NCBI GenBank assembly: GCA_963971425.1
Contig: OZ020522.1
Coordinates: 5,616,168 to 5,680,167, forward strand
DNA length: 64,000 bases
Direction: 5' to 3'
Source: Bryoerythrophyllum caledonicum
Taxonomy: Eukaryota; Streptophyta; Bryopsida; Pottiales; Pottiaceae
Both the position numbers and the translations under genes were made by a program. The notes beneath the pieces were generated by a model. It did not search any database. It was not told the origin of the DNA and worked only from the letters and a program-made list of their open reading frames with translations. Shown piece after piece: positions 1 to 64,000 of the stretch (its first letter is position 1; every line of letters begins with the position of its first letter).

Positions 1-232
1 AAACGTCAATTGGGAACCGTATATATGTGCACGTATTTTACTCTGTAGAATACCCCAAAAAATGTATTGAAGTTTAGCAAGCACCTCACACCTTTGAATT
101 GAAGATTCTTCCACTAACATCTTTCATATGGAGGTCATTTCAATCAATTCGAACCTTATCATGTTCAAATACAACACCATACATGTAGAATATTGTGGCC
201 ACCAATAGCACCTTCTAATGTTTAAGGGTTAA
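1..232 (+). repeat. Right part of a short TTAA-ended repeat (family C)
   Basis: This AT-rich stretch recurs, diverged, at 2847-3010 (inverted), 7437-7480 with 8051-8135 (split), 11280-11470, 26640-26875 and 29930-30120 (inverted, inside a TBC-gene intron). The right end reads TTAAGGG followed by TTAA at 229-232. The left end lies before the window or is lost. No coding capacity is visible. The 26640 copy shows both ends and suggests a non-autonomous inverted-repeat transposon of about 230 bp. Confidence 0.6.
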
Positions 233-1056
233 TGTTGCTCAACTTCTTATGGAGGTAGGCTTTCAAACGGATTCCAATAATTGGATTAGCTAACCTTCTT
301 GTGTTTAGGATTTAAACATACTCCGTGTGATGTATTGATAAAAGATGACTATTGTAACTTTTGGATAGTTTGGGTAGAAAATCAATCTTAAAAGAGGAAT
401 AATTTTTAGGAAATTAAGTACCGAAAATCCTAAATTTCCCTGCGTGATGTAACCTCACATAATCCCTAAATTTTGAGTGATTTCTTTGTCGGTTTTCCAA
501 TCAGGTTCGCACAATGAACTCAATCAAGAAGGGTAACTGCCACTATCAAAGCATAGGAAATGCACAGTGGAGTATAACTGACTCATTCCTTGCAGGCCAA
601 GTCACGGTAACTTGCCCGAGACAGTCAAGAGCCATCCATCCGTGCAGGTGGGCCATGTGTAAAATATGGCCACTAAGTTCCAGAAGATCCATGTGGAAAA
701 TGCCTTGAACCAACTCGAAGAAGCCGCATCCAACCAACATTGTCTTGCACGAGACCCCACCTCGATCATGTGTCTTATTGGTGGTGCATAGTCTAGCGAC
801 TCCTGTCCATGCCAAGTGACATCATGTGGACTAAGTCGCACGCCATTTCCCACAGCTCATCACACTATTGATCCCCGTCAATAGGGAGCAGTTACGGCCC
901 ACATCAACCCAGAAGATGTTTCGAGAAGCTTCAACGGAAAATCTTGGGGAGTCCCAAGAAGCTGGTGATGTAACAACCTTGTGGACAAAGATATTGTGGC
1001 GCAAACGAACAGACACTCTATTCATGTTGACCTCCTCTGTAGGCTGGAGTTCTTAC
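233..1056. other. Intergenic stretch, nothing recognised
   Basis: No gene is supported. The part from about 540 to 1030 is less AT-rich than its surroundings, and several short frames there are broken by stops. It could be an old gene or transposon fragment, but I recognise no family. Confidence 0.4.
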
Positions 1057-1058
1057 TA

Positions 1059-1275
1059 CACTACAATTGAGAATTAGTGTTAAGCACAGTAAATGAACTA
1101 AAATGTTAATAAGTTTTTACTTGTGATGAATGTTTTTACCAACGATGTTTACAATGATTCCCCTCATTGAATAATATCAACATTTGTGCTCGTAGTAAAA
1201 ACCTTCATCTAAAGTAAAAAACTTACAGCATTTACAAATTAATTAGTGAGGTTACACTAATTCTCAATTTTAGTG
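1059..1275. repeat. 217-bp palindromic MITE with TA flanks (family D)
   Basis: The two ends form near-perfect inverted repeats of about 22 bp starting CACTA at the left and ending TAGTG at the right, with TA on both outer sides (1057-1058 and 1276-1277). The interior is itself partly palindromic. Further copies lie at 5286-5492, 11568-11784, 35403-35620 and 35959-36173, with a truncated copy at 51181-51353. TA flanks fit a Tc1/mariner-type non-autonomous element; the CACTA-like tip alone does not assign it to the CACTA superfamily. Confidence 0.75.
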
Positions 1276-1277
1276 TA

Positions 1278-1597
1278 CTCCTATTAGTACACTAAACACT
1301 GAATGTAGTGTGGATTCATTAGAAATGTGGATGAAAAATGATGTTGACCACATCAATTTTGGTTTTGGAACAAAATTAATGTGGACACATTTCAACATGT
1401 GTCACGGCCCTCATTGCCACCTCACCCCCACTCACTACCATATATCTTCCACTCCCCACCACTCGCCCCCACCTACCACCACTCACCATGACCTCTCCAT
1501 CAATCCACAATAATTTTGTGTCAACAATTTTGAAACATCCCGCACTATTTTCTCAAGTACATGATTTGATGTGAATGGAGAATTCAAGTGGACCACT
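1278..1597. other. Intergenic stretch, nothing recognised
   Basis: AT-rich with a short C-rich patch near 1420-1490 (repeated CACC-type triplets). No gene or repeat end is supported. Confidence 0.4.
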
Positions 1598-2461
1598 TTA
1601 ACCCCTAAATTTCCAAGAGTTCCCTCGGGGACTCTAGAAGGTTTGGGCAGGTACCTCCTGCATCAAGCTACAACATTATCTTTTGAAAATTTTATTGTAG
1701 ATGGACATTACTAAAAGCTTCGTGTGAGTCCAATTTTTTCCTCAATCCGACATTTAATGAAAAAGTTATGGAGAGATCGGGCCCGTCAGGCAATTCCAAA
1801 AACTTTTGCTAAGACACTCATTTGAAGGTGAGATTTTGAACAACAACAAATAATATTATTTCCTTTCATGTTGTCAAAAAAATCTCTTTGTCTTCAGTGG
1901 AAAATAGCATATAAATCAAAGTCAAACATTCTCACACATTATCGCACATTGTCGGGCAAGGTACCAAAGAAACTTCCTCTTTTTCACATTAAACTTTGAG
2001 ATTATCATATTTTTTACTTTTTATTTTTTCCGCAACATTATGTGGTGTAAACCTTCGTATTGAACATTTGGATTCCCATTCTAACACACACCAAGTTCAC
2101 AAAAAAATATAACGGAAGTTGACAATTTTTAAACCTCCACTCCTTGCACAATTTTTTTGAATATGCTACACCCTTTCTCAACCTCTAAAAATTGGAGTAC
2201 AAGGAAATGATACCATGCTTAACATGATGAAAATGGATTTAGACCTTGTGTAGTGAAAAAATTTGACACCAAGTGAAGTCAAAGTCTGTTGATCTACTAT
2301 ACGCAGGAAAAAATTATGTAAGTTATTCAATAAGTCTTAATTGAGATCCTACGGTTGAAACTAGAAGTAAAAGTTTTTTGTTTCATCCTTACTCATTGCA
2401 CTAAAACAAGCAGTTTTGAAGTGTTATTGGTGTGAAATTATCAAAGAAATTTAGGGGTTAA
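1598..2461. mobile_element. TTAA-flanked inverted-repeat element (family R1, complete copy)
   Basis: TTAA stands at both outer borders (1598-1601 and 2458-2461). Just inside, the left end starts CCCCTAAATTTC and the right end is its reverse complement for 12 bases. The interior, about 856 bp, has no open frame of note. The same interior sequence recurs at 6690-7436, 9672-11080, 13173-14107, 18880-19174 with 26600-26640, 49430-51180 (split) and 51720-52328. A TTAA target duplication with CCC-start ends is the known signature of piggyBac-type transposons. Without a transposase this is inference; it is at least a non-autonomous DNA transposon. Confidence 0.65.
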
Positions 2462-3273
2462 TTTAAGTGTAGTGGAAGTAGTGCAGGTCCACATTACATG
2501 CAGTGTTTGGTCTACTATAACAACCTAGTAAGAGCTTTGGAAGAAGGCCTAGTCAAACCCTCCCTGTGGCTAAAACTTTGGCATGAATCTCAACAGTTTT
2601 ATGATTAATTTTCCATAATTTTTACTAATCCGACGCAGTGAAAAATCCTATCGTATTGTCGTACTTTGAAATGACCTAACACTATGTGGAATATAGATCC
2701 ACCAAAATTTATGCAATGTGTAGTGAAAATATATGTCATTATCTTGAGTCAAAAGTACGTTCATCATGTATGTGCAGGAAGAAAAATAATAGATTGCACT
2801 CTTCAAATATACAATCCACATGGTCAAAGTTTATGAAACGTATTGGAACGTCAGAAAGGTGCCACTAGTGGCCACAATATTCTACATGCATGGTGTTGTA
2901 TCTTAACATGATATTGAAATCACCTGCAAATGAAAGATATGAGTCGAAGAAATTCCAATCTAAAGGTGTAAGTCTTGCTAAACTTTAATACATGTTTGTA
3001 TTTCTTCATAGTACAATGCATGCATGTATACAATATAGGGTTCTTGATTGATGTTTAAGGATTAAGTTGCAATCCATACAGTCAAAGTTTATGAAATGTA
3101 TCGAGTGACTTCTAACAATAGTTAAGTTGAAGATTAATTTTTTACTTGAATTAATTGAAAAATAGTCTTGAAAAAAGTAAATTAAAAAAAAATAGTCTTG
3201 CAACCTCTCATTTTATAGAGGCAGTGTTGGAGTGATTATGGTAAAACACAGTCTTGGTCCTTTTAGGGGTTAA
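2462..3273. repeat. Repeat mosaic with a TTAA right end
   Basis: This holds a diverged inverted copy of family C (about 2847-3010) and sequence resembling 60430-60850. It ends with a TTTTAGGGG-type terminus followed by TTAA at 3270-3273. I could not fix the left border. No coding potential is seen. Confidence 0.45.
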
Positions 3274-3965
3274 ACTATGCATGATCCATATGCCAATCCT
3301 GGATGCAAGAAAATAATTAGAAATAAGTCTGCTTAAAATGAGCATCTGCAACCTTCACAGTCCCCATTTATTCATTTGTTTTTTCTGTTTTTGGAAATGA
3401 AGTCTCTTTTTTCTCAGACAATTTGATAGGCGGTGTTGAGTTTCCTTTGTTTTGCTGTGCATGGATCCAAATCGTGTGAGCAATTTTAGGGCTATTCTAG
3501 TATCACTAATTATTTTGGGGCCATTTCTGGGCTTGGCAAATTGGACTGTCACTTTAATTTGGGATCAGTGTCCAGCGTGATTTTAGTGATCTGCCCGAAA
3601 TTAGAGTGAGCTGATAAAATTTTAGGACATCAATTAGCACATTCCTAAATTGATTCAAAGAAAAAAAAAGTTGGAAAACCCGAACTCGGTGATTCAACTA
3701 CAGTTGTGGTGCATCCTTATCATTATTAGTAGAAGCAAATAGAGAAATGCCCTCAAACAAATCTTCTTCGGAATACCGTACGCATCGGTCTGGTTCGGAC
3801 AGCCCTTGCATGAACCAATTTATTTTTTTAACACGGAGGTTTAGACACAATGGGTATCGCCTAGATATTACAAGGGTATGACCTTGGCATTACATGGGTA
3901 TCACCTTAGACAAATATTTTATATTTTCCAAAATTTTGGACAACTCTCCATTTTGAATTAATTCT
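3274..3965. other. Intergenic stretch, nothing recognised
   Basis: AT-rich sequence without supported genes. The short frames on both strands have no recognisable domain. Confidence 0.4.
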
Positions 3966-4722
3966 GTGCAAACCCGACCAACGCGTAGGGTAGAACGGTT
4001 TTCATCCATTACATGCCCCATATGTACCACCACAGACCTGGACACATGGCTACATGTATTCCTTAAATGTCAAAACCACCACATACACTCCCAAATTGTC
4101 AAAAGGCATAACAAATCCGTGTGGGAAATCTGGAAGTTAATTGTATCCTTTGACAAATCGTGTTGCTTTATACTCATAATGCCGGAACCTTCAACAACAA
4201 CCCTCAAGAAAACACAATTTCCTATTGGCTACTTCCATGCACATGTGAAGTTGAAAGATGCCATTGTAATGCAAGATTTAAACCATGCATACTAGATGTG
4301 TTAGAAGACTACCATATAATGACCCCCCACCAAAAGAAGAAGAAGAAGAACGCCGGTCTCCGTAGGAGGATCCCCCCACCATACCATATAGATCCATACC
4401 TCATCATCCAATTTATCGAATTCAAATATTGCCATGACACATTCTCACCAGAAGCAATCGAAACAAAATAGGTAAATACCAACCACTTATCAATGACATT
4501 ACAACTCTATGATGGAAGGTAGACCCCCTTATTGTTAACATTGGTGCTGCCAAAGCTACCACTTTTATTCCATCAATGAAAAGCCTCAAACAAATATTTA
4601 ATACCTCCACTCACCCAATTAAGAAGACATTCAATAATATCAACACCATTGCTATCTAACACGCAATGTCCACACTACTACACAAACAAAAACTTGAAAA
4701 TAACCAACCTCTCCTTGAATTA
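3966..4722 (+). pseudogene. LINE (non-LTR retrotransposon) ORF2 C-terminal remnant
   Basis: Shifting plus-strand frames read like the C-terminal part of a plant non-LTR retrotransposon reverse transcriptase. A zinc-knuckle-like pattern, CPIC then a histidine and C with RHN further on, lies at about 4010-4110. It is followed by a Cys-rich block (4230-4270) and, after in-frame stops, a tail with KYQPLI, GAAKATTFIPS and LLHKQKLEN. The order of these blocks matches LINE C-termini I know. Several stops and frame changes show it is dead, and the 5' part is missing. An Lys-rich segment with a GC-rich hairpin interrupts it at 4331-4375. Confidence 0.65.
4331..4375 (+). repeat. Recurrent Lys/Arg-coding hairpin motif, copy 1
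   Basis: A run of AAG codons leads into a GC-rich imperfect hairpin (GCCGGTCTCC then GGAGGA). In frame it reads KKKNAGLRRR. Related motifs occur at 12631-12660 and 35159-35195. Its position inside the LINE remnant suggests a mobile-element origin. Confidence 0.5.
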
Positions 4723-4842
4723 TAAAGCACCCCTTAAAACCTTCCTTAATCCACACTCTCACCTTTGTCGTTCAATCTTTGGAGTTGATTCGACACTATG
4801 CCCTTCCATACCCTCCATTTCTACCTTTTTAGCTCTTCCAGC

Positions 4843-5138
4843 TTAACCCTTTAAGGTCAAGCGGCCATTTTGGGGTCATTTTGGCACAACAATCTCGATT
4901 GCAATTGCTCTAGGCCACCTCCATTGAAGACTTAAAACTACAATAAAGAGGTGGACAAAGATGGGCATCATTGAGACCAAGGCCATGAAAATCAGTGCAA
5001 GCATCGACAAGCTAGAGTGATTTCCTTAAAGTAGGGTTGCGATGAGATGTACCTTGTGCGTAGATGGTATTCTTTGTGATCTAGAACACTTGTAGAATCT
5101 TGTTGGCTAGAAGAGCTCATCGGCTTTAAAGGGTTAAA
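4843..5138. mobile_element. TTAA-flanked inverted-repeat element, 288-bp interior
   Basis: TTAA borders at 4843-4846 and 5135-5138. The left end starts CCCTTTAAGG and the right end is CTTTAAAGGG, giving 8-9 matching terminal bases. No open frame of note. Its interior differs from R1, so it is a separate subfamily with the same type of end. Confidence 0.65.
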
Positions 5139-5285
5139 ATAAGCATTTCACAACTGGAAAGAAGAAATTTACTTGGTGAAGTGTACATTCTATTTTCCCC
5201 AAACAATTAAAAGTATCGGTCCTCTTTTAGAAACCACACTAGAATTATCTTAAAAGTCTCTAATACAAAGTGACTCACCTTGCTA

Positions 5286-5492
5286 CACTGATTACAATAT
5301 TTACTATATCCACACTACATGATTTAGAATGCTACAAGTCTTTTACTCATTAATACCAACTATGTTGACAATGATCACCCTCTTTGAGTAATACAGATAG
5401 TTGTGCGCTCAGTTAAAATCTTCATCAAAAGTACAACATTATAGCACTCTCAAATCATATAGTGTGGGTTACACTAAACATCATAACTACTG
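5286..5492. repeat. Family D palindromic MITE, diverged copy
   Basis: Homologous in both halves to the 217-bp element at 1059-1275, with decayed terminal repeats. The borders were placed by TA dinucleotides and are approximate. Confidence 0.5.
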
Positions 5493-5693
5493 TAATGTGA
5501 GGACTTTCATAATTTGGGCCCTACAAGTGTTTGGAGGGTGGACCCCACGGTCAGAACACATTGAGGCTACAAATCTCAAATTTGTGGCAAAAAAAGAACC
5601 AAAAACAAAGCCTATAGTTTCCCAAAACATGCAAAACTCTCTTTACTAATATTAGAAGACCGGAATACCCATCTAGAAATTTTTCATACATCA

Positions 5694-6118
5694 GAGTTAT
5701 CCGCAAAGTACCCCAAATCCTCAGTTTCTAACCTGTAAAATGGAAAAGCCAGGGTCGCCGAGTCCACTAGCAGGGTTTCACTGTGGACCTTGAATAGAAC
5801 ACTGGATAGACTATTTTTTCAGCCCTAGAATTCCCAAACTCGAGTTTGTGCCCGGATTTTATTTTAAGCAAACTCTGACCCTTTAAGTCATGCACAGCTC
5901 TAGGATTGTAGGATACATGCCAGAGTGTCATGACGTTCATGATTGTTCTTGTTTTTTTGGGAGATTTGTGCCGTTTGTGCCATAAATAACACCTCAAAAC
6001 CCTCAAACCCTCAATTTTTTTCACATGATTACTTTGCGGCTACACTCAAATACAGGTTAGATTCTCTTTTGCATGAAAAAATGAGGACAAAAGACCGGTT
6101 CCCTTTACGAATAACTCA
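5694..6118. mobile_element. Family F inverted-repeat element, copy 1
   Basis: The left end GAGTTATCCGCAAAG and right end TTTACGAATAACTC are inverted repeats of about 14 bp. A second copy lies at 50539-50959, where flanking duplicated sequence of roughly 9-13 bp suggests a Mutator-like target duplication. No transposase frame is seen. Confidence 0.6.
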
Positions 6119-6689
6119 ATCTTTTAGACAACTTCAACATCATAAAAGAAAAGAGAAAGGCAGGGTGGGATTTAACCCTTTAGTGCCAGGTCATGTTTCT
6201 CCAAAACTTGGATATGTGCTGATTTTTTTATTCGAACTAAAATTCATGGAAATAAACTTGCCTAATTTTGGTATCAAACCTTAGAAAAATGAACTCAGAC
6301 CATGACGTAAACTTTGGGGAAAATTTTGCACATCATCCAATGGTTGATGGGAGAGATTATAGTGTTTAAAGTTACCGTATATTGCCAATGAAACTTGTGC
6401 ACTTTGGAAGGTATACTACATTATCCATGAATAGATTCTTGCAAGAATTTTTGTACTTTGAATAAAAGAGGTTCACATGTGCACTAGGTCAATAGCTTTG
6501 CATTGACATATTGTACATGAAGAAGACATAATTATTGATGATTTTTTTCACTTTTGTCTACTTGATTGTATACAGAAGTGTTTTAAACTTATACAAATCA
6601 AAACGGAAGTTTTGTATGCAATGAGAGAGATCAACAATGACAAATACAATAAATATTCATTGTGTTTTAGTTTATTTTGTGTTGTATTC
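6119..6689. other. Intergenic stretch with a solitary TTAA-type end
   Basis: AT-rich. A TTTAACCCTTTAG motif at about 6170 looks like a left end of the TTAA-flanked group, but I could not pair it with confidence. No gene is supported. Confidence 0.35.
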
Positions 6690-7436
6690 CTATCTACAAA
6701 AAAGGGTTCGTTTTCTTCCCTGCGTTTAGTGGATCAACAGACTTAGACTTCACTTGGTGTCCAATTTTTGCACTACACAAGGTCTAAACTCATTACCACC
6801 GTGTTAAGTATGATATTAGTTCCTTGTACACCAATTTTTAGAGGTAAACAAAGGGTGTAGCATATTCAAAAAAATTGTGCAAGGAGTGGAGGTTCAAAAA
6901 TTGTCAATCCACGTTTTATTTTTTTTGGTGAAGTTTATATGTTTTAGAATGAGAATCCAAATGGTTAATGAAAAGGTTTCCACCACATACTACCATGAGG
7001 AAAATAAAAAGTAAAAAAATGAAGATCTCTAAGTTTTATGTGGAAAGGAAGAAATTGTTTTGGTACCTTGCTTGACAATGAGAAAATGTTTGACTTATAC
7101 TAATATGGTATTTTCCACTAAATACAAGAGATTTTTTTGACAATATGAAAGGAAATAATATTACTTGCTATTGTTGAAAACCTCACATTCAATAAAGTGT
7201 CCTAGCAAACGTTTTGGAGTTGCCCGACGTGCCTGCTTTCCCCATTTGAATTTCAAAACCCTATAACTTTTTCATTAAATGTTGGATTGAGGAAAAAATT
7301 GGACACACAAAGCTTTTAGTAATGTGCATCTACAGTAAACTTTGAAAAATAATGATGCTATAAATTGAAACGGGAGGAACCTACACAGACCTTCAAGGGT
7401 CTCCTAAGGGGAGTCTTGGTAATTTAGGGGTTAATG
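6690..7436 (-). mobile_element. R1 element copy, inverted
   Basis: The reverse complement of much of the 1598-2461 element, ending TTTAGGGG then TTAA (7433-7436). The other end is truncated or too diverged to see. Family C sequence starts immediately after this TTAA, as expected if R1 inserted at a TTAA inside family C. Confidence 0.55.
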
Positions 7437-7480
7437 TTTAGCAAGCACCTTACACCTTTGGATTGAAGAGTCTTCAACTA

Positions 7481-8050
7481 AGGTAGTCACGTCTAAAACC
7501 GGCAATATTCCATGATTGACAACTAATTTTTCACTAGAAACCGCCAATAATTGCACATGTATCCAACTTCCTAATTTAGTGCCGGTAGCAAAAGGAATTT
7601 GTGGCAGAAGTTGGTTTCAAAGCTGGTGTTTTAGGGATAAATGAATAGAAGGGTGAAATTGCCAAATATTACTGGCGGTTTAGCATCATGGCATGAATGG
7701 GCATGGGCTGCTGTCAAAATTAGTGAATGCGTCAGAGTGCATGTAAGATAGAGGGAACTAGGATTTTCCGAATTTAGTTTTAGGGTGAGTAATACCCGGT
7801 TTCCAATTTTTTTGTTGGTGGTTTTAGGCCATTTGTGGGAGGGTCATGGCCCCCACCTAGTGACGCTCACCCAACTTTCTTCACATGTGACTTCGGAAAT
7901 TCATGACTAATTTATATTACATCGGAAACATATGAAATCACTTGGGTTGAAACTGTAATTCTATCGGCTATCACTGAAAACTAATTTAATTATTATTTGG
8001 ACTCTCCATGTATGCAAACTGCTTAACTTGATGGTTATGGGGGGTTCACC
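7481..8050. mobile_element. Family G element inserted in family C with TA duplication
   Basis: The left end AGGTAG and the right end TTCACC are bounded by TA on both sides (7479-7480 and 8051-8052). The flanking family C sequence (7437-7480 and 8051-8135) rejoins exactly across the insert when compared with intact copies, so the insertion and its TA duplication are directly visible. A related element lies at 34322-34674. A TA target fits Tc1/mariner or Stowaway-type elements. No transposase is present. Confidence 0.65.
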
Positions 8051-8135
8051 TAATATCTTTCATTTGGAGGTTATTTCAAATAACTTGAACCATATCATGT
8101 TCAAATTTAACGCCATACTTGTAGAATACTGTGGT

Positions 8136-9016
8136 TCAAGGTTAAACCTTTTCACATCAGAACCCCTAAACTAGCCCACAACGCTAGCTCACAATACTAG
8201 CTGGTGCAATCAGACTGTAATCGCCGACTGGGCGCAACTTCACATGCACAATCATGTGCAATGGGCAAAAAAAATCACAGGGCGATGAGATCTCCGACGG
8301 CTTGGGTGACACTCCAACTTCAAATCCCTGCCGCTCCCCGGATGGAAAACCCCAGGCATCTCGCAAATCGTGCACTAGAAAAGTAACCCTCACATATAAT
8401 TTGAACGGCTTTGAGAGTTTCTAGAGATTCACGTTTTCGTGCATTTTTCTTTCATTGTTTGACAACCGAGCATCATGCATGTGTTGCTGCGCAGTCGTAA
8501 AGCACATGTTGTCACATTTCTCTTCCCAACACTCAAATTGCATTGCTTCCGTTCACCAAATTGGCATGACCTTGTCCTCCCTTTGCTTACTTTCAAGCAT
8601 AAAGGTGAATAATGAAACTACTGTTGAGTGGTTCTGGTTGAATGCTTCCGCTAAGAATATGGGTTCAATTGGTGATGCACATGTACTTGAGCGTGTTGCC
8701 ACCCCGGTTATCAAGTACGGGTATTTCAAAAATTAACAGCTGTACAAACATATTCCGAAAATGACCGAGTACATGGTTGATTGAAGCTGTAAAGGAGGGG
8801 TTCAAGAATAAATTCCCCGCCAGCAACAACTGGAATACAACTTGTAATAATACAACTAAATACATGTATACAATGAGTACATTTGTATTCAGTTGTCTGA
8901 GTATGTGTATGTGATAACGGTGGTTGTCACATACTATTTTTTTATAATTGTTGTGGAAGATGTTGAAAACTTTACCGAAGTACAAGACAAAATTAATCAT
9001 TGAGAAATGAAATGGC
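8136..9016. other. Intergenic stretch, nothing recognised
   Basis: This includes a mildly GC-richer patch (8180-8390) and open frames of 60-128 codons on both strands, none with a domain I recognise. I do not call a gene. Confidence 0.4.
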
Positions 9017-9301
9017 TTAATCCTGTAACGCCTTAGTGGACCATGAGGCACTGGGAGAATCTACGAGGATAATAGATTGTGTTGAACATCATCTACATGG
9101 TGGGTACATTTAATTGTGACCCCACTTCACAGAAACCACTAGAATTTGCAAATGCATGCATCGATTGGAGATCATAAAGACGCGTTGGACACCTTTAGGT
9201 CCAATTGCGTTATGAGTATCACAACGACAACAGGCAATCGTGGTGAAAATCACAACACCAAAAGCACAAAAAACAACCCTGCCATGACGTAAAAGGGTTA
9301 A
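9017..9301. mobile_element. TTAA-flanked element, family B, copy 1
   Basis: TTAA borders at 9017-9020 and 9298-9301, interior 277 bp. The ends TCCTGTAACGCC and GACGTAAAAGGG are imperfect inverted repeats. It is clearly homologous to 17036-17336 over its left half. Confidence 0.6.
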
Positions 9302-9671
9302 CTGATATGTGGCTGTAGCTTGTCCAATTCAAAAGACTTTTTTATTCCATAGTTTCATTTCCAGGAAATCTGATGCATATTATATATTGACATTGAAGAG
9401 ATGGATGACTTGTCTATCCAATATCCACATATCATGATTTTTGTTGGAGGAAGTGACCCTTCAATTTCAACAACACGTACCCCAGACGGGTTTTGTGGCC
9501 ATTAATTCCAGAGTCCCTCACCTGGTGGAACAATTTGCCACGTGGGAACCACAAAACCTCACAATTTTTTTCCAGCACAGGCAGTAAATCTAGATACCCA
9601 TCCAAGTGTAGTGTATTCACTTGTATAGTGTAGATTCAAAAGTAGTGTGGATCATCCCATAAACCCCTAAA
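9302..9671. other. Intergenic stretch, nothing recognised
   Basis: AT-rich, no gene or repeat border supported. Confidence 0.4.
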
Positions 9672-11080
9672 AGACCAAGCGTCAAAAATGGGCTTTTTGA
9701 AAGTTCCGTCAAGTTCCTACGGTGTCAATTTCCAACATTCCTCTTTGAAATTCTTACTTTATAAAGGTATTACCAAGACCTTGGTGGGAAAACAATTTTT
9801 TCCTAAATTGGACATTTGATGAAAAAGTTATAGGGTTTTGAATTTCAAATGGGGAGAGTGGGCACCTCCAAGAACTTTTGCTAGGACACTCTATAGAATG
9901 TGAGATTTTCAATACTTGCAAGTAATATTGTTTCCCTTCATATTGTCAAAAGAAAGTTCTTGTCTTTAGTAAAAAATAGCATACCAACCCAAGTCAAACA
10001 TTTGCACACATTGTCACTCATGTTGGGCAAGGTACCACAAAAACTTCTTCTTTTCCACATCAAATCTATATATATATTTATATTTATATTTTTCATTTTT
10101 TATTTTTTCTACAACAATATGTGGTGTAAACCTCCTAATTGACCATTCGGATTATCATTCTAAAACATATTAAGGTCACAAAAAATTAAAGTGTGAATTG
10201 ACAAATTTTGAACCTCCACTCCTTGCACAATTGTTTTGATTATGCTACACCCGTCCTCTACCTCTAAAAATTGGTGTATAAGGAACTAACATCATGCTTA
10301 ACAAGATGGTAATGGATTTAGACCTTGTGTAGTGCAAAAATTTGACATCAAGTGAAGTCAAAGTGTGCTGATCCATTGAACGCAGGGAGGAAAATGAACC
10401 ATATGCTTGACTTCAAACACTATAATCTTTCAATCCGTGCAGTTAAAGTTTATGAAATTTTCATAACATATTACATAATAAGTTTTAATCGAGGTCCTAC
10501 GGTCAAAAATAGAAATCAAAGTTTTTGTTTCCTTCTTTGTTCATTGCACTAGAATCCAACAATTTTGAAGTGGTTTTGGTGTGAAACTGTCACGGTACCT
10601 TAGGGGTTATTGACCATTTAGGATATCATTCTAAAACATATTAAATTCTCAAAAAAATAAATTGTGAATTGACAATTTTTGAACCTCCACTCCTTGCACA
10701 CTTGTTTTGAATATGCTACACCCATTCTCTACCTCTAAAAATTGTTGTATACAAAACTAACATCATGCTCAACACAATGGAAAGAGATTTAGACCTTGTG
10801 TAGTGCAACAATTTAATACCAAGTGAAGTCAAAGTCTGCTGATCCACTCAATTTTTGGGAAAAAAATGAACCATTTTCTTGACTTCAAACACTATAATCT
10901 TTCGATTCGTGCGGTTAGAGTGTATGAAATTTTGTGAGCATGTTACTTAGTAAGTCTTTATGGAGATCCTACGATCAAAAGGATAAATATAAGGTTTTAT
11001 TTCCTTCCTTACTCATTGCACTAGAATCAACAATTTTGAAGTCTTTTTGGTGCGAAATTGTCATGGGCTTGTAGGGGTTA
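9672..11080. mobile_element. R1 element plus a second partial R1 copy in tandem
   Basis: 9672-10608 matches the whole 1598-2461 element, with ends starting CCCCTAAAAG and ending CTTAGGGG; the outer TTAA is decayed. 10609-11080 repeats the right half again and ends TAGGGG plus TTAA. This arrangement suggests a partial tandem duplication. No coding capacity is seen. Confidence 0.6.
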
Positions 11081-11279
11081 AAATGGGTTGAATTCCAAAG
11101 ATGCTCACATGGAGTCTCCATTGTGAATTCCAAATCTTAGCATGGAGTCCACCCACCATGCTAATAAATGAAGTGAAGGATGTTACATGGAGACGCAAAA
11201 TGCAAGAAACTATACTACTTTCACGAGAAGGCATTAAGCGTAGCATGTCTTATCCAAGCAAACCCGACTGACAACTGAC

Positions 11280-11470
11280 TTCACACAATAAGGCTCAACG
11301 TCAGTCAGTTGGGAACTCGTATAAACCAGCATGTACATTGTGTATCACTATGTAAAATACAAAAAATGTCTTAAAGTTTAGCAAGGCTCACACCTTTGGA
11401 TTGAAGATTTTTCAACTAACATCTTTCATATGGAGGTCATTTCATTATCTGAACCTTATCATGTTCAAGC
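11280..11470. repeat. Family C partial copy
   Basis: Homologous to 1-228 in the same orientation from about CAGTTGGGAACTCG through the TTATCATGTTCAA region. The right end is lost. Confidence 0.5.
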
Positions 11471-11567
11471 CCAGTGAAGCCATGTGGGGATCTTTGAGTG
11501 GCAATTCTGAGGAGATACTAGCAAATATAGGCAGGTACGAGACTGAGCAAATACAAGACCGACACTA

Positions 11568-11784
11568 CACTAAATATCACTTTTAGTGTAATGCCCAGTA
11601 AATGACTTGTAAATGTAATAAGTTTTTACACTTGATGCCAATTTTTACCAAGAGCACAACTCTCTATAGTATTCAAATAAAAGGATCATTATAAACATAG
11701 TTGGTAAAAATATTCACTTAAAGTAAAAACTTATAGCATTTTCAAGTCATTTACTGGGCGCTACTCTAAAAGTGATATTTAGTG
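11568..11784. repeat. Family D palindromic MITE, 217 bp
   Basis: TA borders at 11566-11567 and 11785-11786. The terminal inverted repeat starts CACTAAATATCACTTTTAG and extends imperfectly to about 45 bp. The length equals the copy at 1059-1275. Confidence 0.75.
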
Positions 11785-12145
11785 TACCAGCAAATATGAG
11801 AGTGCCCCATGCTCCTTTGAAGATACGCCTAGGGATTGTCTAATAAATATGTTTAGGACAATGGATTGATTGTTGTTGGCCCGTTGACGACAATAGGTTC
11901 CACTATTCTCTTACAATAAATGAAGCCACATGGAACCTTTAGAGGTGAGTGATTTCAAACTTTTGAGTGAGTGACCGCAAGATCAAATACTAGCCGTAGA
12001 CGACTTATGGGGGACACCTATAGCTGGTCACCCACTAAACATGGCAGCACACTTTGAAAATTCATAACTAATTCAATCTTCATCAGAAAAACACGAAATC
12101 ACTTGGGTTGAAACCGCAATCCCATTGGCTACCACTGAAAAATAA

Positions 12146-12660
12146 ATGTTTCAATCTCATTCCTCTCTCCACACATCGCTTAACTTGTCGGTTATGAGAG
12201 GCCTACCCAAGCAAACATCAAGCAACGAAGCCGGTAAGCACAAAGATGTTCGACCAACCATCCCCACACACTCACAGACACACACACACACGATGGTCCA
12301 TGTCGGTGCTTGCCACAAGGTCACCAGTGAGACTACTACAGCACTCTTAGTGCGGAATGCAAGGCTCGACATGCAAGTGGTTGTTCACTGGAATCCCGTT
12401 GCGCCAAGTGTGCACTGCGTGAAGCTGGTGCCAAGCGCCGGAGCTGCCACTGCGTCACATGCCAATAAATGTGGTGGACTCGGCTGTTGTCATGGAAAGA
12501 TTGTTCTCTTCACGTCGTGGCCGAAGCCACCTACACACGTCGCCTGCGCAAGACTGTGAATGCCATTTTCCAGGGAAAGACACTACAGTACTGGTACAAT
12601 TCCTCACTCAACAAGTGTCGCCCTTCAAAGAAAAGGAACTCCGGTTCCCGAAGATGACCG
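12146..12660 (+). other. GC-richer island with coding-like frames, unassigned
   Basis: A 137-codon frame (12146-12559) overlaps another plus frame rich in Cys (CxxC, CHC, C spacing) that continues, after one stop, to an Arg-rich end reading KKRNSGSRR at about 12640. The Cys-rich frame looks more protein-like, but I recognise no family. It may be an old transposon ORF or captured gene piece; the C-terminal motif is shared with 4331 and 35159. I do not call a functional gene. Confidence 0.3.
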
Positions 12661-12891
12661 GCGTGAATATAGTGTTTGTTCATTCTCTTCACTAAACATA
12701 TGGCCATGGAACATAGGCTAGAACTCCGGTTTCCGAAGGAGACCGGCGTGAATATAGTGTTTGTTCATTCTCTTCACTAAACATATGGCCATGGAACATA
12801 GGCTAGAACTCCGGTTTCCGAAGGAGACCGGCGTGAATATAATGTTTGTTCATTCTCTTCACTAAACATATGGCCATGGGACATAGGGTAG
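12637..12891 (+). repeat. Three tandem 85-bp repeats with a GC-rich hairpin
   Basis: Units start at 12637, 12722 and 12807, nearly identical. Each begins with a hairpin (CCGGTTTCC then GGAGACCGG) followed by GCGTGAATATAGTG and a TTCATTC block. The same hairpin plus GCGTGAATAAAGTG and TTCATTC occurs once at 35171-35215, so the unit may derive from a mobile-element 3' end. Confidence 0.8.
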
Positions 12892-12896
12892 TGTAA

Positions 12897-13145
12897 TAGA
12901 ACTACTCCCCCCTCTTGAGGGTAAATACATTTCTACACTAAGTGCTTCCCTACACTAATTGCCTTTGAGACAACCGACATCCCCCAAGGGCTTTGTGGGT
13001 CCCCATATAACGAGGCCTTGGAACCCCCCACCATGATTGGGTGGACTATGGTGGTAGGCACCATGCCGGCAATAGGACTTGAACTCACAACCACCTCACT
13101 GGTGTGCCATGACCCAAACCACTACACCAAGGCCGTGGTGCCTTG
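12897..13145 (-). mobile_element. tRNA-derived SINE
   Basis: Read on the minus strand from about 13145, the sequence opens with a polymerase III A-box-like GGTGTAGTGGTTTGGG and about 35 bp later a B-box-like GTGAGTTCAAGTCC, the layout of tRNA-derived plant SINEs. A non-tRNA body follows to about 12897. No tRNA cloverleaf is complete, so it is not a tRNA gene. Target duplications were not identified. Confidence 0.6.
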
Positions 13146-13172
13146 TCGCCCTTCACATATAGTCCGCCCTCT

Positions 13173-14107
13173 TTAACCCTTAAAGGTCCAAGGTATTTTC
13201 CCTTCAAGAAACGCTTCAACATTGCCACTATCAAAAAGTGGCAAGAAAATCTGATTTTGAAGTAGTTTTTTGGACTTTTAACTGTTAAATCTTAAGATAT
13301 ACTTCTATATAAACTTCTCATAGTTTTTTGGCTGCGATGTGCCGCACAGATATGAAGATTATAGCGTTTGAAGTCAAGAAAATTGTTCGTTTTCTTCTGT
13401 GCAGTGAGTGAATCAACAGACTTTGACTTCACTTGGTGTCAAATTTTTGCACTACACAAGGTCTAAATCCCTTAACATAGTGTTAAGCATGATGTTAGTT
13501 CCTTACACACCAATTTTTAAAAGTAGAGAAAGGGTGTAGCATATTCAATACAAGTGTGCAAAGAGTAGAGGTTCAAAAATTGCTAATTCACGTTATATTT
13601 TTTTGGTGAACTTAACATGTTAAAGGATGATAATCCAAACGGTCGACAAGAATATTTTTACCACATATTGTTGTCGAAAAAATGAAAAGTGAAAAATATG
13701 AAGATCTCTAGGTTTGATGTAGAAAAGAAGAAGTTTTTTTGGTACCTTGCTTGACAATGTGTGAAAATGTTTGACGTGGGTTTAAATGTTTTTTTTTAAT
13801 ACTAAAGACAAGAATTTTTTTGACACCTTCAAAGAAGGTAATATTGTCTATACATATGAAAAATATCAATGACAATAGAAACTTCTAGAAATTATTTGGA
13901 GGTGCCCAAAGTTCCCATTTCTAACTTTGGGTGGTACTAACTTTCAAACCATGAATCCAAAAGTTGATAAAAATACCTCCACAAAGCTCTCATTAGGGAT
14001 AATCTAGTATGAGAACTTCAAAAACAAAATATATATTTTTCGAATTTTAGGAACCTGCCCAAAATTAAAATCATCCCCTCAAGGAGTAATGGTTCTTTAG
14101 AGGTTAG
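13173..14107 (-). mobile_element. R1-related TTAA element, inverted
   Basis: Starts TTAACCCTTAAAGGTCC and ends CTTTAGAGG then TTAG (a TTAA with one change). The interior matches R1 in reverse over its central blocks. Ends match 9 of 13 terminal bases. No open frame of note. Confidence 0.55.
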
Positions 14108-14745
14108 ATGTTACCTTTTTATATGTTATAATTCCATATATGTTATGCAAATTTTTCTCCTTAGAAATTTACACTACTAAGTATTATAATATGTTAAGTG
14201 TTATGACATGTTTTGTTCCCTCCTTTGTAAATTTCACTTCTATAAGTGTTAAAGTTGGTAATTATGGGGCACTAGATAGGAGCAAGGACAATAAAACATA
14301 ATGCACGGTTGTAAAGCACGGTGGGTATAACACAATTTAGGATTTAGGGAGATTGTTTGGATGAAAATTGTGAGAATGGATGAAAATTGGCTGAAAAACT
14401 TGGTGAAAACTCAATACTATTAGATGTTGTTTTCTGTATGTATTACTATTTTTTCCACTTCGGACCACTAACATTGAAAGAGGGTGGATTGTATGTAGAA
14501 ATTGGAAAATGGTGCTTTTTCTTGTCTTTTGTGACCCAACTAATTCACTAACTTCTAAAATGCTTGAAATAGTAAGTGAGGGGCAAAAGGGTTGCTACTA
14601 GTGAGATAATGTCAAGATTGAGAATGGGTGGGAGGTCTAATTTTGCCTCTACAACACTATTTCCTCCCATAAGTTAAACCTCTCACAAGCTATAATTCCG
14701 CTAATTTACAACCTCACCTAACTATATCCCGAGCTATCTTCACTA
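14108..14745. other. Intergenic stretch, nothing recognised
   Basis: AT-rich sequence with no supported gene. Confidence 0.4.
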
Positions 14746-15279
14746 TACTAAAATTTATGTTTAGTGTAGTGTTACAAATAATGTACTTATCCTATCACAC
14801 TATTTGTGAATAAGTTGACAATCAATGTTAGTTTACAATAAGAAACTCTGATTTCATCTCCGTGGCCAACCCATCCTTCTTCTCATTCACAACTTTCAAA
14901 TGGCCATAACTCACTCAAATTTTGTCCGAATTGGGCACATGAGGTGTTTTTTGACATTACAAAAAATGTGGATGCCAAAAACATCTCCAATGCCCAATTC
15001 GGACAAAAATTTAAAGAGTTATACTCTTCAAAAGATTGTTGATATGATACCTTGATAGCCATCGACTTCTGGACCTTTTTTTTTACACTTCTACTATTGA
15101 TACACTAAATGCACACAAGCGAAAAAAATATTTTGAGATCTTTACCAGAATTGACAAATAATGTAGTAGTTGGCATTTAGTATACATAATACGGTTTTGT
15201 CACTACACTAAATGCCTCATTCTCAATTGGTGTATGGGTTCGCATTTAGTGCATACTACAATAAACATAAATTTTAGTG
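14746..15279. repeat. Longer palindromic element related to family D
   Basis: Ends carry an inverted repeat containing TAAAATTTATGTTTA and are bounded by TA. A second, inner inverted repeat of roughly 50 bp (about 14888-14940 against 14985-15040) is imperfect. No coding capacity. Confidence 0.5.
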
Positions 15280-15964
15280 TATGATCTAGCCTTTTCATTG
15301 GCCTCCGTGTCAAGCTCACTACACCCCTAGACTAGGATGACGTGTGCGCCTTTGAATGGTGCAAGTAGATAAAGATGAAATGGGGTTGAATTTACCAAAA
15401 AACACCATATTTGTTAAAATGGGAGATTGGGAGCCCTCCCATGACAATATTTGAAGCTTGAGTTGATCTAAACATGCAAATGTTTAGTAAATTTGTTCAA
15501 TGCAATTTGTTGAGTATCTATATTTACCTTTGAAATCATATGGAAGTCAAAGAAGTAGGGGTGCATATTTAGCTAGAGTTGACTTGAAAGTGCACAAAAA
15601 ATTACTATTGGGAAAACCATTAATACCTTTCAAAGTCCTGAAAATCTCCCAATTTGATGAATATGGTGTTAAAACCCTCTGTTCAACTCACTACTATCTT
15701 TAAACATAGTAAACATTAAAAGATAGTAAGAACATAGTAAACATTAAAAGATAGTAGTTATGCTAAGTTTTGGCTATAACTCATCCGAGAAATGAATGTA
15801 TTAGAGTTTTTTAAAGAGTCTTTCATGAAGGAAGAAATGAAATTGGTAGGGTAAGATCCGAATAGTTTGCGGGATAAGATCCAAATAGTTTGTGGTTGCG
15901 TGGTTCATTCGATTCCATGTGTATCTCATAAATCTTGTTGATATAAATATTATAATATAGCGAT
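15280..15964. other. Intergenic stretch, nothing recognised
   Basis: The only structure noticed is a roughly 27-bp sequence repeated twice at about 15707-15760 (ACATAGTAAACATTAAAAG). No gene is supported. Confidence 0.4.
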
Positions 15965-15965
15965 A

Positions 15966-16263
15966 CTAGTAGAACCCCCGTTATAACCGACAGGCCAAGG
16001 GCAATCTCAAGTTAAACAAATGTACATAGATAAAACTTTAAATTTCGGATTGGGAATTGCATGCACTGTACTGAGAAAAGAAGCCCAATGCTTTCCGTTA
16101 TCAAAGGAATCCGTGGTATCAATGCAACGTACCCCGCACGATTGCCTGTAAAGACTTTTGCTTGAAACACTTGTGCCGAGTACCAACCTACAATTAATCT
16201 AGTGCCATTGTATAATCCATTTGATACATACAAATTGTGGAGAAGCATCATCGGTGTATTCAT
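15966..16263 (-). pseudogene. Helitron remnant: helicase fragment with 3' terminus
   Basis: The minus-strand frame 16263-16012 contains MLLHNLYVSNGLYNGTRLIV, then LIPRIPL and QFPIR. These are the conserved C-terminal motifs of PIF1-type helicases as found in Helitron Rep/Helicase proteins. The reading frame then leaves the family before the last helicase motif. Some 45 bp on, on the same strand, the sequence reaches CTAG followed by T (15969-15965), the typical Helitron 3' end (CTRR at an A/T target). This is a truncated, non-autonomous remnant. Confidence 0.6.
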
Positions 16264-16454
16264 TATTTACTATATATCCATTATATACTTAAGACACCCC
16301 ATATTTACTTCATATACCCCGTAGTTTCATCCAAATAAATTTAATTTGTAGAAATTGTTATTTTTGAATTGTATGTATAGCACTTATTTTTAAATATTTT
16401 GTACAAAATAGTATTTTAAAGCTTAATTATTTTTTTATCCTATCCAAATTCTAT

Positions 16455-16545
16455 TGAAAGGGCACATTTAGAGGATTCCTCCAAAGGGCACATGTGGAGG
16501 ATTCTTTCAAAGGGCACATCCAAAGAACAAAATGATTCCTCCAAA
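16455..16545 (+). repeat. Short imperfect tandem repeat
   Basis: About three copies of a roughly 31-bp unit built on AAAGGGCACAT and GGATTCCTCCAA. No function is apparent. Confidence 0.6.
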
Positions 16546-17035
16546 AGGCTTTGTCATCGAAAAATGTGCCAAGAACCGGTGGATGAAAGTTGTTTGTTGC
16601 GGAACCAGCGGATGTTCCGGACAAACACATGAGAAATTGTTTTTTATTATATATAGAGATGATAATTTTTTCCATATCATTGACAATATTTTTCTTATAT
16701 ATGGTCAATTTTATAGCCAAAAACCCCTATGTTCAATATTGACACCTTAGCCCTAATTTTTCTAATGTGTTTGTTGTGGCATTTTTGAAGGAAAGGTTAT
16801 GTGAAGATTGAGAATAGGTGGGAGGTTTAAATTTGTGAGTACATTATATCCGCATTTTGAAAAAATTGGATCATATTAGGAGTTATAGAATTCTTGGAAA
16901 ATCATGAACTCAAAAATCCTTAAAACCTTGGTTGCCAAATCCATGAAATATAGTCAAATACAATGAATATCTAAAAATTCAATGCCGTATATTGTATTAT
17001 GTGGTATTTCATACACATGGAAATTGATTTTGATC

Positions 17036-17336
17036 TTAACCCATAACGCCTAAGTGGGCCACAATGGCTTGAGAAAATCTACGAGCATAATAGATTATGT
17101 TGAATATTATTTACACAACGGATACATTTCATCACAACCCCACTTTACATTAACCGTTGTATTTTGTCAATGCATGCATCAATTGGAGATCAATGGGATC
17201 CATCCATTCAAAGCTAACAACTTGCCCAAAGTGCATTTTCAAGACTGCAATGACAACGGCCAATTGTGGAAAAAACTAAAATACCAAGAGCACCAGAAGC
17301 AATCCTCCCAAGGCTTCATAGGCATTACAGGATTAA
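17036..17336. mobile_element. TTAA-flanked element, family B, copy 2
   Basis: TTAA borders at 17036-17039 and 17333-17336. Left end CCCATAACGCCTA and right end TAGGCATTACAGGA are inverted repeats with one indel. Homologous to 9017-9301. An internal 97-codon frame runs through most of it but has no recognisable domain and is not shared intact by the other copy. Confidence 0.65.
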
Positions 17337-17559
17337 GTTATGGTTGAAATTTGTGTCTTAAGGACTTCTCATTTTACTAGTGATTGTTGATACTTTGTTT
17401 TGATTTGGAATTTTAGAATCAAATAGACAATGGTTGAAAATTTTGTAATTTTTTTTGCATAAGTGATTTACTTCATATATTGTATATCAATGCGCAAGTG
17501 CCAATTTAATACACATTTGAACGTGTTCTGTTTGAAGTATATATATCATACTACTAAAT

Positions 17560-18346
17560 CATAATCCGCGCAGTGAACCACGCAACGATCAATCGCGCAT
17601 TCAACCATGCAGTGAACTATAGGAACGGTGCAGCCAACCGCACAGTTAATTGTCCAACCAACCGCACAGTGAATCATGTTACATTTTTTTAAATATAGTT
17701 TGTAATATAAAAACTACATTAAAATGGTTGGACTAGTGCGTTGCAAAACATTAGCTTGAGTTTTTGGGTGTGACAAATTTGCATTTGTGTGTTGCAATTT
17801 GTGCTCTTGATTACAAATTTGACGTTCAAAATATTTTCTGAGTTATGTACTAAAAGATTGAATTGTAAATTATGAGTTGTAAACTTGGAGTGAAAAAGTT
17901 GTGAAGTTGGAGTTGTGATCTTGGAGGTTGGCATACAAAGTTGGAGTTGCAAAATTGCATATTCAAGTTGTGGAGATTGAAATTACAAGTTTTGAGGTGA
18001 GATTGCAAGTTTTGAGATTGTAATTGCAAGTTGAATTTGTGGGTGTGTGAAATTTGCATTTGTGTGTTGCAATTTGTGCTTATCCAAAATAAATTTGAAA
18101 CTCTTGATTACAAATTTGACGTTCATAACATTTTTGAAATTCCATGTTAAAATGCAAAAAATCTAAAACCTAATTTATTTTTTTCTATTCTATTCTATTA
18201 CATTATTAAAATTTATGCATAGGTTTTAAAGACATATTTATATTTTATGTAGATTGTTGTTACCTTTCTTTTTTTATACTTTGTGATATAAAAAATACAT
18301 TAAAATGGTTGAACTAATGCGTTGCAAAGCAAGCGCCAACTGCTAG
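17560..18346 (+). repeat. AT-rich internal repeats ending in a Helitron-like 3' terminus
   Basis: Imperfect repeats of AAGTTG and GATTGCAAG type words fill 17700-18060, and a longer block (TTTGCATTTGTGTGTTGC) occurs twice, near 17778 and 18051. The stretch ends with a small hairpin (GCGTTGC then GCAAGCGC, 18319-18336), a short spacer and CTAG at 18343-18346 before T. That is the Helitron 3' end layout. I could not identify the 5' TC end. Confidence 0.4.
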
Positions 18347-18416
18347 TATTTTTAATAAGATTGTATTGATTGATTAAGTAGTATACCCTCAAAAATCCAC
18401 AATCTTCACTACCACT

Positions 18417-18550
18417 AAGGTAAGGGTCTCTTGATCCGACCCTGTTTCTTAAACCGTCCTCTAACTCAGAGTACCTACACTGTACCTACAGTGTATATGT
18501 CAGAGGGGGACGGTTTAAGAAACAGGGTCGGATCAAGAGACCCTTACCTT
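18417..18550. repeat. Foldback with 43-bp perfect stem
   Basis: 18417-18459 is the exact reverse complement of 18508-18550, with a 48-base loop that can extend the pairing after a small bulge. The arms contain GGGTCTCTTGATCCGACC. A perfect stem amid decayed repeats suggests recent origin or selection. It could be a small inverted-repeat transposon, a small-RNA precursor, or a palindromic artefact. Confidence 0.85.
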
Positions 18551-18879
18551 ATACAAATAACTTCAACCACTATAATTCACTCCATCAATCATTGGATATC
18601 ATGCAAATTTTCCCCGAAGTTCAAATCATGGCTTAAATTCAACCTTGTAAAGTTAGATATAAACATTAGACATTATGTTTCCATGAAAAAAATTAGCTCA
18701 AAGATAAATGAGTACAAAAACATGCCCTGGGCACAAAAGGATTAATCCCTATAGTTCCTTCCAAACTACCCATTTTAGTGTAAAGTACATGTTTAATTAT
18801 CATTGACTACAAGGATAGGAATATTATAGTGTCTGGTGTAAAGAAATATATATTTTTTCTTTCTAGGATTAACAAGCTT

Positions 18880-19174
18880 CACTTGGTATCTATGTTCAAA
18901 TCATACAAGGTCTAAATTCTATATCATCATGTTCTACATGATGTCAACTGCTTATATTCCAATTTTTAGGGTAGGAGACAAATGTAGCATATTTGCAAAA
19001 ATTATGCAAGAAGCAATGGTTCAAAAAATGCCAATAAACAATTTTATTTTTGAAAACTCAATTCATTATAGAAAGAAAGTCCACGAGGTCAAAGCTAAGT
19101 TCATTTCGCATCTTGCAATATTATAAGCGTTCTAAAATATCTAAACTTAGGTGGAAAAGACAGTTTTTTGGTAC
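18880..19174 (-). repeat. R1-type repeat, left part, host of the retrotransposon
   Basis: Diverged inverted R1 sequence runs up to TTTTTTGGTAC at 19174 and resumes at 26600 with GTACCGTACTTAACAATGTGTG. Intact copies such as 13730-13760 have these two pieces joined, so the Ty3/Gypsy element inserted into this R1 copy. Confidence 0.65.
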
Positions 19175-19449
19175 TGATAAGACGTTTTTTGTGTTGTCTG
19201 TATGAAATTACTAAATAATCGTAGTGAAAACTCGGTCATAGGTATAGACCACTAGCATACAAGGCATAAGAAATCAGTTACCATCACTTTGACAGTTAAG
19301 TGTAGACCAAGAAGAAAAGCAATTGTTTCTGAAAGCAAGGAACGAGGGGAGGATAAAAGCAGGGACGACCATGTAACTCGTAGGGTTTTCATGATTAATA
19401 TACGTGTATTCGATTAACAGTCAAGAACAATTGATTTTGTCTCGTTTCA
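19175..19449 (+). repeat. 5' LTR (275 bp)
   Basis: Begins TGATAAGACG and ends GTCTCGTTTCA. It matches the 3' LTR over its full length with about 14 substitutions, mostly transitions. Promoter elements were not resolved. Confidence 0.93.
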
Positions 19450-19480
19450 TCTCGTTCCGTTGCCGGGACCGCGGAGAATT
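19450..19480 (+). other. Possible tRNA primer-binding site
   Basis: Shortly after the 5' LTR the sequence CCGTTGCCGGGA matches part of the complement of a plant tRNA-Asp 3' end, a primer known from some plant Gypsy elements. The first bases do not match well, so this is weak. Confidence 0.35.
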
Positions 19481-20272
19481 TGTCGAAGGGTGAGAGCCGG
19501 GAGTAAGTGACAACCAATGGAGCGGTGAGCGTGGATTCTTAAAAGTGGAGTTTTTGAGAAATGGAACTTGGTTTTCGTCTTATAAAGCGGTGACAATTAC
19601 CGACAATTAGTGAGAGCGGCGACTGTACAGCAGCTGAAGTCGATGTTGGACGTCATCCAAGTGTCGGTGGTGAATTAGCGGTCCTATAAAGGTCGTGCAA
19701 GCTCTGCACCTGCATGTTGGAGGAATCCAAACTGAAGTACGTTCCAAGCATATTTTCAAAAAAAATAAAAAAATACCGAATGGACTTCACTGCATGCAAC
19801 ACCAATCCTGTGTTGATGATAAAGTACGTTTCATCATGTAATCACGTCATCACCTCGACTTCACTGCATGCGACACCATACAATACAATAATACGGTGAA
19901 ACTGAACAAAAGTTGAATTGAACGTAATAAACTCTTTACACCCCGACGTTTACTCATGAGGCTGAAATATCACTCGCCTCTCGATTCTGGCTTGAGCTCT
20001 CGTCAAACAATGGTAGGCAATGACATACAAATTTTCTGCAGTTGTGTATGAATTGATCTGAACACACACATGCCAGCGTCGATGTGATCCCTACATCAGC
20101 TCTGATGACCTGATCTCCTGTTTATTGATTATGGTGATTGTGAGTTACAGTTCATGAACTGTAGAATCAGCTACAGGTGCTGATACATGTGCAAAACTTC
20201 TTGGTTTCTTCCCAGCAATGCATATCTTGACGTCCCATTGCCTATTGTTCGATTATATTGGTGTTGTGAATT

Positions 20273-20300
20273 GGTATCCGTGGCGCAATGTTAGCGCGTG
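20273..20300 (+). other. tRNA-Trp-like 5' fragment
   Basis: The stretch containing ATCCGTGGCGCAATG and TAGCGCGT closely resembles the first third (acceptor strand and D arm) of plant nuclear tRNA-Trp. The anticodon arm and the rest are absent, so it cannot be a functional tRNA. It directly precedes the extra RNase H domain and may mark a template-switch junction. Confidence 0.55.
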
Positions 20301-20722
20301 AATGTTACTCTTTCAATGCATGCTTGGAAATTAAACTTCGACGGCTCCAGTTCAAAAATTTTGGGATCTGGTGCTGGAGTGATTTTAGAAAGTCCGGCGG
20401 GAGTGAAGGAAGTTTTTCATCAAGATCTGGGGAAACATCTTACTTGTAACCATGTTGAATATGCGGCACTCATTACTGGTTTAGAATTGGCTCGAGAAAG
20501 GAACGTAAAAGTTCTCCAAATCTTCGGCGATTCCAAATCTTCGGCGATTCCAAATTAGTATGTAATCAGGTAGGAGGAAACTGGGAGGTACGATCACCAA
20601 ACCTGATTCCCTATTTCAAAACTGTTGAGAAATTCATCCAAAGTTTTTCCTCGATAAGTATCAAGCACGTACCCCAAAGCCAAAATCAACATGCAGAAGC
20701 AGCAGCGAAGAAAAATTATTAA
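20298..20722 (+). pseudogene. Extra RNase H domain upstream of gag
   Basis: The frame opens with WKLNFDGSSSK and SGAGVILESPAG, then VEYAALITGLELA and FGDSK. This is the pattern of the plant-type RNase HI domain (D, E, D catalytic residues) found in some Gypsy lineages and as host genes. A 17-bp direct duplication (20518-20534 and 20535-20551) shifts the frame to a stop at 20558. Beyond it, the original frame continues with NQVGGNWEVRSPNL and SIKHVPQSQNQHAEAAAKK up to about 20722. Its position before gag is unusual; in Tat-type elements the second RNase H lies after reverse transcriptase. Confidence 0.75.
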
Positions 20723-20786
20723 AGTCACATCGTCATGCATCTTCTTCATGCCCTGGTTCTTCTTCATCGTCTCTGCAAATTAACAT

Positions 20787-21227
20787 CATGAAGCAGATTC
20801 GACCAACAACAAACGCAGTAGCTCACATGAAAACATCCTTACTAAGCTGCAGGTAGGAAAATTGCTTTCGGAATTACTGCGCGATGGTGGAGAGCAGGGC
20901 AGATGGCAAACAAAACTTTGCAGAGTGGCGTTGGAGCTTATTGCGATTGTTACCAATGCAGGGCGTGCGAACACTGTAGCAACAAGTGAGGCGGCGGCAC
21001 CAACTCTGCGCCGTATTGAAAGAGCGGCTATTGCTGCAGCTACGCCTATAAGTTATCACCCCAGGGAGCTGTTACAACTTATTCACGAGCACCTGATTGG
21101 ATCAGGGCTTCCAAATGCAGCTGCTGCATTGATCAGAGAAGCAAGCTTGAAGCCTTTACCGTCCCCTTCGCGGACCAGCAACGCATCTTCTTTGTCACCG
21201 AGCTCCAGCTTTACTGCCAACCATTGA
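20787..21227 (+). pseudogene. Captured DCAF1 (DDB1-CUL4-associated factor 1) fragment with LisH motif
   Basis: An uninterrupted frame reads KLLSELLRDGGEQGRW, ALELIAIVTNAGRA, PTLRRIERAAIAAATPI and then a LisH motif (ELLQLIHEHL, SGLPNAAAALI). This matches the mid-region of plant DCAF1, a substrate receptor of CUL4-DDB1 ubiquitin ligases. Nothing of the usual large protein flanks it, and it sits inside a retrotransposon, so it is a transduced host fragment. No intron-like break is visible over about 440 bp, which would fit capture from spliced RNA if the host gene has introns here. The frame ends soon after the LisH region at 21227. Confidence 0.8.
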
Positions 21228-21347
21228 GACAAATTGCAGATTTAAGAGCAGTGTGAAGCTGTGACTCGCTTACTAGTCCTGTTCTGCTTCTCAGAAACAA
21301 CCTGGAACCGTCGCTGCAGTGAACGCCCAAATATTGCTAAGATAGTG

Positions 21348-21410
21348 GAGTTTTATGGATGTTTAGCAGAGATTTATGGACGTGTGGCAGAGCTTTATAG
21401 ACGAGTGGAA
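21348..21410 (+). repeat. Three 21-nt tandem repeats coding heptads
   Basis: Units at 21348, 21369 and 21390 follow GAG-TTTATGGA-type sequence; translated they give EFYGCLA, EIYGRVA and ELYRRVE. The seven-residue period resembles a short coiled coil. It lies in the leader of the retrotransposon before gag. Confidence 0.65.
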
Positions 21411-21586
21411 ATTACACATATTTCATACCATGCAGCACAATTAAGTAAGTCTTTATAAAATAAATACGTATGCATAGTAGATATAATTTAGAAAGAGAGG
21501 AGTCCTTGACTACACATTTTGAAGCGACGTTGTGGACACATTTTTTGCATTGACGTGAGCAAGAGTCTCGTCAAGACTATCAAAAG

Positions 21587-22150
21587 TTGAAAGTACAACG
21601 AACAAATCGTATCATCATGGTTTCCATACCAGTATTCACGGGAAAAGAGAAAGAGGATCCAGAGCGTTTCTTGAAACAATTTCAGAGAGCTTGCATGGCG
21701 AACGGAGATCGAAACAAACAAAGTTGGTTAGAGTTGCTACCCATTCACTTTGACGATACAACGTTGTTTTGGTACGAACGACAGACTCAACAAACCCGGT
21801 CTACATGGGACATACTCACAACGACGCTTATTTCAAAATTTCAAGAGAAAGAGAGCTACCAAACTCTCCTAGGCACTCTCAGCCTGATGCGGCAGCGTGA
21901 AGAGGAGACAATACGTCAATTCAGTGAAAGAGTGAGAGAAATTCAATCCCGAATACAGCGAAGCTTGAGAGTAACCAGTGTTGCACATGATGGAGTAAAA
22001 GTAGGTGATGAAGATCGTACTTCAGCAACCATCTCCAGTATCGATGCTTTAGCATTAAGAAGTTTTATTGGCGGTTTGAAACCCACAATACAGGAAATAG
22101 TTGCCTGGAAGGAGCCTAGCACTTCTGAAACGGCCCTTGCGCTTGCGTAG
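21587..22150 (+). pseudogene. Retrotransposon gag
   Basis: A 187-codon frame has the typical plant Gypsy capsid pattern: a FTGKEKEDPERFLKQF start, a WLELLPIHF and LFWYERQ segment, and TIRQFSERVREI. A single in-frame TAG (22148-22150) separates it from the rest of the same frame, which continues to the CCHC knuckle. The TAG could be a decayed Gln codon; a programmed readthrough is possible but unsupported. Confidence 0.85.
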
Positions 22151-22216
22151 AAGAAAGAAGCGAATCTGGTCAACATTGCGCAACCACAAATCCTCAGAGC
22201 AGCTGTTACACCTGTC

Positions 22217-23977
22217 GTGACCCGGTTGGTACAGACAACTCTTGCTATAACTGAAGCTATCAGCGACTTATCCGCCAAGAATAATGACATTTCTCATCTT
22301 GTTTCAGAAATGAGAGATTTAAAGTTATTCCTGATACAAGGTCAGAGTTCGTTGCGCTCGAAAAGCCCAGTTGCAGACGATAGGCCAAACACCAACAAGA
22401 ACGTCCAATTTGTTACATGCCATAACTGCGGAAGGAAAGGTCATTATCGGTCGGATTGCCCGGACTTGGATAAAACCCCAGCCGTTTCTACAGCTAAGTT
22501 GGCCAAGGTAAATCTGCTACAAGTAATGCTCTCGTCACGAGTTCAGGAATTGGATCTTGAAGTAATGATGGCTAAAAGAAGTCGGCCACACAAAGAACCT
22601 GAGGTGCATACGAAACATAGAGACAAGCGTTTCCGAGTCGACAAACGAGAATCTACCAAGAGACCACGACACAAGATCGGCATCGGTGACTTATTGTTGA
22701 GTGGAGGTCAATCAGAATACTCAATAATCCAAGACTTAGGTAAACGAATGGCAAATATTACTGTTGGTCAATTGGTAGCGCGATGGCCCTCATTACGTCG
22801 CGAATTACGGGAAGGCATTAGTACGAGAAGATGCAAACAAATTGCAGAGGTCAACGTGGCTGAGAAAGCAAGCGGGGGTTTACGGTCGCCGCAGGTGGAA
22901 GCAATGGTTAACGGCTGCGAAGTCAGTGGTTGTCTGATAGACGGTGGCACGACCATTAATGTGATATCAAGTTGGTTCATGAATGCAGCCGGACTTGAGC
23001 CAAACAAACTGTCATCGATACGACTAAAGGTTGCCGATCAAAGATGTGTCCGTTCTTTGGGACAGATAAGCCAAATCCCTGTGATTGTAAATGGAGGTAT
23101 TGTGAAACTTGATTTCCACGTACTTGATATTTCATCAGGAAAGGGCGGATACCCCGTGATTTTGGGCAGACCGTGGCTCAAACAAGTCCGCGCAATTAAT
23201 TATTGGGATAAAGGCAAAATGAAGATTGGTACCTCGCACAATCGCGTCAGTATACGTGTAATACCGGATGCAAGTGCAAGTTTGTTGGAAACCAGCTCAT
23301 CGGAAGATTGTTCAAGTTCTGAGGGACAGGAAAACTCGTCATGGGAGTCCGAACCTGACGATAATTCAAGCGTCAAGAGTGACGATTCAGAAGCTGAGCT
23401 ATACGCTTTAGATGTCCTTCCACAAGTTGTTAGCGATTCAATGCAATTCATTGACGACCAAGATGTTGAACAAACTGGGCAAAATGAATTATTGAATAAA
23501 GTCAAATTTGGGCCAATATTAACAATTCAAGAAAGAACAGATTTAGAAGGATTGGTGTTGGAATATTCTGACCTTTTTGTAACTAGACATTGCGATTTAC
23601 CTCCAATTATTGTGGATGAGCATCGAATCAAATTAACCGAAGCTGCTCGACCAGTAAGATCGAAACAAAAGCGCATGGCTTCTGAAAAGATGAGCGTATT
23701 AAGAGCGGAGTTGAATCGTTTACTGGAAGGAGGTTTTATCACAGAATTAAAAAATATCGAGTGGGTCTCGCCAGTTGTAATCGTGCCCAAGAAAGGAGGA
23801 AAGTGGCAAGTGTGCGTAAACTACAAAGCATTAGATAAGTTTACGAAGAAGGATCGGCAGCCATTACCTCATATAGATGAACTTTTAGACGAGGTAGCGG
23901 GGCATGAAATGGTTACTTTTTGTAATGGCTACGCCGGATATCATCAAGTGAAGGTGCACAAAGATAACATCAAGTGA
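22217..23977 (+). pseudogene. Nucleocapsid knuckle, protease and N-terminal reverse transcriptase
   Basis: In the same frame as gag. The CCHC zinc knuckle CHNCGRKGHYRSDC lies at about 22419-22460. The aspartic protease has the active-site motif CLIDGGTT (DGG instead of the commoner DSG or DTG, as in some plant Gypsy elements) at about 22934. The reverse transcriptase starts near 23640 and runs through WVSPVVIVPKKGGKWQVCVN. It ends prematurely where a 26-bp segment is duplicated (23945-23970, 23971-23996), which shifts the frame. Confidence 0.88.
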
Positions 23978-24900
23978 AGGTGCACAAAGATAACATCTTA
24001 TATACTACCTTCACTACTTTGTGGGGAACGTATGCTTATTTAAGAATGCCTTTCGGTTTGTGTAATGCCGGAGGCACTTTTCAAAGAGTGCAGCTTAAAT
24101 TTTTTGGTCCTTACATCGGCCAATTCATCCGCATTTATCTTGACGATTTTGCCATATATGGCGACCGAATCAAACACGTGCAACAAGTCAGAGCTGCCTT
24201 TCAAAAATTGCGTGAACATGGATGCTTTTTATCTCCTGAAAAATGCAGAGTCGGTTTCGAGGAAGGTCCGCTTCTCAAGCATATAATGTTTGCTGGAGGC
24301 ATGCGAGTGGATCCAGATAAAGTGAAACGAATAAAAGAGATGACTCAACCCGTCTCACGCGAACAAGTCGCAAAATTGTGGGGAGCCACGATTTATCACA
24401 ATTGATTTATACCAAATTTGGCAAGTATTGGGCGCCCCATAAGCGCACTAATCAGCAAAGCGTCTCCCTTCATATGAGGCGACTAGTGTGAGCAAGCATT
24501 CTCATACATTAAAGAAAGATTGGCGAGCGATCCAATAGTCAAAAATCCCATATGGGACAAACAATTCATTGTAAGTCCATCCGCCACTAAATATGCAGTC
24601 GCGGCAGTACTACTTCAAAATGACGAGGCTGGAAGGGCGCACCCTATTTATTACGCGAGCAAGCTATTGACCTTGTGTGAGTAAAAGTACGCTCCTCTCG
24701 AAAAGCTAGGAGTAACTTTGTTATTCGCGTGTACAAAATTCAAGCATTATTTGCTCTCGAGCAACCAATCAATTTCAATACAAAGTGATGTGGAAGGTTT
24801 GAAGCAGTTGTTGCAACAAAAAGATCCTAAAGGAAGAAGTGCACGATTAATGGCCGCTTTGTAGAACTACGACCTGGAGGTGAAAGCTGTCAAAGGCACG
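23974..24900 (+). pseudogene. Reverse transcriptase C-terminal part and RNase H
   Basis: The frame resumes after the 26-bp duplication with MPFGLCNAGGTFQR and the catalytic YLDD box (about 24136). The connection and RNase H region follow in the same frame but with stops at 24403, 24475, 24484, 24682 and 24862. Recognisable pieces include AVAAVLLQNDEAG, PIYYASK and FKHYL, typical of Ty3-type RNase H. Confidence 0.85.
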
Positions 24901-26289
24901 CGGAATTCTCACGCAAGGCTACTCCTCGAACTGGGAACTCGACCACAGGAAGACCTCGGGGCTTTGTCAGATGATGTCGAGTGTTTCGTTTTGGCCACAG
25001 AATCCGAACCGGACACTTTTGGTTATGAAGAAGTAAAGTTGTACCTTAGAACATTGAGTTTCCCCGAAGGCTCCGAATCAAGACAAAGACAAAAAATTTG
25101 AAGGCAGAGTCTGACATATTCACTCGTTGGAGAGGACCACTATAAGAAAGGCAAGGACGGTGTCTTAAGGCGAGCTGTGACGGTTGAAGAATCGAGAGAA
25201 GTACTTAAACAATGTCACGAGGGTTTATGCGGAGGACACTTTTCTACCGAGACAACTGTAAAGAAGATACTAGTACAAGCTGGTTTTTTCTGGCCTACTA
25301 TTTTTCATGATAGTAATGAATATTGTCGCAGTTGTTATCAGTGCCAAGATTACGGCAAAAGAATCATACCCTACGCAGAATTGCAACCAATATATCCAAC
25401 TGGAGTTTTTGAGAAATGGGGAGTGGATTTCGTCGGGCCCCTGCTTGTTACGGCCAAACGAAATGACTATTTGATTGTGGCCACGGATTATCTTTCAAAA
25501 TGGGCAGAAGCAGCACCTGTAAAAAGATGCAACCAGAAAACGGCAGCGGATTTCATTTATAATCAAGTTATTTGCCGATATGGTTGTCCGTTGGAAATAG
25601 TCACGGACCGCGGGACTCATTTAGTCAACGAGTTACTCTTGACGCTCATGCAAAAGTTGTCGGTCAAGCATTGACGCGCCAACCCTTACTATCCTCAAGC
25701 AAACGGTCTTGTTAAGAAGACGAACGAGATTTTGACTGGGATCATCGGAAAAGTCGTTTTGGAAAAGAGGCGGGAGTGGGATCTGCACGTGAACGAAGCC
25801 TTGTGGGCCTATCGAACTGCACACAAGAGCGCTAGAGGATATACGCCATTCCAGTTGGCATATGGTTTAGAAGCCACAACACCTATCGAGCTGGAATTAG
25901 CTTCACTACGAACAATAGTCAAGCACGGGATGGACGATGCAGGGTCACTAAAGGCCCGCGTTCTTATGCTAGAGAAATTAGACGAGTCACGACGACAAGC
26001 TTTATTCCATTTCGAAACATTACAAAATCGAAGGAAAGCGAAGCACGATGCAGCCAAGAAAACGGTAAAGTTCAACCGTGGCGACTTAATTTTGATGATC
26101 GATAATTGGTTAATCAAGGAGCATGGGCAAAAATTCAAGCCCCGATGGTTGGGGCCTTATGTAATTCATAATCGCTACTCCAACGGTTCTTATCAATTAA
26201 GCACACCAAGTGGTGAAGTTGTGCCAAAGTTATACAACGGTTCAAAATTAAAACTATATAAGCACAAAGAAGATCTTAGACAGCCTTGA
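24901..26289 (+). pseudogene. Integrase
   Basis: Same frame, with stops at 25099 and 25672. The HHCC zinc finger (QCHEGLCGGHF, CRSCYQC) begins near 25210. The catalytic core has VDFVG and IVTDRG for the two aspartates. At the third acidic position, in NGLVKKTNE, the usual Glu is replaced by Lys, so the core could not be active even without the stops. The C-terminal region (KFKPRWLGPYVI, NGSKLKLYK) is chromodomain-less and resembles the GPF/Y-type end of plant Gypsy integrases. Confidence 0.88.
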
Positions 26290-26324
26290 TTCACCAAATC
26301 AGGTTCTCAAGACTGGGAAGGAGA

Positions 26325-26599
26325 TGATAGGACGTTTTTTGTGTTGTCTGTATGAAATTACAAAATAATTGTAGTGAAAACTCGGTCATAGGTATAGACC
26401 ACTAGCATACAAGGCATAAGAAATCAGTTACCATCACTTTGACAGTTAAGTGTAGACCAAGAAGAAAAGCAACCGTTCCTGAAAGCAAGGAACCAGGGGA
26501 GGATAAAAGCAAGGACGACCATGTAACTCACATGGTTTTCATGATTAATATACGTGTATTCGATTAACAATCAAGAGCAATTGGTTTTGTCTCGTTTCA
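26325..26599 (+). repeat. 3' LTR (275 bp)
   Basis: Starts TGATAGGACG, ends GTCTCGTTTCA, preceded by a purine-rich tract (GGGAAGGAGA, about 26316-26324) that fits the polypurine primer for plus-strand synthesis. It matches the 5' LTR end to end. Confidence 0.93.
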
Positions 26600-26639
26600 G
26601 TACCGTACTTAACAATGTGTGAAATTGTTCTGACTTACA

Positions 26640-26875
26640 TTAAACCTTAAACGCCAATAGAGAATCATATACACTAGCACATACTTTACTCTATAAAATA
26701 CAAAAAAGTGTACCAAAGTTTAGCAAGACTTACACCTTTGAATTGAAGATTCTTTAACTAACATCTTTCTTTTGGGAGGTTATTTCAATATGTGAACCTT
26801 ATCATGTTCAAACACAACACCATACATGTAGAATATTATGGCCACTAGTAGCACCTTCTGACGCTTAAGGGATAA
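26640..26875. mobile_element. Family C element, complete copy
   Basis: TTAA at 26640-26643 and ATAA (one change) at 26872-26875. Ends CCTTAAACGCCA and TGACGCTTAAGG are inverted repeats matching 10 of 12. About 228 bp inside. This copy defines both borders of family C. Confidence 0.65.
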
Positions 26876-27127
26876 AACTAGAATATTGTACTAAAGACAG
26901 GCTATTTATAATCTCAAAAAATGTATCATTTTTCATTTTTATTAAAAACCTCAGTGTTAATAGAAGGTCATAGCAAACTTAGTAAAGAAGAATGTCGATC
27001 TTCATAGAATAGTGTCTCCATTTTTTCAAAGTAGGATAGCAAACTACGAAAAGGAGAAGAAAACCAAAAACTCTCCTATAATCAAGGGAGGGAGAGCGAA
27101 CTACATAAGGGAGAAGAAAAACAAAAA
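26876..27127. other. Intergenic stretch, nothing recognised
   Basis: AT- and purine-rich, no gene supported. Confidence 0.4.
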
Positions 27128-27415
27128 TTAACCCTTTAACAACAAAGGCACCAAAAGGTGGTCAATGGGACCGATTTTCAGGGCTAATTGAACCGTTGGA
27201 TTGATTTGCACGCGGCCATGCGCTTTGCTTTCCTCCCTCCAACCCATCTTCCTAATCTCCAATCGGTTGATGCACTAACGAACTACAACGATTCCTATGA
27301 AGAAAAATGTACCCTCCGTGTAAATGTTGTCCACTTTTTTCACAACTGATCTATCACATTCATAGATTCTCGATTCTCCAGGGCCTCGTGCAAGACCTCG
27401 TCACTAAAGGGTTAA
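27128..27415. mobile_element. TTAA-flanked element, 280-bp interior
   Basis: TTAA at 27128-27131 and 27412-27415. The ends CCCTTTA and TAAAGGG match for 7 bases. Its right end is included in the adjacent 194-bp duplication. Confidence 0.6.
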
Positions 27416-27774
27416 CAGTGGGAGTCACAACAACCATAAACCATAAAATGGTAACCTTAAACCCTAAACAATCCAATGAACGATGAAAGTGTACTCCAAC
27501 AGTCATGAATCAGCTGGCAGAAGAATGAAAGTGTACTCCCTAAACCCTAACCCTAAATCCTAACCCTAAACCCTAAACCCCGTGTAAGACCTCGTCGCTA
27601 AAGGGTTAACAGTGGGAGTCACAACAACCATAAACCATAAAGTGGTAACCTTAAACCCTAAACAATCCCATGAACGATGAAAGTGTACTCCAACAGTCAT
27701 GAATCAGCTGGCAGAAGGATGAAGGTGTACTCCCTAAACCCTAACCCTAAACCCTAAACCCTAACCCTAAACCC
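27387..27774 (+). repeat. 194-bp tandem duplication
   Basis: 27387-27580 and 27581 to about 27774 are near identical, each with AAGACCTCGTC, the TTAA element right end, and a CCCTAAA-rich tail. The second copy has an expanded telomere-like tail. Confidence 0.8.
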
Positions 27775-27845
27775 TAAACCCTAACCCTAAACCCTAAACC
27801 CTAAACCTAAACCAAAACCATAAACCTAAACCTAGAGCCTAAACC
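27537..27845 (-). repeat. Interstitial telomere-like repeats
   Basis: Runs of CCCTAAA mixed with CCCTAA and decayed variants at about 27537-27580 and 27732-27845. CCCTAAA is the Arabidopsis-type plant telomere unit. Genes continue on the far side, so this is not a chromosome end. Short clusters of the same word recur in TBC introns (30778-30790 and 30849-30857). A (CA)n run lies at 27890-27904. Confidence 0.85.
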
Positions 27846-27980
27846 AGAATTAGAGGGAGGAGTGTACAAGACCTAATTCAGGTGTGCAAACACACACACA
27901 CACAAATGTTAGGATGAGTACACAGAGCTATCTATGGACACTCACTTGGCGGTGTAGGGTTAGGGTATTAGGTTATGGTT

Positions 27981-30900
27981 TCAAGAGCTTGCAGAAGAAT
28001 GGAAGTCCAGCGTCGCTTGCAGCATGGTCTCTGCCTTGAGCGCCCTCTTTTCCATGGACCTCAGCTCCTCGGCGGCGTGCTGCTCCACGGCTTGCAACAT
28101 GCTCTCCGCCATCACCGCCCGCTTCTCCATCTCCCCCAGCTCCCCCTCCGCCGTCTGTGCGCGTTGCTTCATCACTTCCAGCTCCTCTGCTGCCCTCCTC
28201 TGCACAGTCCCCCATCAACTTCTATCAGTGTCCCCTCTGGACTCCAGCCTTATGACTTGTACAGTATAGAGATATCTAAGGAGAGAAAGGCGCTTATGTT
28301 TAAGACAAAGCAGACTGGCATGATCAAGACAAAGATGACAATTAGCAGGGGTTTTTTGGCAGACGTGAGTGGCTTTTCGTTCATGAGTTCGAAGCAAGGT
28401 AAGAGGAGGGAGAAAGTGGGGCAACACCAGGGCTTTGGCAGAGATGTGGCGATTCTTTTCAGCTTCCTCGATTGCACGGCGGCGGGCGTCATCCGCTCTC
28501 CTGTTCTCTTGCTCCAAGCGCACTAGAACCTGCACGAATGCAGCAACTCGTCGAGATCTAGTACTGAAGAGAGTCACTTTCTTAACTGAATGTCTAAGTG
28601 AATCAGATTATATGTATGGTATTATCGATACAGCATGACTAACCCATGCTCGACTCAGCAATGTCAACCTCGTCCCTTTACTGCAGAGAATAAAGCACCG
28701 TATTTCACAGACACATCTTCGTTTTGACTTGGCCCATGCTTGTTCAGTGGTCATACCTCAACAGTAGCTGCCTCTTGTTCGTGCTTGTCTGCCAGAGCTT
28801 GCTTCGAGGAGGCAACTTGCGCCTTCAATCTTTCCATCTGCATGGTGATTTCATGTCAGATTATTTCTCATCTAATCACCGGCAGGTGTTTGCCATCCAA
28901 CTTATCAAGCGCTACAAAGGCTCAAGTACCTCGACAAAGGAGTGATGACTTTGATCCATCTCTGTCAACGCGTGTTTCAGACCCTCAGCTCTGCAAATCA
29001 CCACTCCACACGAGCCGTCACGACGACACCAAACCAACGTCATGCTACAATGACAACCAATACTCTAGGCCAAACAGCAGGAATGCTTGTTTAAAGCGAG
29101 ACAAATGCATTCATTGAAAGACAACCCTTGTCTTCCTTTCTAATGTTTGCACCTCCATTCAGCTTCCTCCTGGGCCCGAAGCGCGAGGTCAAGCTCCTTC
29201 CTTAGCCTGGTTACCTGGTTGGATCAGTAGCAACAGTTATACCACAACCATTGGAGGGGGAGAATAATCAAAGCTGGAAAGAGATTGAGGTAAGGCTTCA
29301 CAACCACAGTGCGCATCTTCGTACCTCCTCGTGCAGGTCAGAACTTTCTGTGTCCTGGAATTCACAAGAAAAGAGCATTGGATCACTGAGTTGGTATTCC
29401 AAAGTGCTTCTCTCTCCAACCGTCAAGCCTTTCAAGCCGTTCAGATGGGGTTCTGAAGTGCTCCTATCTCCATCTACAGATTGGAGCTCTGTAGTACAAC
29501 CGTTAGCTACTGTGAGCCTTTGACGTACGACATCTAAGGATCTCTTCTCAACAGTAGGCCGGTGCCGCGCCCGGAGCCTCTCAAGACGCTCCTGGTCGAT
29601 CTCCTGAAATCCGAGACAAGCTGACAAGACGAGCTGGCTGCTGTCGAAGGTGGTCTCGCCCATCGACTGCAACATGGACAGAACGTCGCCGTTGTCGTGG
29701 AGTTCCAACAAGGGCGAGGCTGCAGCAGCCATCAATCAACAAGGGAGTCACACAACACCATCACTCACCCAGGCTATTGATTTGTCAGTAGAGCAATCCA
29801 TTATTCTTGTCCACCAGCATCATCCACCAACTCACCTTCTAACTAATAGAAACCAAGGAGTTGAACTAATACGAAAAACCGGGAACATTATCATCCCCAG
29901 TACTCAAGAGGAAAAGGTTTTACCCTTCAACGTCAGAAGGTGCCACTGGTGGCCACAGACTTCTACATGTATGGTGTCGTATTTGAACATGAGAAGGTTG
30001 AGATTGATTGAAATGACCTCCAAATGAAAGATGTTACTCGAAGAATCTTCAATCCAAAGGTGTAAGGTGCTTGCTAAACTCTGTTACATTTTTGTACTAA
30101 AATACGTGCCTGTATATGCGATTCCCGAGGAACATACCATGCATTTCCAAGAGCGCCAGAGCAGTTCGGAACAGCATGCAACGATTTCCATCGAACAAGA
30201 GCACGTCCCAGACGCGCAAGACTGCAAGTAAATCAATACCATCACAACAACACTGATCAGTATCATCTGTGACTTTCAACTGGAGATGAACTGATTTGTA
30301 TCCATCAACTTGAAAAAATGAGTTGGTGTGGGTGACACTACTGATGCGGATTCAGTTCCAGACCGTACCACAGTCCCAGGGCAGGATGTTCACGAAGATT
30401 GAAAGGAACCAGGCGCCGCTGATCCATGAAATCTCCACGTCTACACTCTCCAGATGTTTTGCTGCCAAAAACAAATCAGCAGTTTGCTATGAACAGTGGG
30501 TGAGCAGACTAGCAAAGGGAGAAGAAAGACAAAGCAATGAATTGTAGAATCCATCGTCTTGTGCTAAAGATGATCTAAAGTAAATGATTCGCAGCCATCA
30601 CAAAGGAGAAGGTCATTCTCCAGCTCATGAATGTTATGTCCTATCTCACAAACTCACCTAGTTTTGGGAGCCGTTCGCGCACCAGCTCCGTGAACACAAG
30701 CTGGTCCACCTGATAGATCGGCAACAACCAAACACTTCAATGAGCTTACCCTGAGATAGAGAATCTGAGAATAAGCTCTAAACCCTAAATCTCATCCAGT
30801 TTTGAGTGATCTAAGATGTTTGCATTGAAACATGTGCTCCAAGCGTACACCCTAAACCTCATTGATAGTAGATAAGTGATGTAAGATGCCTGCACTAAAG

Positions 30901-32188
30901 CGTTAAACAATCAAGGGGATTACATTTTTGAGCACCAAACATGAGGCTCAGATGGCAGTGAGAAAGCAGGTGAGTTTAGGGTTTCAGGTTTTCTCTTCAG
31001 GATTGGAGTCAATACCTGCGCTTCCGTCATTTTCTCTGTGTAGTAGCCTTCGAAGTAGACATCAACGATGGATGCCAGCGTCCTGAAAAAGACGAAACAA
31101 ACACTTTTCAGCTCGAGATTAGTCTCCCAATGCAACCACTTGATGAATGCAGAGAGAGACTCTTACCGGAAGGCATTCTCTTCGGACATGAAGAGAAGCA
31201 AGAGGGCAGCAAGGAAATTCATCGCCTGTAGGATTCGAAGCCACGGGATTATTAGGGGAAAAAATGCGAAGAATTCATATAACGAGAGAGGATCCTTTCA
31301 CCAGTTGACAGACAGGCACCTGACAGTATCCAACGGTAGGGTTATGTCGTGCATACGCTGTGAGCATGCGCCGCAACGAGCCCAACCCATCCTCTCCCAG
31401 CACAGGATGCCCCGGAAACGTCCTCGGCAAATCCTATCACACACAGACAACAAGATGAGCATGAGCACTCAACAAGATGAGCAAACAACAGGATGCGCAA
31501 ACAGCAAGATGAGCGTTCAACAAGAGGAGCAAACAACAGACACACAGACAGACACAGATCCAAAAACCTTCACAGCTGATACAAAATCTCAGCAAAAACC
31601 CTTGAAGATGATACAAATCTCAGGCTCAGACCACAATTTTCTCGCAGATCATCCACACTACTACCTTCTCGATCTGGCCGGCCCACTTCACCTTGACATC
31701 GCTCGCAAGGAGCTCCTGGTAGTACCCGTCTCGCCACCGCGCCTCTGCGCCCGTGAACATCTGCCACAACTGCAGATGCAAGACACCTCCATCTCAGAAA
31801 ACGAAAAGGAAATCAGGGCGAGAGAGAGGAAATCTCTACACGTCGTAGTACCTCGCCTCGCAACAACCTAGGAACGCCTCCCCAGACGAGCTTCTTCAGC
31901 TCCTCCGCGCCCACCTGCTGCAGCGCCTGCTCCACCGCCCCTCCCTCGTCGCTGCAGAATCGCGCCCAGCGGCTCGATCTGTGCAATTCCTCCTCCTTGT
32001 AAACCTGATCGTGCTCGAGGTACTTCTCCAGATGCTGCGGCCGCACTGAGAATCCATACACGTCCCTGCAAGGAAATGGAAACTCGTTAGCTAGAGGGCG
32101 GCATTCTGAGAGAGCAAAGAGCAGGAAGTGCAAGTGCGCACCGCTTCTCCTCATCGACGCCATTGCGCGCTCGCTCGCTCTTCGTCAT
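27981..32188 (-). CDS. RabGAP/TBC domain protein, 15 exons
   Basis: Exons (minus strand): 32188-32142, 32065-31852, 31769-31665, 31433-31320, 31225-31167, 31082-31016, 30709-30658, 30461-30369, 30221-30138, 29719-29325, 29214-29153, 28990-28930, 28837-28757, 28529-28428, 28199-27981. All junctions are GT-AG and keep frame, giving about 584 residues. The N-terminal signature DVYGFSVRPQH is typical of a plant TBC subfamily. The TBC domain starts near residue 79 (GVPRLLRGE) and has the Arg finger (DLPRTFPGH, R126) and Gln finger (GYCQ, Q160), then WFLSIFVNILPW and VWDVLLFDGN. The last third is Glu/Lys/Arg-rich coiled coil. Such proteins speed GTP hydrolysis by Rab GTPases in membrane traffic. 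The start at 32188 is chosen because only that frame joins the second exon correctly. Confidence 0.9.
29930..30120 (-). repeat. Family C element inside a TBC intron
   Basis: An inverted, diverged copy of the 1-228 repeat starts with TTTACCCTTCAACGTCAG and lies between the exons 30221-30138 and 29719-29325. It stays clear of splice borders. Confidence 0.6.
31440..31545 (-). repeat. Minisatellite in TBC intron 3
   Basis: Repeats of a roughly 16-base word; on the minus (gene-sense) strand it reads TTTGCTCATCTTGTTG. It runs to the 3' splice site before exon 31433-31320 and supplies its T-rich tract. The same word fills the PTOX intron and the region after PTOX. Confidence 0.75.
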
Positions 32189-32851
32189 CCTGTCATTTCC
32201 ATGGCCACAGTTCTAGTCACCAAGTGCACGTGAAACCGAAGCCGAACCTCTCGAGTATGTGCGAAATCGCATGCACTTGAAGGAAAGTTTGCTCAACCGG
32301 ATTTGCAGTAGGTTACTGGCAGTTGAAGTGAGGAAGCTTTTTCCCGAGACGGTGAAACCAACTTCTTCGTGCAACCCTATCCGGCGTCCGTCGTCGGCGT
32401 CGCGGTTACTTTTGCTGCGCCTTCTGGGCTCTATTCTAGTACATATCCTTTTCGCTTTTCACCGTCACGTCAGGAAAGATATTTCCGAGCGCGTCCACTT
32501 GTTGCTGCGTTCTCCCATACCGTCACGTCGTCGAAGCAAACCCATTTCCCTCAGGTTTTGGTTAGTTTCTGGCTTGTTTTTGGTTAGTTGTTGGTCGAAA
32601 TTGGGGTTAGTTTCCATGCCTGGTTCAGAGTTTGTACTCGGGAAGCTGTGCAGAGATTTCTGAGGGGTTTTCTCGATTTAAGGGTTTCACGTGAAGAGAT
32701 TTCTGCGCTTCCAGAGCTCGAGCTGTGAGGTTCTCACAGATTTGAGGGGTTTGAGTGGAGCGGAGCTAGTGAGTTTCGAGGGGGTTTGGAGAGAGTTTTA
32801 GGGTTTCAAGCGAGGTGCGGAGCATGAGAGTGTGCAGGCGACGCAGCCACC
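32189..32851. promoter_or_regulatory. Shared divergent promoter region of TBC and PTOX genes
   Basis: The two start codons face away from each other across 663 bp, so this interval must hold both 5' UTRs and promoters. It is CpG-richer than the repeat regions. I see no clear TATA box and cannot place transcription starts. Confidence 0.6.
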
Positions 32852-32862
32852 ATGACGAGTAG
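32824..32862 (+). other. Upstream ORF overlapping the PTOX start
   Basis: A 12-codon frame (M-R-V-C-R-R-R then S-H-H-D-E) begins 28 bases before the PTOX ATG, in a different frame, and ends after it. If the PTOX mRNA includes 32824, ribosomes starting here would bypass the main start, unless leaky scanning occurs. The upstream ATG context is weaker than the ACCATG of PTOX. Confidence 0.45.
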
Positions 32863-34120
32863 CCCGGCAATCGGCCTGCTGCGCGGCGAATCACTCGTCC
32901 TCCGCGCGCCCAGAATTCCTCAAACCCATTTAGAATGCAGCAGGCGCGTATCGCGAACTCGCTTGAGCCTCTCAACTCACCTACCTGCGCTCGCAGTTCC
33001 ACAACGGAGGAGAAGAACATTTGCGCGTAGAGTTCTGGCAGAGGAGCGGGAAGTTGAGACGGAAGAAGCAGCGCCCGGAGTGAGTGACCCTGAAGAAGCC
33101 GCCGAGGGGCTGGAGAAGTGGGTGATCCGCGCCGAAAAGGCCTTCAACCAGCTGGCCACCGACGTCGTGATCCAAGTGCTGGACGTCTTCTACAAGGACC
33201 GCGACTACGCGCGCTTCTACGTGCTGGAGACGATCGCGCGCGTGCCCTACTTCGCGTTCGTCTCGGTCCTCCACATGTACGAGAGCTTCGGGTGGTGGCG
33301 GCGCGCGGACTACCTCAAGGTGCACTTCGCCGAGAGCTGGAACGAGCTGCACCACCTGCTCACCATGGAGGCCCTGGGGGGCGACGAGCGCTGGGCCGAC
33401 CGCTTCCTGGCGCAGCACATCGCCGTGGCCTACTACTTCCTCACCGTCGCCATGTACCTCCTCAGCCCGCGCATGGCGTACCACTTCTCAGAATGCGTCG
33501 AAAAGCACGCCTTCCACACCTACGACGTGTTCATCAAGGCGCATTCCGAGGATCTCAAGCTCCTCCCCGCGCCCGAAGTCGCCGTCAAATACTACACCGA
33601 GGGCGACCTCTACCTCTTCGACGAGTTCCAAACCGGGCGAACGCCGAACTCGCGCAGGCCCAAGGTACAACATCTCGTTGAATGCGCATCCTGTCATTCG
33701 CTCATTTTGCTGCTTGCTCATCTTGTTGTTTTCTTATCTTGTTGTTTGCTCATCTTGTTGTTTTCTTATCTTGTTGTTTGCTCGTCTTGTTGTTTTCTTA
33801 TCTTGTTGTTTGCTCATTTTGCTGCTTGCTCGTCTTGTTGTTTTCTTATCTTGTTGTTTGCTCGTTTTGTTCAGGTGGAGAATCTGTATGACGTGTTTTG
33901 TAATATTCGTGAGGACGAGGCGGAGCATTGCAAGACTATGTTGGCGTGTCAGACGCGGGGGAACTTGCGGTCGCCGCATAACCCTGTTGTTGTGCCCTTG
34001 AAGGATTCGCCGAGTGCGGAGTGCGCGGGGATTATCGAGTGTGCGTTGACGGCGAGCTCGTTCGTGGAGCGCAAGCGGAAGAATGTCGTGGATGTGGACT
34101 TGGATCGGCTTCCGAGATAG
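32852..34120 (+). CDS. PTOX: Plastid terminal oxidase (plastoquinol oxidase)
   Basis: Exons 32852-33664 and 33875-34120, 352 residues. It oxidises plastoquinol and reduces oxygen to water in plastids, supporting carotenoid synthesis and chlororespiration; it is the IMMUTANS family, related to mitochondrial alternative oxidase. The first 70 or so residues are Ser/Arg-rich, fitting a transit peptide. The di-iron ligand motifs are present: E126 in LETIARVP, E165 and H168 in NELHH, and E286 with H289 in EDEAEH. The family segment KYYTEGDLYLFDEFQ is well conserved. Length fits the family, but there is only one intron where Arabidopsis has several. The 210-bp intron is a multiple of three and contains no stop. 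The start has a good context and the following sequence fits a transit peptide. Confidence 0.95.
   Translation: MTSSPAIGLLRGESLVLRAPRIPQTHLECSRRVSRTRLSLSTHLPALAVPQRRRRTFARRVLAEEREVETEEAAPGVSDPEEAAEGLEKWVIRAEKAFNQLATDVVIQVLDVFYKDRDYARFYVLETIARVPYFAFVSVLHMYESFGWWRRADYLKVHFAESWNELHHLLTMEALGGDERWADRFLAQHIAVAYYFLTVAMYLLSPRMAYHFSECVEKHAFHTYDVFIKAHSEDLKLLPAPEVAVKYYTEGDLYLFDEFQTGRTPNSRRPKVQHLVECASCHSLILLLAHLVVFLSCCLLILLFSYLVVCSSCCFLILLFAHFAACSSCCFLILLFARFVQVENLYDVFCNIREDEAEHCKTMLACQTRGNLRSPHNPVVVPLKDSPSAECAGIIECALTASSFVERKRKNVVDVDLDRLPR
33680..33872 (+). repeat. Minisatellite filling the PTOX intron
   Basis: About six cycles of alternating TTGCTCATCTTGTTG and TTTTCTTATCTTGTTG words, reaching the AG of the 3' splice site. 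If retained in the mRNA it would encode a Leu/Val/Cys-rich hydrophobic stretch in frame. Confidence 0.85.
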
Positions 34121-34179
34121 ACAACTTCGCTCTAAGTGTATCATAATCCCATTTGTCTGCATAAAATTCTTTCAGTTCT

Positions 34180-34300
34180 TTCATTCTGTTGTTTGCTCAT
34201 CTTGTTGTTTTTGCTCATCTTTTGCTGTTTGCTCATCTTGTTGAATGCTCATCTTGCTCTCTGCTCATCTTGCTGTTTGCTCATTAGTTCTCCTAGGCCC
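34180..34300 (+). repeat. Minisatellite downstream of PTOX
   Basis: Repeats of TTTGCTCATCTTGTTG and close variants in the sense orientation of PTOX, about 60 bp after the stop codon, probably in the 3' UTR. Confidence 0.75.
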
Positions 34301-34321
34301 TTGTCTTTAAAGGGTTAACTA

Positions 34322-34674
34322 AGGTAAGCCCCCCTAAAACCGACAAGTTAAGGAATGCGCATGTATGGAGAGGGGAGATTATTATACTATTATTTTTCAG
34401 TGATAGCTATTAGAATTACAATTCCAACCCAAGTGATTTCATATTTTTTTGATGAAAACTGAATTAGTTATGAATTGTCAAACTATGCAGCCATGTTTAG
34501 TGGGTGGCAAGTAGTAGGTACCCCCATAACCAATGACCAAAAGTAAGGGTCATGACTAATAGCAAACCTCCATTTGGAGCTGAGTTGGTGGTAATGGGAT
34601 GGAAAAGGGTTGGATATACCCCAATTTTATAGGCGTTGGCTATGGGTTTTTGTTGGTTATGGGGAGGCTTACCT
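34322..34674. mobile_element. Family G element with TA flanks
   Basis: Left end AGGTAAGCCCCCC and right end GGGGAGGCTTACCT are inverted repeats; TA stands on both sides (34320-34321 and 34675-34676). Related to 7481-8050. A TTTAAAGGGTTAA motif just before it is the right end of a TTAA-type element whose left end I did not find. Confidence 0.65.
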
Positions 34675-34676
34675 TA

Positions 34677-35158
34677 GTAGGTTTTGAGATGGCCATGTTG
34701 TTGTGTATCTTTTGGATGGGATCGATTGCGTAGTGTCTACTCCCACAATCCTTGTTATGATTTCGTTCACCACGTAGGATGCCATGTGAAGTATTTCCTT
34801 ACCACTATTTTTGGTGTGAATGCATCAATTCCTACTTCCATTCCACCGACCTAAATAGCAATTTACACCTCCAGGTGCAAGCAGTCCCTAAATAACTTAG
34901 ATTGTACATTTTACATGGATAGTGACGTAATTTTTTGGAACATATCTAAAAAAAGATCTTTACAACTTTGTTGGAATTTGGCTCCAAGATGAGTTTGGAT
35001 CTTGTGCCGGGATATGGTTTGCCTTGTCGGAGATGGCGGGAAATTACACTTGTTATTTATATAAATGTATGAAGTGTGATATATATTATTATTTTGACGC
35101 CTAAGAATAAAATAATAAAACAAGGATTTTTTATTGAAACCCATTGCAACTTCACAGA
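34677..35158. other. Intergenic stretch, nothing recognised
   Basis: AT-rich; no gene supported. Confidence 0.4.
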
Positions 35159-35235
35159 AGAAGAAGAACGCCGGTCCCCGAAGGGGGCCGGCGTGAATAA
35201 AGTGTCCGTTCATTCCACCACTAAGTCCATGCAGA
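35159..35235 (+). repeat. Recurrent Lys/Arg-coding hairpin motif, copy 3
   Basis: AAGAAGAAC is followed by a strong hairpin (GCCGGTCCCC, loop GAA, GGGGGCCGGC) then GTGAATAAAGTG and TTCATTC. In frame it reads KKNAGPRRG and then a stop. The same order of words makes up the 85-bp repeats at 12637-12891. Confidence 0.6.
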
Positions 35236-35402
35236 GCAACTTCACAAATTCTACTCCCACTACCATATCCACTCTTAGAGTTAGAAATAATCTAATTTTT
35301 ATTATGGTATTTGAAAGTGAAATTTTTTGAGGTAGTTGTTTGCTCATCCCTCCTGTAAGTTATACCTTTGATGATTACAATGCCGATAACTTATAACCAC
35401 TA

Positions 35403-35620
35403 CACTACAAATGACACTTAGTGTGTATCCACACAAATTGATTGTGAAATGGTATAAGTGTTGACTCATGATGAATATTTTTGCCAACTATGTCTACAAC
35501 CATCCGCCTCTTTGAATAATACGGATAGATGTGCTCTCCGTTAAAATCTTCATCACAGTAAAAAAAACTATAGGCCTTCTAAATCATATAGTCTGGATAC
35601 ACTAAATGTCATTTTTAGTG
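35403..35620. repeat. Family D palindromic MITE
   Basis: TA borders (35401-35402 and 35621-35622), terminal inverted repeats starting CACTA, length 218 bp, internal homology to 1059-1275. Confidence 0.7.
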
Positions 35621-35958
35621 TACCAACGGCCTCCTACACCGTTCATTGAATATAGTGTGGACCATAGGATTTTGAGTTTCCACACTAATTGAAAACTTAC
35701 ATGCAATCGTCGATTATCACACACTTGCTTAAAAACAAACATCCAATCAGAACTTGACATGCATGTGCTTGATAAATTCGTATAAGTGATCCACATTAAT
35801 AACAAATCCACACTATATACAATGAACAATATAGTGCTCCAACCTCCATATCACCCTCACCGCGCCTCCAAAGTAGGATGATGGCTATGCCTATGAACGG
35901 TGAGGTGGATGGAGGTACAGTCAAACTGAAGTTACCAAGCCCTCTACTAAACCCACTA

Positions 35959-36173
35959 CACTAAGAATGATATTAAAGTTAACCACACTAATTTGTTTGT
36001 AACTACTATAAGTTTTTACTCCTTATTAATATTTCTACCAACTATGTTTACGATGATCCCCCTCCTTACGTAGTAGAGATAGATGTCCTCTCAGTATAAG
36101 AAACTTGTTGGGTAAAAACTTATAGCATTTTAAAAGACAATTAATCTGGTTACACTGATGACCATCTTTAGTG
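35959..36173. repeat. Family D palindromic MITE
   Basis: TA borders (35957-35958 and 36174-36175), terminal repeats starting CACTAA, length 215 bp. Confidence 0.65.
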
Positions 36174-36429
36174 TACTAACTTTTAACCTCTACTAACTTC
36201 TTACCACCTCCATATTTGGCTGTAACCACGTTAAAAAGGAGAGAAGGAAGATTTTGATATGATTCCATTGTGCCATGTTCCTTTGGGAACGTGAACGCCA
36301 CCTACGCAGATTGACCCACATCGTCATCATCTACCACTTCACCGTCCAAATCTTCCCCCGGCCTAGATCCAATCACAGTTTCCACCTCCTCGTTTCCTAG
36401 ATCTGAGTAATCTACTCCTGAAGAAGATA

Positions 36430-37012
36430 ATCTACGCCGATAGTAGATTCGGGCTCGACTCTGGGCTACGTTTGAGAAGAGTGTGGAAGCAACGCTCTAG
36501 GCGACGACGTCCTGTTGCTGCTCTTCAACCATAGCCAACTTCTCCTCGCCCTCGCCTCCGCCATCGCCACCCTCCCCCGCCTCATCCCCATCCTGCACGC
36601 TTTCCAAAGAGCCTCGCCGCGCCTGCTCTCGTCCAGTATCGCCTCACTTCCCAATTTCCGCACCACCCAGTTCCTGCAATCGTATTCGGGTGAGCAATCG
36701 CGCTTGTCGTGTGCGTCATGTCGGATGCCGATTCTTTCGTGAGGATTTGATGTAGAGGATTTGCGAGAGAAGAGGAGGAGAACGTGGGTGGTAGTTTGCG
36801 GTGGAGTTACTCGTCAAGCGATCGCGATGAAATCGTTTTGGTTTAGAGAGATCGGTGCATGTGATTAGGACTATCCACGGTTTTGTTTTCTTTTTCATGC
36901 ATTTTGATAGGACACATCGTGTGATTTGTTTCATGGATGTAGAGGGATTTTGTTAAACCCTACGTACGATGAGGTTGTTGTTTGATTCCGTGAATGTGAG
37001 TGTAGAGAAAGG
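36430..37012 (+). promoter_or_regulatory. Upstream region of the stress-protein gene
   Basis: The base composition turns GC-rich at about 36480-36690, then AT-rich to the start codon. A 75-codon frame (36515-36742) with a hydrophobic start lies here, but I recognise nothing. It may be 5' UTR with an intron (a GGTGAGC donor-like word at about 36688). Confidence 0.4.
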
Positions 37013-38067
37013 ATGCCACTGTCGGCCGCGCAGGGGAGCGATCGGAAGATCGCCGTCGCAGTGGACTTGAGCGATGAGAGTGCGTACGCGGTGAAGTGGG
37101 CCGTGGAGAACTACCTGCGCGCTGGCGACTTCGTGATCATTCTGCATGTGCGGCCCACGAGCGTGCTGTTCGGCGCGGACTGGGGCGCATCGGACCAGGT
37201 TCTGGAGGCGGATGACAAGGAGTCGCAGCAGAAGATGGAGGACGACTTCGACGCCTTCACTTCCACCAAGAGCGCCGACCTCTCCAAGCCGCTCTCGGAC
37301 GCCAACATCCCCTACAAGATCCACATCGTCAAGGACCATGACATGAAGGAGCGCATCTGCTTGGAGGTCGAGCGCCTCGGCGTCAACGCCGTCATCATGG
37401 GCAGCCGAGGTATGGAACACAGCCTGGATTACAAGTGTATACTCTAAAACCAACAGTTATCACCCTGATAGTTTGATAGTGGTTCCTTCGTTACGACTAT
37501 CGCTTCATTGACGTGCCCTGAAGACGATGCGATCACCTGCGCAGCCTCTGAGCAACCAGTTCCTGGCTATGGAGAAACAACCATCATAATCAGGGGGTGC
37601 TTGCACATTATTGGACATAACGCCGATGGTCTGCCATGGTTATGTGATAGTGGATCATTCGTTGTGACCATCCCTTCGATTCACAGTAACATGATTTACC
37701 ATATGATCGGATTACCTGTGCAATCTCTGAGCAAGCTGCCCTTGGTTATGGAGAAGTAACCTTCATAATCAGGGGCTGGTTGTGGAGGGATATACTGCAG
37801 AATCAGGAGCTTTATATGGAGTTGTAATGCTGTGCAGGGTTCGGAGCCTCGAAACGCTCCAAGAAGGGCCGTCTGGGGAGCGTGAGTGACTACTGCCTGC
37901 ACCACTGTGACTGCCCGGTGGTGGTGGTGCGGTTCCCCGAGGACAAGGACGGCGAGACCGTGATGCACCGCTCGCACTCCAGGCCCAGGACCCCGAGCCC
38001 ACACGCGCCCCCGAGCCCACCTCCCAAGATCCAGGCCCAAGCCAATGTCGACAAAACCTCCGCTTGA
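37013..38067 (+). CDS. Universal stress protein, PHOS32/PHOS34-like
   Basis: Exons 37013-37409 and 37838-38067, 208 residues. The UspA fold starts at KIAVAVDLSDESAYAVKWAV. Family-specific blocks follow: TSVLFGADWG, DDFDAFTSTKSADLSKPL, YKIHIVKDHDMKERICLE. The nucleotide-binding motif GSRGFG then GRLGSVSDYC is split by the intron. These blocks match plant PHOS32/PHOS34, known from Arabidopsis as MAP-kinase substrates and ATP-binding USPs. The C-terminal tail is Pro/Ser-rich with SP and TP sites (RPRTPSP), which could be phosphorylated. The 428-bp intron contains a tandem duplication. The joined frame restores the G-x2-G-x9-G-S pattern, which supports the model. Confidence 0.92.
37463..37773 (+). 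repeat. Tandem duplication within the stress-protein intron
   Basis: Two diverged copies about 179 bp apart (37463-37597 and 37643-37773) share GATAGTGG, CTCTGAGCAA and ATAATCAGGGG words. Confidence 0.65.
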
Positions 38068-38480
38068 GGTGATGCAGATCATGTTCTCGTTGGTAGAGTA
38101 AGTATATACTACTCGAATTGATAGCATTGTCGTGTACCAAGTTCTTTGCACTGATCGTCTGTTACATGCGCTTTCCAACAATATCTTCGAATGTACGTTT
38201 GGTGTTCAGGTGCATCTCCTTTGTAATGACCTGTGTTGATTCCAGTTTGCACTTGAGGTGATGCAGATCACGTTATCGTTGAAAGAGTATATTTTCTACT
38301 CGAATTCATGCCTGGAATGATAGCATTGTTCTCTACCAAGTTCTTTGCAGTGATCAAGGTCGACCTGCTTCCGCTGTGATCGTCTGTTCTATGGGCTCTT
38401 CAACAATCTCTTCGAATGTAAGTTAGGTGTTCAGGTGCAGGCAATTTTCGAACCTTTGTAGTGACTTCCAGTTTGCACTT
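38065..38480 (+). repeat. Tandem duplication of the 3' UTR
   Basis: TGAGGTGATGCAGATCA occurs at the stop codon (38065) and again 189 bp on (38254). The following sequence repeats with small indels. The duplication therefore begins at the stop codon of the stress-protein gene. Confidence 0.75.
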
Positions 38481-39418
38481 TTAGGAACGTTTGTGATGTT
38501 TTTTTTTAATATGTGTTTGAATACATACAAGAAATCTCTATTTCATATGTTGAGGTTTGAAGTAAACTATGAACATTCTATCGTTCTGTACATCGTTCTA
38601 TCTTCATACTTTTAATCTTTTTAATCCTTTTCTGGGCTTAAATTTCATATATGGAATCCATGTTGTAACTTTCTAAATGGGCACCTTCATTATTGCTAAA
38701 CCTAGTGTGTTCAGATTTTTAAGCACCTTCAAATCATAATTTTCAACTTATCAGAATAGTTTTGAATCATTACATTTATTTTGTGGCATTTTGTTTTCGT
38801 TTTACAGCTAGCAAGTTTTTTTTGCCATTCTCATCGCCAAATTAGAAAGAATGTTGAACGTTATTGATTGAAATTATTGTTAGAAGTCTGAAGAACCTCA
38901 ACTTTCATGGTCATTTCTTGTTAACCAATATCACTAATAAAATCATTTTCGTATTTTACATGGTTCAACCATACTGGAATGGTGAGATGAATAAGACAAT
39001 TACATGCTAAAAAATATTTTTTTAAATGCAAATAAATACCAATTACATCTCACTGTTTGGTACTCTATGCACTCTATTTTTTAAAAAATTATTGGGAGAA
39101 GGCGCTCTAACTTAGCTAAATATTCCTTAGAGAATCTCAAATAGAAATATTGAATCCTACTATGCTAAAATTCCCATTCTATGTTTTAATAATGTTCTGA
39201 ATATTAGGTGCAATCAAAATTTTACAAAAAATTACATTGTTTCACCTGTGTCAATAAAAATTTCAAAAACATTAAGACTTTCAAATTAAATTGGATCAAA
39301 ATTACAACAAAATAATAAAGGTATCTACAAACTTACCAATAGTTTCAATAACATACTCTCTTTTTATTTTAATGTTGCTATCTCTTTATTCTTGATAACT
39401 ATCAAATATAGAGGGCCT
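38481..39418. other. Very AT-rich spacer, nothing recognised
   Basis: No gene or repeat border is supported. Confidence 0.45.
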
Positions 39419-40178
39419 TTAACTCCAAAAGGACCATGACTATAATGACTAGGCGCACATGGGCCCATAAAGGTGCTCGTCATGTCCCACACAAGCAATG
39501 GCAAGTCCCACACAATGGGGCCTCATTAGCGACCACAAGTTTGCCTGATGCGGAGGCCCATGGGCCGATGCCCGCTTCAGGCTGTGCAACTAAACTCATC
39601 TGGTCACCTGGGCCCGAATTCGAGATTCCAAGGGCCAGATGAGGGTGCTCACAAGATTGCATGGCTCCCATGTGTGCCTGCTTTATGTTTCACCAAATCC
39701 ACTTAAAAATTGCTTCATTACATTACATTAGTTTAGTGCATTCCATAAATTACAGGTTTTAAGATAAGAAATAAATAAGAACAATGTTGAAGAATATAAA
39801 ACACAACCATTTTATAAGTATGCCAATTTTATTTTTATTTAGATTGATTGATGTTGAAGGTGAGATCTAAATGGTAGATAACAAACTATGAATTATTCTA
39901 TTTGATGATGAGATCTTTGCAAGGGGTCTTCACAATGATCACCCCACCTTTCTCTATCTATGCTCCCCTTCACTATTTTCCATTTTCAAATATTTACTAT
40001 CTATTTCTACAAAACCCTACCCTACCAACTATTGATGTTTGAAGTACCATAAAATTTTCCTGCTATATCCTCAAACTAAACTCTCATTAAAAACCTATTC
40101 TCAATAATAAAAAAGGACCAAAAATCATTTTTCAAAATGAAATTGCCCTCAAGGAATAAAATGTCCTTCAGAGGTTAA
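39419..40178. mobile_element. TTAA-flanked element, 752-bp interior
   Basis: TTAA at 39419-39422 and 40175-40178. Ends CTCCAAAAGGAC and GTCCTTCAGAGG are imperfect inverted repeats. The interior holds a GC-rich island (39440-39670) of unknown origin but no transposase. Confidence 0.5.
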
Positions 40179-40487
40179 CAATGGAAGTGCTTGGTGATCC
40201 TTAGACCTATTCTTCAAAAAGAAAAACGAGTTTGCATGTTGCACCATGAATCTTTCCTTTCTTTGATCTAGAAAAAAAATAGAAACTATTTCAAATAAAT
40301 AAAATAAAAAAGAGGTAAAACTTTTGGTATCTTATGTCAAAAAATAGTTTATTCATTTATTACTCTTACTTCAAAAAACAAGAAAAATACGATAATTTAG
40401 GAAGATATGAGGCCCACTTCAAACCACCAACTAAATAAAAGAAAAATCTGCAAGATTAACATCATAGCTTTTACTTTTTGCTCTGGT
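40179..40487. other. Intergenic stretch, nothing recognised
   Basis: AT-rich with A-runs, no gene supported. Confidence 0.4.
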
Positions 40488-40591
40488 TGCGTTAGTGGAG
40501 CCCAAAACCATACTGCGTGAGTGGAGCCCAAAACCATACTGCGTGAGTGGAGCCCAAAAGCAAATTGCGTGAGTGGAGCCCAAAACCATAA
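40488..40591 (+). repeat. Four tandem 26-bp repeats upstream of a gene
   Basis: Units at 40488, 40514, 40540 and 40566 share GCGTGAGTGGAGCCCAAAA. They end about 430 bp before the start codon of the next gene, so they may lie in its promoter or 5' UTR. Confidence 0.85.
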
Positions 40592-41017
40592 GTGACGTGA
40601 ACGCTCGCTTTCTCGCTTCTTTTCTGTCTTCACAAGTTCTGCTGCGGAAACAGATTTCGTTGCAGCGTGAGCACGGCCGCGGACGCCATAGCTGGAAACC
40701 CTCGCCGCCTCACTCACAGCCTCACCTGGACGGCTCCTCCGCAATTCCATCCCGCAGCACCATCACTAGAGCAGGCTGAGTTCCTCGCTCTAATTTCCCC
40801 CGAGAGAGCATCATTCCTGGTATCTATCCACCTTGGGCTATTCCCTGGCTTGCGCTTATTCAATTATCTCGCGTATCAGATGCAATTTCTTTTTCTCCTC
40901 GCGGTATGTTGAGATCGTAGGTTGGCTGGTTTAGGGTTTCTGCGATGTAATGCTTGGGTCAGGGTTTGGATGTGGTTTGCGGAGGTGGAAGGAGGCGGAT
41001 TTTAGCAGTGGAGAAAG

Positions 41018-42418
41018 ATGACAGAGGGGGCACTTGGAAACCTGGACTTCGATGATATGCTGCGGTATGTGGAGAGCGGGCAGGGCAAACCTGGGACGTT
41101 GAAGTTCCTGTCACCTCGCAAACCTGAGCTTCAGAACTCGTAAGATCGTTACATGCTCTTTTGGTTTTGTTGTGGAACGCGCCGTGAGCTACTGCTGAGA
41201 TGAAGGATTTGTGGTCCTCGAGGGTTGTGGAGCGGAGAATTTTACTGTGCACGTAGTAAACGGAAGGAGATAGGGTTGAGTTCCAGGCTGAATTTGCTTG
41301 TTTTGTCGTGTTCGGCATCACATGGTTATCTCGGTAGCTGCCATGCGAAGTTTTAACGGCTGGTTGTGAAGACGGGGCTTTATGGTGCTTTTTGTTAATT
41401 CCTTATCTGCGGATGTTTGCACCGTCTAACGTGCGTTTCCGTCGTTGTTCTTTTGAAAGAGTCGAGCTGGAAAGCCTCAGGTCGTTTTATGACGATTTGA
41501 GCTTGATCTTGTGATGGCATGGGGGTTTTTTTTTTGTACTACTGAAATGCCGCAGCTGCAGCTGATCCTGAGCCTTATCTTTTCAGGATGGCACCAGGTG
41601 CGCACAACCTTAGTGAACAGGGCGGTGTGAGGAGGACTGAGATGCAGCCCAAGTCTCAGAAGCGACAGAGCAAGAAGGGCCGTGCGACTTACGAGTCCGA
41701 CGACGACGCACAAATAGCCATGAGATTGGCACGTTTACGGCGAGATGTTCTCGAGCAGCAAGACGATGTCGAGGAAGAAGTGGTGAATGAGCATGAACAC
41801 ACAGATGATGCGCTTGAGCGGATTCGGAGTTTTCGAGAGTCACTTGGCATTCCCGAGCCTCATCATCGGCAGCATTCCACCCCGAAGGCCAAAGCTGCTA
41901 TCTCTAGACGACGGTATGGTGGAAGCGACAGGCACTTGGGGAGGAGGGATTTTGACTCGCCGGCGGAGGTCAGCGAAGCTCAGTTGCTGCAACGGTTGCA
42001 GAGGCTCCGGCAGTCTCTGACGTCGCCGGAGAGGTCAAAGACATCCAAATCACAGCGTGCTTCGAAGAAGAAGAGAATTCAGTACTTTCCAAGCAGCAAC
42101 TCTTCTGCAGAGAGACAGCAGCAACAACAACAACAACAACAACAACAACAGCAACAACAGCAGCAACTGCAGCAGCAGCCGACGACGAACATGAGCATGA
42201 GTGCCGAGCTATTTTCTGCCGTGGCTGAGAACCCCCAGCCCCAAGACGCAAGCATGATGCATCTGCAAGGAGTGAATCCAGGCTTGTCAAATAATCAGCA
42301 GTGGTCGATGGACCTCAACAATGTCATGCACATGGGGTTTACAATGGAAGGAGGGCAGGTCGACCAGTATGTTGCAGCTGCTTGTGGCCATGGCCACTTG
42401 CATCAATATACACAGTAG
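41018..42418 (+). CDS. Unrecognised two-exon gene with poly-Gln tract
   Basis: Exons 41018-41139 and 41587-42418, 317 residues. I do not recognise the family. The first exon encodes an acidic start with LDFDDMLRYVE and FLSPRKPELQ. The second is hydrophilic and basic/acidic mixed, with two Leu/Arg motifs of similar type (MRLARLRRDVLEQ, and LLQRLQRLRQSL), likely short helices. Near residues 218-235 lies a run of about 17 Gln coded by CAA/CAG (42116-42178), then a Met/Asn/Gln/His-rich C-terminus. There is no signal peptide or membrane segment. The composition suggests a nuclear or regulatory protein, but that is inference. The intron is GT-AG, and the upstream frame joins the long second-exon frame exactly. 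An alternative is that the ATG at 41588, just after the splice border, is the start. Confidence 0.7.
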
Positions 42419-43269
42419 TAGATACGCGTGCTTGTGTGCAGTACTCTATGTCAATTTTAGAAAATGCAGATCTGGATTCTCTGTTTGATAACAAACTGTA
42501 TGCAACCGATGTTTGCCGGGGCATTGTTTGGAACCAGGTGCGACGTTCACGCCATGTCATACCTGAGTGCTTTTATGGATGCTTGTACCATATAAGCGCC
42601 ATAACGATCTTTAATATCCGCGTTGACCTAGATCTTTACAGGGTTGGGGTGGCAAGCGCAACGAGGCTTCTGCAGGAGTGCGCAGCAGCGTCACAGGCCA
42701 GAAACGCTTCAGATATGACATTGTTTATCTGAGGTACGAGCTTATCTCAAGTCAGAAATCTGTTACGTAACTTCGATATTTTCAGTAGCGGATTGTCAAC
42801 TAGTTACGTTGGTAGTTGGATTTCCTGAAAGCAAACTGGTTGCAGCCGCTGGTCAGGTCCGTCAACAGATTTTGTACCTCCAGCTTAGGGATTAGAAAAT
42901 GTTGGCATTTCCTCTCTGTAATAATGAGTTTTACGATGAAGCCCCTGTAGGACCATTTCACAGTGGAGCAATCACAGGCTGGCGTTTTGCCTTTCTCTGT
43001 ACATCATTCGATTTGTTTGGTTCTGATTGAAAAGTAATCACATTGTGTTCTGTTGACTCCTTACCACGTGCTAGTGACCTTGAGAACTGTCCCAGTGCTT
43101 GTAAATGTTACAACGACAGATAAATTGAAATCTTGACATGGATAGTCGTAAATTTACTCAAGAGTACGTAGGGCTTCGGCACGGTTCCTCATTCGAGCGG
43201 TTGAGACTTGTTCATATTCTCCCTCCCTATTTCCTGACATGCAAGAAGGATCTTTATACTTTGGTGGAG
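42419..43269 (+). other. 3' flank of the unrecognised gene
   Basis: Moderate GC at first, probably 3' UTR, then AT-rich. Frames of up to 143 codons (42301-42732) overlap the gene end and have no recognisable domain. Confidence 0.35.
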
Positions 43270-43270
43270 G

Positions 43271-43442
43271 TGGGCCCTCGTCGTAGTGGCACCCTCTCAT
43301 TTTTCTGGCCCTCACTTTTTTTTTTAGAAATTTGTTTAGGTAGTTTTGGGGCCCGCAGCCTCAAAAGTACTCTCGGAGACTAGATTTTCTTTGAATAGGT
43401 CCCCATCCAAAAATAGAGGCCAGGTTTTACCGCACCCCCAAC
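43271..43442. repeat. Family E element, decayed partial copy
   Basis: Shares GGTGGGCCC, TCATTTTTCTGGCCCTC, GGGGCCC and CCCCATCCAAAAATAGAGG-type words with the elements at 49629-50515, in the same order. Terminal repeats are lost. Confidence 0.5.
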
Positions 43443-43799
43443 AGAAACTTTGTACCACCAAATTATAGATCCGAACTAAGGACCGAATTACTGGCTCAGA
43501 GGCCAGTGTTTGGAGTTGGAAAAAAACATTTAAAAGATGCAAACCAAACTATTGCCCGAGAGGTCGAGTTGGAAAAAAAACATTAAAAGATGCAATTTAT
43601 GGAGTTTGGTTTCTGGGAACAATTTTTTTAAGTTTGACTGCAATTATATTTCAATTCATATGGTCAAAATGCACAAGCTTTTTACCACATCATCTCATAT
43701 GCGTTGAGGAGAAGATCTTACGGTATTATTTTCAAAACTGGGCTGTTTTTTTTTTTTGTTAACAATGGAGTAGAGATTCCACTAAGATTGGCCGTGGTC

Positions 43800-45139
43800 C
43801 TCTAGGATAATGTTCATCCGCCCTTTGGGTTCTGTGCCGAGTAGGCCCACCCTGCCCACTTGCATCCGTCGTTGCGGCGCCCCAGATCCCTCGGTTGACC
43901 TACGAGCGCATCATCGGTTGTGCCGCCGAAAAGCAGCACCAGCACCAGCACCAGCTTCTTCCATCTCGATTGACTGCCGACGTCACACTTGAAGTACGGC
44001 AGACACAAAAGAGCAGGCTCCTCGCTGCAGAAATGACTATGATTTCAGCCACCAGTTTCAAAACATTCTCGTCAAGGTCGATGAGCCTGCCATTGATACA
44101 GTCAAAGCGTGTGGCAACACCGTCGAAGTGAGAGTAGGTTTCTCCAGAAGCTTGCACTGGGGAGCCTGTACTTTGTCAAACCCCAAAGTTAGGTAGACGA
44201 CCCATTCTATCCAGCGGAAAGATTCTGGTAGAGGTGAAGCCTTTGCTAATACTGTTCACTGTCAAAGCCTGCTTCAATGCACAAGAGCTTGTTTCTATGC
44301 AGGTTCTTGCAACGGCCGCTCTCATTTGCTCAGTCACTACAGAAAGAATTCTCTTACCTTAGCATTGCCGCTCCTACGTCGCCTTAATTACCATGGTTAG
44401 GATCGTTGGTTGCTAACATCTCCTTACGTTGTCCGAATTCTTGCACGCCCAGATGGAGGGTCAGTTGATGCCTGGATGTCCTTTACATCCTTGGTCATGT
44501 CTACAGTCTACCTTATCTATCAATATCCCTCACCTCGCCAAGCCCGCTCAAACTTTCTCCACCTCTCCTTGCTCTTTCGCCAACTTCACCAACCCTGCTC
44601 ATGCATACCCTAAGCGGACCAAATAAAGCAACGCAAGTGGGCCTTTTGCCCCACCAACTAATCAGTACCCCAGCCCCACAAAAGCTCGCCGTCCCATTCG
44701 CCGCCCCAAACTCCCCCAACTCACCCCTAGTTCTCAACCGAGGTATCACCGAGGTATCCCAGGAGGGTATGCGAATCTCTTGACAACGTGAAAATGACCG
44801 GAACTCTCGTGCTCTGGAAAGTTGTCCGGTTTTGAATACGAACTGCCAGAAATGGATAGACTGCCGCGGAATCTGGAGGCAACATTGTTCGAGAATCGAT
44901 AACTTAGCTGCGAGTCATGGGCATAGCTGCGGATGCAAGTGTTGGAGCGGCTTCGTCGCAGCGGGAAGAAGCATCTGTGGGTCGCTCTCGGCGCCGTTGT
45001 CGCAGCTTCAGATTCAAGCGTAGTGGTTGTGCAGGTCGGCGCGTGTGGATGCCAGGGGTTTGAGGAGAGCGGGGAATGGAGTGAGGAGTCGGAGGGGGAG
45101 GGATGGCGGTAGGAATTTAGCATGGGGAGGTGAGGGGAG
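43800..45139. other. Spacer before the TNP gene
   Basis: A GC-richer island at 43840-44150 has overlapping frames on both strands of up to 85 codons. One minus frame looks protein-like, but I recognise no family. The part from about 44800 to 45139 is probably 5' UTR and promoter of the TNP gene. Confidence 0.35.
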
Positions 45140-48100
45140 TTGGATGAGTCGGAGAGGGACGCGACCTCGGGCTCTATGGATGTGGAGCGCGAGGGAGCGT
45201 CAGCAGGAGCAGCGGCGGTACCGACGCCGCCCGGATCGCTGGCGTCATCGCCGGATAGGGACAGGGAGGTGGTGTTGAAGACGGCGGCGAGGAGATCGTA
45301 TTCGGAGGGGGGAGTTGGTGAGCCGGCGTCGTCGTTGTTTGGGTCACTGACGTTTCCGCTGAAGGGAGAGAGGGCGGAGGAGAGAGGGCGCGTGCGGAGG
45401 CGCAGGAGCGAGTCGTCGGTGCCGGCGCTCGAGCGCGATGAGCTGCCGCCGTCGGCCGTGGCGCCGGACAAGTGCAGTTTCGCGTTGGACGATCTGGCGG
45501 TGTTCCGCGCCGGGAGCTCGCAGATCTCGGCGAATTCGCCGGTGTACTCGTCGTTCCAGCACCCGACGCCTGCGCTAGAGGCGCCGTCCGTGGCGGAGTC
45601 GCTGCTCCCGCCGTCGCGCGCGTCTTCGCTGGAGGACATTCACTTCGAGGAGGTCGCGGCTCCTCCGGCGCTCGTCCAGGAGGTGAGTTTGTTCGATAAT
45701 CCCTTGACGGCCACGAGCACGCCGCTGTCCTCGCCGCTACCGAATAATTCCACCGCGTTTGGCCATCCGCCGGAATCGCCACCGCCGTTCGCGCTTCCGT
45801 CGTCCGCGGCCTCGCCGCGCCACTACATCGCCTCGGATTCCGACAACGCAGCATCGTCTTTCTTCACGCCGGAGAGCTCCGGCAGTTTCGTCTCCAGCGG
45901 TGGTGGAGGCAGCTCCTCCTTCTTCTCTGCGCCCGCGGGCACCAATGCGCCCGCGCCGTCGCCGGAGCCGCCGCGACGCAGCTCCGCGTCGGAGAGGAAG
46001 CCGACGACGACGCGCCCCGTCGAGCCTGCTGGAGTTTCGCTCTCGCCGGGCTCGTCTGGGCACCCGCGCAGCTGCGACGTCTACATTGGCGTGTTTGGGC
46101 GTGAGCCGCTGCTGATCCGGTACGCGAAATGGTTGCACGCGGAGCTGGAGGCGCACGGCGTTGCGTGCTTCTCAGCGGATCGGTCGCTGTACGGTGACCA
46201 ACACAGCCACGACATTGCCCGCGCGATCATCCACTCGGCCGTGTTCGGTGTTGTACTCGTTGCGCGCAAGTCGTTCAGGAATCCGTACACGATCGAGGAG
46301 CTGACCATCTTTCTGGACCGGAAGAACCTGGTGCCGGTGTTCTTCGATGTGGCGCCACCTGACTGCCTGGTACGCGACATTGTGGAGAGGCAGGGGGAGA
46401 TCTGGGAGATTGACGGCGGGGAGCTTTGGAAGGTGTATATGGGCGAGGAGAAGGGGTGGTCGGCCGCCGTGAAGGGGTTGCTTACGGTGGAGGAGTGCCG
46501 AGTGGAGGCATACAAGGGCAACTGGCGTGAGAGCATTCAGCGAGTGGTGGGCTTGGTGGGAGCGAAGCTGGGAAGGAGGAGCGCGGCGACGGAGCCGGGC
46601 AAGGCGCAGGAGCTGCCGTGGCCGCGGAATGTGTACTTCGCGGGGAGGGAGAAGGAGCTGAAAATGCTGGAGAAGGTGTTGTTTGTGGAGGGGAGCGCGA
46701 GCGCGGGGGTGGTGCAAGCGTCGCGGCGGAGCGACGCTTCCAGCAAGGCGGAGACGGAGGATGTGGAGTCGCGGGCGTCGAATTACGATGGTGAGAACCA
46801 GGAGGAGCTGAATCTGAATGCAGCCTGGAATGCGCAGACGGGGTCGGGGATGGGGAAGGTGGTGGGGTTACGGGGGCGGCCGCGGCTCGACAAGCGCCGC
46901 GACTCGGCCGATCGGAAGCGGGAGAGTGACAAGACCAAGTATACGCACTCGTGCATTGTGACGGGGATTCCAGGGATCGGAAAGTCGGAGCTGGCGCTGG
47001 AGTATGCGTACCGGCACTCGCAGAAGTACAAGATGGTGCTGTGGGTGGGCGGGGAGGCGCGTTATTTGCGACAGAACTACCTGAATTTGTCGACTCTCCT
47101 GGGCGTGAATGTGGGCTCGGAGACGCAGCCGCCCGGGGCTCGCATGCGGACGTTCGAGGAGCAGGAGAGCGGGGCCGTGCAGCGGATCCGGTACGAGCTC
47201 CAGAAGGACATACCATACCTCCTCATCATCGACAATCTGGACACGGAGCGTGACTCGTTGAATGTGCGCGAGCTCTCGGAGCTGCTGCCGCGAGCCGGTA
47301 GCGCGACGCACGTCGTGATCACCACTCGCCTCCCGCGCGTCATGCATTTGGACTCCATTGAACTGTCGTACTTGTCCAGCTTCGAGGCGCTCACGTTAAT
47401 GCGCGATGGGAAGCGGTCCGAGCGCTCGTTCTCTGTGCAGCAGATCGACAAATTCAAGGAGTTCGAAGACAAGCTGCGGCGCCTGCCGTTTGGGCTCGCC
47501 ATCGTGGGCCGACTCATCAACGAGTTCAACATGAAGCCGTCGGAGGTTCTGGCGAAGATGGGCACCATCGACACCAAGCGAAACAGTTCTGCTATTGAGA
47601 GAGACGACGTGGTGCTGCGCAGTAACCCGTTCCTGGTCAAGCTTCTGGACGTCTGCTTCAACCTCATGGGCGGGGCGAGCGGCGCCAACAGCCTGGCCGT
47701 GCGAATGGCCTTCGTTGGCGGATGGTTCGGCCCCACGGCCTGCCCCCTCTCGCTCCTCGCCTTGGCCGCCAAGAAGCTCCAAAAGGAGATGGGCGGCTTA
47801 CAGATCCGAACCGTGTGCGGCGCGACCATGAAGCTCAAAGGCCGCCTCTCCCACGCCAAGGCCAACACCGAGTCGGACGCCAGAGACGTGCTCACCCGCC
47901 TCGGCCTTGCACGCGCGTCGACTAAGCAGGAGTGCCTCTCCTTCCCGGACATCATCCAGGTGAGCCTGCCCTGCCACATCTATACCCCTTGAAGTTCTGC
48001 AGCGACTTAGAACACGAGCGCTCGACGATCCAGAGCATGTTGACTCGTGTCTTCAGAATCGTGCAGAACTTTGGATTTATCTGGTCTGGTGGTTGCAGGT

Positions 48101-48767
48101 GTATTGTCAGAAGAGAGGAGGAGTACTTGGAGCTCGGGCGTTTGTGCGAGTCATCCGCAGGCACGGCAGCATTGTGAACCATTACGAGCACTTTTGGGCT
48201 GCAGCCTACCTCGTGTGCCGGTACGGCAGCGACCCCGCCGTGGTGGAGTTTCAGGTCCCCGACCTCCTAGACTTCACCCGGCGCTTAGTACTCCCGCTCG
48301 CAATCCGCGCGTTCAACACGTTCTCCCGCTGCACGGCTGCGCTCGGAGTCCTCCATCTCTGTTACGTGATGCTGGAGGAGGTTGAGAAGTCATACGTCTC
48401 GCAGATTCAGGATCGGTGGGGCCGGTCTCTGTGCTGGCGCCGCAACGACTCTTTTCCGCACCAGGTAGGTCCCTCACCACTCCTATTGTCCCTTCCAGCA
48501 ACTCACCTCTGCATTCCTTTTCACACTTCTCTTCTTCTACAGGTCGATGAGTACGTATGGCAGGACCTGACGCTCCTGAAAGCCCTCCTGCTTGAAGCCC
48601 AGGCGAAGCTCCTCATGCGAGGTGGGCAATTCGATGCCGGGGAGGAACTCTGTCGCACATGTATCAGTATACGAACCGTCATGCTTGGAGCGGACCACGC
48701 CGACACACTCGCTGCGCAGGAGACCCTCTCCAAGTTTGTCCGCAATAGAAGCAGCTCCGGCCTCTGA
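45140..48767 (+). CDS. TIR-NB-ARC-TPR (TNP/XTNX) protein
   Basis: Exons 45140-47959, 48099-48464 and 48543-48767, all phase 0, 1136 residues. It matches the conserved plant TNP group (the Arabidopsis At5g56220/At4g23440 type) along its length from residue about 312. The N-terminal 310 residues are Ser/Pro/Glu-rich and probably disordered. The TIR domain starts at DVYIGVFGREP (D313) with the acidic EEL motif at 386-388, where TIR NADases carry their catalytic Glu. NB-ARC motifs: P-loop GIPGIGKS (609-616), kinase-2 LLIIDNLD (D698), then VVITTRLP and LPFGLAIVGRLI. The C-terminal exons encode helical TPR-like repeats ending in CRTCISIRTVMLG, near identical in the family. TNP proteins lack leucine-rich repeats; their role is not well defined, though TIR domains can signal through NAD cleavage. 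Confidence 0.95.
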
Positions 48768-49428
48768 CTCTTCGCTGTGCACATGAATCTTCACAACTAA
48801 GGTATTGTGCAGACAAACCACGCATCGTCAGGTCACAGAACATCATGTATAGTACAGCACGTTCCAATTCTTTGGCCACAACTCTGGTTTTGCAGGAAAA
48901 TCTCAATCTGTTAGTGTGGTTTTTTTCCCCCTTTTTTCCCTTTTTTCCCCCGAACAGGTGAAGTAGATGATTACTGTTCTTCTGCCATTAAGTTGCAGGT
49001 GTGAGGTTAGCAGATTAGCACTGAGAGTGTGAGAGAGGAAAGGAAGTAGTTAGTTTAGCACAAGCCCTGCTGCAATGGAGCTGGAGCTTGCCACATTTTT
49101 TCCCCCCTTTCCGATTGGTTTTCTTTGCACAGAGGAGGTGCTTTCCTTGGGAGCCTGTTGAGAAAAGAGAGGTTGAAGAATTCTCTCCATAACTCTCCTT
49201 TTTGAATTATCTCCCACCTGTTGTAGAGGGAGCTGACTGATTTGTAGAGGGAACTGATTGTTGTAAAGGGAGCAGATGTTGTTGTAGTGGGAGCTGACTT
49301 TGTAATATCTCAGAACAAGTCCTTTTAGAAAATCTTTGAGGAGATTTACCTCATGCATGGGTTGGGTTTGGACACTCTGCTGAATGAATAATTTTTTTCT
49401 AATTCAGTGGTTTGGACTTCAAACACAA
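48768..49428. other. 3' flank of the TNP gene
   Basis: Probably 3' UTR followed by spacer; a T/C-run lies at 48920-48955. No gene supported. Confidence 0.4.
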
Positions 49429-49628
49429 TAATCTTTCAGGAAATGTGCAAGGAGTGGAGGTTCAAAAACTGGCAATCCAAGTTTTAATTTTTTTGTGAAC
49501 TTATATGTTTTAGATTATAATCCAAAGGTCAATAAGAAAGTTTACACCAAGAATTGTTGTGGAAAAAATAAAAAGTAAAAAATATGAAGATCTCTAAGTT
49601 TTATTTGGAAAGAAAGAGGTTTTTTGGG

Positions 49629-49924
49629 GCCCAGGGCGAATTGACCCCCTCGTTTGTACTTACCCGAGGTGGCCCCTATCTTAATTGCATGGGGTCATTT
49701 TCTGGCCCTCTTATTTTGGGGGTTCCAGAGGCTTTTTTTGGAATTTTTTTTTGACAAATTTGGAGCCTAAGGTATTGTTAGCCTACGGTCATTGTTAGCC
49801 CAAGTGGACCCTCCCTTGCTATAAATAGGGCACCATCCAAATACAAAATAGGGGCCAGGTTTGGCCCCACCACCTTCTGGCCCCCTCGGGTAAGTACATA
49901 CGAGGGGGTCAATTCGCCCTGGGC
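49629..49924. mobile_element. Family E inverted-repeat element with 9-bp target duplication
   Basis: The ends GGCCCAGGGCGAATTGACC and GTCAATTCGCCCTGGGC are inverted repeats extending to about 40 bp. The 9-bp TTTTTTTGG flanks it exactly on both sides (49620-49628 and 49925-49933). Long terminal repeats plus a 9-bp duplication are typical of Mutator-like elements. There is no transposase, so it is a MITE. Confidence 0.8.
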
Positions 49925-49945
49925 TTTTTTTGGTACCTTGCCGAA

Positions 49946-50515
49946 TGGGGCGTGGACAGGAAACCCCCCATGCTCGGCGTTACCCGAGGTGGGGCCCCGT
50001 CTTTATTGCAAGGGCTCATTTTTCTGGCCCTCTCATTTTGGGGGGGTCAGAGGTTTTTTTGGCTTTTTTTATCATTAAATTGGGGCCTACGGCCCCAATT
50101 TCGTGTAGGAGTCTTCCCCTTTCTAAATTTAGGGCCCCATCCAAAAACAAAATAGGGGCTAGGTTTTGGCCCCACCACCTCCTCCCCCACCTGGTAACTC
50201 CAAGCGTGGGGGGTTTCCTGTCAAAATGGCCAAATGGTGTGGTCAGGACGTCCCCCAAGCTTGGACTTACCCAAGGTGGGCCCCCGTCTTAATTGCATGG
50301 GCTCATTTTTTTGGCCCTCCCATTTTGTGGGGTCAGAGGCTTCTTTTGGCTTTTTCTTTTACAAAATTGGGGCCTGTGGCCTCAATTTAGTCTATAGGTC
50401 CCCCATTGGCTAAATTTAGGGCCCCATTCAAAAACAAAATAGGGGCTAGGTTTTGGTTCCACCACCTCTTCCCCCACCCGGTAAGTTCGAGCATGGGGGA
50501 TGTCCTGTCAAATCG
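49946..50515. mobile_element. Head-to-tail dimer of a family E element
   Basis: Two related units of roughly 280 bp, each with its own inverted terminal repeats (GACAGGAAACCCCCC against GGGGGGTTTCCTGTC, and CAGGACGTCCCCC against GGGGGATGTCCTG), are joined by a short linker. TTGCCGAA flanks the whole at 49938-49945 and 50516-50523, so the dimer seems to have inserted as one piece. Confidence 0.7.
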
Positions 50516-50538
50516 TTGCCGAACAATGTGTGACAATA

Positions 50539-50959
50539 GAGTTATTCGCAAAATACCCCAAATCCTCAGTTTCTAACCTGTAAAATGGAGAAGCCAGGGT
50601 CGCTGAGTCCACTGGCAAGGTTTCACTTGAATAGAACATTGGATAGACTAGTTTTTGAGCCTTAGAATTCCCAAACTCAAGTTTGTGCCTGGCTTTTATT
50701 TTAAGCAAACTCTGACCCTTCACATCATGTACAACTCTAAGATTGTATGATACATGCCAGAGTGTCATGACGTTCATGATTGTTCTTGTTTGTTTTTGGG
50801 AGATTTGTGCCACTTGTGCCATAAATAACACCTCCTCAAAACCCTAAAACCCTGAATTTTTTTCACAGGATTATTTTGCGGCTATACTCAAATACATGTT
50901 AGATTCTCTTTTGCATGAAAAAAGGAGGACAAAAGACCGGTTCCTTTTACGAATAACTC
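50539..50959. mobile_element. Family F inverted-repeat element, copy 2
   Basis: Ends GAGTTATTCGCAAAA and TTTTACGAATAACTC. Homologous throughout to 5694-6118. AATGTGTGA occurs just outside both ends as part of an imperfect 13-bp direct repeat, consistent with a Mutator-like target duplication. Confidence 0.7.
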
Positions 50960-51180
50960 AAATGTGTGAAAATGTTTGAATTGAGTTAATATGCTATTAT
51001 TCACCAAAGGCAAGAATTTTTTTTAACAATATGAAGGGAAAATTACTACTTGCTCGTATTGAAAATCTCACATTCAATAGTGAGGCCTAGCAAAAGTTTT
51101 TGGAGGCGCCCGAAGTGCCTGGAATCCCCATTTGAAATTCAAAACCCTATAACTTTTTTAATAAATGCCGGATTTAGGAA

Positions 51181-51353
51181 AATGCTATAAGTTTTTACTT
51201 TAGATGAAGGTTTTTACTATGACCACAACTATTGATACTATTCAATGAGGGGAATCATTGTAAACATTGTTGGTAAAAAAATTCATCACAAGTAAAAAAT
51301 TATTAACATTTTAGATCATTTACTGTGCTTAACACTAATTCTCAATTTTAGTG
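51181..51353. repeat. Family D element, left-truncated
   Basis: Matches the right three quarters of 1059-1275, ending TTTTAGTG before TA. Confidence 0.6.
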
Positions 51354-51719
51354 TAGCGAGTAGGGTGTTTCAAAATGAATTTTGGACTTCTTTCACTAAG
51401 TTAGATGAGATTGATGAAAATTAAACAAATACGTAAAGTCTTTAGACTATTTCACATTAAAAGCATTTCAAAGTTGTCAATTCTAGTATAAAGAGTATTG
51501 AAGGAAAAAATAATATTGTTGTTGGAAAGATATTAGTGTAAAAACCATTTTTAACTCAAGTCAGAAGATTTTTACATCTTCACATTGTTTAGCAATGTAC
51601 AAGAATTTATTTCTTTTGGGCATGAGAATAGAGATCAAATGCATTATATATTTTTTTTAAATTACTGCAAGATTTGGAATTATCCTTCTTATTGACTATC
51701 AGGATTTTCATTCCATAAC

Positions 51720-52328
51720 AAATTGTGTTCAGCCAAAATTAGAATGCACATTAATAATTTTTGAATCTTTAATTCTTGTAATGTACACAATTGAATTGAA
51801 TATGTTATTTTCCTACTGTTTTCCAACTTTGTGATGGTTTGAATTCTCTTTCAAAAACATATTTGGTTCACAATTTAATAAAATGTGTAACAACAATTTT
51901 TGAACCTTCACTCCTTGCACAATTTAAATAAATATGCTACACTTCTTTTCTACCTTTAAAAATTGGTGCCCAAGGGTCTAATACCATGTTAAACATGATG
52001 GTATGAAATGTAAACCTTGTATAGTGCAAATATTTGACACCAAGTGAAGTCAAAGTCTGCTCGTCCTCTCAATGCAAGAAAGTGTACAATTTTTTTTTCT
52101 ATTTTCAAACAATATTAAGGCTTTCAATCCGTGCGGTCAAAGTTTATGAAACTTTGTGAGCATGTTATTTGAGAAGTCTTTTAGTAGATCTTGGAGTTTA
52201 AATTGAAAATGATTTTTTTTGTTTACTTGAAAATGATTTTTATATTTACTGAGTCTCCACTCATCATATTAGAATCAACAATTTTAAAAGTGTTTTGGTG
52301 TGAAATTGTCAAAGAAATTAGGGGTTAA
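51720..52328. repeat. R1 element, right part
   Basis: R1 interior blocks in direct orientation, ending AATTAGGGG then TTAA (52325-52328). The left end is not recognisable. Confidence 0.55.
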
Positions 52329-53553
52329 GGGTTAAAAAATGAGGATTGCCAAGAACTTTCCTTCACTACTACCCGCCACAAAAATTGCACTATTTAGCTT
52401 TACAATATTACATTTCAAGTTTTATTATGGTATCATTCAATACTGTAGTATCATGCCTAGTGTCATGCCCACTCTCCTCATTTGAAATTCAAAACCCTGT
52501 ATTTTGAGTTTTGTGCGTTTGTTCTAAACCCCGCCCAAGCTACTACTTACCTACATTTCCAACATAAATTTCAGAAATTGATGATCAAATTTGACATTGG
52601 CGTATGGGTGAAAGCACACTACGATCTACCACTATTTGACGTCACACTGTGGACACTCATTTCGTCTCTCTATTGCATACCATGCATACCATGCGGGATA
52701 ATATTATCAAAGAAGTTAATATGATAGGACATAAAATAAGACCTTTCGATGACACAAAGTTCGATGTTCTTCTGTCACAAAGTTTATCCACTTTCATGGA
52801 TCACACCATCATCATCATCATCATCATCTCGCTTTTACTGATCCTAACACCATCCACTTGGCCCCATCTCCGTGCTCCCGGCTCATCCAATTCCCAAAAC
52901 CGTTCTCTCAAAACCAGCCCGCAACGTAGATCCTGTGTTATCTGCTCCGATGGTAGATATCACGACGAGGAAGAGGGCTGTAGCTGGGAGGTAGATACTG
53001 CGCGCCTTTTCTGTGGACTCCGCACATTCTCACTTTTTCCTTTTACCTCTCCTTACTTTTAACTTTTTCCCTTGGTTCGGTTTACTTTTCTTTTAATTTG
53101 TTTACGTTTTCTACCGTGACGAAGAGTATCTCTTCCATGAACATTGAATGCCATCGGATAACTTGTTTGGAATGCTTGAAGCTTTCGCCGGAGTTGTTGT
53201 TTGTCATCGGTGATGCTCGGTGTGGGGAGTGGACTGCGAGAGAGCTTGGATTGGTCGATCGCGTGTGAGTGATTCAGGTGCGTTAGGGCAATTGGTTGCG
53301 TGGTTAATTGATCGGTTGAGTTCACGGCGATGCGATGCGGAGAGGAGGGAGGAGGGAGGAGGGAGGAGCGGGAGAGGGAGGAGGTGAAGGTGCATTGTTT
53401 TAGTTTACGGCGATGAGATGCGGAGCAGAGGAGAGAGGAGCTTGAGAAGAAGGCGGATTGATGCAAGAGGTGAGGTGAGGTGAGGTGAGGTGAGGGCGCT
53501 AGGGTTTGGTTTGGTGTGGTTTTGCTATTTTTTAGAGTTCGTAAGGTGAGGAG
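52329..53553 (+). promoter_or_regulatory. Upstream region of ClpX
   Basis: AT-rich to about 52800, then GC-richer 5' flank. It contains an (ATC)n run at 52805-52829 and a (GGTGA)n run at 53468-53495, the latter probably in the 5' UTR. No other gene is supported. Confidence 0.45.
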
Positions 53554-56500
53554 ATGGCGGCCGTGAGGTGGAGGAGGATCACGGACGTGGCCACGAGTTG
53601 CCGGCAATGCGTGAGCGCAGCAGCAGCAGCAGCAGGGGTGAGGAGCGTCACGGCGTCGAGATGCGCCTCGACGCCGGTTGGGCGGCACGACTGCTGCGAG
53701 CGCTCGTTCAGCGCGTTTCTGTTGCGAGATTCGGTGTTTGATTCTTCGCGAGCGGAGGATGTGAAGGTGCGGAGGTTTCACGACAGCGCCTCGCGGAGGC
53801 AGAGGCGAGGCAGCGGAGGAGGCAAGGGTTTACAAGCGCATGCGATCTGCGCGAGCTGCAGCACGCTGCTGGCGGCGTCGGTGTCGCCGGCGAGCCCGGT
53901 CGACTCCGTTCTGACCTGCTCCAATTGCGGCGGGACGGAGTCGCTCGTGATCATCGAGAGCGACGACAAGGCGGCCAAGGGCGCGCTCTCGGTGGTAGAT
54001 AATGCGCAGCTGCGCGATACGGTGCAGAGGATCTCGCGCTGGCAGGCGTCGCGGCGCCAGGGGCAGGTGCCAAGGCATTGGCAGCACCCGCTGCAGCAGC
54101 AGGTCCCGGGGTCGCCGCCTCCGGGAGGCCCTCCCGTGGCGGTGCAGGCCGCAGCCAGTTCGCCGTATCCTCCCAACGGCAATCTCGTGCGGGCGCACCC
54201 GGGCACCGGAGGAGGAGGAGGCTCGGGCGCGTTCGGGTCGAGGGACGCCTGGGGAGGCGCTTCGCTCGGGAAGGACCTGCCGACTCCGCGAGAAATTTGC
54301 CAAGCGCTGGACAAGTTCGTCGTCGGACAGGAGAAGGCGAAGAAGGCATGTGCGCGTTCAGTCGTTTCTTCACCTTCCCCATGTGAATTGATCAACCTTT
54401 GTTCTCGATTAGTAATCTCTCTGAAATTTCTCTAAGATCTGAGGGTTTGATTAGTGTATTTGAAGCCCTCAATTGATTTGGAGAGAGATTATTAATCTGC
54501 CGGTGGGTTTTTCTTTGTTTTGGCAGTGCTGATGATCGGTGTTGCAGGAGAATTAGAAATTTATTTTGTTGCTTCGCTTACTACACATCAGCTGATATTT
54601 CGTTCTTTCCTGCAGGTATTGTCTGTGGCGGTCTACAACCATTACAAACGCATCTACTGCGAATCTGTGCAGAAAGGCAGCTTGAAGCCTTCAAATGAGG
54701 GGTATGTGAGACGCGGCTTATATTGACTTGATTGCGTCACCCGTATATTTTGATGTGCCTTCTTGAAAACTTGAGTTTTTATCAGAGTTACTACGCTGTT
54801 TGAGATGACGTAGTTATGTAGATTGTTTTGTGTAATTTCCCAAGTTGCACCTGCAGACTCATTGCGTGTGACGATGAAAGTGAAGAACTTGATGCGGTAG
54901 AGTTGGAGAAGAGCAATGTGCTTCTGATGGGTCCTACTGGATCTGGTGTGTCCGACGCTCTTTGAGTAATGGTTTTATGCCATGTCTGCTGCTATCGATT
55001 TAGAAGTTTGTCATTTGCTTCATCAGTTTGGCGAGCGCCTATACGTATTTGCTTACACATCACAATGCAAGGGATATTAACAAGTATTTCTTATCTGACA
55101 GGAAAAACTCTGCTCGCCAAAACCTTGGCCCGATTTGTTAATGTGCCTTTTGTCATTGCTGATGCCACAACTCTTACACAGGTGACCACTGCAAAAAGCT
55201 TTAATGAATTTTATGCTAGGGGATCGTTCGTGCTTCCTAAGTTCGCCAGGGTTTGAGGTGAAAGTTGAGTTTGAAGATACTGCTGTTTTCTGCCGAGTTT
55301 AGATAAAATGCGTGGAAATTGGTGACATGCAGCTTCTATTGTAATTTGATCATTTTCTATGGAGCTGGTGTGAGATTTCCTGCAGTCATCGAACTCTTTG
55401 ACCATGTGCAGGCAGGATACGTGGGAGAGGATGTTGAATCCATTCTTTACAAACTCTTGATGGTATGTTCCGTGTCACCCCGGAGAATCACTTCATTTGT
55501 CATTTCAAAGTAATTGTCAACCGCTTTTTTAGGGATTCTTCTGAGCTGCAAGGTATCAAATTTTGCCAGTGTTCATGAAATCCATGTTTTCAAAGTTGCA
55601 TTACCACTCATTTGTCCGTCTGCTGTTTGTATTACCGCAGGCAGCTGAGTTCAACGTCCCTGCTGCACAGCAGGGTATCGTTTATATTGATGAAGTAGAC
55701 AAGATCACAAAGAAGGTGTTTCATTTTTTACTAGTTTGAACCAGTGTATTTATTCTTCACGGAGCAGGGCGATCAATTGCTTGTAGTAGCACAGAACTAG
55801 TGATCTTTACGTAAGATGTTTGAATATTGTATAAATGTTTCTACCAGAATAACTAATTCTGTATATCCGTAGCTGTCTGCTTATTCGAGTTGTTGCACAA
55901 TCAGTTATGTCTTTCTATAAACATAGATGCATGATTTAGTACTGACAATAACTGGGTGATTCAGGCAGAGAGTATGAACATGAGTCGGGACGTTTCAGGT
56001 GAAGGCGTCCAGCAGGCGCTTTTGAAGATGCTGGAAGGCACGGTAGGTTTTTTCTTTGTTTCTCTGTTTGTATGAAATATGTCACTGATTTTATCTTTTG
56101 CGAAGTTATATCAGGACTCAGAGGGTAGATTTTGGACACCAGCCTCCATCGCCTGACAAGTACTTGTGGAGTCTGAAAGTGTTCATGGGCAGCAGACGGA
56201 TTCTCTGATCCAGTTTATTATGCTTTGGAATTGCATTCTTGACATTGAAAAAGGATAAAGGCTTTGTTTTGATTGGAGCTTGTTATACCGCAGATTGTGA
56301 ATGTTCCAGAGAAGGGGGCACGGAAACATCCAAGGGGAGATCATATTCAGGTGCCGTGGGTTCTTTTGTCTTTCACGTCTCTCATCATCTTATCCTCTTT
56401 TGGGCAAATTCTCTGTTGGACGGGACAGCATGATTGTTGTTCTTAGTTCCCATTTGTACCACTTTCTTGTTTTCCATCGTAAGGCTGGCTCATTTCTATG

Positions 56501-58612
56501 AGCAGTAATTTTTGTGCAGATTGATACGAAGGACATTCTCTTCATATGTGGAGGTGCTTTTATCGAACTTGAGAAGACTATTGCGGAAAGGTAAACTTCG
56601 TCATTCACAGAAGTTACGGTTAGTTAAGAGCATCTAATTGCTAATCTTTGCCTTCACTTAATGAACTTTTCGTTGAGATGTGTGCCTTTTGATTGACATT
56701 ATGGCATGATGAGTTATACTTGTTCTGTTTTTCCGACCTTAAATGTGGCGATGTTTATATTCATGTGTTGTTTCAGAAAGCAAGACTCTTCAATTGGCTT
56801 TGGAGCACCTGTACGTGCGAATATGAGGGGAAACAAATTTATCGATGCGGCAATTACCTCTTCTTTGCTAGAAACGGTAGAGGACATTCTTCTGAATACT
56901 ATTGGTGCTGTTTAAGATTGCTTGAAGTTACATATTTGTGCATATGCGGTGTCTCCCTGCTTACACAACCTTTTGTTTTAATATCCTTAAATCCCAGTTT
57001 CTTGTTCATGGTGTCGAAATGTTCAGAATCTCTTTTTATCAGATAGTCCCACCTTTGTTTACAGGGTTTCATTCAGATGAACAATTGGTGATGACAGGTG
57101 GAGAGCAGCGATTTGATTTCGTATGGATTGATTCCTGAGTTCATAGGACGTTTTCCTGTACTTGTTAGTCTCTCTGCTCTTAATGAAGACCAACTTGTCC
57201 AGGTAATTATCATTTTCCGTATATTTACAAGCTTTGCAACTCTTTCAGGAGACAATGCATGAATATGCCGAGCCAAGTATACACTATGCTAGTTTAACCC
57301 TTCTAAGCAGTTTCTCACGATCTATTAGAAGTTGGATCCTGTTTAAAGGAGATATTCTGCGGGGATCAGAGCAATTAATGATCTGCATTCTCGATTTTTG
57401 CTGTGACAGGTTCTTACGGAGCCGCGAAATGCTCTCGGCAAACAGTTCAAGAAGATGTTTGCCATGAATAATGTAAGCACTTTGAACTCCTTGTCTATCA
57501 GTCTCTTGAAGCTGAAAATGAGTTATAGATCCGAGTATCATCAGTCTTAGAATCGATACCTGAAGAATCAGGTGTCGTGGAATTTCTTGAAAGATTTTAT
57601 TTCTATCTCTCCGATCTGCTTGTAGTTTTGTTCATAACGAAGAGTAATGTATCATCAGGTAAAATTACATTACACCAAAGGCGCTTTGCGAAGGATTGCG
57701 CAGAAGGCGATGATCAAGAACACTGGCGCACGTGGGCTACGATCTATTATGGAAATTCTTCTTACTGAAGCTATGTACCAGGTTAGCATCCCAAGAACGA
57801 TTCAATCTATCTGGCACCGTCCTTTGGTACTAAAAAAAAGTACTCAATCGAAGAGATGTGTTCATACCTCCTTTGGTAACTAAGAACTGATTATTGTGCA
57901 TTCACGTTGTGAGTATCGCCAGGTGCCAGATATTACCATGAATAGAGACGAGCAGGTAGATGCTGTAGTGCTGGACGAAGATGCTGTTGGTGCACTGGAC
58001 GGAAGTGGAGACGGTGCAAAGATTTTGCGTGGCGAGGGTGCATTAGATTTCTTCCTAGAAAATCAAAACAGACCAAGCGAGGTAAGGAGCGCCGCAGGCT
58101 TTGATGGCCGGCGCGCCTCTATGATTGTAAGCTTCAAGAATCACAACTATCATGTCTTAGGTCTAAATCTTTTCCTCAGAGTGTTGACATTGCAAGTTGC
58201 CAGATTTAGTGGACTCTTCATTTCTAGAACTCTTCGAAACACTTTATTATTTACAGTATTAAGAGCGTATGATATTACTAGTCACAGAGATCTGCAAAGT
58301 AGTTATGCAAGGGTGTTCTCTTCGTTTACAAGTCTCTCTCTCTAGAGCGAGACCCTTCTCTACCAAACTACCCCATGGTTTAGAGTAAACTTTCTTCTTT
58401 CCAGTGATACACACTTCGTCCTGTTCCTAAAAAAATTGCAGTGATCGTCTGGGGTTTAATGAGTTGTCAACATGTCAAGTCTATTTGTATTTTGTCATTA
58501 ACTGTGGTTTCTGTGTCAACGATTGCAGCGGAGAGAAGCTCCGAGGACGCAAGTGCAAGAGGACGAGGTGGAAATGGAAGCCGAGCTGCCTGCAAGGGCG
58601 GCGAATTTGTAA
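53554..58612 (+). CDS. CLPX: ClpX ATPase of the Clp protease, mitochondrial type, 15 exons
   Basis: Exons 53554-54345, 54616-54701, 54857-54945, 55102-55181, 55412-55462, 55641-55715, 55965-56042, 56294-56350, 56520-56590, 56777-56876, 57098-57202, 57410-57472, 57659-57781, 57923-58081, 58529-58612; about 670 residues. ClpX unfolds substrates with ATP and feeds them to ClpP, in plants in the mitochondrial matrix. The Arg/Ala/Ser-rich start fits a presequence. A CX2C-X19-CX2C zinc motif (C99, C102, C122, C125) is present. The AAA+ core has Walker A GPTGSGKT (318-325), pore loop GYVG (351-354), Walker B VYIDE (D383, E384), the ClpP-binding IGF loop (466-468) and sensor-2 GAR (572-574). All splice sites are GT-AG except the first intron, which starts with GC (54346). 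Residues 127-250 form a Gly/Pro-rich linker. The Glu-rich C-terminus is family-variable. Confidence 0.95.
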
Positions 58613-59534
58613 ACTAGTCGGTTGGCAAATGTACAGGTTTAAGTGAGATTCGCACTCTTTTGTGGCCTTCTGTGTGCTCATTCGGTCATGACAGTCGTAA
58701 CTGCTACTGCTGGTTCTCGCAATTGAGAGCTTTGACAGAAAGAAGCCTCCTTAAAATTCTAAGCAGCTGCCCAGAAAGAAGAACAAGTTTAGCATGATCC
58801 AGGGTTCTGTGCTGTACAGATTCCAGAAGTAACAACGTGATAACGACGAATAACGACGTTCGGTTTGATTAACAGGTACCGTCAACTCCTGCCACATAAT
58901 AAATCGAGGTAAAAATTGCAAGAGTGTTCTTGTCGGACAACCTACAGCTCTCTGGATGTGATGATGTGCATAGTATCTAGTTGCCCAACAAGTGAGCCTC
59001 AAGAGGATTTGAGTGCGGTCATGTTTTTGGAAGTAGCCAGTCATTGGTTTTGCACCACTGCAGTTGATGTGATTGCTTGGTATCAGCTTTTTTGGTAATT
59101 ATGAGAGTGTTGTTGTTTGCTGTGCGAGAAATTGGTAAGTCTATAAACATCACTGTCAAAGACCTAAGTAGAGTATCTGATAACCTTGCAACCAATCTAA
59201 AAAATCCCAAATTTTAAAATAATCAAATCTGATTACTTTCTTGTTTTTCTAGTCTCTTTTAGAATATCCTAATGGGTCATAAAAAGTTTTTCAGCATGAT
59301 GTTTATTGTGGTTTTGTAATCATTATAAAATGCTTTGTCTTGTGTTTAAACCACTTCCCTTGCTTACATATTGACATAATTTCTTTTCATTCTTGATTGT
59401 ACTAACATACCTCAAACTACCTCAAACTACTTTTTATTAGTACCAAATAATATAGACTAAAATTTGATCAAGGGAGAGACTTTTCTAATTAACCAAACTT
59501 TTGTTCTTTCATAGATACACATCTGATCCTCCCT
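58613..59534. other. 3' flank of ClpX and spacer
   Basis: Probable 3' UTR then AT-rich sequence. No gene supported. Confidence 0.4.
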
Positions 59535-59943
59535 TTATCCTGTAAAGGACCATTTCCGTCTTGGGGGGATATTTGTCATTTTGGACAAGTTCCTCTAGTT
59601 TCAATTCTAATCATGAAGCTCTGAGATTTTTTATGAAGATGTAGCATAACAATAGCTTGAGGGAATTATAATTATTTTTCACCTCTGACCTTTCTTGAAG
59701 CCTTATTTATCTGTAAGAATAATGTGAATTTCAATAGAAACTTGTAGCAAAGTTTTTGAAGTTGCCCAAAGTCCCCAATCTTGCATTTAGAATAGCATAA
59801 CATTTTTCTTCATTAAAATTATATTCCCACAATGCTGCTACTACTACTATGTTGTATCTTTATTAAAAAAAATCAGAAATTCATGATCAAATCTGAGACC
59901 ATAGATATGTCCCCACATGGAACAATGGTCCTCTAGGGGTTAC
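59535..59943. mobile_element. TTAA-type inverted-repeat element with decayed flanks
   Basis: The ends CCTGTAAAGGACCATT and AATGGTCCTCTAGGGG match as inverted repeats at 13 of 16 positions. The flanks are TTAT and TTAC instead of TTAA. No transposase. Confidence 0.55.
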
Positions 59944-62900
59944 GAACATATGGAAATGAAGGATCTTGATTTCTTTTTAAAAGAAATCTTCTCGCTATTG
60001 AAGGCATAATGACTCAATCCATTGTTTGAAATTAAATCCAACAATTTTTTCTAATTAAAAAAAAATTGCTTTCATAGGTAAATGGCTACTTTCTCTACCC
60101 TTAGGGCTTGTTTACACTAAGGTGAAGAAGTGCACCAGTCGGTCAAGAAGGCATGCCCAAGACATGGTTATTTGAGGCAAGGGAGTTCTCCGGAGGCCAT
60201 GTTTCTTGTCCGAGGCTTTGAGCTCGCCCAAAAAACTTGACCTCTGGAGAACCTCTCCTCCAAAAAAAGTTGCCACATTGGCAGCCATGTCATTTTTTCA
60301 TCCATGCATGAAGTTCTCCACCGGAGAACTCTTGGCCGTAGTGTAAACCCCCATCGGAGAAAAGCGTCACTCTTGGCCAATCAAATTTCAGAATTCCCCT
60401 AGAATTCATGACCGGTGGACTTCTCCACCATAATGTACACTGGCCCTTAGTCATTGCAAGTTCACTTTCCTTTTTCTAAACACCACCAATACTTATGTTT
60501 TTTGGCAATGTGTAATGAGCTAATACAAGTTAGAACACATGTTCATAAAATTAATGCAATGTGTAATAGAAAAATATGCTATTATCTTGAGTCAAAGTAC
60601 ACGGACCTTGTTTGTATAGAGTTAAAAAAACTAAATTGCACTTTTCAAATGCATGCATCTTACAATCCGTGTGGTCAAAGTTTACGAATTTCTTAGGGTG
60701 TGTTTTTGTAGTAGTGAACTTGAAGATCCTACAGTCGAAAATAGTAAAAGGTTGTTCAATCAATCTTGCAACATCTTGCAGTCAAATTGGAGAGGCAACT
60801 TTGGTGTGGTTTTGGTGAAACATGGTCTTGGTCCTTTAAAGACTAAACCAAGGGAACCAAAGAAAACTTCACTTCATATTCTATATGTTGCAATTTGTGC
60901 AGTCAAAGATTATGAGAATTTGTGACCATGTGGATTTAGTAGTATAGGTTAAGATCTTATGGTTGGAGATAGAAATGAAGCATTTATTTTTCTTTCCACT
61001 CTTTGAACTAGAATGAACAATTTTGAAGTGTTTTTGGTGAGAAATACTTCAGGATTATAAAGTATTCATGAATCCTTATTGAACTCTATATCTCATCCAT
61101 TTTTAAATCACAAGGGACTATTCACGTCAAAGATTGCAAAGCACTTCAATTGCTATTTTAGTGCCCTACAAGATTTTTTTGGATTTTCATTGTCCATTGG
61201 GATTTTACAACTCAAATTTGATTATCAGCATCCCTTCTGAAGGACGTGGGACTAAGTGGAGCAACCCATAATTGCACCCCCACCCAATACCAATATGTAG
61301 AGTATGTATGAAATGGTGCATGGAATGGTGAAGTCAACAAAATCAATGTAAAAGAATCTCAAATAGTCAGTAGCGGCATTGGGTCACAAAAAAAGTGCAA
61401 TTTTGAGTTGCTTGACCCTACTTGAGCTCGTCATTAGTGACTTTGCCTTGAAAGTCTTAAAAGAGGTGGTTGTTTTAGGCCATGCATGTGTTGGTTTATG
61501 TATGGCATGTCTTCTCTCTTTTACTCATTCTCACTTACTAGCATTGAGAAAATGAGGCCACAAAATCCAATCCAACTTATGACAAGTACTACATACTCTA
61601 CAATACAATTATGGGCTTTGGAGGATTTTGGGCTTATAAATTTTTTTATCAATTTGGCATCCCTGAGATTAAATTTGAAAAAATGTTTGTCGAGTTTCAT
61701 TCCTAATCCCACATCTTTTTACATAATTTCCTTTCACATACAATGTCCTTTTAGACCCCATTTGGCTTGAGGTGTTGGTTATGGGTCGCTCCACCTTAGT
61801 GCCTTGCAAGACCAAAGTGTCCACGTGGAGCCACTCCAATCTTGTTAGGGGTCTTGAAAGAGCTCCCTAGGGTGGTATAAGATCTCCCAAAAAGTATTGG
61901 ATGAAGATGACTAAAATTCACCCTAAAGATTAATCCCTAAAGAACCAAGGGCCCCCCGCTAGTCCCAAAAACTTGCAAGAACACAACGGGAACATCCGAA
62001 GGTGTCTTTCCTAGAGTCTAAAACTAAGGAAGTAGCGAGCTAATGGAGTTGCGGTGTTTAAAAAGACAAGTCCCCCAAATAAAAATGACACATTGGATAA
62101 CAAACGCGATGATATGCCAATTCAACACTAAAATTGAACAAATGGTGGAATGCCATAGCTATAGATGCAAATTATACTCACATCCAAGTCAAAATGCCCT
62201 CGCATACTACCTCCAAAGATTAAACACAAAATCGTTTTTTTTTAAACAACCCATAAGAATGTGGTTTTGGAAAAACTTTTTCCATTCAAATTTTTCCTGT
62301 CTACTAGGTAGAAACCCCCATAGAGAGCCCAAATCCGAAGTCGGAATTCAAAAATAAATAAAAATTTGGAGATAATAACTCATAGTTAAGTGAATTTTGT
62401 CTAGGCCCTAAATTACAGTTTCATCCATAGTGGATGAAAACTGCCCGTAATGGATGAGTTTGCAAAAAGATGAAAAATGATTGCGGATGGAATTTTATCA
62501 TAGATGATATGTGCGCAATGGATGAAAAATTGCAAAATTAGGTCCAGCACCTCTTCTTCTTCTTCTTATTTATCTTTTTCCAATTCTTGCGCCGTTCATA
62601 TCTTGCTCATTAATTATTCGATTTGGGCACCGTTTGTTGCGTTGGCTCTATTTTGAGGCACTCTACAACATCAATCTTTGCATCCAAAAAATTTCTAAAT
62701 TCATCCAAGATCAAACTCTAGAACTAAATAAAGGAATGTGGGAGGGTCTTTGTCAATTGAATAACTAGTAAATCACAAGAGTAATCAAGCGTCTCGCACT
62801 CCCACAAAGGCAGACTCAACGACTGCAAGATGTATAAGAGAATGTGGAGTCTTTACTAATAATAAACAATCACTTACAAACAAAGATAATTACTAAACAC

Positions 62901-63200
62901 TCTATAAATCACTCACAAAGCTTGACTTGACAAAGACTTAAGCTTGACTTGACAAAGACTATAGGCTTGACTTGACATAGACTTGGACGCGTGCAGCGCT
63001 ATACGCATACACACAACCCTAAGTGGATGAAAATCATCCATAGATTAATGCAATGCACCGCCGTACGTCCCTAAACCTATAGATTAGTAACAAACTAATC
63101 TATGCTAAAAACACTACAATGCGGAGAGGCCCTCGACGCCACGTCCGTGACAAAGTGTGGTGGCTGTGAAGCAACTTCTCAACAAGGCACAACAAAACAT
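59944..63200. other. Repeat-rich spacer, no gene recognised
   Basis: Part of it (about 60430-60850) is homologous to 2640-3270. The rest is AT-rich with scattered frames of up to 104 codons that carry no known domain. A (CTT)n run lies at 62549-62566. Confidence 0.4.
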
Positions 63201-63201
63201 G

Positions 63202-63887
63202 GATGAGTTTTTTGAAACGAGGTGGTACTTCTCACCGGTGTGAAGCACCATAATCTGGTCAAGGTGAAATGGTTGTTGCCTTCATGGAGACCAAAGATTG
63301 TTAGTGTACAAGTTTGTGGACAACTCCAACCTTGCTAAGACTTTGTTTGGTAAGTTGGAGACAAGCAGCTTCTTTTTTTTCTCTTACAAAATACAATGGA
63401 TGATTGAAGAGTAATTTTTTTGTGTAACTGCAGAGCACAAAGGCAACCAAGTGGTCTCATGGCCTGCTGGATTCAACATATGTTTTGGAGTGGCACAGGG
63501 CCTCCAGCATTTGCACGCCGAGAATCATTCACCAGGACATTAAAGCCAATAATGTTCTCTTGAATCATAGCATGCACCCAAAGATTGCCAACTTTGGGTT
63601 GGCTATCCATATCACAATTGTGCAAATTGTTGGAACAAAGTAAGTACGTTGTCTCACTTGTGTTCTTTCACATCAAATAGTCTTGTGGATCTATGTCAAG
63701 TAACCTTATGATATTCACATGTACTAAGACATAATTGTTTTGTAACATGGAATTAATGTGCAGAAGCTATTTAGAAAGCAACAAAGTGGATGTGTTCAGC
63801 TTTGGAGTGGTAGCTTTGGAGGTTGTGAGTGGCAGAAAAAACATCTCCTTTGATGAACCACCCGATATAGCGTACCTCACGGATTGA
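63202..63887 (+). pseudogene. Receptor-like kinase fragment, broken
   Basis: Three exon-like pieces (63202-63349, 63434-63639, 63764-63887), each with plausible splice borders, resemble the kinase domain of plant receptor-like kinases of the LRR-VIII type. Visible motifs are EVVLLTGVKHHNLVK, LVYKFVDNSNLA, FGVAQGLQHLH, RIIHQDIKANNVLL, KIANFGLA and KVDVFSFGVVALEVVSG. It is dead or non-catalytic: a one-base frameshift follows HNLVKVK, another lies after QHLH, the HRD motif is HQD, the DFG motif is NFG, and a stop occurs at 63885. The extracellular part is absent from the window, and the kinase could in principle continue past its end. Confidence 0.75.
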
Positions 63888-64000
63888 GTATGCATCTCTT
63901 CAAATGAAAACTTTGGATATAGAAAAAATCTTTCACCATAAGATTGGTTTTCATTGCTAGCAAAAAAAACCAAAAAAAAAAAACAAAAAATGTGTCACGG

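Follow-up and report, generated by a model that had tools for sequence, protein, structure and literature searches.

How does a piece of a host gene, DCAF1, come to lie inside a retrotransposon, and does it have any function there? The locus belongs to a window of 64,000 nucleotides, which is the whole stretch of DNA that was analysed (C10:5616168-5680167 of a 437-Mb assembly in 894 contigs), and this window contains a copy of a Ty3/gypsy element with paired LTRs of 275 bp each, TG..CA ends, and a 4-bp GTAC target-site duplication (Table 1). After the 5' LTR come a leader, an extra RNase H ORF, and the DCAF1-bearing open stretch, followed by gag, the zinc knuckle, protease, RT, and integrase; the order of gag, protease, RT, and integrase is clear from Pfam, with the protease, rve, and SH3 matches being below their cut-offs. 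The overall outline of this copy is intact, yet the frames of its RNase H and pol are broken, that of the RNase H ORF by a tandem duplication of 17 bp at 20522/20539. From the comparisons described below, we suggest that the element belongs to a low-copy Ty3/gypsy family in which the spacer between RNase H and gag is very probably a slot that repeatedly receives spliced host RNAs through template switching of the reverse transcriptase.

Table 1. Coordinates of the Ty3/gypsy element copy and of its captured pieces, in positions of the window.
Feature	Position	Strand	Basis or remark
Target-site duplication GTAC, left	19171..19174	.	Read from flanks
5' LTR, TGATA...GTTTCA, 275 bp	19175..19449	+	14 mismatches to 3' LTR
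Leader, from LTR to RNase H ORF	19450..20321	+	Copy alignment; differs among copies
Extra RNase H ORF (RVT_3)	20322..20719	+	Pfam 7.1e-10 and 3.1e-7, two pieces submitted separately
Captured DCAF1 cDNA piece, 331 bp	20833..21163	+	95.8% to host gene
Second captured piece, mTERF-antisense	21158..21201	+	Match to C10:19.026 Mb
Insert end	21202..21218	+	No source found; element resumes at 21219 (AACCATTG)
gag frame (Retrotrans_gag)	21587..22150	+	Pfam 1.3e-8; stop at 22148-22150
Zinc knuckle and aspartic protease	22217..23977	+	Pfam; frame read as also running into RT
RT, second part	23974..24405	+	Pfam RVT_1 1.2e-10
Integrase, zinc-binding part and core	25177..25674	+	Pfam H2C2 1.3e-12; rve 1.2e-7, just below cut-off
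Integrase, C-terminal part	25732..26289	+	Pfam SH3_Tf2-1 2.1e-4, below cut-off
3' LTR	26325..26599	+	LTR pair comparison
Target-site duplication GTAC, right	26600..26603	.	Read from flanks

The open frame in question (20784-21227 including its stop) has 147 codons and no in-frame ATG, and it belongs to DCAF1 by homology through the LisH region. Human DCAF1 was matched by phmmer with E=1.8e-6, and among 170 candidates, 14 proteins were found at E<=1e-3, one of them named DCAF1 and several being single exon-like ORFs; the Pfam LisH model remains below its 21.6-bit cut-off both in the window (17.4 bits) and in the host gene (17.6 bits). The donor gene was located in the window's own genome, on the minus strand at C15:13.92 Mb (L009), where the translated exons encode a LisH region, a WD40-like part, and an acidic tail, a layout that we take to be that of DCAF1. 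At the DNA level, the window piece matches this host gene with E=2.6e-99, and this bears out the preliminary description of the locus, in which an open and intron-free DCAF1 stretch had been placed between the 5' LTR and gag.

The alignment of the insert to the donor contains 14 mismatches, and in addition, 42 bp are absent in frame from the window piece at 20884/20885, between TGGTGG repeats. The same alignment displays directly that the donor's 117-bp GT-AG intron is exactly missing at the window exon junction 20945/20946, and since the piece lacks this intron, its source was evidently a spliced RNA, captured in sense, just as had been supposed beforehand. Eleven genome matches, with eight candidates scored, contained no second host DCAF1 gene, the other places being copies of the element. 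A simple local rearrangement of the unspliced DCAF1 locus, which had been named as the competing explanation, is excluded by the spliced state of the insert together with the presence of the piece in other copies of the element; the donor lies on another contig and has the intron, which the insert lacks.

The insert turned out to be more composite than first described, given that the stretch 20787..21227 had been assigned as a whole to DCAF1 and only its central part (Table 1) comes from this gene, with the remainder being sequence of another locus, sequence without a source, or the element itself. At the position of the window's insert 20836-21218, the element copies L013 and L014 read GAAAACA followed immediately by AACCATTG, and therefore represent the empty site, although they could in principle be clean losses; the flanks 20787-20832 and 21219-21227 both have counterparts in these empty copies. 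At the left border, the trinucleotide ACA is common to the element and the donor, and at the other end, DCAF1 joins a second captured piece through an ACCGTC overlap. This second piece of about 40 bp matches C10:19026146-19026185, a stretch that precedes the first in-frame ATG of a gene identified as mTERF (9.2e-79) by about 100 bp, and lies in the window in antisense to that gene. In the window, the mTERF match covers 42 bp at 86% identity (E 6e-10 when four loci were searched), and in the copy L026 it covers 40 bp at 93% (E 2.5e-7 in a genome-wide search). No source was found for the last 17 bp of the insert (21202-21218).

The copies were listed by means of one flank, window 21250-21660, for which there were at least 22 matches, distributed over at least 21 places. 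The slot that separates RNase H from gag is present in fourteen copies, namely the window and L017-L029, while L033 is an empty-site fragment, L030 is a match without the slot, and five places are divergent (L031/L035, L032, L034, L036, and L037). Between their anchors, the 14 slots are 222-883 bp long (the start of L028 being an estimate), a length that includes spacer belonging to the element itself, about 178 bp of it in the window. L031, one of the divergent copies, has about 40 bp between its RNase H and gag matches, and the RNase H match ends early at the remaining four divergent places. Outside the slot, gag-pol aligns to the window as single stretches of 4659-5071 columns in L010, L011, L012, and L014.

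DCAF1 sequence is present in five of the 14 slot-bearing copies (the window, L017, L018, L026, and L029), and the insert has thus multiplied with the element. Other copies of the element thus do carry the piece, and L026 has a left (5') DCAF1 border identical to that of the window; identical borders do not extend to L017 and L018, which have one derived breakpoint in common and keep only the 3' part of DCAF1, nor to L029, which retains a remnant of 53 bp. As a side observation, the copy at C9:26.0 Mb (L015/L029) is rearranged in gag-pol, with its gag match ending at window 21533, and the L015 leader holds a 130-bp piece matching window 22903-23032.

A gag tree was made with 15 sequences, comprising the window, L017-L028, and two divergent copies, with L029 excluded for its short gag match. 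In this tree, the DCAF1 carriers together with L020, L021, and L022 are set against the Sec61-beta carriers together with L019 and L023. Support is 96-100 for L020-L022, 100 for the two divergent copies, and 37-84 for the other splits, including 64-84 for the placement of L020-L022 among the DCAF1 carriers. Compared with the window, L020, L021, and L022 are only about 64% identical in RNase H yet about 92% identical in gag, and on these grounds the lineages have exchanged sequence near the slot.

The slot does not contain the same host sequence in all copies, and DCAF1 is one among the captured sequences of the family, which number about ten or more. Host-derived sequence is found in 13 of the 14 slots, often as several pieces joined together; in the remaining one, L019, no host source was found. 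Ten donor places were recognised, those of DCAF1, mTERF, an SR-like gene, a HAD hydrolase, Sec61-beta, an amino-acid transporter, a PWWP-linked gene, its neighbouring gene, an LRR-like gene, and an unnamed gene. The mTERF-antisense piece is present in the window and L026, and also in L017 by alignment to the window, and L017 carries besides a 5' leader piece of the SR-like gene, 95% identical to C8:18839150-18839283. The L021 slot was traced to the LRR-like gene (C3:25.577 Mb), the unnamed gene (C12:9.789 Mb), and the HAD hydrolase gene (C6:28.366 Mb, with a paralogue at C9:22.53 Mb); where they align to it, the slots of L020 and L022 are 96% and 82% identical, respectively. The LRR-like part is present also in L029, which therefore has both this piece and the DCAF1 remnant. 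The end and 3' part of Sec61-beta, 92% identical to C9:16.124 Mb, occur in L024 and likewise in L025, L027, and L028, and L025 contains in addition an antisense dynamin piece, identified by Pfam alone (2.7e-10). L023 holds a piece of the amino-acid transporter gene, from C7:579763-580603, and a further piece, 86% identical to C1:7.838 Mb, without a gene name. In the L026 slot, a piece of the PWWP-linked gene is accompanied by a piece of the opposite-strand gene about 2 kb from it; the two pieces occupy L026:946-1288 and come from C1:4051503-4052533 on the plus strand and C1:4054633-4054680 on the minus strand, as if transcripts of one locus had been captured together. Part of the L020-L022 slot matches C6:15141608-15141709 (L048:1501-1602), a site that may lie outside exons and that is found about 1 kb downstream of a frame resembling ferritin.

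Some of these gene names are tentative. The LRR-like label was given from motifs that we take to be characteristic, with Pfam at 0.18, below the cut-off, and the SR-like and ABC-like labels are likewise presumed from motifs, as Pfam gave nothing in the stretches submitted. The PWWP label comes from a downstream frame at the locus, which scored 24.4 against a cut-off of 25.6 and is without a gene model.

Intron removal is seen in six donors. The donor GT-AG introns missing in the slot are one for DCAF1, two for the HAD hydrolase, two for the LRR-like gene, one for the gene at C12:9.789 Mb, and one for the PWWP-linked gene, and the transporter is counted by the spacing of its matches, given that its four adjoining matches in the slot are spaced in the genome by gaps of 88, 147, and 279 bp, corresponding to three putative introns. 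The Sec61-beta piece spans no intron, and the SR-like piece likewise contains none that could be tested.

We suggest that these pieces would have entered during reverse transcription. The RT working on packaged element RNA would use a few matching bases to jump to a host mRNA in the same package, copy part of it, sometimes switch to another RNA, and then return to the element RNA, after which the chimeric cDNA would integrate and multiply along with the element; inserts in the spacer would survive since gag-pol is untouched there. Such serial template switching onto host mRNAs seems to fit the observations best, because it would leave sense, spliced, truncated, and joined pieces, with the joins sharing a few bases (here ACA at one and ACCGTC at another), without duplication at the known empty site, and with subsequent multiplication of the inserts with the element. 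The mTERF piece and, according to Pfam, the dynamin piece are in antisense, and a sense mRNA therefore need not be the source in every case. Pieces that are spliced and overlap slightly where they join would be equally expected if the host sequences had entered as DNA, that is, if LINE-made processed pseudogenes or cDNA fragments had been inserted into the spacer or patched into it by break repair and had then spread, and the nested pieces, with the HAD hydrolase piece inside that of the C12 gene, do fit repeated insertion. We nevertheless consider DNA entry quite unlikely, given that comparison of the window with the empty sites of L013 and L014 revealed neither a duplication nor poly(A) at the DCAF1 insert, so that the poly(A) and target-site duplication of a LINE-made processed pseudogene are both missing there, and given that several independent hits on one spacer would be needed in a family of few copies (at least 21 places).

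If template switching is accepted as the route, the clustering of captures in the slot is most simply understood as survival, with inserts in gag-pol being lost. The slot may instead be an evolved cargo bay or a switching hotspot, due for example to a pause or packaging structure, and thus more than a tolerant spacer, and the exchange between lineages, which also took place near the slot according to L020-L022, would agree with this; we regard it as unlikely, however, since selection removing gag-pol inserts leads one to expect clustering anyway and since the leader varies as well. The slot may not be unique, as the leader before the RNase H ORF varies among copies and may hold captures too. 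One leader stretch of 41 bp, window 19715-19755, is 100% identical to C11:11723317-11723357 and is possibly another captured piece; Pfam gave no match above the cut-off for ten frames, of which eight came from leaders and two from the L023 and L019 slots. More tentatively, the RT complex of this family might be unusually jumpy, perhaps by means of the RNase H in its separate ORF, and the element might then continually record and shuffle host mRNAs, with captured transcripts collecting in the gap that precedes gag.

With regard to function, the DCAF1 piece is probably a passenger without a protein role. It had been proposed that a free LisH fragment could act on the host ligase, and the open frame of 147 codons, together with a dN/dS of 0.18 against the host gene (9 synonymous and 5 non-synonymous changes, Fisher p 0.002), might at first seem to speak for a fragment maintained by selection and acting on the host DCAF1 complex. 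However, this dN/dS cannot be assigned to the element, because it includes the constrained host branch, with the evolution of the host gene since capture, and because some of the changes are, by eye, common to other copies. The frame lacks an ATG, each of the other four carriers has the DCAF1 part in a truncated or split form, with a stop in L017, and a host-derived frame with 17 random substitutions is still open in 62% of 20,000 simulations. Neither a start codon nor an intact frame in related copies was thus found, selection on the LisH piece is without support, and we hold the proposed action on the host complex to be extremely unlikely.

In transducing retroviruses, reverse transcription links spliced host RNA to an LTR element; unlike in that case, here there are only fragments, without any sign of function, in a plant element. 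In plant LTR elements, passages of one review present the capture of host transcripts as best known from single cases such as maize Bs1, an LTR element containing fragments of three host genes, and also describe switching between unrelated RNAs in one particle (PMC13317346). An insert that matches a host gene, has its intron removed, and lies inside an element is the mark of Bs1-like host-gene transduction, and the window presents all three features. As in Bs1, host-gene fragments are found inside an LTR element; in contrast to what is described for Bs1, the content of the slot varies by copy, about ten donors are involved, six of them spliced, and gag/pol sequence is retained. In cereals, LTR-captured host genes number 672 in rice, 1,343 in sorghum, and 424 in maize (PMC3726574), but they were identified through annotated genes, the main text nowhere uses the word intron, and the passages on these captures describe no shared capture slot.

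Judging by its ORF layout, with a separate RNase H ORF upstream of gag, the element is a candidate member of Tat structure #4, in which an extra RNase H occupies its own ORF upstream of gag and which is reported from four mosses and one Selaginella (PMC10508981). The native RNase H of that structure has degraded catalytic residues; in the window, the frame is interrupted at this domain. The main text of that paper says nothing of host genes inserted in the spacer. One benefit that, according to it, the extra RNase H might bring is more frequent strand transfer (PMC10508981), and the present family could serve to test the role of this RNase H, a question left open there. Among the matches listed from the open-licence literature, there was no published DCAF1 capture or capture slot, and among viral contigs no relatives of the DCAF1 piece or of the 22217-23977 frame were confirmed. 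With host fragments in 13 of 14 slots, from several genes and partly spliced, the family constitutes a natural record of capture events.

Elsewhere in the window, a long open frame at 45140-47992 resembles a TIR-type NB-ARC resistance gene, a label that we presume from its motifs, and a frame at 32852-34120, which we take to be like a plastid terminal or alternative oxidase, is crossed by a 16-bp tandem repeat.
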